The notes below the pieces were generated by a model. That model did not search any database and was not told the origin of the DNA. It was given only the letters and a program-made list of their open reading frames with translations. DNA of 45,712 nt from positions 1-45,712 of IMG/VR virus record IMGVR_UViG_3300025085_000047; one strand, written 5' to 3'. Shown here piece by piece: positions 1 to 45,712 of this stretch; within the stretch, counting starts at the first letter, position 1, and each line of letters opens with the position of its first letter. A program made the position numbers and the translations under genes. The stretch is from a virus.

Positions 1-324
1 AGTTACAGATGGAGTTACACTTGGAGTAATTGAGCTAGTAGGAGTTAAACTAGGAGTTACAGATGGAGTTACACTTGGAGTAATTGAGCTAGTAGGAGTT
101 AAACTAGGAGTTACAGATGGTGTAACCGAGCTAGTAGGAGTTAAGCTTGGTGTTATACTTGGAGTTACTGATGGTGTAACCGAGCTAGTAGGAGTTAAGC
201 TTGGTGTTATACTTGGAGTTACTGATGGTGTAACCGAGCTAGTAGGAGTAACACTTGGAGTTATACTTGGAGTTACTGATGGTGTAACCGAGCTAGTAGG
301 AGTAACACTTGGAGTAACTGAGCT
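1..324 (-). repeat. 54-bp in-frame tandem repeats
   Basis: Five units of 54 bp (18 codons) begin at 1, 55, 109, 163 and 217, followed by a degenerate sixth. The first two units are identical and units 3-5 differ at a few positions. Each encodes VTPS-type tetrads plus an SS spacer. Shorter 12-18 bp variants of the same tetrad continue to about 480 and again at 540-780. The 54-bp period keeps the reading frame, so gain or loss of a unit changes only stalk length. Confidence 0.85.
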
Positions 325-1173
325 AGTAGGTGTTATACTTGGAGTAACACTCGGAGTTACTGATGGAGTTACTGATGGAGTAACACTCGGAGTAACACTC
401 GGAGTTACTGATGGAGTTACTGATGGAGTAACACTCGGAGTAACAGAAGGAGTAACCGAACTAGTAGGTGTCACACTTGGTGTAATACTAGGCGTGGGGG
501 ATGGCGGTGGCGATGGTATCGGGTATGAGGATGTAGAAGGGGATGGTGTTGGTGTTAAAGAAAGTGTTACACTAGGAGTGGGAGTTGGAGTGCCAGTCGG
601 AGTATTAGTGGGTGTATGAGAGGGAGTTGCGGGTGGAGTACTACTAGCTGTAGGAGTAACTGATGGTGCGGGTGGAGTACTACTAGCTGTAGGAGTAACA
701 CTCGGAGTTACTGATGGAGTAACACTTGGAGTTGGTGTAACAGAAGGTGTAACAGAAGGTGTTGGTGAAGGTAGCGGTATTATTGGACAATTTAAATTAA
801 ACTCCCAGTCTTTATTACCAAGAGGGCTAAAGACTTTTACAAACGCCGGTATAGTATCATTATAGTTTGCAACTGACTCAGTCTTCGATCCTTCCAATGG
901 AGTATAGACATAAGGATAGCTATCAGGTGCAATATTTAAATTAGTAAAGTCAAACCCCTTTTCAATTAAAGCATTAACAAAAGCTAAGCGCGAAGAGCCT
1001 CCATAGTTATATGTAGAATTACCTATATATTGAGTCTGTATAATTATATTGTTATCATAGATTACAGTGTACCTATCTGGACCTGTTTCAGAGCGATATA
1101 CAAGAGTCAAACTCTTTGTAGTGGGAGTTGCCGAAGGTGTAATACTCGGGGTTGGTGTTGGGGTTACGCTCAT
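1..1173 (-). CDS. Thr/Pro/Ser-repeat adhesin-like protein (3' end outside window)
   Basis: An open frame runs from an ATG at 1173 down to base 1 without a stop, so the C-terminus is missing (391 codons visible). After a short PTPTPS linker there is a globular domain at about residues 18-125 ending in a DWEFNLNCP motif. The rest is a long run of [12 protein letters not shown] tetrads with SS interruptions. The globular part resembles the C-terminal domain of the adjacent protease/lectin protein (same YDxxxxIxTxYxG and PLxxxDWExxLxCP patterns). The start lies 2 bp after that gene's stop, so the two are probably co-transcribed. By composition and position among tail-fibre genes I infer a virion surface stalk or adhesin. 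Such Thr/Pro-rich tracts are often extended and may be O-glycosylated; that is inference. Function unknown. Confidence 0.75.
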
Positions 1174-1175
1174 TG

Positions 1176-3449
1176 TTACTGTGATTTAGTATTTACTTTA
1201 GTTGCTGCAGGGTAGTCTCTATATAATCCACACTCAAAATTTATATCTTCACCACAATCAACTTCTCTTAAAGGGCATTCTAAGTAAACTTCCCAATCAG
1301 AAGCAGATAGTGGGTTAAAGATCTCAAAAGTCCCGCGGGCTTTATCGGTATCTTTGAAAAAGGAACTTATAACTGATGTCGTTGTACTAACAACAGGATA
1401 ACCGTCATTAGCGTTTACTGTACTAGGTTGAGATGTTGTATAGCTAGTTAGGGAATTAATAAACGTTTGTCTTTGGCTCCCACCTAATTCGTAGTCACTA
1501 CTACCTAAATAACCTGTATCTATAACAGTATCGCTATCATAAGTCAGAATAAATCTAACTGGCTTATCGTTGGGATTATTTACTTGGTAATCTACAGTAC
1601 CAATTGTTGCAGATAAACTATATAAGATTGTATTTGGAAAGTATTCGCCTGAGTTACTACTGCTATTACCAGATAATCCGCAATAAGCATTAGGGCAGCC
1701 AATATTAGGCTCTAAACCTAAAAATGGCAATAGTCTTGTACTTTCTTGCTCTTGTTTAGGTTCTTGTATAGGTGGTCCAAGAACGGCAGAATCTATAGAA
1801 TATACGGATAGTGGTGTAAACGCGTTTTCAAACGTACTAGATACAACATCAGTTATAGTTTTACCTTCAACATGAAAATTACTAATATAAACCTCAACAT
1901 TAGAGTTACTACTGGTTAACGGCTTACTAACAGTTATACCAGGCCTATAAAGCGTATTAGTATCGAAAGATAGCTTGGTTATATTTTTAGTAAGTATATT
2001 AGTAAAGTCATTATCTGTCTCACCTTTATAATCAACGTAAATTGTCCTGCCGTAATTACCCAATCTACCACGTAAAGTTTTTATACCGTCGCTTAATATA
2101 TCAAATGCATCTATAGATACGTTTGAATCTTGATAACTATAACCAGAAGCTTCATCACCTCTTATAGATATTGAATTAAACTTTCTACCAGATAAAGGAA
2201 TACCGGTACGTGAAGTAGTATCTTCATAGGTCTTTTCCAGAGCATAAAAACCATGAGTATCAAATCCTACGCCTAAAATACCACCACTCAATCCACGTGA
2301 TCGTATATCACCTGAAGCACCACCAGAATACCCTAAATCATCTCCAACTCCACCTCCAGTTAATGGTACTGTAGCGTTCTGCAAAAACATAGTAAATCCT
2401 AGTTCATCATCAGCATTCCAATTTTTGACTTCATAATTAAAAGACCAAGTTATATCATAGGAAGGTGATACACCATCTTCGAAGACTGCGAGAGAAGTAG
2501 CAGATAGCGGTAAGGCTGATAACGCTGGTGATGTGTAAGTTTCTGGGGTATATTTATAGTAATTCTCTAAATTGTAATCGGTTAAAGTATAACCTGAAGC
2601 AGCAAATCCTCCAGCTGCGGCATAATCAGTATCAACATCAGTTATTAGACGATTTATGTCATTATAATTACGTGGTGAGCTTATAAACGGACCAGATCCC
2701 ACATAGTGAAAAAGCCCTAATAATATAACTTCGTTATTTTGAAGCATTAAAAGAGGGCTACCTGAGTCACCTGGGGAGTTGTTATAATTCCATAATTTTG
2801 CTGTACTATCAGTAGACGTGTTAACATTGAAAGTAGAATAACCACCAGCGGAGTAATTATTTGAGTCCGGGTCTGTAAGACTTGCAAAATTTACAACACT
2901 AAGATTTTTTATAGAAGCTAACTCGGATTGATTTGTATGTAATACTAATACTTCATCGGGTTGAGATGCTGTTCTCCAGAAAGTATTACTTATGAAATAT
3001 TCACTGTTAAAATATCTATATGATTCTTTAGGTAATACCTTTAGTACATCAATAGTATCAGGTAAATCGGATTCTAAGAGGGCAATCCCATAATCACCGT
3101 ATGCAAGAGGGAAGTTTTTAGTTGCTACTACATCTCTTGTAATAAGTGTATTATCTTTAGTTACAAAATAAATAGTATCACCTGCTATGTAACTAGCGTG
3201 CTTGCTGTATACAACATGTCGCTTTGTGACCGCTGCTCCGCCTATCTCTGTACTCGTCCTATCATTCCACGCAACTATACCAGTTACACCATCAAAATCA
3301 TAGACCCAGCTGCTTATATTTCGCGTTAAACTGCCGACTGCAGTATAATCACTAAATATAGCTCTATCAGTAAAGGGACTCTTACCGTCAATTGCAGATA
3401 GAATTGAGCTTGTTGTGGTCTCTTGTAGTAATTGGACTGGATTAGACAT
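1176..3449 (-). CDS. Trypsin-like protease / L-type lectin-like virion protein
   Basis: 757 aa with three visible parts. Residues 50-260 look like a chymotrypsin-fold serine protease. The nucleophile motif is GDSGSP (Ser229), a likely catalytic His is His84 in VVYSKHA, and the likely Asp is Asp119 in GDYGIALL. Residues about 315-545 resemble an L-type (legume-like) lectin: GFTMFLQ, a GGGxGxxLGYSGG loop and GVGFDTHG. Residues 630-728 repeat the module found in the N-terminus of the next gene. There is no signal peptide. It lies at the distal end of the tail-fibre cluster, so I infer a tail-tip protein that binds a glycan and may cleave a surface protein, or itself. An ATTAAATA motif lies 9 nt before the ATG. 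Protease fold is fairly sure; activity and lectin specificity are inference. Confidence 0.7.
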
Positions 3450-3457
3450 TTACGTTA

Positions 3458-3673
3458 TTATTTAATCTGATAAACAAATACCAGAGTAAAAGATTCACCA
3501 GACTTTATAGTAGATTTGTGTACGAGTTGGTACCCTATTTTTTTAAGCTCATAATAGATAGTTCTAAAGTAATCCTTTTTAATGTTGACGACGAGGCTTC
3601 TACGATTCTTATCTTCAAGTATAAAATCGGTAAATTCCTCTAGAAAGGAGCTGGCTCGTTCCCGTACATCCAC
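3458..3673 (-). CDS. Hypothetical small protein, GTG start
   Basis: 71 aa, not recognised. It begins with GTG; an ATTAAATA late-promoter-like motif sits exactly 5 nt upstream at 3679-3686 and supports this start. The N-terminal half is charged and probably helical, and the C-terminal half alternates hydrophobic residues as in beta strands (SFTLVFVYQI). It lies 8 bp upstream of the protease/lectin gene on the same strand. Its place between fibre genes suggests an assembly factor or small tail component, which is only inference from context. Confidence 0.6.
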   Translation of the reverse strand: MDVRERASSFLEEFTDFILEDKNRRSLVVNIKKDYFRTIYYELKKIGYQLVHKSTIKSGESFTLVFVYQIK

Positions 3674-3678
3674 CTTAA

Positions 3679-3686
3679 TATTTAAT
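3679..3686 (-). promoter_or_regulatory. Late-promoter-like motif ATTAAATA
   Basis: ATTAAATA on the minus strand, 5 nt from the GTG at 3673. The TAA inside the motif is also the stop codon of the small gene at 3682-3846. Confidence 0.5.
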
Positions 3687-3846
3687 CACTTTGCAGTGCT
3701 TCTACTATTTGGTTAATTTTATTATACAGTGAATATACATCTGCATACCCTAAATCACTAGATAGAGTAAAGGGATACGTTTCTATTAACTTATGAAGAA
3801 TTTTAAAATCTTCCGGTGTTACACCATCAACAACTAGCTCGTCCAT
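3682..3846 (-). CDS. Hypothetical 54-aa protein
   Basis: A short reading frame starts at the ATG at 3846 (MDELVVDGVTPEDFKILHKL...) and ends with TAA at 3682, filling the gap between the collar-fibre gene and the 71-aa gene. The peptide is acidic and probably all helical, with a regular hydrophobic pattern (LIETYPF, YSLYNKINQIVEAL). ATTAAATT lies 5 nt before the ATG, the spacing seen at many genes here. Gapless packing with both neighbours and the same strand favour a real gene. No family recognised. Confidence 0.6.
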   Translation of the reverse strand: MDELVVDGVTPEDFKILHKLIETYPFTLSSDLGYADVYSLYNKINQIVEALQSD

Positions 3847-3875
3847 AAGCTAATTTAATGTAACTTTTCTAGAAA

Positions 3876-5486
3876 TCAAAGGCCCCATTCAAACTTTATA
3901 AGTCCATCAGCGGTATCAACTGTATCACCATTGTGACCTCCAGCACCAGCGCCGGCAACATTATCTGATCCCCAGAAAGAGGCAGTACCTCCAACATCTT
4001 CGCCTCCGTTGTTTGTATCCCAACCACCGCGACCACCATCAATTATATGACCACCTAAAACGTATGCTGACTGGCCACCTGCTAGACCTGTGCCGTTTGT
4101 TGAGAGGTTGCCAGTATTAGTACTACTATCCGGCACTAATCCGGAGGGTTGAGTAACAGCACCATGAGATCTTGCAATCTCAACTGTATTAATAGAAAGG
4201 AATGACGGATTACCTGAAGCACCGTTGGCACCTGTAGCGCCAGCACCTATTGTAAGGTCAATATCAGTACCGATAGGAGCTGAGAGAATACCAGTAATAG
4301 TGGCAGCAGCGCCACCTGTACGTACACCTCCCTTTGAACCTGAACCAGTTAACCAAAATTTAGTATATTCTGCTAAAGTAGTAAAAGTATAACTACCAGC
4401 ATTTGAATTAGCAGTAATACCAGGTGTTCCGGTGCTTAATACAAGATTACCTGAGAGAGGTGAAACTGCTGAAGTCTCTGCTGTTCCGTTAACAGTTAAT
4501 GCTAGTGGTGATTTGACTTGAATTGTTGATTGCGCTAAACTATCAGGTATTGCTTTAATAATAAACAATGCACCTTTCGCACTTAAGGAACCAGTACCTG
4601 TACCAATGTTTAATGTTGTGGATCCTGCAGGATCAGACTCAACACCGTATAAAGCAGAGTCGGTATAGTTTGGTAATTTAAAGTTAGTAGCATTACCACC
4701 AAATTCAGAACCTATAATAGCATAAAGGTCAGGATAAGTTGCTGAAGCAATTGTCTGCCCGTTGCACAATAGCCAACCCTCAGGTGCAGCGTTAGCAGAC
4801 ACATATGGCATAATTGTACCTACTGGAATGGGACCTGCAGTAGAGTTAAAGAAGAAAGTAGAGGCTTGATCAGGTACTCTCCATGTAAGATTACCTGATA
4901 CATCAGTCCCTAAAAATTTATTACTACCAACGCCACCAACTGGAAAAGTATAATCTACCGCGTTGATACTTAGCTTTTGCGGTAAGTTAAGATACGTGGT
5001 ACTATTAGGAGTAATTCTATCCACTGAAATATTTGTACTGCTTAAGGCAACTCTACCATTAGTATCTATTTCTAAAGAATTACCCAATGCATCAGCGTGA
5101 AAATTGTTAGCAGATAAAGTACCAACCACAATAGACCCATCTGCATCATCAATAGAAATAGTACCATCACCAGCTGTTAAAATTCTACCAGCCGATAACC
5201 AGGAGGATGTAGTTTTGATATAGAGTATATTACTAGTAGAGTTATGGGCATAATCTCCCTCAACTGCATCAGTTATTGTAGTATGATCTACACTAGAGCC
5301 TTTGTATTTGTTACCTGTAACATGACCACCAGCTGTTGTCCCATCACCCACAAACAATCTTTTTCCATCTATGGTATATCCTAGCTCCCCTTCTGATAGT
5401 ATAACATTTTTACGATCTACTTCATCTCCTTGTCTTACGAGAAGCTTTAACAAAGTATTTTCTAGAATTTCAATTTTTTTTGCCAT
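3876..5486 (-). CDS. Tail fibre with tail-collar domain and Gly-rich C-terminus
   Basis: 536 aa. Residues 8-58 form a small module (EGELGYTIDGKRLFVGDG) shared with the next gene upstream and common at the N-terminus of phage fibre proteins. Residues 221-272 match the phage tail collar domain: PVGTIMPY, APEGWLLCNGQTI, YPDLYAIIG, FKLPNY. From about residue 375 the chain becomes rich in Gly, Ala, Ser and Asn (GAGATGANGASGN, VAGAGAGGHNGD). This recalls the polyglycine tips of T-even adhesins, where receptor specificity resides. The stop is TGA. Start ATG at 5486, 4 bp after the upstream gene's stop. Role: distal tail fibre or short fibre; receptor unknown. Confidence 0.8.
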   Translation of the reverse strand: MAKKIEILENTLLKLLVRQGDEVDRKNVILSEGELGYTIDGKRLFVGDGTTAGGHVTGNKYKGSSVDHTTITDAVEGDYAHNSTSNILYIKTTSSWLSAGRILTAGDGTISIDDADGSIVVGTLSANNFHADALGNSLEIDTNGRVALSSTNISVDRITPNSTTYLNLPQKLSINAVDYTFPVGGVGSNKFLGTDVSGNLTWRVPDQASTFFFNSTAGPIPVGTIMPYVSANAAPEGWLLCNGQTIASATYPDLYAIIGSEFGGNATNFKLPNYTDSALYGVESDPAGSTTLNIGTGTGSLSAKGALFIIKAIPDSLAQSTIQVKSPLALTVNGTAETSAVSPLSGNLVLSTGTPGITANSNAGSYTFTTLAEYTKFWLTGSGSKGGVRTGGAAATITGILSAPIGTDIDLTIGAGATGANGASGNPSFLSINTVEIARSHGAVTQPSGLVPDSSTNTGNLSTNGTGLAGGQSAYVLGGHIIDGGRGGWDTNNGGEDVGGTASFWGSDNVAGAGAGGHNGDTVDTADGLIKFEWGL

Positions 5487-5490
5487 TGTT

Positions 5491-6507
5491 TTAATTAGTT
5501 GGTACTTTAAATACAGGTATTGCTACTACTCCTTCAGTGCCAGTATCAAACTGTATAAACCCTGCAGAAGAGAGATTTACTGAAGCAGTAGTCCCAGCGC
5601 TGTTAGCAGAAGTAGCTGCTATTAATGTGCCCCCACTCCATGGAGCGCTAGGATATTGGTTTAAATAGCCTTTATATGCAGTATCTACCCCTGTTATATT
5701 TTGCACTACTGTAGAAGCACGAGAAGAAACACGTCCATATATATCGTAGTTTATAGCATCTAATGCATTTGTTGCTCCGTTACCTATTGTTGCAAGATTT
5801 AAAACATTACCAGAAACATTAAGTGTTGCGCCTAAGCTACTACCTTTAAGAGCATTTGCATCCACGACACCAGCCGGTACAGAAGCTATTTCTAATTCAC
5901 CGCTTGGAAATGAGAAAGTGCTAGTCGCATCGATACTTATTGTTGTACCACTACCACCTTCAATACCGTTTCCGAAAGAAGAAGTATCAATATGGTTTTC
6001 ATCTATCGTTAATACTGATAATTTATTAGAATTAATTTGTATAGTAGAGTTATCAACATTTGCGGAGAGTCCTTCAGTTGCATTTAATCCAATTGCACCA
6101 GCTGAATATACAGAATCAGGGTTTAAGTTTCTGGCAGAAATAGCGTTATCAATAACATGCAATTTGTTAGAAGCATTATAATCTATAGTGTTTGTATCTG
6201 GCACTGATCCAATAAATCCCCAACTCGATAATAAAGAGTAATCAGAACCTGATAATTGGTATAGGAAGTTGTTTTCATATACCAAGTCACCAGTCGTGGC
6301 TGTTGCTAAAGCAGTTCTAGAGGTAATTGATAGTGGTGGATGGACTATATTACCTGTAATGTTACCACCTGAGGTAAATCCATCACCTACCCAGATACGC
6401 TTATTATCAGTTGTATACCCAAGTTCACCTTGCTCGAGAATAACTGAAGTTCTTTGAGCTTCAGTACCTCGTCTAATTTTAAGTTTTACTATTTCAATAT
6501 CTGGCAT
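5491..6507 (-). CDS. Tail fibre protein (paralogous N-terminal module)
   Basis: 338 aa. Residues 8-55 (KIRRGTEAQR, EQGELGYTTDNKRIWVGDG) closely parallel the N-terminus of the neighbouring collar-fibre protein, pointing to an old duplication of an attachment module. The rest is low-complexity beta-rich sequence, full of Ser, Asn, Thr and Ala with short repeats such as INSNKLSVLTIDENHI, typical of trimeric fibre shafts. It lacks a collar domain and a Gly-rich tip. The leaders of the two paralogues are also alike (TTAAAACA before each ATG). Co-directional and packed between two other fibre genes. Role inferred: a fibre part attached through the shared module. Confidence 0.7.
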   Translation of the reverse strand: MPDIEIVKLKIRRGTEAQRTSVILEQGELGYTTDNKRIWVGDGFTSGGNITGNIVHPPLSITSRTALATATTGDLVYENNFLYQLSGSDYSLLSSWGFIGSVPDTNTIDYNASNKLHVIDNAISARNLNPDSVYSAGAIGLNATEGLSANVDNSTIQINSNKLSVLTIDENHIDTSSFGNGIEGGSGTTISIDATSTFSFPSGELEIASVPAGVVDANALKGSSLGATLNVSGNVLNLATIGNGATNALDAINYDIYGRVSSRASTVVQNITGVDTAYKGYLNQYPSAPWSGGTLIAATSANSAGTTASVNLSSAGFIQFDTGTEGVVAIPVFKVPTN

Positions 6508-6519
6508 TGTTTTAAATTG

Positions 6520-7113
6520 TTAAGCTGTTCTCTTCCATACATACAAACCAAAAGAAGGTGGTATGTTATTATGCGCTGTTCCGCTACCAGCTGGGTCTGA
6601 TATTATATCATTTACTGGTGTACGTGTTGCGTTATTAGAAATGCCTTGACCATACCCATCACCATCTATACCATTAGCATCACTTATAGGTAAGTCGTGG
6701 CTATGAGCTGGAAGTTCAGCCACTGTTAAGGTATGTTTATATTTTCCTGTAGAATCGTTACCCGCGGGGACTGCTTGTGTATTAGTACCATCGTTACCTG
6801 TACCAACACCGGCAATAAATCTTCCTTCTGCTTCTTGTATCCAGGTTGTTCCAGAGAATCTAACTCCAGGATTTGTATTATCAGCAGAAAATATAACAGC
6901 CCCTACAGGGTAAAGTGCATCTATAAAACTAGAACCTAAATTACCATCAATATCGATTCCTTCACCTGCTCTACCAATCTTTAATGAACTCTTATTACCA
7001 AAGCCATCATATACATCCTGCAACCCACTAGCAGGTATAGGCTCTCCTTTAGCATGCAGGACTCCAGGATATGTATCACTAATATTTGTATTAGTTAATG
7101 ATGTAGTTGCCAT
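6520..7113 (-). CDS. Baseplate/fibre protein with gp10 C-terminal-like domain
   Basis: 197 aa. The C-terminal two thirds carries the pattern of the T4 gp10/short-tail-fibre type C-terminal domain: YPVGAVIFS, GTTWIQEAEGRFIAGVG, LTVAELPAHSHD and the end NNIPPSFGLYVWKRTA. The His-rich AELPAHSH loop and the YVWKRTA terminus are typical. The N-terminal 60 residues contain PGVLHAKGEPIP, a pattern seen in marine phage fibres. A perfect TATAAATA motif lies 5 nt before the ATG at 7113. It is probably a peripheral baseplate or fibre component. Shorter than T4 gp10 (about 600 aa), so it is a domain homologue rather than an equivalent. Confidence 0.75.
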   Translation of the reverse strand: MATTSLTNTNISDTYPGVLHAKGEPIPASGLQDVYDGFGNKSSLKIGRAGEGIDIDGNLGSSFIDALYPVGAVIFSADNTNPGVRFSGTTWIQEAEGRFIAGVGTGNDGTNTQAVPAGNDSTGKYKHTLTVAELPAHSHDLPISDANGIDGDGYGQGISNNATRTPVNDIISDPAGSGTAHNNIPPSFGLYVWKRTA

Positions 7114-7118
7114 ACAGT

Positions 7119-7126
7119 TATTTATA
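7119..7126 (-). promoter_or_regulatory. Perfect T4-type late promoter TATAAATA
   Basis: TATAAATA on the minus strand, 5 nt upstream of the ATG at 7113. No Shine-Dalgarno sequence fits in the 5-nt spacer (ACTGT). Confidence 0.65.
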
Positions 7127-7146
7127 AGCTAAAGCCATTTATCCAA

Positions 7147-9057
7147 TTAAATTAGTATTATACCCTGAGAATTATATGCTGTTTGAACAGTAGAACCAGC
7201 GTCAGGTAAAACGAGATTAGTTATTTTACTCTGTACATCGTAAATCTCAGAAAAACATCTGTTTAGTACTCCTACAAGACTTTCTTCATTGGTATGTATA
7301 AGCATGTTTTCTAAATCCTCACGAACAAACTCTTCAAAATTAAGATTATAATTATAATCTCCTAACTCTAAGATATCTTGATTATAACGACCAGCAAATC
7401 TACCAACAATGTTATTTTTAAGAGTTATAACATCCTGTACAATCTTTGTAATCTCGTTATTAATAGTAGAAGTCTGTATGTATTGATCCTTATTAAGTGA
7501 AAACCCTTGTTTACCGTAATTTATGTAATTGCTATGCTTTATTACTCGTTGATAAGCTTCGTGAGTATTTTCACTAAAGAAGTATATTCTACTATTAGTC
7601 ATCATTACAATTCTATCATTGCCTGATGCACTAGGAAATAAATTAAAACTGTTAACATCACTTATTAAAAGACCATTATCAGAAGCGTCATTTGTGTTTA
7701 TAATATTCCAACGAAAATTAGCATTCTTCCAGTTTATATCTTGAAAATTCCATCTGTTATTTTCTGCTACAACTGGTTGCACATCTATTAAGCCTAATCT
7801 AAAATTATCGAAAGTTCCTATAACCTTTTCTGGCCTAGTTTTATATTTTTTGTAAATTTTCTTTGTAGTAGAAAAAAACCAATAATTACTAGAAACACCT
7901 GAAAAAGCTATATCTACTATTTTATTATCATCTATTTTATCTTCCAATACTACACGTTCTAATCTACCATAATTATAACCAGAATATCTATATAGATAAG
8001 CCGTAAAACCAGTAGCTTGTGTTATACTTGGACCGTAAGTTAAGATATATAAAGATTTAAAATCTGGATCAAACTCCATCGCACCAAAAGTCTCCTTGTT
8101 AAAGTTTATTGAAATGCGTGTTTGATAGTTAAGCATCGTATCAAATATCTTAATTACTTTGTTACCGGAATCATAAACTGCTATTTCAGTATCACAGCAT
8201 GCTAATTTAGTAGGTCGTATAAATTTGGTTTTATTTCTACCATCCCCATGACCTCCTAATAGTTCGATAAAATTACGCTTATTACCCAATGATGAATCAT
8301 TATTAATAAACCCTTCAATATCATATTTTAAGACAACATTATTAACTGTATCAGTTAAAAATACATTTTCTTTATTAGATGCTATTCCACCTAACTCTCC
8401 AAAACGTAACTCGTTATCATCGTCTTCATATTTGTTGGTATTTAATATAACATCAAGGGATGTATCACTACCTGTCATAGCAATAAAAGTGCTACTTGTT
8501 ATAGCGAATAGTGCAAATCTATCATTAAAGTCTAAATTTAATTGCGCAGTTGATTCTATTACATCGCCAAAAGCACTAAGCTTGTTTGAATTACTAAAAG
8601 GTATAGAATCATTAAAGGTAGGGCTATTAGCGGACAGCTCTTGCACAGTAAAAGTACTATCAGAAATAGATGTTAGGCTAGCATATCTTATATCTGTAGA
8701 CCATGGTAATTTATTAGAAGCAATAAAACATCTAGAAAATATAAAATTAGTATTTTCTCTTATTTTGTCTAATTTAAATTTAAACAAATTATAATCAAAA
8801 GTATCATTTATAGCAAAAGTACATTCTTCAATTGTATTTGGCAGATCTATAGTTAAGTCAGAAATTACCCTGTCTTTAAAAACTCTTGAAAAGGCTAGAT
8901 CCGTATCAAAAGTATTTTTTGAAGTTAGGACTTTTTTAGTACCTAATTCAACGGCTACATTATTTTCAACTTCAACTAACCCATAAAAATCTGCACCTGT
9001 TAAAGTAAACAAATCTCCATCAGAGTAGAATTTTTTATATGATTTGTAATCAGTCAT
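7147..9057 (-). CDS. Baseplate-region protein with beta-propeller-like repeats
   Basis: 636 aa, not assigned to a T4 gene. Around residues 225-330 there are NHL-like strands (GGIASNKENVFLTDTVNNVV, RPTKLACCDTEIAVYDSGNK). Further blade-like segments follow (FDPDFKSLYILTYG, VSSNYWFFSTTKKIYK), suggesting a beta-propeller. The C-terminus turns helical, with a possible oligomerisation segment (LNRCFSEIYDVQSKITNLVL). The start ATG overlaps the stop of the upstream 1112-aa gene (ATGA), implying translational coupling. Position between baseplate and fibre genes suggests a structural adaptor. The fold is inferred from repeat pattern only. Confidence 0.6.
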   Translation of the reverse strand: MTDYKSYKKFYSDGDLFTLTGADFYGLVEVENNVAVELGTKKVLTSKNTFDTDLAFSRVFKDRVISDLTIDLPNTIEECTFAINDTFDYNLFKFKLDKIRENTNFIFSRCFIASNKLPWSTDIRYASLTSISDSTFTVQELSANSPTFNDSIPFSNSNKLSAFGDVIESTAQLNLDFNDRFALFAITSSTFIAMTGSDTSLDVILNTNKYEDDDNELRFGELGGIASNKENVFLTDTVNNVVLKYDIEGFINNDSSLGNKRNFIELLGGHGDGRNKTKFIRPTKLACCDTEIAVYDSGNKVIKIFDTMLNYQTRISINFNKETFGAMEFDPDFKSLYILTYGPSITQATGFTAYLYRYSGYNYGRLERVVLEDKIDDNKIVDIAFSGVSSNYWFFSTTKKIYKKYKTRPEKVIGTFDNFRLGLIDVQPVVAENNRWNFQDINWKNANFRWNIINTNDASDNGLLISDVNSFNLFPSASGNDRIVMMTNSRIYFFSENTHEAYQRVIKHSNYINYGKQGFSLNKDQYIQTSTINNEITKIVQDVITLKNNIVGRFAGRYNQDILELGDYNYNLNFEEFVREDLENMLIHTNEESLVGVLNRCFSEIYDVQSKITNLVLPDAGSTVQTAYNSQGIILI

Positions 9058-12000
9058 GAGTAGTTTTTAAATTTAATATCGTTAATTTTTGTACCAACTG
9101 GTAAGATAGATGAGGCTTCTGATAAAATACTTGTACGTATTTGAGATCGTACACTTTCATCTGTTATAGAAAGATCGCGTATAACTATATCTATAGAGTT
9201 ACTTGAATTATGACGATCAAACTTGAAATATTTTTCTATTTGTGTTTTATTTACCCTCTGACCAGCTGGTAGAGATAATACAATATCATCAATCTTTTGC
9301 TCTAATAAATATAACGCATAAACTAGAGTAGTACTTATGGCTCGATCGTATACAAATAAATTTCTAACTTGCATATCTTTTGAGTAAAAATATTCCGGCT
9401 GTTTAAGGTAAGTAGATAGATCAGTGCCATCTTGAAAACCAGCAGATCCAATATATAATTCATCTTTAAATATATTTTGTATATGAAATTTACCTGGTGC
9501 AAGAGTTAGATTTTGATATAAATTACCATCTAAGTATAAAGTCATATTACCTTGAATACTATCAAATCTAAAAGTAAAATTATGATAGCCAGTTAGTAAG
9601 GTCGACGCATCAAAAGATATTGTTTTAGTTGTGTAATCTTCTGAATCTAAATAGTTTTGTAACGTTAACTTAAAATCTAATGTCTCAGCATCTAGAGTTC
9701 GATTTAATGTATTGTAATTAGTCATTCTTACACCACGTGTATTATTATCCCGCTTAATAGCAGTTTCATTATCACTATCAAAAAGTGGTGAAGCTAATAA
9801 GGGTTGTGTACCTATACCATTAACTATAAATAAATCTTTGTTATCAGCTTCGCAAAGTAAAACAGGATATTTAAATTGCTCACCACGTATATACTGATTA
9901 ACATAATCTATCGTTAATATAGAACCACTTGATAATGGTGTAGTACCTGTTGATGTTTGCGCGTCTCCAATATCAGCTGATAATCCAAATACTCCTGAAG
10001 TATTATATTGGAAGAGTTTGTTATCTGTTGCGATATGTATAGTGCTACCAATAATATTAATATCATTAATGTCTGTAGAAGATTTTAGAAACGATTCAGG
10101 ACCATTTCTAAAATTATGCTTTACAACATACTTATCTATTACATAAAATACAGTTTCATCGTTTTCCCATCTAGTTTTAGATCCAGGTAATTTATAATCT
10201 ACACCGTCTCTAATAATTACATTATCATATAAACAAAGTTCGTTTTTATAAACATCAAACTCTGCAGCAGTAATAGTTTGTGACTCTAACGTTAACACAT
10301 CTAAACGATGCACAGTTCCTGATGTATCTATAAAATCTATAAATTCATCTTCTTGGTGGTGGCCAATATAATTAAGAATATCTGAGGCGCATTCAAGTCT
10401 TAGTTTATTACCTTGCGCATCAACTCTATAAAATAGATTACCGTTACATGCTACGATAAACTCATCTAAAGCACCTCTTTTAAATAAATTTTTTATCTTA
10501 CGTATAAAGGTTACTTTATTTAATAATACATTATCACTATTATAAATGTATAACACGTTACCGCTTACTACATGAATAAAAGGAGTAGATGTTTGATCTT
10601 GAAACAATCCAAACCCTGCGTTCGTGTTGTTACCGAGTAACTGATAGCCTGTTTGTAAGTCCGGATCTATCCATAAATCAAAAGACATTGTAAATGATTT
10701 TGATTTATTAATACTTTCATAAACACTCAACTTTGAATAAAATGTACCATCAAAGTTGAATGTATTATCATCACAGGAGTAGCATATATTTTGAACTTCA
10801 CCACCTACTGTTTTTGATTTATAGTAGTTATCAAATGTAGACATAAGCGGTGATGATGATTCGACTATCTCTTTAATAGTATCTCTACCAACTCTTTCAT
10901 ACTTTAAACCTACACTAGGAGTAATAGCTACATCACTCTTCTTATCAAAAAACTTTTCTTTAACTAATAATTCATTAGTTACTTCTAGATCAATACTGTC
11001 TACACTGTCAATAAAGGAAGGAGTAAATAAAGCTGTACTTGATAGAGCTTCTAATTTAGTAATTTTATCAGGGTAGTAGTATCTATCAACCCAAACACCT
11101 TGTTGAGCTAAACTACCAGCGGAGAGCCACGTGCATAGGTATCTACCGTTATTGTATTGATCACTATGAGATCTCCTTACATATAATTTATCTGCTAAAA
11201 TAGGTGATGGTCCAGCAAAAGCTCCATTAGCCGTAAATGTTGAATCATTTACATTAAGACGCTCATAAGGATATATTGATGATGGAGCAGTGAAGAATGT
11301 ATCGGCGCCATTTTTAATTGCTATATCCTTATCGTAAAAAACATAATTTAATTGCAGTTTTTCAGTTCCTCTTTCTTGCTCATTACCAGAATGAAGTGTA
11401 TTATAATCTCTATAATCAAAACTAGGAATACCGAAAGGCGTATCGAACATATTTGACCCTCGTTTAATAAAGCTGTATTCTGACCTATTGTTATCAAGTG
11501 TGAGATAATTTAAATCTAACTTATCAGTAGATATAGTATTATAATTAGTATGCAGTAAGTATTGTCCTTTATTATCAAATATACTAGCTGTTGTATCAAT
11601 TATAAGATTGTCTCTCTTATCTTTATTATAGGATACAAACGCGTTGTCAATACTAGTAGGTACAGTATCGTTATTATAGTCAATAAAAATTAAATTATTA
11701 GAGTTTCTATTTAAACTACTACTAACCATTTGTGTAAATGTCAACGCGCTACCACTTAACGAAAGAACCTTAAGCTCATCATTAATAAATTTATAGATCT
11801 GTAAATATCCATCATCATCAATATTATATCTAAAAGTATCTAGTCTTTCACTTTTAACTAGAGATATGTCTTCATCATAATTATAGAAAACGACACTATT
11901 CGTGCCAGTATCATAATTTAAGAAATAATCAGATCTTCCGTTATTATGTTTAATACGTAATAATCTACTGTCTATAACTTCTAATTCAAAATTGTAGTTG

Positions 12001-12392
12001 TTCGCGAAAGTATTTACATCTTTTAAAGGCTTTACTCCTACAGGTTTTTGAACATCTGTTGCAGATACAGAATTCGTATTAAACATATAAATGTATTCGA
12101 GATCTTTATCTAACCCTCTATAAAAAGCTAATTTAGTGGTAACTGTTTGTAGGTTACTTGAATCCAGAGAAGATAACTCAATAAAATTAGATAGTAAATT
12201 CTTATCTGATAGATACAACGAAGAATAATTGTTAATTCTCGTATCTAAAGCGCCAGATAAAGCATTTATGCTTGTAACGTTAAACTGCTGCTCTAAATTA
12301 GATTTAGACTGTTTAAATGTAACAAATCTATCCGAATATGTTGCTTCTGGGAAAGCTATAGAGCTAACTGATTTATGTAATGTCGTTGCCAC
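9054..12392 (-). CDS. Large baseplate-region protein with ConA-like domains
   Basis: 1112 aa with a GTG start, supported by ATTAAATA 6 nt upstream. Two segments look like concanavalin A/LamG-type sandwiches. One is mid-protein (KSFTMSFDLWIDPDLQTGYQ). The other, near the C-terminus, reads GYHNFTFRFDSIQGNMTLYL followed by DGNLYQNL and LFVYDRAIS, the usual LamG ending. Between them are propeller-like strands. The last 65 residues (VNKTQIEKYFKF to the end) look like a separate attachment domain. ConA-like folds in tail proteins usually bind glycans or stabilise assemblies. It is co-transcribed with the propeller protein by an ATGA overlap. Specific role unknown. Confidence 0.6.
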   Translation of the reverse strand: MATTLHKSVSSIAFPEATYSDRFVTFKQSKSNLEQQFNVTSINALSGALDTRINNYSSLYLSDKNLLSNFIELSSLDSSNLQTVTTKLAFYRGLDKDLEYIYMFNTNSVSATDVQKPVGVKPLKDVNTFANNYNFELEVIDSRLLRIKHNNGRSDYFLNYDTGTNSVVFYNYDEDISLVKSERLDTFRYNIDDDGYLQIYKFINDELKVLSLSGSALTFTQMVSSSLNRNSNNLIFIDYNNDTVPTSIDNAFVSYNKDKRDNLIIDTTASIFDNKGQYLLHTNYNTISTDKLDLNYLTLDNNRSEYSFIKRGSNMFDTPFGIPSFDYRDYNTLHSGNEQERGTEKLQLNYVFYDKDIAIKNGADTFFTAPSSIYPYERLNVNDSTFTANGAFAGPSPILADKLYVRRSHSDQYNNGRYLCTWLSAGSLAQQGVWVDRYYYPDKITKLEALSSTALFTPSFIDSVDSIDLEVTNELLVKEKFFDKKSDVAITPSVGLKYERVGRDTIKEIVESSSPLMSTFDNYYKSKTVGGEVQNICYSCDDNTFNFDGTFYSKLSVYESINKSKSFTMSFDLWIDPDLQTGYQLLGNNTNAGFGLFQDQTSTPFIHVVSGNVLYIYNSDNVLLNKVTFIRKIKNLFKRGALDEFIVACNGNLFYRVDAQGNKLRLECASDILNYIGHHQEDEFIDFIDTSGTVHRLDVLTLESQTITAAEFDVYKNELCLYDNVIIRDGVDYKLPGSKTRWENDETVFYVIDKYVVKHNFRNGPESFLKSSTDINDINIIGSTIHIATDNKLFQYNTSGVFGLSADIGDAQTSTGTTPLSSGSILTIDYVNQYIRGEQFKYPVLLCEADNKDLFIVNGIGTQPLLASPLFDSDNETAIKRDNNTRGVRMTNYNTLNRTLDAETLDFKLTLQNYLDSEDYTTKTISFDASTLLTGYHNFTFRFDSIQGNMTLYLDGNLYQNLTLAPGKFHIQNIFKDELYIGSAGFQDGTDLSTYLKQPEYFYSKDMQVRNLFVYDRAISTTLVYALYLLEQKIDDIVLSLPAGQRVNKTQIEKYFKFDRHNSSNSIDIVIRDLSITDESVRSQIRTSILSEASSILPVGTKINDIKFKNYS

Positions 12393-12414
12393 TACATATA
12401 TTTAATACACCATA

Positions 12415-12933
12415 CTATTTTTGTAAGTATGTAATATATGTTTGTTTGTTAAATTTACTCTGTAAGTTGGCTATAGTATTGGAAGTAGATAGCGAATTCA
12501 TTTGAGTATTGTTAATGGCAAACTTTTTAATATTATCGTAGTATGACTCACTAACTAAAGTAAGTGGGTAGTAAATATCAGCATAAACACCATTAGAGTA
12601 ATAAATTAAAAGCTGAGCTGTTAGTGAGGTAAAATTTGAAGAAGGGTCTAAGGAAAATTCATGATTATAATCAGTCATCACACTACCACCCAACTTACCA
12701 TATATAAGCTCGTTAAATATAGTTTTCTCTTTATAGTTATAAACTAAATCTTTCTTGTAATTTTCTATAGTAGAATCGCCCCAGTTTATTTCTAAGGATA
12801 TAGCATCATTTACTTCTTCATTTACGCCGGTCAGAATAAACTGCAATGTTGAATCTCCTTTGAGATATAACTCTTCGTTTTTTAGAGTGTTGTTACTATA
12901 AATTGAACTTAGATTGACGTATACAGTATTCAT
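12415..12933 (-). CDS. Small structural protein with PKD-like domain
   Basis: 172 aa. The segment SLEINWGDSTIENY followed by TDYNHEFSL fits an Ig-like PKD domain (WxFGDG...HxY pattern, here INWGDS...YNHEF). The C-terminal 40 residues are Ser/Asn/Thr-rich and probably helical. The ATG overlaps the stop of the 973-aa gene upstream (ATGA), so it is translationally coupled. A similar and clearer PKD domain is found in the protein encoded at 15866-18001. Probably a minor component joining the two large baseplate proteins; inference from context. Confidence 0.55.
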   Translation of the reverse strand: MNTVYVNLSSIYSNNTLKNEELYLKGDSTLQFILTGVNEEVNDAISLEINWGDSTIENYKKDLVYNYKEKTIFNELIYGKLGGSVMTDYNHEFSLDPSSNFTSLTAQLLIYYSNGVYADIYYPLTLVSESYYDNIKKFAINNTQMNSLSTSNTIANLQSKFNKQTYITYLQK

Positions 12934-15851
12934 GCTGATAATATAAAGTTGTTTGTGTTAAAGCTTCCTGAGTTAGCGCTAATTTCTGCAAATAACGACT
13001 TACTGCCAAAGGTTGATGAACGAATAAGACTATTTGTAGTATCATATCTAGATATATTACTAATAGCTAATGTATTATTTTCTATAGTAAAGTCAATATC
13101 AAAGAAGTGGGATAATTCATTAATATCATTAACAATATAAGTTAATTTGAATAAATTGTTTACACTGTTAAACGTTAGACGAGGGGTAATAATCTCCTCT
13201 GGGGTAAAATTGTTATTTTCAGCTCCAGAAACGCTAACTTGAAATGTAGTTATTATATCTTCTGTTATACTATCCGGAAACACTTTTTCATTGGTATTAT
13301 TACTAAGATTATATTCGTAAATACTCGGAATAACTGACCAGTAATTTTTAGCATTATCCCCTGTAACTGCAGTAAACTTAGTAAAGTAAGCTTTATTTGA
13401 AGTTTCTACAAATAGTCTATTTGAAAAGACTTCTAGCTTGTTAGCAGAATTAATAGAGAATAGTGTATTATTATTAGATGAAATAATAAACTCACTACCA
13501 TCGTAGTTTATAACATCAATAACTAAGTTATTAGGAGTCTCTATAAATATATTATCACCTATAATATCAAAATCTATAGCATGATTAAAGATATCATATT
13601 GAACTGAATCGCTATATTTGCTAAAGGTTAGTTCTAATGCAGACTGTACCGGTGCCGATGTAGAGAAGCTTTGATTTTTTACATATAGAGCACCCTCTAA
13701 ACTCCTACGCTCTTCTTTAGTAAGTAGATTACCTGTAGATGAAATTGCTAACGTGGTAGTCGCTCGTGAATCTACACTATCTATATAACGATATTCCTTT
13801 TCATAATTAAAGTCGTTATCAAGTGATAAATCATCCGCAAAATAACCGCAATCATAATAACGGTAAGTAAAATCAGTAGCAGATAGGTAGTTTTTAACGT
13901 CAGTTAGAAAGTTAAACTCCACCTCACCTGTTATAATAGATTGTTCCAATTCTGAAGTGATTGTACTTAGTGGAGTTTGATCAGTAGTAACTGATATGTC
14001 AACAGGAAATGTAGCATCTGCGTAAATGGAATAATAATAGTTACGTGGACCTGGAAAACGAGGATCCCAACCATCAAACGGCTCAGGTAAAGGGGCTCCA
14101 TCTAAAAAGGTAAAAGCACCACCATCTCTATACTCAGGTATTATATTTCTTACTGAATCTGCTAATTCTTGATATGGGAAAAATTCTCTAAAGTATAAAG
14201 TATAAAAATCTTTTAGTACAGAGTAACCATTTGTATTAGCAGTAAGACCTGATCTTATAGTAGTGCCGTTTCTTGATGCTGTAGAATAGTCGAAATTATA
14301 ACCTTCGTAAATATCATAGAAAGTGTGTCCGTTAAGTAGTAAGTTTAAGATATTAGTGTTTGCTGGCTCTATACGGGCTTTCGGTAGGCTAGACTTAAAT
14401 AACGCATATTCATTACCATAAGAATCAAACTGATATTTTGAAATAGCACCTTCATTATACAAATCAGAAAAATTTAACTTTTCACTAATAGTATTTAGAT
14501 TTAGTAATTCTGATGTAGATCTTTCTTTAGTAGTGTAAGATTCAAACGTACTAGCTTTATTATCTATTAAAGGGTCACCTGCGGCGAGTCCACTAGAAAC
14601 GTTTCTAGAATTTTTTCTATTATTAATTCTAAATTGTATAGGGTAAGCACTTTGTGGATTAGTAGATACGTTACCATATAAGTCAGGATCTGGAAAAACG
14701 TAAAAGAAATCACTTTCTAAGTTTTCACTATCTAATGTATAGCTATAATTATCAGCGTTAAGTTTAAATAATCCTATATCATCTGGTTCGAAAAATAATC
14801 CAACATCTCGTAATAACTTTGCATCGTTACTAACTACTGTAGCTGTATCGGCAGTTTGTAAGTTAAGAAGATTGTTTGTTGGATTATCTGATTGAATTAG
14901 TAATCCAGAAACAGCTGGTGTTACAGAAGTATCTAAAAAATAAATATCTGTACCAATATACTTACTAAACAACTGACGTTTGAGTCTATAAAGATCTGAT
15001 ATAGTTAAATTACCTTTGGTTTCGTTGTTAAATAGCTCAGCTAGAGGGTTATCTGGATCGCAAATATCGTCGAACGTGTCTACTGTTATAGTAGGAGGGT
15101 TAATTTTAAATGCCTCGAGTCCAGATAAGAAGTTTGTAGTAGTTAATGCCTCTATACCTAACGGATCTAAATAGTATTTTGCATCTATATCATTAATATT
15201 ACTAGAATATAACTCAGCTCTTGTATCATCTTCATCCGTTGGCGTTCTAGGTAGATCGAAATAACTCCCATACACATCAATATATTCTTCTATATTGATA
15301 CCAAGCTTAGCAGTGACACTATCGATATCAAAGGTTTTAGCATTTAAGGTATCTTCGGCAGTTAGTATATAGTTGTATATGTTATCAAAAATAGCTTTTT
15401 CAACACCTGTCGTACTACCTTTAAGCTTATTTCTTTCTATTACATACTTACCTTCATCGCGCCTCTTTTTATAGAAAAGAGCAACCTCTTTTAGTTTATT
15501 GGCGAAGAATGGAATCGCAATATCTAAATCTGCAGGATCAGTAAAATCGATTTTTTGTAGAAATCTCTTTTCATTCTCTGTAGTATAGCTAATTACTATC
15601 TCTTCTATAAACTCCCTATAATAATCTTTAAAGAGGTTGATCTGTTCTGTTTTAGATACATCTTTTAAAGAGTAATACTTTTTTAAGTATGCAGTATAAA
15701 AAGAGCTATATTCTTCTGGTGAGTAATCAACATTAGTATATTGAATAAAATCAAGAAAAGAGAAAGGTGATATAGTATCCCTCGGATCATCTACCTCTGG
15801 ATTAGTTATAGAGTAATTAACTTTTACTTCTCTGTAATTTTCTTCAACCAT
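12930..15851 (-). CDS. Large baseplate-region protein, function unknown
   Basis: 973 aa, no family recognised. The N-terminal 200 residues are charged and helical (YTAYLKKYYSLKDVSKTEQ, FFANKLKEVALFYKKRR). The remainder is beta-rich and full of Asp, Asn, Ser and Tyr. Its size and place shortly after gp6 in the transcription order recall T4 gp7 (about 1030 aa, wedge), but no sequence similarity is evident, so this is a positional guess. The stop is TGA within the next gene's start. Probably baseplate wedge or periphery. Confidence 0.55.
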   Translation of the reverse strand: MVEENYREVKVNYSITNPEVDDPRDTISPFSFLDFIQYTNVDYSPEEYSSFYTAYLKKYYSLKDVSKTEQINLFKDYYREFIEEIVISYTTENEKRFLQKIDFTDPADLDIAIPFFANKLKEVALFYKKRRDEGKYVIERNKLKGSTTGVEKAIFDNIYNYILTAEDTLNAKTFDIDSVTAKLGINIEEYIDVYGSYFDLPRTPTDEDDTRAELYSSNINDIDAKYYLDPLGIEALTTTNFLSGLEAFKINPPTITVDTFDDICDPDNPLAELFNNETKGNLTISDLYRLKRQLFSKYIGTDIYFLDTSVTPAVSGLLIQSDNPTNNLLNLQTADTATVVSNDAKLLRDVGLFFEPDDIGLFKLNADNYSYTLDSENLESDFFYVFPDPDLYGNVSTNPQSAYPIQFRINNRKNSRNVSSGLAAGDPLIDNKASTFESYTTKERSTSELLNLNTISEKLNFSDLYNEGAISKYQFDSYGNEYALFKSSLPKARIEPANTNILNLLLNGHTFYDIYEGYNFDYSTASRNGTTIRSGLTANTNGYSVLKDFYTLYFREFFPYQELADSVRNIIPEYRDGGAFTFLDGAPLPEPFDGWDPRFPGPRNYYYSIYADATFPVDISVTTDQTPLSTITSELEQSIITGEVEFNFLTDVKNYLSATDFTYRYYDCGYFADDLSLDNDFNYEKEYRYIDSVDSRATTTLAISSTGNLLTKEERRSLEGALYVKNQSFSTSAPVQSALELTFSKYSDSVQYDIFNHAIDFDIIGDNIFIETPNNLVIDVINYDGSEFIISSNNNTLFSINSANKLEVFSNRLFVETSNKAYFTKFTAVTGDNAKNYWSVIPSIYEYNLSNNTNEKVFPDSITEDIITTFQVSVSGAENNNFTPEEIITPRLTFNSVNNLFKLTYIVNDINELSHFFDIDFTIENNTLAISNISRYDTTNSLIRSSTFGSKSLFAEISANSGSFNTNNFILSA

Positions 15852-15865
15852 ATGTTTATAAGTTA

Positions 15866-18001
15866 TTAAAATAGATCCAATCCATCGTATAATGCATTAG
15901 CGAAGATGTTTGATACTATACCGTTGTCTTGCGTCCAGTCACTATATGATGACATGTTATGTGTTATTGTTGTGTTACCATCACTGAAGTTTATAATCGA
16001 TCCAGTAATATCCCCTGTTAACTCTTTTTGATAATAGAAGTTATATATATCAAATATACTTCTACCTCCTCCAGATAAAATAGGCCAGCCCCATGAAGCA
16101 TCAAAAGCGCTTAAAATATAATAATTATTAGCAGTACCAACGCTCGCGACCATTGACCCTGTTGATGAACTATAGAATAACCCAGGATCTGTAAATAGAG
16201 TAGGGCTTTGTGAGGCAGATAGAGGTAAGTTTGTGTTAAGAGCTACATAAGTACCACTATACTTTTCGAATCCAACAATTATATCACCCGGTACCACCTT
16301 GCTAGTTATGGTAAGTCTATCACCTAAATTTTGCCCATAAATTTCACTTTCCCTATATCCAAAAGTATTATAATCTTCATTGTTTAAATTTCTATAACCA
16401 AATAATTTACTCTTACTTAAAGAGAGTAAATCAACCAATCGCTTGAGCTTAGGAGGAAAAGAGTATTTAGGTATAGCAGGTAAATCGATAGTCTCTAGTA
16501 ATGAAGCTAATTGATCAACATTAGCAGTATCAATAACACTATTATTATCTAAGAAGTTTTGGATTTTTTCGTATGTACTCTTACCTATACTCGTTTGAGC
16601 AGAGCTAAGATCGCCGAATATGCTACCTAAGAAATCATTCATAAGTACAGGTGCATCATTAAATAAAGGCTGCTGTACTACTTCCGCGAACGTGTTTTTA
16701 AAGTCTATATCCTCGTTTTGTTTAGCAACGACGTAATAGCTACTTGGATGTATCGTAAAGGTATTACTAGCTCCGGATAAGGTAGTTGAATTGTAAACAG
16801 TGTATGCAGAAAGATATACATTTGTTAAATCTGCATCGTTAGTGGTAGTAAAATAACCTTTAAAGAAGCTACCTCTATCTAATGTGGATAGCTCTTGAAA
16901 ATTAGATGTAAATGTAGCGTTATAATTAGTAGCCCCATCCGTTAAGACAATATTAAGAACTGGTGATGATGGTACAGCACTAAGTAACGGTAAATTTTTA
17001 AGGGTATTAAAATTACTATCCTTTACTTTAACTACAAAAGCTATTTTAGTATTAGCAAATTTACTACTGTTAATATTAAAGCTCGTAATAGCTGAACCTT
17101 CACCATCTATACCATTTGAAGATATAGATAAGGAATTATAATCTTCGTTAGCAGAAAGAGATGTAGATAAAGCATAACTAGTTGTATTAGTATGAGTAAA
17201 TATATCCCCTGTTTTATAACCAAATATTAAATTATAATCTTCTAGATAATCACCTTTAAAGTAAACATCACCGGTACCAGATAATCCTGCAAATACACCA
17301 CTAGGGTCGGTTGATGTAGTATTCACTAAATTGTTACTACTATCTAACTTAACATAAATATTTGTATCATCTGTTGTTACTTTATTAACCTCTACAGACT
17401 CAACAACGTTATTTGTTGTTAGATATTGATAGAAAGATGTATACGGGTATAGATGACCATATGTATCGTTAATAAGATCTCTAGAAAAATAATCTCTATC
17501 TATACCACTACTACCGGATGCATAAGGAGTAATTGTAGGCACACCACTTTCAACAGATCTATAAGAATTAAATCGAGTAATTTCGATAGCTGGCCCCGTT
17601 AAAGCACTTTCTTTTCCTGTTAAAGAATTGTTAACAGTAGATATTAAAAGTTTATCTTCTATGTAGTCTGAGATATCTACCTTTACACTAAATGTATCAT
17701 AATACCCTGTACCTTCACCATCATATAAATAGCATGTAACTTTATATCTACCAGGTGTAGTATACGCATGACTAGCAGTTATGGTCTCTGTGGTAGTACC
17801 ATCACCAAAATCCCAAACCAACCGCTTATTACTTATAAAGTCTTCAATACCGTCTGTTAGATTTGGTATAAATGTAAGAGGTGTAATAGGAAGAGCATAA
17901 CTAGAGTAGGATTCTTGACCAGTATAATCCCTTACGTAAAAGAAGTTATATAAGAGATCAAACTCACCAGAGCTGTCTAGCTGTAATGCACTTAGAGACA
18001 T
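15866..18001 (-). CDS. PKD-domain baseplate-region protein
   Basis: 711 aa. Residues about 55-110 form a textbook PKD domain: KRLVWDFGDGTTTE, ASHAYTTPGRYKVTCYL, YDGEGTGYYDTF. The rest is Ser/Thr/Asn-rich beta sequence with a helical stretch near residues 465-540 (STYEKIQNFLDNNSV, KLKRLVDLLSLSK). It follows gp6 directly in the message. ATTAAATA and an AAAGG stretch lie just before the ATG at 18001. PKD domains are protein- or glycan-binding Ig-like folds used as spacers. Probably a wedge-associated structural protein; partner unknown. Confidence 0.65.
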   Translation of the reverse strand: MSLSALQLDSSGEFDLLYNFFYVRDYTGQESYSSYALPITPLTFIPNLTDGIEDFISNKRLVWDFGDGTTTETITASHAYTTPGRYKVTCYLYDGEGTGYYDTFSVKVDISDYIEDKLLISTVNNSLTGKESALTGPAIEITRFNSYRSVESGVPTITPYASGSSGIDRDYFSRDLINDTYGHLYPYTSFYQYLTTNNVVESVEVNKVTTDDTNIYVKLDSSNNLVNTTSTDPSGVFAGLSGTGDVYFKGDYLEDYNLIFGYKTGDIFTHTNTTSYALSTSLSANEDYNSLSISSNGIDGEGSAITSFNINSSKFANTKIAFVVKVKDSNFNTLKNLPLLSAVPSSPVLNIVLTDGATNYNATFTSNFQELSTLDRGSFFKGYFTTTNDADLTNVYLSAYTVYNSTTLSGASNTFTIHPSSYYVVAKQNEDIDFKNTFAEVVQQPLFNDAPVLMNDFLGSIFGDLSSAQTSIGKSTYEKIQNFLDNNSVIDTANVDQLASLLETIDLPAIPKYSFPPKLKRLVDLLSLSKSKLFGYRNLNNEDYNTFGYRESEIYGQNLGDRLTITSKVVPGDIIVGFEKYSGTYVALNTNLPLSASQSPTLFTDPGLFYSSSTGSMVASVGTANNYYILSAFDASWGWPILSGGGRSIFDIYNFYYQKELTGDITGSIINFSDGNTTITHNMSSYSDWTQDNGIVSNIFANALYDGLDLF

Positions 18002-18017
18002 ATACCTTTATTTAATA

Positions 18018-19856
18018 TCAAAGCCTCTGTATTGCAATTTTACTTGGGATATTTGATATTTCGTAAAAGTAAGCAAATTCAAAATCTTGGAGATTATAGT
18101 CTTGAGTTTGTATAAGGTTATCTTCTAATCTATAATCCGGATTCCAAACTATAAAGCTTAAATTTGGTGTAACGTTATCACCATTTACAGTGTCTATGCT
18201 AATAACACCATCGATGTTAAGTATATCTCTCGATATATTACCTGTCTCTACATTACCCCCTAACTGTATAAGATCAAAATATTTTAAAAATATGTTAAGA
18301 ACTTTTGTTCTTATTGAGCTACTACTCGCTGCAATATTCTGATCAACACTCAAACGTATAAACGAGTCATTAATTATATCATCTAATTTATCAGGATCGT
18401 CTTGTATTGCTGAGCTACCTACCCCAAAGCTGATAGCTTTAAATATTGGATCTGCAACTACGACATTATGAGTCACGTCCTTTTTATCTATACAAAAATT
18501 ACTTATTATTTGCTTTTGAGCGGGATTTAAGTAATTGGGTATTTGTTCGTTTATTACTGGTTGGTTAGACGGTACAGTATAAACATAGACGTTATTAAAA
18601 TTAGTTGATGTAGAAAATCCTACTTGACTTAGCAATACCCGCCCATCATCGTTAGGTCGATCTAACCCGATTCTATTAAAATACCGTAGATATTGGCCAG
18701 TGTAATCGTTATTATCAAGTACCTTGACATCTTTAGTTATATTATTAAAGCTACGATTAATTTGTGTCTCATAATCCGTCTTTGAAACTAACCTGTTTTG
18801 TGTTGAAAAGATTTTAGGTGCGTTATCGCGTATTTGATCAACCGTTTCAGCTTTTTTAACTGGAGTTGATTGATATTGGTTTGATATAAGTATGTTATTT
18901 TTATTAGAAGTACCTATAAGATTTGTACCTTCATCATAAATGTAATTAGATATTGTATTAAACGCAGGTGATGAATAAAAATTAAAGGTAGCGTTAGTTA
19001 TAGAATTAGGACTAGCTATAGCTATTTCATTGTTAGATGTGATATAAAATATTAAAACAGTATCATTAGCGTTTAACTTTCTACCGTTACTATTATTACC
19101 AAATCGGAAATCATAGTTTCCATTCTCGTTAAACTTTTTTTCATAAGAGGTAGCAGTAGGTGACTCTAAAAATAACGAAACTGACTCCTTCCATTCAGAC
19201 CAAACCAATGTATCAACATCTTTAACAAATACTCTAAATGTATTATCTGATATAAACTGCTTATCGTTAACTGTTCTTGTTGGTTCAACTATTTGTTGTG
19301 TAGTGAATGTATCGACTAAAGTTATAGTTTCATAAGGCTCGCCTATTGCGCTATACCTAGCTTCTGTTATTGCTCCTTGATATAAAGTATTATTACTTAC
19401 TGATACTGCCTCTAATACAGTATCTGTTATCTTTTGAAATGTTATATCATCTAGAGTTGAGTATGTAAATCCATTAACATCTACTGAAGAAAAGCGAGGA
19501 ACTGTATAAACATTAGAATTTAAATTACGTACGTCTAAATTAAAGTTAAGTAGTGATGTTTGATCTCCTTGAGGCTTGTAACCAATATTAGAAACAAGCT
19601 TGCTCATATTATCATAAATAGTTGCGGTATTAAATGTTGACTCGTTAGAGGTAGTATTAAGCTGAAATAGTAATACGTGATACATATACGAGACAACATC
19701 AATAAAAGCGCTGAAGTTAGAACCTTCAAAATTTTGATCTGTGAATGTTTCGTTCTCGTTTAACCTATCTATGATTAACGACTTAAGACTAGTCGCATCA
19801 AAGCTAAGATACGCATTTTTCGGTAATTTATAATCTGTAAAATTTTCTAAACTCAT
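18018..19856 (-). CDS. Baseplate wedge protein gp6-like
   Basis: 612 aa, close to T4 gp6 (660 aa). The N-terminus has the gp6/baseplate J-type signature: FDATSLKSLIIDRLNENETF, FSAFIDVVSYMYHVLLFQLN, YDNMSKLVSNIGYKPQG. Later segments (RTVNDKQFISDNTFRVFVKD, NGNYDFRFGNNSNGRKL, DQIRDNAPKIFSTQNRLVSK, DYETQINRSF) are also typical of the family. In T4, gp6 forms the ring that ties the wedges together around the hub. The ATG overlaps the stop of the gp25 gene, the usual gene order gp25-gp6. High confidence. Confidence 0.88.
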   Translation of the reverse strand: MSLENFTDYKLPKNAYLSFDATSLKSLIIDRLNENETFTDQNFEGSNFSAFIDVVSYMYHVLLFQLNTTSNESTFNTATIYDNMSKLVSNIGYKPQGDQTSLLNFNLDVRNLNSNVYTVPRFSSVDVNGFTYSTLDDITFQKITDTVLEAVSVSNNTLYQGAITEARYSAIGEPYETITLVDTFTTQQIVEPTRTVNDKQFISDNTFRVFVKDVDTLVWSEWKESVSLFLESPTATSYEKKFNENGNYDFRFGNNSNGRKLNANDTVLIFYITSNNEIAIASPNSITNATFNFYSSPAFNTISNYIYDEGTNLIGTSNKNNILISNQYQSTPVKKAETVDQIRDNAPKIFSTQNRLVSKTDYETQINRSFNNITKDVKVLDNNDYTGQYLRYFNRIGLDRPNDDGRVLLSQVGFSTSTNFNNVYVYTVPSNQPVINEQIPNYLNPAQKQIISNFCIDKKDVTHNVVVADPIFKAISFGVGSSAIQDDPDKLDDIINDSFIRLSVDQNIAASSSSIRTKVLNIFLKYFDLIQLGGNVETGNISRDILNIDGVISIDTVNGDNVTPNLSFIVWNPDYRLEDNLIQTQDYNLQDFEFAYFYEISNIPSKIAIQRL

Positions 19857-20338
19857 ACTACTACGTATCCTTCCTTATTTAATGTTGCGTTTAATGATAA
19901 ATTGTAAATATCTAAATCTGGTATTGAAAATCCAATCGATATACGGTACTCATTTTCATCTGGTATACCTTTAATTTCCATACCGTTAAGTTTAACTCTA
20001 GGCTCTTGAACTCCTAAACTATTGTATATATCTAAGCCAATAAAGTAAGAAATTGTGTTACTAACATTTTCAAACAAATAACTTCTTAGATCTAGTCCGA
20101 TAGTTGGGTTAAGTAATTTCTGACCAGGTGTTGTTGTAAGTATATTTTTAACCGAATTAATAATAGCAGAGCCGTCCTGTAATTCAGATAAATCATTAGG
20201 TTCCGTTTTTGAATATAACTCTTTCTTAGTATATCGACCAAAAGAAAGATCTAGATCTATATCTTTATACAGATAACCATTCTCTAAAGAGTTTACCTCG
20301 GTAGTAGATTGTTTTAAGTTATCTAAGCGTATAGCCAT
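19853..20338 (-). CDS. Baseplate wedge protein gp25-like
   Basis: 161 aa. Residues 55-95 hold the gp25/IraD pattern: SAIINSVKNILTTTPGQKLL, NPTIGLDLRSYLFE. The C-terminal half alternates strands (EYRISIGFSIPDLDIYNLSL). gp25 sits under the sheath and starts sheath polymerisation, forming part of the core bundle with gp6 and gp53. Its stop overlaps the gp6 start by 4 bp. ATTAAATA lies 6 nt before the ATG. Family assignment strong. Confidence 0.88.
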   Translation of the reverse strand: MAIRLDNLKQSTTEVNSLENGYLYKDIDLDLSFGRYTKKELYSKTEPNDLSELQDGSAIINSVKNILTTTPGQKLLNPTIGLDLRSYLFENVSNTISYFIGLDIYNSLGVQEPRVKLNGMEIKGIPDENEYRISIGFSIPDLDIYNLSLNATLNKEGYVVV

Positions 20339-20379
20339 TTATATTATTTAATCGTGTATGCTGTTACGCGTAATTAATC

Positions 20380-20802
20380 TTACCACTTCTTACAGCTCCA
20401 GTAACCAGCAGAAAACTTATCTTTCTTTTGATCACACTTATGACGAGCTCTAAATGATTTGCGTCGCTTTGGATTGCTCTTCTTAATTCTCATGTTTGGA
20501 TCACCAAAGCGGACAATCTTCTCTTTACCATTCTTACAAGCCTTAACAACAAACTTTTTACTACCTCCACGCTTGGGCGAGTTACACTTCATACGGTCCT
20601 TATCGATCTTACCTTCAGCATCTTCCTCTTCATTATTCTCATTAGGATTTTTGTATGTAGGATCTGAACGATACTTAGGACCCCCATCACCATCAGCATC
20701 TGCGTCACCAGATTTTAAAGCACCTCTAGAGGTATAATGTTTACCTTTTGGAGCTTCTTTTGCTTCTCTAAGTAATTTTTCAACTAAATCATCAAATTGC
20801 AT
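20380..20802 (-). CDS. Small basic phage protein with RARHKC...SAGYWSCKKW motif
   Basis: 140 aa. An acidic middle (residues 30-65) is followed by a strongly basic, Cys-containing C-terminus: CNSPKRGGSKKFVVKACKNG, EKIVRFGDPNMRIKK, RRKSFRARHKCD, SAGYWSCKKW. I recognise this pattern from uncharacterised proteins of many tailed phages and some large eukaryotic viruses. The N-terminus MQFDDLVEKLLREAKEA is an amphipathic helix. A perfect TATAAATA lies 5 nt before the ATG, inside an inverted repeat shared with the divergent gene. Possibly a virion- or DNA-associated protein; function unknown. Confidence 0.7.
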   Translation of the reverse strand: MQFDDLVEKLLREAKEAPKGKHYTSRGALKSGDADADGDGGPKYRSDPTYKNPNENNEEEDAEGKIDKDRMKCNSPKRGGSKKFVVKACKNGKEKIVRFGDPNMRIKKSNPKRRKSFRARHKCDQKKDKFSAGYWSCKKW

Positions 20803-20837
20803 ATTAATATTTATAGGACAGCATAAATATTAATATG
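20800..20837. promoter_or_regulatory. Divergent late promoters in a perfect inverted repeat
   Basis: Two 15-bp arms, CATATTAATATTTAT and ATAAATATTAATATG, are perfect reverse complements around the 8-bp spacer AGGACAGC. Each arm ends in a start codon: ATG at 20802 on minus, ATG at 20835 on plus. Each contains a late-promoter motif (TATAAATA on minus at 20808-20815, CATAAATA on plus at 20822-20829) 5 nt before its ATG. Confidence 0.7.
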
Positions 20838-21290
20838 GCTAAACAACATAATAATTTTAAAAACGATATGGAAAGGCTAAATGAAGCCTATAGTAATATC
20901 AATAAAGTTAATAGCGAAGAGATTCTTGTAGAATCTGCGGATGCTTCTAACCCTGTCGAAGACGGTACCCCTGCTTATAAAGGTGGTAACGTTGAACACG
21001 ATTGAGCATCTCACATTAAAGCTCCTCCGTTTGGGGAGTCAATTAAGAAGATCCTTCACCACAATCTCACTGAAGAAGGTATAGTAGAAGAGTACTATGT
21101 AGAGCACAATGGCAAACTTGTCGGTGTTGTTGCAGAGAGTGTAGAAGTTGTTATGCTTCAAGAGCATGATGAAGAAGAGCCTGAAAAGGAAGATGAAGAA
21201 AAAGAAGAAGATGAAGAGACTCTAAGCGAAGGTAAAAGTCCTAAGCATGGTGCTCGTCCTAAGCTTCAAGGTGTAAAGGTTTACAGATAA
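20835..21290 (+). CDS. Acidic protein with in-frame TGA (readthrough or broken gene)
   Basis: An ATG at 20835 opens a 152-codon frame ending in TAA at 21288-21290, interrupted only by TGA at 21003-21005 (codon 57). Both sides look coding. Before it, LNEAYSNINKVNSEEILVES; after it, ASHIKAPPFGESIKKILHHN, VEEYYVEHNGKLVGVVAES, a Glu/Lys-rich tract and a basic end. No good start codon follows the TGA, so the second part is not an obvious separate gene. A single TGG-to-TGA change would explain it. TGA is a normal stop elsewhere in this window. The N-terminal LxEAYxxIxKV pattern and acidity recall the protein encoded at 38051-39133. CATAAATA lies 5 nt before the ATG. Readthrough, pseudogene and sequencing error are all possible. 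Confidence 0.6.
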
Positions 21291-21313
21291 TTAAGGATAA
21301 AGCTCATTTGTAG

Positions 21314-21321
21314 CATAAATA
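21314..21321 (+). promoter_or_regulatory. Late-promoter motif CATAAATA
   Basis: CATAAATA followed by the 5-nt spacer TAAGT and the ATG at 21327. Confidence 0.6.
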
Positions 21322-21326
21322 TAAGT

Positions 21327-21890
21327 ATGGCTAGAGAAAAGAAATTTGTACCTCTGTTTGAGGAGTACATGAGTCGCTATGAACGAGGTGGATTCTTGGT
21401 TGGTGATGTCTTTAAGTTTAATGATAACTTTAAAAGCGAAGAAGCTTATAAAGCGTTAGGTGATAACGTTAAAGGAGTTATTGATCAGATGATTGATTCT
21501 GGTTTACATATTAGAGTCACTAACATTAAGAACGAAGATCCTACTAGATTTCCTGGTAGTAATCAAAACTCTCAACTCGAGCCATTCTTAGAGATAGGTT
21601 TAGATACAGGTGGTGGTAGATATACACATAAAGTATCTATTCCATGTTGCTGCGGTGAGCCTGTCAAATACGCGCCTAACTTACTTCCAATACCTGACGC
21701 TATGCGCCGTAAGGATAATGTAAACATTAAGCCTAAAGAAGTAGAAGAAGATGAAGAGAATTTATCTAATAAGACAGATAAAGGTAACGGGGAATTAAGT
21801 CAGACGGAGTTAAAACTACCTACTGATAACACAACATTACCTAACTCAACTCAAGCCCACACTGTAAATTACTTACAAGGGTTGAAGTAA
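21327..21890 (+). CDS. Conserved-looking hypothetical protein
   Basis: 187 aa. The first 120 residues look like a folded domain: KFVPLFEEYMSRYERGGFLV, GDVFKFNDNF, LGDNVKGVIDQMIDSGLHIR, a TGGGRYTHKVSIPC segment with three adjacent Cys, and NLLPIPDAMRRKDNVNIKP. The last 55 residues are acidic, then polar and probably disordered. I do not recognise a named family. It is transcribed with its own CATAAATA motif and ends at a strong bidirectional terminator. Its timing motif suggests late expression, perhaps a virion protein. Confidence 0.7.
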   Translation: MAREKKFVPLFEEYMSRYERGGFLVGDVFKFNDNFKSEEAYKALGDNVKGVIDQMIDSGLHIRVTNIKNEDPTRFPGSNQNSQLEPFLEIGLDTGGGRYTHKVSIPCCCGEPVKYAPNLLPIPDAMRRKDNVNIKPKEVEEDEENLSNKTDKGNGELSQTELKLPTDNTTLPNSTQAHTVNYLQGLK

Positions 21891-21911
21891 GACCAATAAC
21901 CTTTTATAAAG

Positions 21912-21938
21912 AAAGAGGAGCTATAGCTCCTCTTTTTT
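21912..21938. terminator. Bidirectional Rho-independent terminator
   Basis: A perfect 24-bp palindrome (21912-21935, AAAGAGGAGCTA and its complement) is followed by a T-run on the plus strand and preceded by an A-rich tract serving the minus strand. It separates the convergent genes ending at 21890 and 21937; the T-run overlaps the clamp-loader stop codon. Confidence 0.85.
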
Positions 21939-22857
21939 ATTGCGCACGTTCAAGATTGACTAAGCACGCAAATGCATTAATTTCTTTATCAATTACGAAT
22001 GCGCTTTTATAGAGATGCTCGGCTATAATGGCTATCATCTCTTTCTTTTTCATATCTGCTATATCTTGATCGTAAAGGTAGTCAAGAAAGTTAGCTAGTA
22101 ACGTATCATAATCACCTTGGAATCTATCCTCATTCTCGATGAGATACTTACGTACACCTAACGAGTCTTTTTGTACCCCTTCGAAGATTTTTTGAAGTAA
22201 CTCGCTGTCACTCCCGTTACTATCAATGCAAAGCTCATTATCAATAACCGACTTTTGCAGCTCATTGATAGTTTTTCTGAGGTCAGGGAAGTACCTTTTA
22301 ACCAGCATGACAAATTTTTTCTTTTGCTCATCACTTATATTTATGTTTTCTTGTTGTAGTATATTGTAACATCTTTTAACAGCTTGATCGATTACGGGTT
22401 TAAGATCTAATGATTGACATCTAGACTGTAGCGCAGGTATAATCTTATGTTTGTAGTTAGCAGTAAGAATAAACCGGCAGTACTTAGCGTACGTCTCCAT
22501 AGTATTACGAAGCGCAGCCTGTGCCTGAGAGGTTAGCCCGTCAGCCTCGTCTAGAATTACTACTTTTATACCCCCATCGAAGGACTTAGTCTGAGCGAAG
22601 TTAGTAATGTTATGACGTATAACATCGATACCTGATTCATCAGAGGCATTAATGTAAAGATAGTTACAATTCAGCACATCATTAACTAGAATACGAGCTA
22701 GCGTTGTCTTTCCAGTACCTGGACTACCAACAAACAGCAAGTTAGGTATCTCACCTTTAAACTGCTTGACCACTCTTAATGACTTATCATCAAGAATAAG
22801 ATCTTCCAGTTTATGCGGTCTATACTTCTCAACCCAAATCTTATCAAACTCAACCAT
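21937..22857 (-). CDS. Sliding-clamp loader large subunit, gp44-like
   Basis: 306 aa AAA+ ATPase of the RFC/gp44 type. Walker A is GSPGTGKTT (44-52), Walker B VVILDEADG (99-107), sensor 1 is TAN (132-134) and the SRC arginine-finger motif is at 145-147. N-terminal WVEKYRPHKLEDL is the classic RFC box. In T4 five subunits (four gp44, one gp62) open the gp45 clamp and place it on primed DNA, which is needed for replication and for clamp-activated late transcription. No gp62 or gp45 gene lies alongside; the co-transcribed partner is dUTPase, 3 bp upstream. Length agrees with T4 gp44 (319 aa). Confidence 0.92.
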   Translation of the reverse strand: MVEFDKIWVEKYRPHKLEDLILDDKSLRVVKQFKGEIPNLLFVGSPGTGKTTLARILVNDVLNCNYLYINASDESGIDVIRHNITNFAQTKSFDGGIKVVILDEADGLTSQAQAALRNTMETYAKYCRFILTANYKHKIIPALQSRCQSLDLKPVIDQAVKRCYNILQQENINISDEQKKKFVMLVKRYFPDLRKTINELQKSVIDNELCIDSNGSDSELLQKIFEGVQKDSLGVRKYLIENEDRFQGDYDTLLANFLDYLYDQDIADMKKKEMIAIIAEHLYKSAFVIDKEINAFACLVNLERAQ

Positions 22858-22860
22858 AGC

Positions 22861-23283
22861 TTACTTACCTGAACTACCGAAGCCTTTCTCGCCTCGCTCT
22901 GACTCTACAACATCACCTTCAGTCACGATTACATCATGATTAGTATAAACTACAAACTGAGCGATACGATCACCAGCTGTACCTTCGTAATCTGTACTAG
23001 TAAGGTTATAAAGCTTAATCCCAGCATCACCACGATAACCACTATCAATGATACCTGGATGAGGCATAATACCATGCTTAAAGCCTAGACCAGAACGACC
23101 TTCAATCTTTACCCAATAGCCTGGCTGGATAAAGGCAAACTTAAGACCAACTCCGACTACTGCTGATCCACCGGCAGGTACTGTAAAGTCCTCGATACAA
23201 GTAACATCCATACCTGTATCACTATCATGATTCTTACCAGGTAGTACAGCATCTACATGGGTCTTTTCAAATTGTAGTAACAT
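22861..23283 (-). CDS. dut: dUTP diphosphatase (trimeric)
   Basis: 140 aa, standard length. The five motifs are present: motif 1 DSDTGMDV (20-27), motif 2 GRSGLGFKHGI (62-72), motif 3 GIIDSGYRGDAGIKLYN (77-93) with the catalytic Asp and Tyr, motif 4 GDRIAQFVV (104-112), motif 5 RGEKGFGSSG (130-139). It hydrolyses dUTP to dUMP and pyrophosphate, keeping uracil out of DNA and feeding dTMP synthesis. Motif 1 has Thr-Gly-Met where many have Ala-Gly-Tyr, a tolerated change. It heads the two-gene transcript with the clamp loader. A TATAAT-like box just upstream would suit an early or middle host-type promoter. Confidence 0.95.
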   Translation of the reverse strand: MLLQFEKTHVDAVLPGKNHDSDTGMDVTCIEDFTVPAGGSAVVGVGLKFAFIQPGYWVKIEGRSGLGFKHGIMPHPGIIDSGYRGDAGIKLYNLTSTDYEGTAGDRIAQFVVYTNHDVIVTEGDVVESERGEKGFGSSGK

Positions 23284-23340
23284 ATATACATATTATAGCT
23301 AAAGTACTATCGAAATCAATAATTAAGATTAAATAAGTGT

Positions 23341-23787
23341 GTGAGTAACGAAATCGATACTGCAGTTAATGACATTTTATCTCAAATAAAGAGTCATAAT
23401 AAAGATACAACTGAAATCAAAAAGGTTGCTGAAGAGATTGACCTTGATAATATTGAGGAATTTCTTGTTAAGAAAACCAGTTCTCTTATCAACAGTTCAG
23501 TTGATATGGTTGATGATGTAAAAGAATATATAGCTTCAGCTCCAGAGAATAGAGATGTCGCTTCTTTAGCAGAGCTTATTAAAGCTTCATCATCTGCTAT
23601 TGACACTCTTAGTAAGCTTCATACTGCTAAAGAGCAGAATAAGAATAGAGTTGAGATAAAGCAAATGGATATTGAATCTAAAGAAAAGCTTAACATAATG
23701 GACAATCAAACCAAAGTCCTTATGACCAGAGATGATGTCATGAAAGCTTTAACAAGTGATGATGATACTATAATTGATATTGATTAA
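23341..23787 (+). CDS. Probable small terminase subunit (gp16-like)
   Basis: 148 aa, GTG start supported by ATTAAATA 5 nt upstream. The sequence is almost all helical and acidic. The centre (INSSVDMVDDVKEYIASAPE, then DVASLAELIKASSSAIDTLS, then KLHTAKEQNKNRVE) fits the gp16 pattern of two antiparallel coiled-coil helices with the AxLIKxxxxxxxxLxxLHxxK signature. gp16 rings recognise packaging DNA and regulate gp17. It stands alone on the plus strand, 12.5 kb from the large terminase gene, whereas in T4 16 and 17 are adjacent. An alternative is another small coiled-coil virion protein. Confidence 0.55.
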   Translation: MSNEIDTAVNDILSQIKSHNKDTTEIKKVAEEIDLDNIEEFLVKKTSSLINSSVDMVDDVKEYIASAPENRDVASLAELIKASSSAIDTLSKLHTAKEQNKNRVEIKQMDIESKEKLNIMDNQTKVLMTRDDVMKALTSDDDTIIDID

Positions 23788-23790
23788 TTA

Positions 23791-24993
23791 CTAGTATCGC
23801 CTTGGCTTGCCAACAGGTGGGAGCATACCAGGATCTTCGATTGTGCCATCACCGCCCAGCACTTCATCGTCGTCATCTTCTACAAGCCCCCGCGCTTTAT
23901 ATATCTTGTAATTAATGTTAAGCTTTTTATTCAGCAAATCATACTCTCTTACTGTTTCTTCTGGGGAGGCGTTATTGAACCAGTTGTCTCTTTGTTCCTG
24001 GCTCATTCCCGCGGTTGCCATTTGGTTGTCTATCGCAGCTAGCTCATCTTCTAGATCACTAGTGTCATTACCAAATCCAAAAAAGTTCAAAAATTTCGAT
24101 AAAAATCCGGGTTTCTTTACAACACTATTAGGCTCTGTTTTAAATCCTTTTCCGTTATACTGTTGCGATTGCTCAGTAGCTGGTACACTAGTATCATCTT
24201 CAAACGGATTATATCTATATGCCCCTTCAAATCTATCAAAACAACCACCGAGTTTTTGTTTAACTTTAAGCAATATGTTATTACCTACATTAGTATAATC
24301 CGTGTAAGACTTTAAATCTGGCGTATATCTATATATTTTATTAGTACCTCTCATAGTTCCGCTAGCATTTGCAAGGCTTGTTAGCTCTTTTATATTCTTT
24401 TTACCAGCAACTACTTCATCTATGTTTTTTCTAGCAGACTTAATGTTTTGAGTAAGTTCTAAAGCAGCGTTACCAAATATCGATGGTAATTTTTTAGTTA
24501 CAGCGTCATCTAATCCGTTAGTTATATTTATAAATGTCGCTGATAGGTCTCCTATACCGAATGAATTACTACCATTCTTCGTAGAGGCCACTTGAGCTAA
24601 TCTAGCTACAGTATCGGAGGTCTCAGCAAACAAATTACATGGTGAATTAAGACAATCTTTTAAGGCGTCTTTAAAAGCATTTGTTTCAAATCCCATTTGA
24701 GTATTAAAAATTAGATCACCCCAAACTTTACGATTAGAGACCATCTTATCTCTATAATACTCTTTTGTAGCCCAATCAAATTCACTTCCACTTAATATAA
24801 GTGTGTCCATAAACTGCTGAGCAGCAATTGGATTGCCATTAATAGCTTGATTAAAGTTTATAGCTAGATCTATATCCGGACCTAACACAGGATCATCTAC
24901 AAAATCACAAAAAGGGGTAGCATACTTGATATAGTCTCTGCTAAGAGCTATACCTTGCAATTTTTCATGTAAGTTATTTCCGTATATTACCAT
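23791..24993 (-). CDS. Hypothetical tail-region protein
   Basis: 400 aa, no family recognised. The first 240 residues are mainly helical, with a short Cys-containing segment (DALKDCLNSPCNLFAET). A linker rich in Asn, Pro and Gln follows at about 270-295, then a short hydrophobic motif (FLSKFLNFFGFGND), then an acidic tail ending GKPRRY. It is last in the tail operon that begins at the terminase. Possible roles are a hub tip or a protein carried in the tail; nothing in the sequence decides this. The stop is TAG, only 3 bp from the convergent small terminase gene. Confidence 0.6.
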   Translation of the reverse strand: MVIYGNNLHEKLQGIALSRDYIKYATPFCDFVDDPVLGPDIDLAINFNQAINGNPIAAQQFMDTLILSGSEFDWATKEYYRDKMVSNRKVWGDLIFNTQMGFETNAFKDALKDCLNSPCNLFAETSDTVARLAQVASTKNGSNSFGIGDLSATFINITNGLDDAVTKKLPSIFGNAALELTQNIKSARKNIDEVVAGKKNIKELTSLANASGTMRGTNKIYRYTPDLKSYTDYTNVGNNILLKVKQKLGGCFDRFEGAYRYNPFEDDTSVPATEQSQQYNGKGFKTEPNSVVKKPGFLSKFLNFFGFGNDTSDLEDELAAIDNQMATAGMSQEQRDNWFNNASPEETVREYDLLNKKLNINYKIYKARGLVEDDDDEVLGGDGTIEDPGMLPPVGKPRRY

Positions 24994-25020
24994 AATAAGT
25001 TTTTGTTCTGTTTAAGGATT

Positions 25021-27291
25021 TTATTCTTCTTCTCGCGCCGGCACCACTACTCTAACAGTATTGCTCCTCGGAGGAGGAGCACCAAAGCCATTCTTTTTCT
25101 TTTCTTCTTCTGCAGCCAATTTCTTCTCTGCATCCGCTCTAGAGCGGCTTTGTATTTGTGCCTGACTCAAAGGAGTACCACCGGGTTTGATGCCTAAAGG
25201 ATCAGAAACCCACCCTTGTGATATAATTTCACCATCAGCGTCGCTAGCGATTTGGTAAGCTGTAGCATCACCATTGTTCAAACTTGCAGCCATTCCGCGG
25301 GCCCGGGCATCGGTTTCCGCCTCTTCCTTTTCCGCCTCTTTCTTAAGAGCTTGCTCTTCCCTCCAAGCTTTTAATTTTGGATGTACATAAGTCCGCGAGC
25401 CACTTATATAGTCCCCATCGCTTAGGAAGCGGACAGCTTTTATCTCATTACGATAATCACCATTTTCAAATTTATGTTTTACTTCGATTACAAACCATAA
25501 TTCTTGAGCGGGGGAGTCGGCTAGCTCACCTTTAATAGTAATAAATTTACCAGGCTTTCTATACATTTTACCTTTAACATTAAGCACTATTGTTTCATTT
25601 AAATATATAAAGCTTTTAAATACTAAATTTCTTATACGAGCTTCCATTAACCCAAAGCGAACGCTCCCGTTGAAGATGCCTTCATCGGTCTCCGGATACC
25701 CATGCAATTTAAACTGCTTTGCTTCATGTGGGTAAATAGCAGGTAAGTTAGATTTATTACCTCCTAGGAAGTCTCTCTCAAACTCGTCAGCTAAATCATT
25801 AAAATTAATAATAGCTATTACCTGCTTGTCTATACTAGTCCTAGATAGTTCATAGTTTCCCCATACTGTTTGTCTTAAATTGTTAATATCTGGTTGTATT
25901 AAATCGTACTCTTCTACATTATTATGAATAGATGCATTTACATTTGGAACATCGTTAGGAGCTATAGAAAAGTCCTCCATGTACACATCACTAAAATCGT
26001 TTTCTTTCTTCTTTAAAACTGCCGCTACATCAGAACCCTCCTCTTTTTGCGACCCATCAGAACTAGGTTTGACTTTTTTATACTCCGCTACAAATTCAAG
26101 ATGTCTCAGAGATATAAGCTCACCAATCTCTAGTACACGGGGCGGAGTATGAGCTCCTAACATCTCTTCTTCTTCTTCACCATCACTTACGTCTACTTCT
26201 TCTTCCTCTTCCTCTTCTTTGCCATTCTCGTCTTTTCCAAGTGTTGCTATCGCCTTCCCAAGCCCTTTAAATTTGTCAAGATTGCTAATCTCTTCTTCCT
26301 CTTCCTCTGCTGTTTCTGTTTTATCAGCTTGAAGTTCTGCAGGCTTGCTTTTAGTTTTTAGTAGCGGTAAGGAAGCACCACCTCTAAAGGCTTCCTCAAA
26401 GCTCTGCTCTAGAGCAGCGTCCGAACTGTCAATAGACATTGGAGTAGGCTCTGGTCCTCCATAAACGGTATGATTATATAAGTCTTGTGCAATACCATAC
26501 AAACTTTTACTAGACTGACCGGTAGTATCATTGTCATCAAAAGCGAGGTCGATCATGTTCGTATAAAAAAACAGCGGTAATGTATATTCACCTCTCACCC
26601 TACCGCGCAACTGGCCGTTGTTTGCGTTCTCTTCCGATTCCGAGAAACTAGAAAACTCCGCCTCTCTTTGATTAAGCCTCTTTGCTTCCGGCGACAATAA
26701 CGCTGCGCCATCAGTAGCAAGTGCTAACACTTGTAATAGTGCACCACCAACAGTGAATTGAGGTCCAACTAGATTTAAGGCGCTTCCGGTAAAAGATTTT
26801 TCTATGTCTGTATTTGCAGAGAAAACATCCCAACTAGTTTGTTTAAGAACCGCAGTTAAATTTTCTTCAAACTCTAACGTTTGTTTAACGTCGACTGCAT
26901 TTAATGATAAAGAAGAGCTTGATTTAGCGTTCGCCAAAAACTCATAACCTTGTTCTTCTATCGGTATATTAGTATCTTTAATACTAATGGTCAGGTAACG
27001 TTCTAAATTTGACGAAGCTTGGGATGCAGGAAGCTTCTCTACACCAACTCCAGCGTTCCCAGAACCTTGGAATCCAAAGCCTTTTAATTTACTTAACAGC
27101 TGGCCCCAGTTAGGAAAAGTAATATTACCTGTTAATCCAAAATCTATTAAATTATCGTTTATCTCAAAATAAGTTACTGAGGCTAGATCTATAGGCAAGT
27201 ATGAGCTTTGACCAGTTGCTTTGTTCACAGATATAAAATTTACATCTGCTATAAAATTATTATCTTGTAAAGTTGTAATTTTTTCACTCAT
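25021..27291 (-). CDS. Probable baseplate hub protein with acidic insert
   Basis: 756 aa. The N-terminal 200 residues and a late segment (FKSFIYLNETIVLNVKGKMY, RKPGKFITIKG, ELWFVIEVKHKFENGDYRNE, IKAVRF) resemble baseplate hub/gpD-type proteins, in which two beta domains form the pseudo-hexameric hub. Between about 330 and 400 lies a striking acidic insert (KDENGKEEEEEEEVDVSDGE and neighbours), and the C-terminal 100 residues are Glu/Ala/Lys-rich with a final charged tail. The ATG overlaps the stop of the gp53-like gene (ATGA). Larger than T4 gp27 (391 aa). Hub assignment is by pattern and context. Confidence 0.55.
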   Translation of the reverse strand: MSEKITTLQDNNFIADVNFISVNKATGQSSYLPIDLASVTYFEINDNLIDFGLTGNITFPNWGQLLSKLKGFGFQGSGNAGVGVEKLPASQASSNLERYLTISIKDTNIPIEEQGYEFLANAKSSSSLSLNAVDVKQTLEFEENLTAVLKQTSWDVFSANTDIEKSFTGSALNLVGPQFTVGGALLQVLALATDGAALLSPEAKRLNQREAEFSSFSESEENANNGQLRGRVRGEYTLPLFFYTNMIDLAFDDNDTTGQSSKSLYGIAQDLYNHTVYGGPEPTPMSIDSSDAALEQSFEEAFRGGASLPLLKTKSKPAELQADKTETAEEEEEEISNLDKFKGLGKAIATLGKDENGKEEEEEEEVDVSDGEEEEEMLGAHTPPRVLEIGELISLRHLEFVAEYKKVKPSSDGSQKEEGSDVAAVLKKKENDFSDVYMEDFSIAPNDVPNVNASIHNNVEEYDLIQPDINNLRQTVWGNYELSRTSIDKQVIAIINFNDLADEFERDFLGGNKSNLPAIYPHEAKQFKLHGYPETDEGIFNGSVRFGLMEARIRNLVFKSFIYLNETIVLNVKGKMYRKPGKFITIKGELADSPAQELWFVIEVKHKFENGDYRNEIKAVRFLSDGDYISGSRTYVHPKLKAWREEQALKKEAEKEEAETDARARGMAASLNNGDATAYQIASDADGEIISQGWVSDPLGIKPGGTPLSQAQIQSRSRADAEKKLAAEEEKKKNGFGAPPPRSNTVRVVVPAREEE

Positions 27292-27656
27292 TTTATACTA
27301 TTTAGAACCGACCTTATAGCACCAGGTGTGATATACCTTATCGTACTACCGCTCTTTGCTAGAAAAATATATTTAGGCTTATTTATTAGATAAACAACCC
27401 ACCATAAATCTATTGTTCCGTAAATATTAAACGATAATGTGGTCCATGGTGTATCAACCTGAACTATAAGATCATCATAAATACCACCGCTTAAATTATC
27501 TGGAAATATAACTTTGTTAAGAGTGTTATAGAAGTAGAAATATTTATCTTTATTTTTTATTTGGTTAACTCTAAAGATATTCTCATATACTTCCGAACTT
27601 AAATCTTCTAAACCTCTTACACTACTCGCTTTTTTACCTGTTATTATACTACTCAT
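27288..27656 (-). CDS. Baseplate wedge protein, gp53-like
   Basis: 122 aa from the ATG at 27656. A longer reading from a TTG at 27671 would overlap the upstream gene and is less likely. The pattern NIFRVNQIKNKDKYFYFYNT, TPWTTLSFNIYGTIDLWWVV, YLINKPKYIF is that of gp53/LysM-like baseplate wedge proteins, in which the (Y/W)GTxxxWWxxxxxN core is typical. In T4, gp53 joins gp6 and gp25 in the wedge core. It lies between the tube-initiator-like gene and the hub gene. Confidence 0.6.
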   Translation of the reverse strand: MSSIITGKKASSVRGLEDLSSEVYENIFRVNQIKNKDKYFYFYNTLNKVIFPDNLSGGIYDDLIVQVDTPWTTLSFNIYGTIDLWWVVYLINKPKYIFLAKSGSTIRYITPGAIRSVLNSIK

Positions 27657-27660
27657 AATA

Positions 27661-28746
27661 TTATGAACCAAAATTAAATGTTGCAGAATCCGATCCTAAA
27701 GTTGTTGTAAACCCTGTATCCGGAGCCATCGTATTGGCATAATCAGTCAAAAGAGACGTAAAGGTTATGCTTACTAAATAAGCCTCTGGAATTGGTGCAT
27801 CGTACTCTGTAGGACAATCAACTGGTAATTGTCTTACAGTACCTCTAAAATCAACACTCATTTCACTTATATACGCGTAAGGCATACTTACTACTCCGGG
27901 AATCTCTACAGTGTAAATCTTACCTGGCTTAGTACGCGCAAATGATGTCTTATATGGTTTATTTTGGTATGCCAACAACCATAAAAACTCATAATTACTT
28001 TTATAATCAAAAGTACCAGCTTTAATAGTATTAAATAAGGGGAAGTTGAATGTAACACTCTTACCTTGATTATCGAAACTAAAATATTTTGGCTTTTGAA
28101 TATAAACTCCTGGCTGAGATATATTTACTACTTTAGATATTTCATCTACTATAGACATACCCTTATTAACAATACCAGCTAGCGCCCCGTCTCCTTCATC
28201 GGCCCAATTTGTATTTACATCAAGTGAGCTGTTTAAATATGGTAAGACATATTTAAATCCTGTTTCTTGGGTAAGGTATATACCTAGAAGTGATGTTAGA
28301 TTATTTCTTTCCAAAAGCCTAGTATCCGACTCCAAAGTTTTCTGAAATTGGCCTTTAGCCTTTGTAAAGCCCGCCGTTGCTGACTTTGGCATTACTTTAG
28401 TAATCTTATTTAACATCGACTTTACACTAGTCGGTGTAGCCACTTTGACGCCTTTTTGAGTAGTCTTTAGCACTGTACCGAGATAATATAAAGCACCAGA
28501 TAGTAAAGAATTTAATATCTGCTTTCGCTCTATTATAAAACCTCTCGGGATTTTATTTAAACGTTTACTTTGTCGATCTACCCGTTTACCCGCATACCAG
28601 GGCATATTTATAACATCAACAATCCTATTTCTAGAAATAGGCTCTATTAATGTGTCAGTTTCCTCTAACATACCACTTTTACCGTCATCCGTTATGGTGT
28701 TAAGACCGGACCTCGTCGTCTCTTCAAAATCTTGTATAAATTTCAT
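27661..28746 (-). CDS. Tail-tube initiator-like baseplate protein (gp48/gp54 type)
   Basis: 361 aa. The C-terminal half has the flow of a tube-fold protein: VTFNFPLFNTIK, NYEFLWLLAYQNKPYKTSFA, YTVEIPGVVSMPYAYISEMS, VDFRGTVRQLP, EAYLVSITFTSLLTD. The N-terminal 140 residues are basic and helical. In T4, gp48 and gp54 cap the hub and start tube assembly, and their genes lie near the tape measure. Here the gene directly follows the tape-measure gene (1 bp gap) and precedes the gp53-like gene, a fitting place. Assignment rests on pattern and context, not a clear motif. Confidence 0.5.
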   Translation of the reverse strand: MKFIQDFEETTRSGLNTITDDGKSGMLEETDTLIEPISRNRIVDVINMPWYAGKRVDRQSKRLNKIPRGFIIERKQILNSLLSGALYYLGTVLKTTQKGVKVATPTSVKSMLNKITKVMPKSATAGFTKAKGQFQKTLESDTRLLERNNLTSLLGIYLTQETGFKYVLPYLNSSLDVNTNWADEGDGALAGIVNKGMSIVDEISKVVNISQPGVYIQKPKYFSFDNQGKSVTFNFPLFNTIKAGTFDYKSNYEFLWLLAYQNKPYKTSFARTKPGKIYTVEIPGVVSMPYAYISEMSVDFRGTVRQLPVDCPTEYDAPIPEAYLVSITFTSLLTDYANTMAPDTGFTTTLGSDSATFNFGS

Positions 28747-28747
28747 A

Positions 28748-30349
28748 TTATTGTATTAAATCTGATATTCCCATGCTCTTGTTAAAATCCTGTGTTGTGC
28801 TCAGCTTCTTTACATTACCTCTACTCTGGTCAACCATTGATCTATTACTAGCACCAGTAGGTTTATCTACCATCATCATAATACCATCTTTGATTTGAGA
28901 AAGTAAGCTTACTTGCTGTTTATTAACATCTATAAGCTCTTTATCCATTTTAAATGTATTGTTTATACCTGCGGCACCTGATTTTCTAAATTCATCAGTT
29001 GAATCGTTTATTTGCTTAAATAGACCAACCACTTTTTGCTGTGATGTTGCTAGCTTATTCATACTACCAGTTAAGTTATTAACACCCACAGCTGCTAAGT
29101 TAAAATCACCTTCAAGGTCTATATCACTAAAACTAAAGTCTGCTATTGTGTCAAAAGCATCCCCTAGCTTAATTATATCAGGTGCTGCTTTACCTAACTC
29201 GGCTAGCTTTTCCATTGGACCTTTATCGTTAAGAAAGAATGAGCCAAATTTATCAAGTGCAGCGCCAACTAAATTACCACCACTCATTGCAACTAAACCT
29301 GCGCCAATACCAGCAAGCGCTGGACCTATGAGCAGTAAATTTTCTACTGGTACATTAGCTAGTTTGGCTAGAACGCCGGCAGTAGCATCTATTGGTGCGC
29401 TTAAAGCTTCTATAGCTGGTGCGGCTATTCGAGCAGCAGCTGCCATTGGTAATAAAGCTACACCTAACGCGCCGAGAGCTAATGCGCCCATAAATATAAG
29501 AGGTGCTGCGAATCCTGCTAATGCACCTATTACCCCTATCGCTAGCAATGCAACAAATGCTTTACCGATTGTAGACCATTCTATTTCTTGCAATGGAATT
29601 AACGCTGTGTGAACTAATAACGCTAACACCCCAGCCATAAGACCGAGAGCGGCTGCTCCAAGTATCATATTAGGCTTAGCAAATTTACCTATAACTACAA
29701 GCCCGAGTAGTGCTGCTCCTGCTTTACCTAACGTTTCCCAGTTAACGTTCTGAAAAGGTATTAACACTTTTTCTAAAAGTAAGTAAAGAACCCCAACCAT
29801 TGCTGCAATTCCTATGGCGCCGCGTATCAACCCTTTCTTAGCTAGCTTCGCAATAATAACTAACCCAAGTAAAGCACCTCCAGCTTTAAATAAAGTCTCC
29901 GCTTCTATACCAGCAAACATATTTAATACAAACGCTAATGCTCCTAAAGCTAATATCATAGCACCAAGCCCAAGAGCACCTTTTAATATACCTCCAAACA
30001 ACCCACTTAATATACCTCCCCCCTTACCGTCTGGCTTTCCAGAGTTTTTAGCGTCTTCACTATCATTTACTTTTTGAGCCATCGGTGCAGCGATTGAGCC
30101 TTTTAGTGCCTCTGCTTCTGGCCCAGTTTTAGCATACTTACCTATTAGTAGGGTCTGGCCAAGTATTTCAAAGATAGATTTATATCGCTTTGCTTCTGCC
30201 CCGTTGAGATCTTTAACTTTAAAGAATTTACTAAGATCTAACTGCTTACCACCTCTTACCCCTTTAGGATTAGATTTAGGCACACCTTTATCGCCCCCTA
30301 AGGTGCTTATAAGGTTTAGAACTTTTTTAAAGCCGGTATCTTCTTCCAC
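28748..30349 (-). CDS. Tape measure-like protein
   Basis: 533 aa, GTG start with AATAAATA 5 nt upstream. The chain is extremely rich in Ala, Gly, Leu and Ile from 110 to 310, including likely membrane-spanning helices. There is a 54-residue period: ETLFKAGGALLGLVIIAKLA (151), ETLGKAGAALLGLVVIGKFA (205), STIGKAFVALLAIGVIGALA (259). The C-terminal part is helical and amphipathic. Tape measure proteins set tail length and leave through the tube during infection, often inserting hydrophobic helices into the inner membrane. Length is similar to T4 gp29 (590 aa). It lies between hub-assembly genes and tube-initiator genes, as expected. Confidence 0.75.
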   Translation of the reverse strand: MEEDTGFKKVLNLISTLGGDKGVPKSNPKGVRGGKQLDLSKFFKVKDLNGAEAKRYKSIFEILGQTLLIGKYAKTGPEAEALKGSIAAPMAQKVNDSEDAKNSGKPDGKGGGILSGLFGGILKGALGLGAMILALGALAFVLNMFAGIEAETLFKAGGALLGLVIIAKLAKKGLIRGAIGIAAMVGVLYLLLEKVLIPFQNVNWETLGKAGAALLGLVVIGKFAKPNMILGAAALGLMAGVLALLVHTALIPLQEIEWSTIGKAFVALLAIGVIGALAGFAAPLIFMGALALGALGVALLPMAAAARIAAPAIEALSAPIDATAGVLAKLANVPVENLLLIGPALAGIGAGLVAMSGGNLVGAALDKFGSFFLNDKGPMEKLAELGKAAPDIIKLGDAFDTIADFSFSDIDLEGDFNLAAVGVNNLTGSMNKLATSQQKVVGLFKQINDSTDEFRKSGAAGINNTFKMDKELIDVNKQQVSLLSQIKDGIMMMVDKPTGASNRSMVDQSRGNVKKLSTTQDFNKSMGISDLIQ

Positions 30350-30354
30350 ATAGA

Positions 30355-30362
30355 TATTTATT
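30355..30362 (-). promoter_or_regulatory. Late-promoter motif AATAAATA
   Basis: AATAAATA on the minus strand, 5 nt before the GTG of the tape measure gene; it overlaps the 3' end of the upstream gene, including its TAA stop. Confidence 0.55.
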
Positions 30363-31095
30363 CGCGGGTCAAGAATCCAGCGTCAAATTCTACAACTGTA
30401 TCATCTTTAAATGTAATATATTGATTACTGTACTCTGTAACTGAACCGATGAATTCTATAATCTTATTGTTAACTTTAAGAGGTAAATTTTCAACTACAC
30501 GCTTCTTTTCATATACTGTTAAATCTTTTAAATCAAAATCACTATCATCTCCCTTTATACTATCTAAATACTTAACAATTTCATAAGTAAGCAGGATATC
30601 AACCGACTCAGACTTCTTCTTCTCCTCGCTAAGCTTACTAATATCTAGTAAAGCCTTTTCTGTTATGGTTTTATCTAGCTTTAGGTTAGGTACCTTTAAA
30701 CATAACTCAAAGTCACTAAACTTAATTTTTTTGGTTTGATTTTTAAATTTTGGTAGCTTAGTAGGAAGATCATCGAGATTGTATGCTTTGCCATCAATAG
30801 TAATATCACTACTAATAGATGCTTTACGAAGTGCTATAAGAATAGCATTCTTATCTTCATATGAAAATTCTATATCTGCTTGACAATTATTAGTTATAAT
30901 CTCATTATAAATAACACCACACTTTATAGCTCCTACTATCCCGGTAAGAGCAGTCCGAATTAAATCTTTCTGTTGACCAACGCTAAATAATTTAAAAGAT
31001 ACTTCCTTTTGAATAGAAGGTACAAAAATATCAACAAGCTCAGATGTATTAAGAGAGTCGAGTTTTGATATGAAGGAGTCTAGTTTTTTACCCAT
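30358..31095 (-). CDS. Probable baseplate hub/tail assembly protein (gp26-like)
   Basis: 245 aa. IFVPSIQKEVSFKLFSVGQQ, KDLIRTALTGIVGAIKCGVI and SYEDKNAILIALRKASIS follow the pattern of T4-type gp26 hub-assembly proteins: a short strand, then VxQQKxLIRxxLxG and a LDRxxILxALR-like segment. The C-terminal half is helical and charged. It precedes the tape measure gene by 8 bp. In other tails this slot is held by tape-measure chaperones, a possible alternative role. No frameshift site joining it to the upstream gene was seen. Confidence 0.5.
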   Translation of the reverse strand: MGKKLDSFISKLDSLNTSELVDIFVPSIQKEVSFKLFSVGQQKDLIRTALTGIVGAIKCGVIYNEIITNNCQADIEFSYEDKNAILIALRKASISSDITIDGKAYNLDDLPTKLPKFKNQTKKIKFSDFELCLKVPNLKLDKTITEKALLDISKLSEEKKKSESVDILLTYEIVKYLDSIKGDDSDFDLKDLTVYEKKRVVENLPLKVNNKIIEFIGSVTEYSNQYITFKDDTVVEFDAGFLTRE

Positions 31096-31107
31096 ATTAA
31101 TATATAT

Positions 31108-31929
31108 CTACTTCTGCTGTCTTTTCAACTCTTCGTTCTGCTTCTTTATATGCTTATTATGTATATTAAGCATAATTTTTGTCTCCATAGGTGACAAAGT
31201 AGAGAATATATCAGATCCGTTTAAAATCGTATTGTAAAAGGCATACATCAATTCATAATAAGACTTTAGATCAATACCGTATATAGCTGAAATAAATTCT
31301 ATAACACCGTTACTAATAAGATTAAGATTAATTTCTTGAATATTAAGACGCTTGTTTTCACTTATTAGCGTCATGTTGAAAGCGTTACTGGAAAGATCCG
31401 CTAAATATTGTTGTAGTCCATCGAACAATTTAATAGGTAGTTTATCTAATATATTGCTTCGATCTTCTGTGTTAAGAGAAACGAAATCTATAGCTTCATT
31501 ATCAAATACTATTTCTTTAATAATGTTATTATATAAATCATCTATATCTTTAAAGTATAAAGCAGTTGGAATGCCCAACTTTATATCTATATTATCATGA
31601 CTAATAGTCTTATTAAATACAGAATAAGATATACTCTCTAACTTCTCTAATACGACGCTTAAGCTTACATCAACATTGTGCTGCTCTTTGGTTGTAAATG
31701 TAAGATTTTCTTCTACAAATAACATTCTTGCATATACAAGCAGATAAAATCTATCAATAATATCTAAGTCATCATCTAAAATAATAGTATTAAAGTATTC
31801 ACTTAACCCAAAAAAATCTTTATTCTCGCAAAACTTTATGATTACTAAATACTGCTTATTATTAAGCTCATTAATACGTCTAGATTTACCACTAGGTAAT
31901 ATTACGTCGACGTTAAAGTTATCACTCAC
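31108..31929 (-). CDS. Probable baseplate hub assembly protein
   Basis: 273 aa, GTG start. The opening (DVILPSGKSRRINELNNKQY, LVIIKFCENKDFFG) resembles the strand-turn-helix start of hub-assembly proteins such as the gene just downstream, so the two may be distant relatives. The rest is helical, rich in Ile, Asn, Asp and Leu, and ends in a charged helix (HNKHIKKQNEELKRQQK). It lies between the tube paralogue and the gp26-like gene. A gp51-type assembly catalyst or tape-measure chaperone is plausible; no decisive motif seen. Confidence 0.4.
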   Translation of the reverse strand: MSDNFNVDVILPSGKSRRINELNNKQYLVIIKFCENKDFFGLSEYFNTIILDDDLDIIDRFYLLVYARMLFVEENLTFTTKEQHNVDVSLSVVLEKLESISYSVFNKTISHDNIDIKLGIPTALYFKDIDDLYNNIIKEIVFDNEAIDFVSLNTEDRSNILDKLPIKLFDGLQQYLADLSSNAFNMTLISENKRLNIQEINLNLISNGVIEFISAIYGIDLKSYYELMYAFYNTILNGSDIFSTLSPMETKIMLNIHNKHIKKQNEELKRQQK

Positions 31930-31990
31930 TTAATAACTTAGTCTGCTACTATTGATCTTCAACCTAATTTTCGTCTATTATTTGCGCTCT

Positions 31991-32716
31991 TCAAGAATTA
32001 CGCGTAAGATTATCAACATCCCTAACTTGGTAGTGAGAGAATGCAAATGAAACTGTTCTCGATAATTCCTCTAATGATAGCTCGGGATTATAGCTTAATT
32101 GTCCTCCTTCTATATTAAAAGGCGCGCTGTCATAAAAAGTATATATCTTTCTAGGCTCATAGGGTACTAAGGGCCTGTTAAAGTCATCGGAAGATCTAAC
32201 TTTATCATTATAAAATTCTTTAGATCTACTATATAAAACTAAATCAATAAAACATTTTATATCCTCTTCACCATCTTCAACAAGACCTTTATAACTAGTA
32301 GCTACAACCCAAGGCTTTAAAAAATAATCCATTAAATCAACATTAGTCTCTAAAAAGGTAAGATCTAGCTTATTTTCAGCTCCGTAGTTAGCTCTTCTAT
32401 CTGCAAAGTATCCAGCCCTAAAACCACCAGTATTAGCTAAAGCTTCAGTTCCTATTGTAATTTGTTCATTTGGTAAGGAAACATTCTGTGCCAATAGCAT
32501 CCCAAGTTCATTGTGACTGTAGTCATCTATTACAGATGGCCTTATAGGTAAACTATTACCTTCATAACCTGTAATAATTTTTTCTATATTTTCACCAACA
32601 TCGGACATATTAGCGCCATCGCGACCATAAAAATTTACAGACCATAAGAACTTTAAAGGTAAGTCCGATGTCCAGTCTTGATGAAGGTTAAGTCTAGATA
32701 TTGTAGTATCAGGCAC
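31991..32716 (-). CDS. Tail-tube-like structural protein
   Basis: 241 aa, GTG start with ATTAAATA 5 nt upstream (32722-32729). The segments QNVSLPNEQITIGTEALANT, KLDLTFLETNVDLMDYFLKP and LSRTVSFAFSHYQVRDV resemble the strand pattern of gp19-fold proteins. It directly follows the gp19-like tube gene. It could be a tube terminator, a second tube protein or a gp48/gp54-type initiator. It is longer than gp19 by about 60 residues, mostly in an insert after the second third. Confidence 0.45.
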   Translation of the reverse strand: MPDTTISRLNLHQDWTSDLPLKFLWSVNFYGRDGANMSDVGENIEKIITGYEGNSLPIRPSVIDDYSHNELGMLLAQNVSLPNEQITIGTEALANTGGFRAGYFADRRANYGAENKLDLTFLETNVDLMDYFLKPWVVATSYKGLVEDGEEDIKCFIDLVLYSRSKEFYNDKVRSSDDFNRPLVPYEPRKIYTFYDSAPFNIEGGQLSYNPELSLEELSRTVSFAFSHYQVRDVDNLTRNS

Positions 32717-32728
32717 TTAATTATTTAA

Positions 32729-33268
32729 TCATCTAACCTTGTTATAGTAGTGATAAGCTATAGTAGTTGTTATTTCTACTGTTTCGCCAGTACCTTCAGC
32801 CATCTTATACTCAATAGCTTCGATGTTACGTAATGAAGCTCCAATGAGCTTATACTCAGCTATAGGTTCAAGGTCTTTATCAAGTTGTGCTAACTGAATA
32901 TAGAAATCATCACCAGGAGTACCATACTCTCCAGTGGATGTTTGATCGTTAAATAACGCTCTAGAAGCTGCTTCAAAATAGTTTCTAAGTTCACTATCTG
33001 CATCTAAGTAAAAACTAAGATTATAAGCATCTGATCCACTATACTCAACTCCACCTGGAACGTTTAAGTTAAGACCCATATAAGGTACTGCTGTATTCTT
33101 AATAGCGCGCCCAGGTAAATTAGCAGCTTTAGCATAAACTAACTGTGACTCATTTAAAGAAGGCACTCCTTGCAACTGCATTTCTCTCACTCTAAAAAGA
33201 AAATCTCTCGAAAAGTCTCTATCCGCTGCAACTCTATAGAAATTTTGAATATTTTGGTTTACGGGCAT
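32729..33268 (-). CDS. Tail tube protein, gp19-like
   Basis: 179 aa, near T4 gp19 (163 aa). The pattern RDFLFRVREMQLQGVP, YAKAANLPGRAIKNTAVPYM, GLNLNVPGGVEYSG, YNLSFYLDADSELRNYFEAA, IAEYKLIGASLRNIEAIEYK fits the T4-like tube family: PGR-type loop, NVPG loop and D(S/A)xxxxRxxFE helix. Hexameric rings of it stack inside the sheath to form the DNA conduit. A perfect TATAAATA lies 5 nt before the ATG, and a terminator hairpin separates it from the sheath gene, so it has its own transcription unit. Confidence 0.82.
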   Translation of the reverse strand: MPVNQNIQNFYRVAADRDFSRDFLFRVREMQLQGVPSLNESQLVYAKAANLPGRAIKNTAVPYMGLNLNVPGGVEYSGSDAYNLSFYLDADSELRNYFEAASRALFNDQTSTGEYGTPGDDFYIQLAQLDKDLEPIAEYKLIGASLRNIEAIEYKMAEGTGETVEITTTIAYHYYNKVR

Positions 33269-33273
33269 ACTAA

Positions 33274-33281
33274 TATTTATA
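33274..33281 (-). promoter_or_regulatory. Perfect T4-type late promoter TATAAATA
   Basis: TATAAATA on the minus strand, 5 nt (TTAGT) before the tail tube ATG at 33268. It lies just downstream of the sheath terminator hairpin, restarting transcription for the tube gene. Confidence 0.7.
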
Positions 33282-33300
33282 GCTTGAAAGCTATTTATAT

Positions 33301-33337
33301 AAAAAAAGAGCTGTGAAATATTACTTTCACAGCTCTT
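33301..33337 (-). terminator. Rho-independent terminator after the sheath gene
   Basis: A 13-bp perfect stem (AAGAGCTGTGAAA at 33306-33318 with TTTCACAGCTCTT at 33325-33337) and a 6-nt loop are followed on the minus strand by seven U. It lies 18 bp after the sheath stop codon. Confidence 0.88.
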
Positions 33338-33355
33338 AAGTTTAGTTAATTAATA

Positions 33356-35695
33356 TTAACCACCGATTAGCTCTTCGAAGTTAGCATCTGTACGCGTAGC
33401 ATAGAAGTTAACTAAGATAAACTCAGCAGTCTTAACTGGCTTAAGGTAAATATCAACTACAAGTTCGTTCTGATCAATAACCTCACCAGTGTTATTTCTC
33501 TCATCACAAACAATAAGGTAATCATATAACCCATCATCAGCTTTTACTCTTTCAAAGAATGGTGTTAATGTATTAACAACTCTTGTTCTAGTAAACAGCG
33601 TATTGTTCTCAAAGAGGAAGAACTGCATTGTAGCTTTTGTAATCTTCTCAAGATATAAGAAGGTTCTACGTACATTAATTCTATCGAATGCACTTGGCTT
33701 CTTAAGCAATGTCTTCTGTCCGAAAAACACGTTACCTTGATCAGAGAAACTAGCTATTGGATTAAGATTAACTGTATATAGATCATCACGTTGACGTTGG
33801 TTAGGTGATAAAGCAATATCAACGGCATCGGTTATAACACCGCGATTGAATCCTGCTGGGGCACCCCATGGTCCGATTGCTGCGTCTGTAGAAGCCATTT
33901 TAGCTGCTGCAAATCCAGAAGATGGAACGTACGTAAATAGACCAGAATAGTTATCATATACTTTCATCCAGTTAGCAAATACTGTTGCGTAGGATGTATT
34001 AGCATTTTCAAACTGATGTCTTAACGCCCAGTAAATATCTGTACTGAAGTTCTTTGACTTATCTGCTTGTACTTTGTTATCCTTACCAGTTACTAGTAAC
34101 TGTCTAATTGGATCAGCAACGAATAGAATATCACCTCTACCACCATCCTTGACTGGACCTGCAAATGTTGCAAACTTGTTAAAGATAGTTGTATAATTGT
34201 CTCTAGCATCACTACTAGCAAGATCACTAGATGTTCTTAACTCTTCAATCGCTGAAGTTGTTCTTAAGTCATCAAATCCAAGAGTGCTTAACGGGTCCCC
34301 AACTGTTTTATTATAAGTAAATATAGTACCTAAACCAGCTTCTGCAATAATATCGATGTTAAACTTACGGTCGTTACGAATACGATCAAGAGCTCTATCA
34401 AGCTTCTGTGGAATATTACCAGCAAGCTTAGTCTCTAAGTTTGTCTCACCATATGCACCAAGTGGGAAGAGCGAATCAGCTTTAGGTAATGTAGAAAGAC
34501 TTGCGACAAAAGCTTTAGTAGCTCCTAGTCTTTTTACAGGTATAGCCCCACTAGCTACATTATCGATTAAAGATTGTGTAAGTACTCTTATCTTTTTATT
34601 AGGATTACCATCATCTGATAAATTTAAACCAGATATTTGATCTGCTAAGTATGGATTAACTAACATCTCAATATTACGAGAATCATCTTCGACAGTACCA
34701 AGTGAGAAGTTTATAGGAGCACCTCCATTTTCAGAATTAATCTGTCTGTAATGTCCGATAGATCCATTATAACCTTCTTCTAACAAGTAATCCATCTTAT
34801 TAGCATCCTTAGAGAATACTGACTGACGTAATTTAAATACACCAATGTTTAATGTATCATCAAACTCTATTGTAGATATATCATAATTAGTTATACTCTC
34901 TTCCATAACTTGTGATATAGAATTTTGAATATTAGAATCTTTAGCAGCATCTACACTAAATTCAAATCTAGCTGATGGAATAGCGGTAAATGTTGTTCGA
35001 CCGGTAGCTGCCGCCGATCCAGTAGTTGTTTGTACTGACTGTATTGCATCAAATGCACTTGCAGGGTTAATGTTCGTGTTATCAGATATACCTAAATAGT
35101 AGCCGTTAAATTGACCATCAATAGTTGTTTGAGCTTTGTTAATAACGATTATAGCAGCTCCAGATAAGGCTCCAAGACTATTTAACCTTACGGAAGGCAA
35201 AGCAGATAATCCCCAACCTGCGCTAAACGTCTCACCATTCGTAAGACTAATATACTCATCATTAGTTACATCAAATTGAGTTGGAGCACCTAAAATCCAA
35301 GTAGAAGATAATTTACTAAAGTCTGAAGTAGCCGCGCCCGTCATGGTGCCCTGAGTTGTCACTTCCCAACCAGAAGCTGGGTAAGCAAGTACAGAGATCT
35401 TAGATCCAAATCCCTGACCAGCGTCTGCACCATAAGGCAATCTATTTACCATTAATTTACCGGTTGAATTTAAAGCAGCACGAGCAGAATGATAGAAGTA
35501 TCTTTCCGCAGGCGTTCTTGGTTGCCCGTAAATTTGCTCAAACTCTGTGATGTTTCCTACACCCACCACTTCATCAGTGGGACCTTCGTTAGCGAAACCT
35601 GCCATATATGTTGTTGTACCCTGTGAAACTGTTCTAAGTGAAAGATCAGATTCACGAATCTCAACCCCAGGAGATTGTATTGTCCTATTAGCCAT
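33356..35695 (-). CDS. Tail sheath protein, gp18-like
   Basis: 779 aa. The N-terminus (SPGVEIRESDLSLRTVSQGT, TYMAGFANEGPTDEVVGVGN, ITEFEQIYGQP, FYHSARAALNS) is the classic contractile sheath signature. The C-terminal domain (VFFGQKTLLKKPSAFDRINV, RRTFLYLEKITKATMQFFLF, NTLFTRTRVVNTLTPFFERV, DGLYDYLIVCDERNN, YLKPVKTAEFILVNFYATRT) is the conserved attachment core, with the TAEFI and NF endings used for handshake strands. T4 gp18 is 659 aa, so this copy has larger surface insertions in the middle. AATAAATA lies 5 nt before the ATG and a strong terminator follows. Confidence 0.95.
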   Translation of the reverse strand: MANRTIQSPGVEIRESDLSLRTVSQGTTTYMAGFANEGPTDEVVGVGNITEFEQIYGQPRTPAERYFYHSARAALNSTGKLMVNRLPYGADAGQGFGSKISVLAYPASGWEVTTQGTMTGAATSDFSKLSSTWILGAPTQFDVTNDEYISLTNGETFSAGWGLSALPSVRLNSLGALSGAAIIVINKAQTTIDGQFNGYYLGISDNTNINPASAFDAIQSVQTTTGSAAATGRTTFTAIPSARFEFSVDAAKDSNIQNSISQVMEESITNYDISTIEFDDTLNIGVFKLRQSVFSKDANKMDYLLEEGYNGSIGHYRQINSENGGAPINFSLGTVEDDSRNIEMLVNPYLADQISGLNLSDDGNPNKKIRVLTQSLIDNVASGAIPVKRLGATKAFVASLSTLPKADSLFPLGAYGETNLETKLAGNIPQKLDRALDRIRNDRKFNIDIIAEAGLGTIFTYNKTVGDPLSTLGFDDLRTTSAIEELRTSSDLASSDARDNYTTIFNKFATFAGPVKDGGRGDILFVADPIRQLLVTGKDNKVQADKSKNFSTDIYWALRHQFENANTSYATVFANWMKVYDNYSGLFTYVPSSGFAAAKMASTDAAIGPWGAPAGFNRGVITDAVDIALSPNQRQRDDLYTVNLNPIASFSDQGNVFFGQKTLLKKPSAFDRINVRRTFLYLEKITKATMQFFLFENNTLFTRTRVVNTLTPFFERVKADDGLYDYLIVCDERNNTGEVIDQNELVVDIYLKPVKTAEFILVNFYATRTDANFEELIGG

Positions 35696-35700
35696 AAAAT

Positions 35701-35708
35701 TATTTATT
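35701..35708 (-). promoter_or_regulatory. Late-promoter motif AATAAATA before the sheath gene
   Basis: AATAAATA on the minus strand, 5 nt before the sheath ATG at 35695. Confidence 0.6.
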
Positions 35709-35731
35709 CTTTTTGAATAAATATTTTCTTA

Positions 35732-36313
35732 TTAATTCAATAATTTAGTGTGTAACTGTGAGTAAACAAACGTGAAGGAAGATTCTATTTCATCAGACGT
35801 TCTATAGTTATATTCTAAATTACCTAAAGTGACTGGGAAAGCTTTAGTGTATGTAAACTCTATGCGTCTATTCTCATATTCATCTAACCCATATAACGTC
35901 ATATCAGTCTGATAATTATTAAATTCGTTGTCAGGGTCCAAATCTGCATCATCATATACACCTGTCTTTTGATCATGCATTAAATTTAACCATTTGTATA
36001 TAACCCAGTAATTGTTGAACTCATTGTCAGCTGTGAAGTTAACTGTTACTGGTGGGTAAGCCTCTCTTGCATGAGCAGATTGATACAAATTGCTGCCTGC
36101 GTATGGTATCTCGATAGATGGGACAGTAAGTTCTGGTACAACAGCCCCGTAAACAGATAGTTGAAGCTTGTCCTCAATAATATTATTACTGTTACGCGAG
36201 TTATTTTCTCGTACATTTATTTCTCTTAACGCTGGAGGTATAGAAAAGATAAGTACAAACTTATCTAGACGGCTCTTGTTTAAGATAGATTGATTATTTT
36301 GGTTTACTGCCAT
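35732..36313 (-). CDS. Tail-tube-fold protein between terminase and sheath
   Basis: 193 aa. The pattern RLDKFVLIFSIPPALREINV, LSVYGAVVPELTVPSIEIPY, YPPVTVNFTADNEFNNYWVI, YKWLNLMHD, RRIEFTYTKAFPVTLGNLEY is that of a gp19-family tube-like protein. The N-terminus (MAVNQNNQSIL) echoes that of the gp19-like protein (MPVNQNIQNFY). It lies between large terminase and sheath, where T4 has nothing. Possible roles are tail completion, tube terminator or a second tube subunit. AATAAATA lies 6 nt before the ATG and overlaps the terminase stop codon. Confidence 0.65.
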   Translation of the reverse strand: MAVNQNNQSILNKSRLDKFVLIFSIPPALREINVRENNSRNSNNIIEDKLQLSVYGAVVPELTVPSIEIPYAGSNLYQSAHAREAYPPVTVNFTADNEFNNYWVIYKWLNLMHDQKTGVYDDADLDPDNEFNNYQTDMTLYGLDEYENRRIEFTYTKAFPVTLGNLEYNYRTSDEIESSFTFVYSQLHTKLLN

Positions 36314-36319
36314 CGTAAA

Positions 36320-36327
36320 TATTTATT
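36320..36327 (-). promoter_or_regulatory. Late-promoter motif AATAAATA
   Basis: AATAAATA on the minus strand, 6 nt before the ATG at 36313; its TAA is the stop codon of the large terminase gene. Confidence 0.55.
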
Positions 36328-38017
36328 CTAGAGGTTGAAAGCCATGCATTTCCAATTCATCCATTTCTTCTTCTGCTTGATTATCACCCATACCAAACAC
36401 AATAGGAGGTAACATATTATTAGCACCAACCACTTCATTGTCAGCATAAAGTGAGGTAGCATCTTCAAAGAACTTTAATCCAAAGTCCATAGCTTCAATA
36501 ACCATAGGTTTACCTCTATCATCTAATTCAAGTATCTCAAAGAAGCGTTCAGTAATTTCTTTCTCTAAGATAAAGAGCGCGTAGAGGGTAGCCATAACTC
36601 TATCATCATGATGACTCTGTCTCGCTTTCCACGTACCGTTAGGATATCTTACAAATGATCGTAACTCTTTTAATGTATCTTCATCACGAATTGTAACTGA
36701 ACGCGCTTCATTAATATAATATCTCATATTAAGCACGCCTTTATACTTAGTATTTGTATGCGCGATCATTCCTTGCATTATGTTTCGTCTATGACCTGCT
36801 TTATTGCCATATGATACTAACTTCTCATATCCAAAGTCATTAGCAAGTCTATCAACGATTTGAGCTCCAGGACCGTTACGCTCAATAAGAGCCAAAGGAG
36901 ACCCGTAGTTTCTTAATATAGAATAGACTTTGTTAGTATAGTCAGCAGGAGGTATTTTATTATTAGTATAGCATGCTACTTGTCTTATATCTTTAAGATC
37001 AGTTATATCAAATATTTGCACTACTGATGAATCAACACCAACACCTTCTGCTGTATCTACCCCTGCAGCGTATACTCTAGATGGATCTGCTTCCTCCCAA
37101 ATTTTATAATGACCATCATCTAAAACTATTTTAGGTTCACATAACTGTGATTGCATCTTCTCAAATAGATCATCATCGATAGAAGATTCACCTGAGTTAA
37201 TAAACTGACAGCAAAACTCTTGAAGCCAAGCATCATGAGAGCCAATAGCTTGTCTAGTATTGTTAGCCCACATTTCATCTCTTCCTGGCACCTCATCCCA
37301 TAATATTTTATCATACGCCCAACCATTTTCACCAGTCTCTGCTCCAGTATATAACTTATAAAATAGATTATCAGTTCCATTAGCGGTCGAACAAACAAAT
37401 ACTTTAGATTTTTTAGAAGAAGTAATAACAGGAAAGACTGACTTCCAAAACTCTTCTACTAAGTGAGGCTCAATAAATGCCATCTCATCAATAACAAGGC
37501 AGTTGACAGATTGACCACGAGCAGCTGTACCAGTAGTAGTTGTAATACCAATACGTGATCCATTCTCTAACGTCATAGATGTCTTAGCATATTCCTTCAC
37601 CGGTGACTTCAACCAGTTAGGTAATTCTTCATAAGCCATCCTCACACGTTGAAAGATCTCAATCGCAGTAGCCTCTTTGTTAGCTACTAACAATATACGT
37701 TGATCTTTATTAAAGATTGCCTGCCATAGAATATAGATAGTCATCATAGTCGATTTACCTATCTGTCTAGAGGCAAGTTGTATAAAGAAACGATTATCTC
37801 TCATCTTGCGTAGAGCTCTTTTCTGCGCTTTATATAGTTGGATCTTTTCTCTACCTCTATCTAAGTTAACAATATAAAAGAAATTCTCAGCAAAGTATAA
37901 AATGTTTTTATGTGCTTTCGTTAAAGCTTTTACTTGTTCTTTAGTGTATTCACCCTTCCAGTTTACGTTGGGTAAATTTTTATTACCCATATAGTACATA
38001 TTATCTTGCTGAGCCAT
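36323..38017 (-). CDS. Terminase large subunit, gp17-like
   Basis: 564 aa, near T4 gp17 (610 aa). The ATPase half has Walker A SRQIGKST (83-90), Walker B LVIDEM (174-179) and the coupling motif CST (209-211). The RNase H-like nuclease half has Asp321 and Asp329 in GVDTAEGVGVDSS, Glu379 in LALIERNG and HDDR at 470-473. It pumps DNA into the prohead with ATP and cuts concatemers. The N-terminal small-terminase-binding extension of T4 is shorter here. The gene heads the minus-strand tail operon; AATAAATA lies 6 nt before the ATG. Confidence 0.96.
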   Translation of the reverse strand: MAQQDNMYYMGNKNLPNVNWKGEYTKEQVKALTKAHKNILYFAENFFYIVNLDRGREKIQLYKAQKRALRKMRDNRFFIQLASRQIGKSTMMTIYILWQAIFNKDQRILLVANKEATAIEIFQRVRMAYEELPNWLKSPVKEYAKTSMTLENGSRIGITTTTGTAARGQSVNCLVIDEMAFIEPHLVEEFWKSVFPVITSSKKSKVFVCSTANGTDNLFYKLYTGAETGENGWAYDKILWDEVPGRDEMWANNTRQAIGSHDAWLQEFCCQFINSGESSIDDDLFEKMQSQLCEPKIVLDDGHYKIWEEADPSRVYAAGVDTAEGVGVDSSVVQIFDITDLKDIRQVACYTNNKIPPADYTNKVYSILRNYGSPLALIERNGPGAQIVDRLANDFGYEKLVSYGNKAGHRRNIMQGMIAHTNTKYKGVLNMRYYINEARSVTIRDEDTLKELRSFVRYPNGTWKARQSHHDDRVMATLYALFILEKEITERFFEILELDDRGKPMVIEAMDFGLKFFEDATSLYADNEVVGANNMLPPIVFGMGDNQAEEEMDELEMHGFQPLE

Positions 38018-38023
38018 TGAAAA

Positions 38024-38045
38024 TATTTATTACTTACCATAAATA
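38024..38045. promoter_or_regulatory. Divergent late promoters between terminase and acidic head protein
   Basis: AATAAATA on minus (38024-38031) is 6 nt before the terminase ATG at 38017. CATAAATA on plus (38038-38045) is 5 nt before the ATG at 38051. Only 33 bp separate the two start codons, so both promoters and both starts are packed into one short region. Confidence 0.65.
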
Positions 38046-38050
38046 AATAT

Positions 38051-39133
38051 ATGGCTAAAAAGAAAGACCTTCAAAGTTTAGGTGAAGCATACGGTGCTAT
38101 TTTAGATAAAGTAGTAGTCAATGAGAATGTTCCAGCGGGAACTATCGGTGAGGTTCCTCTCGAGCAAGGCGGTCCAACCGAACGAGGCGGATTTAAAGAG
38201 TCTGATGTTGACATTAACAAAGTTGGTGATAAAGAAAACGCTTATAATATAAAAGGATTATCTTATGGTGATGGAAATGATCCTGGTACGGGATGCGATC
38301 AACCTCTTGCAACTTCAGATGACGTAGCGGCACGTTATGGTATTGTTGGAAAAGAAGAAGATGAAGAGGATGAGACAGAAGAAAATGATGTCAATAAGGT
38401 TGAAGCTGATATAGCTGAAGATGAAGAAAGTAAAGCTAAAAAAGATTACGATGGTGATGGAGAGGTTGAATCTAGTACTGCAGAGTATATGGGATCAAAG
38501 GATAAAGCTATTAAGAAAGCAAAAGGTAAAAAACCAGAGGAGGAAGAAGAAGATACTGTAGATGAAGATGAACTACCTGTAGATCCTGAGGAAGAGGAAG
38601 AAAGTTCAGAAGAAATAGAGAAAATCGCTGAGGAAGGACTAAATATTTTTATGAAGCGTAAATCAGTTTTTGATAAACTCTATGATAAGGTCATGGTCAA
38701 TGAAGATTTTGGCAGTGAACATGAAGAAGCAGATCTCGATGCACTCGGTCTTGATGATGCAGAGGCCGACGCCGATGCAGAAGGTGAAGTAACAGTTACT
38801 TTAGACAGAGAAATGGCACAGCACTTGTGTGACGTTCTTAAAGCTGCATGTGGAGACGAAGATGAAGTCGAAGCCGAAGTTGAACTCGGAGATGAAGATG
38901 AGCAATTTCCTGCTCAATTCGAAGAAGATGAAGAAGGAGAGCCTACTGCATTGAATACCCACTATAACGATGGTAAGCAGAACAAAGTAGGTAGTCTTAA
39001 AAATGCTGGTGGAGCTGCTAGTACTGGTGCAACTGGAAAAGTTGATGCTGGTTCTAATCTGAATACACACTACAACGACGGAAAGCAGAACAAAGTTGGC
39101 AATCTTAAGCCAGGTTCAAGTGCTTTTGAATAA
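38051..39133 (+). CDS. Acidic probable prohead/internal head protein
   Basis: 360 aa, very acidic. Residues 13-26 (AYGAILDKVVVNEN) and 206-219 (VFDKLYDKVMVNED) repeat a helical motif. Residues 132-157 contain DYDGDGEVESS, an EF-hand-like Ca-binding loop pattern, then AEYMGSKDKAIKKAKG. Residues 101-195 are Glu/Asp tracts. Residues 247-268 (VTVTLDREMAQHLCDVLKAA) look like a small folded unit. Two copies of LNTHYNDGKQNKVGxLK lie at 301-317 and 337-353. Prohead core and internal proteins of T4-like phages are often this acidic, so a scaffold or packaged protein is likely; this is inference. CATAAATA lies 5 nt upstream and a terminator follows. Confidence 0.65.
   Translation: MAKKKDLQSLGEAYGAILDKVVVNENVPAGTIGEVPLEQGGPTERGGFKESDVDINKVGDKENAYNIKGLSYGDGNDPGTGCDQPLATSDDVAARYGIVGKEEDEEDETEENDVNKVEADIAEDEESKAKKDYDGDGEVESSTAEYMGSKDKAIKKAKGKKPEEEEEDTVDEDELPVDPEEEEESSEEIEKIAEEGLNIFMKRKSVFDKLYDKVMVNEDFGSEHEEADLDALGLDDAEADADAEGEVTVTLDREMAQHLCDVLKAACGDEDEVEAEVELGDEDEQFPAQFEEDEEGEPTALNTHYNDGKQNKVGSLKNAGGAASTGATGKVDAGSNLNTHYNDGKQNKVGNLKPGSSAFE
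38951..39109 (+). repeat. Duplicated 17-residue peptide repeat
   Basis: Codons at 38951-39001 and 39059-39109 encode LNTHYNDGKQNKVG(S/N)LK twice, differing in one residue. The DNA copies differ at many third positions, so the peptide rather than the DNA has been kept. Confidence 0.8.
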
Positions 39134-39158
39134 TTAAAACTAAAACGCAACAATATTA

Positions 39159-39188
39159 AAGCCTATCGTTAAATCGGTAGGCTTTTTT
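39159..39188 (+). terminator. Rho-independent terminator
   Basis: Stem AAGCCTATCG / CGGTAGGCTT (10 bp with one T-G pair), loop TTAAAT, then a T-run ending at 39188. It lies 26 bp after the acidic head-protein gene. Confidence 0.85.
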
Positions 39189-39201
39189 ATTAAGTATATA
39201 T

Positions 39202-39543
39202 ATGAAGACCTTTAAAGAGTACTATCAAGGAGATAAGTACATGCATGCTGCAATGAGGACTGGTAAAAATTTATACGGAGGTACAGATAGAAAGCATCAA
39301 AATAATGTTCGTAAGGACTATAATTCTAAATGCCCTCACGTTAGAAATTTAATAAATGGTGGAGCACATCAAATTAAGCTGATGGGTCAACCTTTAATGG
39401 GTACACTTAATGTTTATGGCTTAGATTACGAGCCTGGAGTAACAAAAGGTCTTGGTAACTCAGGTGCAGAGGTAAAAATGTTTGAAGATGAAGAAGGTAA
39501 TCAGTGTGGGATGCTTATGAAGAAGCCGATGAAGACTAAATAA
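39202..39543 (+). CDS. Hypothetical small protein with MKTFKEY N-terminus
   Basis: 113 aa, not recognised. The N-terminus MKTFKEYYQGD resembles the T4 capsid-targeting sequence of internal proteins (MKTYQEFIAE). The middle is basic with His, Asn and Cys (RKHQNNVRKDYNSKCPHVRN), followed by a small Gly-rich region (LMGQPLMGTLNVYGLDYEPG) and an acidic patch. It lies between the acidic head protein and the neck protein, 4 bp before the latter, so a head-related role is plausible. It starts 14 bp after a terminator; no late motif at standard spacing is visible. Confidence 0.6.
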   Translation: MKTFKEYYQGDKYMHAAMRTGKNLYGGTDRKHQNNVRKDYNSKCPHVRNLINGGAHQIKLMGQPLMGTLNVYGLDYEPGVTKGLGNSGAEVKMFEDEEGNQCGMLMKKPMKTK

Positions 39544-39547
39544 CTAT

Positions 39548-40324
39548 ATGGGCTGTAATCCAAATACTATTAACTGCACACCGGAAGAAGTTTTAGCAGC
39601 TACAGCTATTCCATCTTGCGGTAAGTTTGTAAATGCTACGAGCATGCAAGCAGAACAGTTAGTATTTGATCAAGCTTACAACGACCTAATTAACAATTAC
39701 GGTATAGACGTTCAATACTATTTTAATCCGTTTAATTTATCAGCTGCTAATTTGTTATACGGTGAAGAGCCTACTAAAACGTTTCAAGGCCCACTTGAAC
39801 TTCAAATGTATGTTGAGCTTAATAACGAAGCTATCTCATTACAAAGTTTCGGATTTGATGCTGCTGATGAGTTTACAGGTTATTTACATATAGACACATT
39901 TTATAACGCTGCGTCAGCAAAGTTTGATTATGCCAGTGTTGGTCAGTCTATAGAGCCTAAGTCTGGTGATCTTGTAGTCATAGATGCATTAAGCTGTATG
40001 CGAACAAACGGTAGGGGTGCAAAGGTGTATGAGATTACAGAGCGAATGGATCAAGATGTTTCAGCAATGAACCCACTACTCGGTACATATGTATATAGAG
40101 TGAGAGCTAAACGATACGAATACTCATTTGAGCCTGGCGCGCCTATTGAGCCAGTTAATGATCAGGTATTTGAAAACTCGTTTAGTGGCGTTCTATCTAC
40201 TAGCATACCAGGTGATAGTGTTTCAGATGATAAGTCCTTTGATTGGGATATTAATGAAGACTCGCAAGATAACGTATATGATATGGATGTCAATGATAAT
40301 GATATCTATGGCAATTATTACTAA
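39548..40324 (+). CDS. Neck (head completion) protein, gp14-like
   Basis: 258 aa, equal to T4 gp14 (256 aa). Diagnostic stretches include AYNDLINNYGIDVQYYFNPF, NLLYGEEPTKTFQGPLELQM, SFGFDAADEFTGYLHIDTF, IEPKSGDLVVIDAL, RGAKVYEITERMDQDVSAMN and PLLGTYVYRVRAKRYEYSFE, then PGAP. In T4, gp13 and gp14 form the neck that closes the filled head and connects to the tail. The C-terminal 45 residues are Asp/Asn/Ser-rich and probably disordered. The gp13 partner is not in this window. Confidence 0.78.
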   Translation: MGCNPNTINCTPEEVLAATAIPSCGKFVNATSMQAEQLVFDQAYNDLINNYGIDVQYYFNPFNLSAANLLYGEEPTKTFQGPLELQMYVELNNEAISLQSFGFDAADEFTGYLHIDTFYNAASAKFDYASVGQSIEPKSGDLVVIDALSCMRTNGRGAKVYEITERMDQDVSAMNPLLGTYVYRVRAKRYEYSFEPGAPIEPVNDQVFENSFSGVLSTSIPGDSVSDDKSFDWDINEDSQDNVYDMDVNDNDIYGNYY

Positions 40325-40354
40325 AAAGCCTCCACGCCGCTAGACGTGAAGGCT
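40322..40354 (-). terminator. Terminator of the glycosyltransferase gene
   Basis: Arms 40327-40336 and 40345-40354 pair over AGCCT/AGGCT and CACG/CGTG with one mismatch, and an 8-nt loop. Five U follow on the minus strand, so it serves the convergent minus-strand gene ending at 40373. The plus strand lacks a U-run. Confidence 0.75.
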
Positions 40355-40372
40355 CATATAACACTAACGAAG

Positions 40373-41353
40373 TTAAACTAGACTATTTGCAATCTTATTA
40401 GCGTCAAATATTTGACTAGGATTTTCATATTGACATTCATGAAGCGCTCCTGTAAAGCTGTAATCATATAGATATGAATCAACAGTACCTTCAAGAAATT
40501 CTTTTGAAGGTTTAATGTTGTTATGTAAATCATAGCCGAAAGTTTCTGGTTGTGTGGCCACCCACACAACAGTTGAAGGTAAGTTCATTGCAGCTGCAGC
40601 ATGCTGGAGAGAAGAATCAATTAAGAGTCTCTTTGTTGAGTAGAGTAAAAGCCCAAATAGAACTTTTTTAGGCATAGCAGCATCAACACGTTGTACGTTC
40701 TCTAACTGAGGGTGCAGGTCATAGCAAACGTGTACTATGTGATACCTATCATGTAGAGCGTTGACAATGTTTTGAGCGACAGTAGGGTGAATATCTCTAG
40801 TCCATGAATATGGAGTCTCTTGATGCTCTTTACCAGGACCGCCGAATGGTTGAATAAGAAGTACTGGCTTATTGGATGGGTTCTGGATAATCCTTCCAGC
40901 TTCTTCTTTCTCTCTAAAGTTTAATAATAACTCAGGTGTGGTATCCGCACGAGGTACATTAATTAAATCACACCAGGAATCAATAAGATGCTTCTTCTTT
41001 GTAATATGATTTGTTGTTTTATATGGTTCCTGTGAATGAATCTCGACATCCTGCTTATAAATGTAATCTTTATAAAAGTGAGGTGTGTTACCAATTCTAT
41101 AAACCCTATCAACATGAGGGTTATTAAGAAATACTTCAGGCCAAGCACATACTACAATAATATTATTTTCTGGTTTAGCTTTCTTGTATGATGCTATAAC
41201 AGCTGACGCTGCCACATGCTTACCTACCCCACCTTCCATATGAAAGATAGCATTCTTACCCACTAAGGTAGGCTTTACTTCTGCCACTTCAGCCTCTACT
41301 GCTTTAGTTTTAGCTACCTGCTTTTTTGTATTACTACTATTACGCTTGCTCAT
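40373..41353 (-). CDS. Glycosyltransferase family 9-like protein
   Basis: 326 aa with a GT-B layout. After a charged, Lys-rich leader the first domain starts KNAIFHMEGGVGKHVAASAV and contains NNIIVVCAWPEVFLNNPHVD, RVYRIGN, as in heptosyltransferases. The second starts PVLLIQPFGGPG and contains LLIDSSLQHAAAAMNLPSTV, VWVATQPETFGYD, the donor-site pattern of GT9. GT9 enzymes transfer heptose or related sugars from nucleotide donors to LPS core or other acceptors. The donor here is unknown. The sugar-nucleotide genes 2.5 kb downstream could supply it. It has its own terminator and sits between neck and fibre genes. Confidence 0.75.
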   Translation of the reverse strand: MSKRNSSNTKKQVAKTKAVEAEVAEVKPTLVGKNAIFHMEGGVGKHVAASAVIASYKKAKPENNIIVVCAWPEVFLNNPHVDRVYRIGNTPHFYKDYIYKQDVEIHSQEPYKTTNHITKKKHLIDSWCDLINVPRADTTPELLLNFREKEEAGRIIQNPSNKPVLLIQPFGGPGKEHQETPYSWTRDIHPTVAQNIVNALHDRYHIVHVCYDLHPQLENVQRVDAAMPKKVLFGLLLYSTKRLLIDSSLQHAAAAMNLPSTVVWVATQPETFGYDLHNNIKPSKEFLEGTVDSYLYDYSFTGALHECQYENPSQIFDANKIANSLV

Positions 41354-41405
41354 GTCTAATTAAACTATACTATAATTTACTTACAATATAGTGAAATTCA
41401 AGAGG

Positions 41406-42206
41406 CTAAGTCACAATTTTTAAATCAGAGCCGGATCTATATATTGATCCTACAGGTAATCCTGCACAACTGGTGGGTACATCAGTTATTATAAGCTTTT
41501 GTGTATAAGCCGTATCACTAGCAGTAGCATTAATACAACACCCAGCTAATATTGATGATGCAGAAACAGAAGGCGCTATTGTATTTTTTGCGCCAGCTAA
41601 AACAGAACTACTGTCACCACATACAGCATTATAACAACCGTTTACTACTGCACTACAATCACCACATGTTACATTATAATTTCCACCTCCAACGAATGAG
41701 GCAGTACCATTAGCGCATCCATAAAACCCACCTACAATAGAAGAATAACTACAACCTCCTGCCACAGTAGTTTCATAACCAGCATTAAGGTTGCTAGCAA
41801 TAATAGTACCTGAAACAGTTAAACCGCAAAAAGTAGGAGAGCTAGTAGATTGAAGATTTCTTGCATTTACAGTACTAGCTGCACCACCTACTGTTGTAAC
41901 TTTTACTTGACCTTGATTTGTGCCTTGCTCAACACAATTTATTACGTAACATCCATTTGCTGTACACCAAGCAGCCGCATTATCCCAACTCGTACAATTT
42001 GCCGATACATATATTCTAGTAGAATCCCATCCACCAGAAAGAGAAGAAAGTTCAGTTCTTGCTAGCATACCACCTACCCCAGTTAAAGGTGCAGCAAACG
42101 AGCTTAGCAGTGTTTGACTAGTTATAGAGTCTTGTACGACTGCCACGAGCTCGTTACCTGTGAGAGGAGAGGAAAATGTTGGTAATTCTGAAATCTTTAC
42201 ACCCAT
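41406..42206 (-). CDS. Cys-rich fibre protein with YadA-like head repeats
   Basis: 266 aa. The N-terminus (KISELPTFSSPLTGNELVAV) is a phage fibre attachment pattern. Residues about 155-225 contain repeats of the trimeric-adhesin head type: SSIVGGFYGCANGTASFVGG, GNYNVTCGDCSAVVNGCYNA, VCGDSSSVLAGAKN. Fourteen Cys residues occur, many at equivalent repeat positions, unlike the Cys-poor tail genes nearby. The end (LPVGSIYRSGSDLKIVT) is a common phage fibre terminus. ACTAAATA lies 5 nt before the ATG. Likely a trimeric appendage on head, neck or tail. Disulphides or metal binding are possible but unproven. Confidence 0.7.
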   Translation of the reverse strand: MGVKISELPTFSSPLTGNELVAVVQDSITSQTLLSSFAAPLTGVGGMLARTELSSLSGGWDSTRIYVSANCTSWDNAAAWCTANGCYVINCVEQGTNQGQVKVTTVGGAASTVNARNLQSTSSPTFCGLTVSGTIIASNLNAGYETTVAGGCSYSSIVGGFYGCANGTASFVGGGNYNVTCGDCSAVVNGCYNAVCGDSSSVLAGAKNTIAPSVSASSILAGCCINATASDTAYTQKLIITDVPTSCAGLPVGSIYRSGSDLKIVT

Positions 42207-42211
42207 ACCAT

Positions 42212-42219
42212 TATTTAGT
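42212..42219 (-). promoter_or_regulatory. Late-promoter-like motif ACTAAATA
   Basis: ACTAAATA on the minus strand, 5 nt before the fibre ATG at 42206. Confidence 0.5.
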
Positions 42220-42246
42220 TGATAGTCGTGAGTTTTATATTAAAAT

Positions 42247-42960
42247 ATGTTAATGTCTGCAAAAATTGTCAATTTCGATGAAGCGTCGCATACCTACACG
42301 CATAAAGATAAAGGTAAGTTTATTTCTGTAACTACTCTACTTGGTCAATATAAGAAGAAGTTTGATAAACACTTCCATGCATCGAGAGTAGCTGAACGAG
42401 AAGGTGTGTCGAAAGAGATGGTTCTTGAAATGTGGGAGAAGGAAAAGAATAAAGCTTGTGATAGGGGTACAAATATTCACAAACTACTTGAAGATTATAT
42501 TAGCTATGGTGATATGGAAGATAATTATAGCTGGCTTTATAAAACCTATAACAGGGCAGTAGATCGGCATATCGATAGACATGATAAGATTCATTGCGAG
42601 AGTTTATTATACAATGAGGACTATAACGTAGCTGGAATGGCTGATCTTATATTCGAACATAAGAAGGGTGAGTTCACAGTAGGAGATTTTAAGACTAATA
42701 AGAAGTTTAGGTTCAGCTCACCGTTTGGTGAACGAATGCTCGATCCTGTTGATCACTTACATACCTGCGAGTTTAATACGTACGCTCTACAATTGTCGAT
42801 GTATGCTTATATGCACGAGCAAATGACCGGTCAACGCTGCCGTAAGTGTGTCATCTTCTACCTACAAGAAGATAGATTTGTACCATATCACATTAACTAC
42901 CTTAAAGCGGATATTATTAATATCTTAAATGATTATAGAAAAACATCGTTGCTATCCTAA
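42247..42960 (+). CDS. PD-(D/E)XK superfamily nuclease
   Basis: 237 aa (a second ATG at 42253 would give 235 aa). The Cas4/RecB-type layout is visible: GTNIHKLLEDYI with His78, NVAGMADLIF with Asp133, FTVGDFKTNKK with Asp147 and Lys149, and ALQLSMYAYM with the Gln182-x3-Tyr186 motif. Glu119 in CESLLYN may also contribute. Such phage enzymes act as exonucleases in recombination, DNA processing or host DNA degradation. There is no Cys cluster at the C-terminus, so it is not a Cas4-type iron-sulphur enzyme. No late motif is seen upstream, so it may be expressed earlier than the virion genes. Confidence 0.82.
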   Translation: MLMSAKIVNFDEASHTYTHKDKGKFISVTTLLGQYKKKFDKHFHASRVAEREGVSKEMVLEMWEKEKNKACDRGTNIHKLLEDYISYGDMEDNYSWLYKTYNRAVDRHIDRHDKIHCESLLYNEDYNVAGMADLIFEHKKGEFTVGDFKTNKKFRFSSPFGERMLDPVDHLHTCEFNTYALQLSMYAYMHEQMTGQRCRKCVIFYLQEDRFVPYHINYLKADIINILNDYRKTSLLS

Positions 42961-42984
42961 TTACAGCAATAAATAGCTTTAAAT

Positions 42985-43203
42985 ATGAAAAAGTCTAAGC
43001 TTGTTAATAATTTAGATAAATCTATCGACGCTTTATATGATAGCCTTTATGCAGTAAGAGATGCATTAGAGAAGGTTGAGGATGAAGAGATGGATTTCTT
43101 AGCTAATAGTTTTGTAGATCAAATAGAACTTAGCGTTGTTGAGGGTGAGTATAATTATGAAAGAATTAAAGAGTATATTGAAAAACTCTATATAGAAGAG
43201 TAA
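42985..43203 (+). CDS. Hypothetical small acidic helical protein
   Basis: 72 aa, not recognised. Heptad-like hydrophobic spacing (LVNNLDKSIDALYDSLYAVR, DALEKVEDEEMDFLANSF) suggests a helical hairpin or coiled coil. AATAAATA lies 9 nt before the ATG. It is followed 8 bp later by a basic-protein gene in the same direction, whose promoter-like motif overlaps this gene's TAA stop. Confidence 0.6.
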   Translation: MKKSKLVNNLDKSIDALYDSLYAVRDALEKVEDEEMDFLANSFVDQIELSVVEGEYNYERIKEYIEKLYIEE

Positions 43204-43206
43204 ATA
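43199..43206 (+). promoter_or_regulatory. Late-promoter-like motif AGTAAATA
   Basis: AGTAAATA, 5 nt before the GTG at 43212, overlapping the stop codon of the preceding gene. Confidence 0.45.
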
Positions 43207-43211
43207 TTTAC

Positions 43212-43577
43212 GTGAAAGATTTTAAGTCATTTTACGTTGAAAACTTTGCCGACGGTAAAAAGAAGGGTAAGAGCCGCCCTGGACGTGTTAAGAAGTCAGG
43301 GGCTAGTTGTAATGGTTCAGTGACAGAGCTTCGTAAGAAAGCAAAAAACGCTAGTGGTGAGAAAGCGAAGATGTATCACTGGTGTGCAAACATGAAGGGT
43401 GGTAAGCGAAAGAAGTCTGAGTCTGAAGAGGTGCCTGAAGAAGATGCTGAAAAGAAGGTATCTAAGACTCGCGCTAAATGTCAAGCTAAAGCTAAGCGTA
43501 AATATGATGTATGGCCTTCTGCTTATGCATCAGGCTATGTTCAGAAATGTGTAAACAGAGGCGGTAAAATAAAATGA
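43212..43577 (+). CDS. Basic phage protein with YxVWPSAYASG motif
   Basis: 121 aa, GTG start. Two small basic units are seen: ASCNGSVTELRKKAKNASGE, KAKMYHWCANMKGGKRKK, and after an acidic spacer CQAKAKRKYDVWPSAYASGY, VQKCVNRGGK. The KYxVWPSAYASG...KC motif is widespread in uncharacterised proteins of marine tailed phages and giant viruses. The N-terminus MKDFKSFYVENF resembles capsid-targeting sequences. Positive charge and Cys pairs suggest DNA contact or a packaged protein. Stop TGA overlaps the next start (ATGA). Confidence 0.7.
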   Translation: MKDFKSFYVENFADGKKKGKSRPGRVKKSGASCNGSVTELRKKAKNASGEKAKMYHWCANMKGGKRKKSESEEVPEEDAEKKVSKTRAKCQAKAKRKYDVWPSAYASGYVQKCVNRGGKIK

Positions 43578-43825
43578 CTCAAAAAGAATTGTTAGAGAAC
43601 TTACGAGACTGGTTTAAGACTAGGACAGATAAGAAGACTGGTAAGAAGTTTAAAGGATGGGTCAACTGTAAAACCGGTGGGCCTTGTGGTAGAAAGAAAG
43701 CAGGTAAGAAAGGCTCTTCATACCCTGCTTGTAGGTCGTCACACGCTGCGTGTAAGAAGATAAAGAACAAAAAATATAAGAAACGCGGTCCGAAAAGACA
43801 ACAATGGAAGAAGAAAAGCAGTTGA
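43574..43825 (+). CDS. Lys/Cys-rich small basic protein
   Basis: 83 aa. After a helical start (MTQKELLENLRDWFKTRTDK) comes FKGWVNCKTGGPCGRKKAGK, then YPACRSSHAACKKIKNKK and a Lys/Arg-rich end. I recall this WVxCxTGGPCGRxxxxxxxYPxCR pattern from uncharacterised phage proteins encoded near the VWPSAYASG type. Four Cys spaced as C-x5-C and C-x6-C could bind metal. It is translationally coupled to the preceding gene by an ATGA overlap, so the two probably work together. Function unknown. Confidence 0.7.
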   Translation: MTQKELLENLRDWFKTRTDKKTGKKFKGWVNCKTGGPCGRKKAGKKGSSYPACRSSHAACKKIKNKKYKKRGPKRQQWKKKSS

Positions 43826-43856
43826 TTATACTACCGTTCCATGTTAATATTTATAT

Positions 43857-44702
43857 ATGAATATTTGCATCTTGGGTGGTGGTTACGTAGGAACTCATTT
43901 AAGTAATAGTTTAAAGAGCGATCATAACGTTACAGTCTTACGTCGCGACGATCTAGATTATAATAAGCAGTATAAGTTACTAGCCTTCTTATCCAAAAGT
44001 AATATTGACTACGTTATTAACTGCTCAGGCTTTACAGGCCGGCCTAATGTTGATCAAGCAGAAGATAAAAAGAAAGAGTGTTGGGATCTAAATGTACTTG
44101 GGCCGGTAAATGTAAATAGAGTCTGTAAAGCAGCACAAATTCCATACATTCATATTTCGTCTGGTTGTATCTTTACAGGTTATGAAAAGGAATGGTTAGA
44201 GGAAGATGAGCCTAACTATGGGTTGTTTGATATTGAGTCATCTTTCTACTCTAAATCAAAGCATGCATATGAATTAGCAGCTGGTGATTATGGCTTAACT
44301 ATAAGGATCCGGATGCCGTTTGATAATGATATTACATCAGAAAGATCTGTTTTATCAAAGCTCCGTAAGTATGATAACCTAGTTAATTTTAAGAACTCTA
44401 AAACGTATATACCAGATTTATGTAGGTTCATTAAGAAGTATGTTGAAGAAGCTAGGAGTGATAATGATGTACTTCACCTCGTTAATCCAGATGCTCTAGA
44501 TACGGCTGGTGTTATAGAGTTTATGAAAGCAGCAGATAAAGGTAACCCTAATTGGAAGTTTGTAGACTTCGCTGCTCTTAATACTAAAGCCAACAGATCT
44601 AATTGCACATTAGATGTTACTAAGCTTAAAGAAAAATATGATTTTGAACCAATGACTGAGTCAGATGCACTCGCGCTAATATATGAAAAGCCCTCTGTAT
44701 AA
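43857..44702 (+). CDS. RmlD-like NAD(P)-dependent sugar reductase/epimerase
   Basis: 281 aa extended short-chain dehydrogenase. The Rossmann motif is GGGYVGTHL (7-15), the catalytic Ser lies in HISSGCIFTG (101/102) and the YxxxK pair is Tyr131 and Lys135 in YSKSK. The middle (NCSGFTGRPNVDQAEDKKKE, CWDLNVLGPVNVNRVCKAAQ) is close to dTDP-4-dehydrorhamnose reductases, though the C-terminal substrate domain is short. It would reduce or epimerise a nucleotide-linked 4-keto sugar. Overlaps the next gene by 20 bp, and an RmlB-like gene follows, so a deoxysugar pathway is likely. Product sugar unknown. Confidence 0.8.
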   Translation: MNICILGGGYVGTHLSNSLKSDHNVTVLRRDDLDYNKQYKLLAFLSKSNIDYVINCSGFTGRPNVDQAEDKKKECWDLNVLGPVNVNRVCKAAQIPYIHISSGCIFTGYEKEWLEEDEPNYGLFDIESSFYSKSKHAYELAAGDYGLTIRIRMPFDNDITSERSVLSKLRKYDNLVNFKNSKTYIPDLCRFIKKYVEEARSDNDVLHLVNPDALDTAGVIEFMKAADKGNPNWKFVDFAALNTKANRSNCTLDVTKLKEKYDFEPMTESDALALIYEKPSV

Positions 44703-45162
44703 TAAGATTAAGAATAATTCCCCTGGTAAAATAATTACAAGCTTTACTGCAGGTAACTTCGATTTACTTCATCCTGGCTATATCTACACCTTTGAAGAAG
44801 CTAAAAGGCATAGTGATAAGTTCATTGTATTCTTACAGAAGGATCCATCATCAACTCGTTACACAAAATATAAACCAGTCATACCGTACTATGAGAGGTA
44901 CAAGACATTAATGGCTATCAAGTATATTGATGAGGTATATATGTATCAAACAGAAGATGAGCTTGTAGACTTAATTAAGTTCTTTAACCCAGACGTTCGT
45001 ATATTAGGAGAAGATTATATTGGTAAGCCTTTTACAGGTGATGATCTGCCTCCAGAAGTAGTGTATACAACTAGATCACATGAATGGTCTACGACAAAGA
45101 TAAAGGATCTTATTACCTTGCAAACCATAAAACAGAATCCAAAATTATTAGAGAATGAGTAA
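44683..45162 (+). CDS. Cytidylyltransferase-like nucleotidyltransferase
   Basis: 159 aa. The N-terminus has the nucleotide-binding motif of the HxGH superfamily in altered form, FTAGNFDLLHPGYIYTFEEA (residues 21-40; HPGY instead of HxGH). The C-terminal signature is STTKIKDLI (136-144; usually SSTxI). This fits glycerol-3-phosphate cytidylyltransferase or the RfaE/HldE nucleotidyl domain, which make CDP-glycerol or ADP-heptose. ADP-heptose would suit the GT9-type transferase in this window, but the second His is replaced by Tyr, so activity needs proof. Overlaps genes on both sides (20 bp and 8 bp). Confidence 0.7.
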   Translation: MKSPLYNKIKNNSPGKIITSFTAGNFDLLHPGYIYTFEEAKRHSDKFIVFLQKDPSSTRYTKYKPVIPYYERYKTLMAIKYIDEVYMYQTEDELVDLIKFFNPDVRILGEDYIGKPFTGDDLPPEVVYTTRSHEWSTTKIKDLITLQTIKQNPKLLENE

Positions 45163-45712
45163 GACGTATTTAGTTACAGGAGGATGCGGCTTTATTGGCT
45201 CGTATGTTATAGAAGAGTTACTTAAGGATAAAGACGCTGACATAGAAGTCATATGCGTAGATAAGATGGGTGTAGGTTCTGATCTTAAACACATACCGTT
45301 GAACGATGATAGATTAAAGCATATAGTGAGAGATATATCGAGCTCGAGCTTTACAGAGTTCATAGGGAAGGTAGATTATATATTACATCTAGCTGCTGAG
45401 TCGCACGTAGATAGATCCATTACTAACCCGTTAGCGTTTATTGATAGTAACGTTGTAGGTACAGCAAATGTCCTTGAGCTATGCAAGCAGGACCATGCTA
45501 GAATGGTTCACGTCTCAACTGATGAAGTGTATGGCCATTTACAGCTAGACGAGGAGCCCTTTACTGAAGAGCATCCTCTTAAGCCCCGCTCCCCGTACTC
45601 AGCATCTAAAGCTAGCTCTGATCTACTAGTACAATCTTATATTACAACATTCGGGATTAATGCATCTATAACAAGATGTTGTAATAATTATGGACCAAGG
45701 CAACATAACGAG
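45155..45712 (+). CDS. RmlB-like dTDP-glucose 4,6-dehydratase (3' end outside window)
   Basis: 186 residues visible from the ATG at 45155, which overlaps the preceding stop. The Rossmann motif is VTGGCGFIGSYV. LHLAAESHVDRSITNP is the classic RmlB stretch. The catalytic Thr-Asp-Glu triad is at 122-124 in STDEVYG, and Tyr148/Lys152 lie in SPYSASKASSD. NNYGPRQ fits the substrate loop. These enzymes convert dTDP-glucose (or a related NDP-sugar) to the 4-keto-6-deoxy form, the first committed step to rhamnose and other deoxysugars. With the RmlD-like gene upstream it makes a plausible two-step route. Confidence 0.9.
   Translation, partial: MSKTYLVTGGCGFIGSYVIEELLKDKDADIEVICVDKMGVGSDLKHIPLNDDRLKHIVRDISSSSFTEFIGKVDYILHLAAESHVDRSITNPLAFIDSNVVGTANVLELCKQDHARMVHVSTDEVYGHLQLDEEPFTEEHPLKPRSPYSASKASSDLLVQSYITTFGINASITRCCNNYGPRQHNE

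Follow-up and report, generated by a model that had tools for sequence, protein, structure and literature searches.

A compact gene cassette in a marine phage predicted to make an NDP-L-rhamnose donor, with a fibre-linked GT9-fold protein as candidate transferase

We studied positions 40373-45712 of a marine virus of bacteria (IMG/VR record IMGVR_UViG_3300025085_000047), the whole 45,712 nt of which are here called the window. Three overlapping genes on the positive strand would form a compact NDP-L-rhamnose donor cassette, in which a nucleotidyltransferase (CTL) feeds a dehydratase, with a GT9-fold protein acting as fibre transferase; we put the probability of this combined reading at about 0.5. 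In the proposed route an RmlB-like enzyme would convert NDP-glucose to NDP-4-keto-6-deoxyglucose, and an enzyme of the NRS/ER type, i.e., a 3,5-epimerase/4-reductase, would epimerise C3 and C5 and reduce C4 to give NDP-L-rhamnose, both activities being predicted from homology and residues. The CTL, by its position, probably makes the NDP-sugar entering the dehydratase, and the GT9-fold protein is the likely transferase onto the fibre, as TibC is for the adhesin TibA, this being the weakest step. If the NRS/ER-type enzyme is bifunctional as predicted, RmlC would be unnecessary and two enzymes would suffice from the dehydratase onward. A search for the RmlC family in 20 CTL-bearing and 42 GT9-bearing records, many being fragments, found it only once, in G017/L062, a CTL-bearing record in which no NRS/ER lies four genes or fewer from the CTL. 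The cassette recurs in ocean phages, where its genes would routinely be annotated as RmlD, TagD and RmlB; the present reading names a definite, testable product for it, L-rhamnose.

The cassette genes encode the NRS/ER-type protein (43857-44702, 281 aa, hitherto called RmlD-like), the CTL (44683-45162, 159 aa) and the RmlB-like NDP-glucose 4,6-dehydratase (45155-45712, 186 aa up to the window end, where its ORF is still open), and their ORFs overlap by 20 and 8 bases. Pfam matches were RmlD_sub_bind (6.6e-24), CTP_transf_like (1.5e-14) and GDP_Man_Dehyd (6.2e-50), respectively. The gene of the GT9-fold protein (40373-41353, 326 aa, phrog_8954) is a unit of its own, on the opposite strand and 2.5 kb from the cassette. 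Between them lie the gene of a fibre-type protein (41406-42206, negative strand, 266 aa), an exonuclease-like gene outside the pathway (42247-42960, positive strand; phrog_298 exonuclease, 1.8e-40) and three small genes. The gene order was found again in many viral contigs, and the arrangement is therefore not due to chance. All four ORFs described in the earlier note, the overlapping ends of three of them and their families were recovered, except that the GT9 assignment found no support in Pfam or NCBIfam and stands on the predicted fold, for which GT9 structures came first. The same note held that the cluster continues beyond the window. Four related contigs (L003, nearly identical to the window, L005, L006 and L007) extend past its end, and in all of them the remainder of rmlB is followed by a gene on the other strand, so that a longer glycan cluster to the right was rejected. 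This opposite-strand gene encodes 163 aa in three of the four contigs (220 aa as called in L003) and had no PHROG match where scanned. The count of TATAAATA, 12 seen against 11.85 expected, gave no signal.

The protein called RmlD-like is of the NRS/ER type, its closest family by profile, with the dual activity predicted from sequence. The family profile matched the plant NRS/ER 4qqr at 9.3e-48 and the mimivirus UDP-L-rhamnose synthase 7jid at 8.4e-34, as against 1.1e-13 for the best RmlD. The NRS/ER residues Cys115, Tyr144, Lys148 and Lys183, including the Tyr144-x3-Lys148 pattern, were kept in 52/52 phage sequences. Cys115 and Lys183 reportedly have epimerase roles; four RmlD proteins used for comparison all presented Tyr at the place of the Cys, and only one had Lys at position 183. 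The score against TIGR01214 (RmlD) was 70.7 bits, far below the cut-off of 224.05, and on this score and the kept Cys an RmlD identity was rejected. An ordinary RmlD-like 4-reductase devoid of epimerase activity, whose product would be a D-sugar such as dTDP-fucose, agrees with the Pfam name; the TIGR01214 score and the Cys make it very improbable.

The dehydratase is complete in the related contigs, with 321 aa in three of the four (in L003 at 7113-8078) and 329 aa in L005. The complete L003 protein scored 331.4 bits with TIGR01181, the RmlB equivalog, below the cut-off of 365.1, and the nearest proteins were dTDP-glucose dehydratases. T122, D123 and E124 (STDE) as well as Y148 and K152 (YxxxK) were invariant in 25 rows, consistent with the [ST]DE and Yx3K signature of 4,6-dehydratases (PMC8987622). 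Tyr205, equivalent to Tyr208 of 1r66 and base-stacking in the bacterial dTDP enzymes, was also invariant (25/25 rows), and because this Tyr is kept the nucleotide would more likely be dTDP than UDP.

In the CTL the second His of the HxGH motif is replaced by Tyr (Tyr33), giving HPGY. Its predicted structure (pLDDT 83.8) showed the TagD fold (Foldseek, 2b7l, E 1.7e-9, TM 0.85 of target), and its scores of 64.5 bits with TIGR01518 (TagD, cut-off 165.4) and 62.2 bits with rfaE_dom_II were close to each other and did not reach the curated cut-offs. The CTL lay at most four genes from a strong RmlB in 44 of 53 cases. In four syntenic phages (L196-L199) its slot was occupied by RmlA (PF00483), which suggests that the CTL probably supplies the NDP-sugar, i.e., does the job of RmlA; both were found together in 0/42 records. 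Eleven of the 53 CTLs had RmlB only and eight had neither RmlB nor NRS/ER, so that the CTL product may be more general. We propose, tentatively, that the CTL represents a new class of sugar-1-phosphate nucleotidyltransferase, one that makes NDP-glucose for the dehydratase and, in marine phages, takes the place of RmlA, whose fold is unrelated. The three overlapping genes would in that case lead from glucose 1-phosphate to activated L-rhamnose, which the GT9-fold enzyme linked to the fibre would then transfer to that fibre. If the CTL does replace RmlA, it would be an exception to two rules, that of HxGH in this fold and that of the fold expected of glucose 1-phosphate nucleotidyltransferases. 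A scan of genome contigs for a bacterial source of the CTL matched 26 stretches and 0 relatives, its sensitivity being limited by the short patterns.

Two other readings of the CTL have to be weighed. The enzyme might be unrelated to the route or catalytically dead, e.g., of the CDP-glycerol type and merely travelling with the cassette, while the host provides the NDP-glucose. Replacement of the second His in HxGH, a hallmark motif of the fold, points this way, and so do two relatives (L200, L201) having NRS/ER directly next to RmlB with nothing between. However, the Tyr of HPGY was kept in 62/62 close, distinct CTL sequences and invariant in 50 alignment rows that were 69-98% identical and conserved the WSTTK motif. 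A decayed site was therefore rejected, and the HPGY change, raised before as one that might abolish activity, is no sign of a dead enzyme; together with the exchange of RmlA for the CTL in one slot, this conservation leaves the idle CTL a possible but doubtful explanation. Still less probable is that the cassette makes an NDP-6-deoxy-heptose, with the CTL acting on heptose 1-phosphate like HldE/HldC and the two SDR enzymes modifying the heptose. GT9 enzymes are mostly heptosyltransferases, the rfaE_dom_II score nearly equals that of TagD, and the HPGY CTL of phage SynMITS9220M01 lies among heptose genes (heptose kinase and isomerase). Against heptose stand the similarity of the RmlB-like protein to dTDP-glucose dehydratases and the use of RmlA, a glucose enzyme, in the CTL slot of relatives. 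The GmhA family was above cut-off in 0/23, a weak test given that, among cultured phages with an annotated phosphoheptose isomerase, two had no match either and one matched only weakly. The donor pathway with a possible transferase seen in the earlier note gains support, and its unusual deoxysugar or heptose narrows by profile and residues to NDP-L-rhamnose, formed through an NRS/ER-type enzyme and not RmlD.

The acceptor of the rhamnose may be the fibre rather than the host LPS, since the GT9-fold gene lies directly behind a fibre-type gene in most loci. The latter was immediately upstream in 49 of 76 loci by search and in 15 more by eye; in the window both genes are on the negative strand. 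The fibre-type protein had no family match (Pfam, PHROG) and was labelled from its sequence by eye; its Ser+Thr share (0.241) was the highest of 34 window proteins examined, the next being 0.224. For the GT9-fold protein, 0 Pfam families were found at 0.001 and only a chance match among PDB sequences (0.34). Its predicted structure, with a pLDDT of only 66.2, retrieved GT9 structures first (3tov, Z 19.7, rmsd 3.9, 276 aligned; WaaC, 16.8; WaaF, 16.6), and two NDH-PSI chains were also at Z ~17. The first loop of the family reads EGGxGK, with Lys in 98% of 58 relatives where WaaC has, as placed by eye, its catalytic Asp. GT9 occurred without NRS/ER in AG-345-L05 (149 kb) and in record G030 (L286, 87 kb), and in the NRS/ER records L039, L046, L052 and L072 the search found no GT9.

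With the same donor, rhamnose could instead be added to the host LPS or another surface glycan, changing adsorption or blocking superinfection. The LPS-acting WaaC and WaaF are among the nearest folds of the GT9-fold protein; a survey of pelagimyophages interprets their LPS genes (rfaE, UDP-glucose dehydrogenase, glycosyltransferases) in this way (PMC7029224); and in L052 the genes of CTL, RmlB and NRS/ER are grouped with those of UDP-galactopyranose mutase, sulfotransferases and a glycosyltransferase in one run. Yet family scans and the neighbouring genes revealed no O-antigen ligase, flippase or second transferase near the cassette of the window, and the position behind the fibre-type gene leans to a virion target, the second of two options raised previously; a host target is possible and the less probable of the two. 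Placement of the sugar on phage DNA as a hypermodification is highly unlikely: the L015 cassette does have an SSB-like gene on one side and exonuclease and primase genes on the other, and that of the window comes after an exonuclease gene, but the thymidylate synthase/dCMP hydroxymethylase family, the only base-modification family searched, was present in 0/20 CTL-bearing records. The link to the fibre makes virion glycosylation a possibility to consider in T4-like marine phages. TibC is a GT9-like heptosyltransferase forming a dodecamer with an iron finger, and its acceptor TibA is a surface adhesin (PMC4358343); it shares the GT9-like fold with the phage protein (Z ~14) at ~10% identity.

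Rhamnose donor genes are already known in viruses, both in phages annotated with RmlB/A/C/D and in mimivirus. Escherichia phage phiWec188 has a run of RmlB/RmlA/RmlC/RmlD, in the same order as Pseudomonas phage PsgM04F; unlike the window, these are classical bacterial enzymes, with a separate RmlC, a true RmlD (STDYVF) and an RmlA fold in place of the CTL. Mimivirus makes UDP-L-rhamnose with R141 (UGD) and L780 (UGER), a virus-encoded two-enzyme route whose L780 belongs to one family with the first gene of the cassette. However, it is an amoebal virus, R141 lies in a cluster and L780 elsewhere, and the accessible part of the pathway description includes no CTL (PMC9614988); its dehydratase has Gln where that of the phage has Tyr (PMC9741107). 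The plant and fungal NRS/ER and RHM proteins (4qqr) share the bifunctional epimerase/reductase with Cys115, Tyr144, Lys148 and Lys183, whereas they are eukaryotic, prefer UDP and differ in the base-stacking residue of the dehydratase (PMC6556577, PMC3220709). As compared with TagD (glycerol-3-phosphate cytidylyltransferase) and HldE/HldC, the CTL shares the fold and most motifs and differs in HPGY, the curated cut-offs and its link to RmlB. Among the published titles and abstracts listed, with subscription papers mostly outside the scope, none reported a phage NRS/ER or phage UDP-rhamnose. The two-step route, otherwise known from plants, fungi and giant viruses, would also be present in tailed phages and in some Verrucomicrobia and Planctomycetes, a wider spread that bears on its origin. 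In a mixed sample of 20 records (10 from a terminase background sample of mostly short contigs, five named phages and five GT9 records), NRS/ER was present in two.

The 45.7 kb viral record derives from a T4-like myovirus whose terminase shared 32-38% identity with its counterparts in AG-345-L05, Pelagibacter phage HTVC008M, Prochlorococcus phage P-TIM68, Synechococcus phage S-SSM7 and Sinorhizobium phage phiM9. Inspection of the ORFs and their families bore out the positions assigned earlier to four genes within 40373-45712, coding for a GT9-fold protein, an RmlD-like protein, a TagD-like nucleotidyltransferase (CTL) and an RmlB-like protein. The last three form a cassette in the positive strand, with overlaps of 20 and 8 nucleotides; the gene for the GT9-fold protein (40373-41353) lies in the opposite strand behind a fibre-type gene (41406-42206, negative strand), and an exonuclease-like gene plus three small genes separate it from the cassette. 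The earlier note had the cluster continuing past the window, but in four related contigs that extend farther (L003, nearly identical, L005, L006 and L007) rmlB was the last cassette gene and an opposite-strand gene followed. Just past the cassette these contigs encode a small protein with a membrane-like N-terminus (L006:7105-7563 and equivalents), which gave a weak MORN_2 match (20.8 bits, below the cut-off of 29.6). A downstream gene of about 260 codons (L003:10658-11443, L005:12867-13649, L006:9151-9936) would encode, judged by eye, a secreted outer-membrane beta-barrel with signal peptide. The gene upstream of the cassette (window 43212-43577; L006:3512-4027; L007:4109-4657) codes for 121, 171 and 182 aa among close relatives, owing to a KLAGKAAL-like repeat insert.

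The predicted product of the cassette is NDP-L-rhamnose, to which we give a probability of roughly 70%; this reading, as well as those of CTL role and acceptor below, was drawn from sequence, predicted structure and gene order. The first gene is RmlD_sub_bind in Pfam, but an RmlD identity was rejected, as TIGR01214 gave only 70.7 bits against 224.05. A profile built from 28 relatives (A3) matched the Arabidopsis 3,5-epimerase/4-reductase 4qqr at 9.3e-48 and the mimivirus UDP-L-rhamnose synthase 7jid at 8.4e-34, with the top RmlD at 1.1e-13; for the window protein by itself the values were 6.1e-24, 6.7e-11 and 2.4e-6. In a 73-row alignment, made after a length and score filter had removed short or weakly scoring phage ORFs and, among the 16 bacterial loci, L102, Cys115, Tyr144, Lys148 and Lys183 of 4qqr were kept in 52/52 phage sequences and both references, and the bacterial homologues kept Cys and both Lys in 15/15 and Tyr in 14/15. 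Four RmlD sequences had Tyr at the Cys115 place and, at 183, Thr (three) or Lys (one). Cys115 and Lys183 are presumably the epimerase residues of this bifunctional (NRS/ER) type. In the tree, the RmlD sequences separated from those of phages, bacteria and plants/mimivirus (100/100), at a split for which the program cautioned that long branches come together. Fourteen of the 16 bacterial loci were labelled Verrucomicrobia or Planctomycetes, and eight also carried an rmlB-like gene; Yin et al. 2011 describe four bacterial NRS/ER homologues, Verrucomicrobia in every case (PMC3220709). A tblastn search with the first gene against 50,697 phage records gave seven matches of up to 30% identity, and the two examined both had the RmlD motif.

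The RmlB-like protein, complete in L003, scored 331.4 bits against the TIGR01181 cut-off of 365.1; its closest solved chains were the dTDP-glucose 4,6-dehydratases 2hun, 6bi4 and 1r66, with mimivirus R141 (6vlo) tenth. Thr-Asp-Glu and Tyr-x3-Lys, the signature given for dTDP/UDP-glucose 4,6-dehydratases (PMC8987622), were invariant in 25 rows, as was Tyr205, equivalent to the base-stacking Tyr208 of the S. venezuelae enzyme. This residue is described as His in eukaryotic enzymes and Gln in mimivirus (PMC9741107); therefore, the cassette pairs an epimerase/reductase like those of eukaryotes and giant viruses with a dehydratase whose base site is of the bacterial type. Rhamnose genes in phages are already known from annotation: phiWec188 has RmlB, RmlA, RmlC and an RmlD-like oxidoreductase, in an order identical in PsgM04F. 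A virus-encoded UGER has a precedent in mimivirus (PMC9614988), and LPS-related genes including rfaE were described in pelagimyophages (PMC7029224). In the literature searched, neither a tailed-phage NRS/ER nor a TagD-fold enzyme occupying the RmlA slot was described.

The CTL has a TagD fold (model pLDDT 83.8; 2b7l, E 1.7e-9) with HPGY instead of HxGH. From 158 relatives the scan retained 80; HPGY occurred in 62 of 74 rows (73 distinct sequences and the window's own), the others being HSGH (9), HTGH (1), HMGH (1) and HYGY (1). The 11 HxGH rows scored 26-82 bits against the window CTL and every other row at least 250 bits; thus all 62 close distinct CTL have the Tyr (Tyr33), which was also invariant in 50 chosen rows. 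Of 93 phage records matching CTL, six were read: CRP-6, 150E35-1, Cr30, P-TIM68 and S-SM2 had HxGH and SynMITS9220M01 had HPGY, its CTL adjoining heptose genes. In this cultured Synechococcus phage a HAD-like part precedes the CTL within a single protein annotated as hypothetical (L105:2659-3411).

Fifty-three distinct CTL were flanked on each side by two or more ORFs; of these, 44 had a strong RmlB within four genes, 34 an NRS/ER, 33 both and eight neither. For the GT9-fold family, 80 loci of 151 relatives were fetched and 42 searched further, which revealed NRS/ER in 17, CTL in eight (plus one weak) and RmlA in four; RmlC, or CTL together with RmlA, was found in none of the 42. All eight strong CTL adjoined NRS/ER, the four RmlA sat between NRS/ER and RmlB, and five loci had NRS/ER with neither, two of them (L200, L201) with NRS/ER directly adjoining RmlB. 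Over all loci, the interval from NRS/ER to a strong RmlB was readable for 41 of 52 distinct NRS/ER genes and held CTL in 35, RmlA in four and nothing in two, shares biased because most loci were fetched with CTL; the contig ended first in seven, and four had no strong RmlB in reach. Since the chance of zero CTL/RmlA overlap in the 17 NRS/ER loci was 0.053 and the RmlA-bearing cassettes formed one clade, these cases amount to a single exchange, in either direction. RmlA and RmlC each occurred in 1/20 CTL-bearing records. The simplest reading, tentatively held, is that CTL would take RmlA's place and do its work.

Nine loci (L024, L025, L026, L034, L036, L049, L056, L060 and L063) presented a form with four genes, an extra SDR standing between CTL and RmlB (Epimerase family in L024), so another sugar may be made there. 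At the same position L035:8435-10161 encodes a PNP_UDP_1 phosphorylase and an IF-2B family protein (the family of methylthioribose-1-phosphate isomerase), which may be an insert for nucleoside salvage. At L031:6103-7140 a gene of the IMP dehydrogenase/GMP reductase family precedes NRS/ER, and the gene at L202:6534-7574 starts alike. The cassette at L015:3495-11047 is inside a replication module, with an SSB-like gene on one side and exonuclease and primase genes on the other. In a 194 kb phage record (L052:2550-13092), CTL, RmlB and NRS/ER run together with UDP-galactopyranose mutase, sulfotransferases and a Glyco_transf_34 protein.

The GT9-fold protein matched only phrog_8954, of unknown function. 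Its model was nearest to 3tov, followed by WaaC and WaaF, while TibC reached a Z of about 14 and two chloroplast NDH-PSI chains a Z of about 17; the motifs were kept in 58 distinct relatives. A fixed link with the cassette is opposed by AG-345-L05 and record G030, which have the gene without NRS/ER, and by the GT9 search of CTL-bearing records, which found none in the NRS/ER-bearing L039, L046, L052 and L072; the seven of 20 such records with GT9 each had an NRS/ER cassette. The fibre is a possible acceptor of this transferase, a candidate we propose with reserve; TibC, a GT9-like enzyme, heptosylates TibA (PMC4358343). Among 76 loci away from contig edges, near-copies included, searches found a same-strand fibre-type gene directly upstream of GT9 in 49; by eye, the upstream ORF had a fibre N-terminal motif in nine more and a fibre-like look in six, and 12 were arranged otherwise. 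The Ser+Thr share of the window's fibre-type protein, 0.241, was the highest of 34 proteins examined, the second being 0.224.
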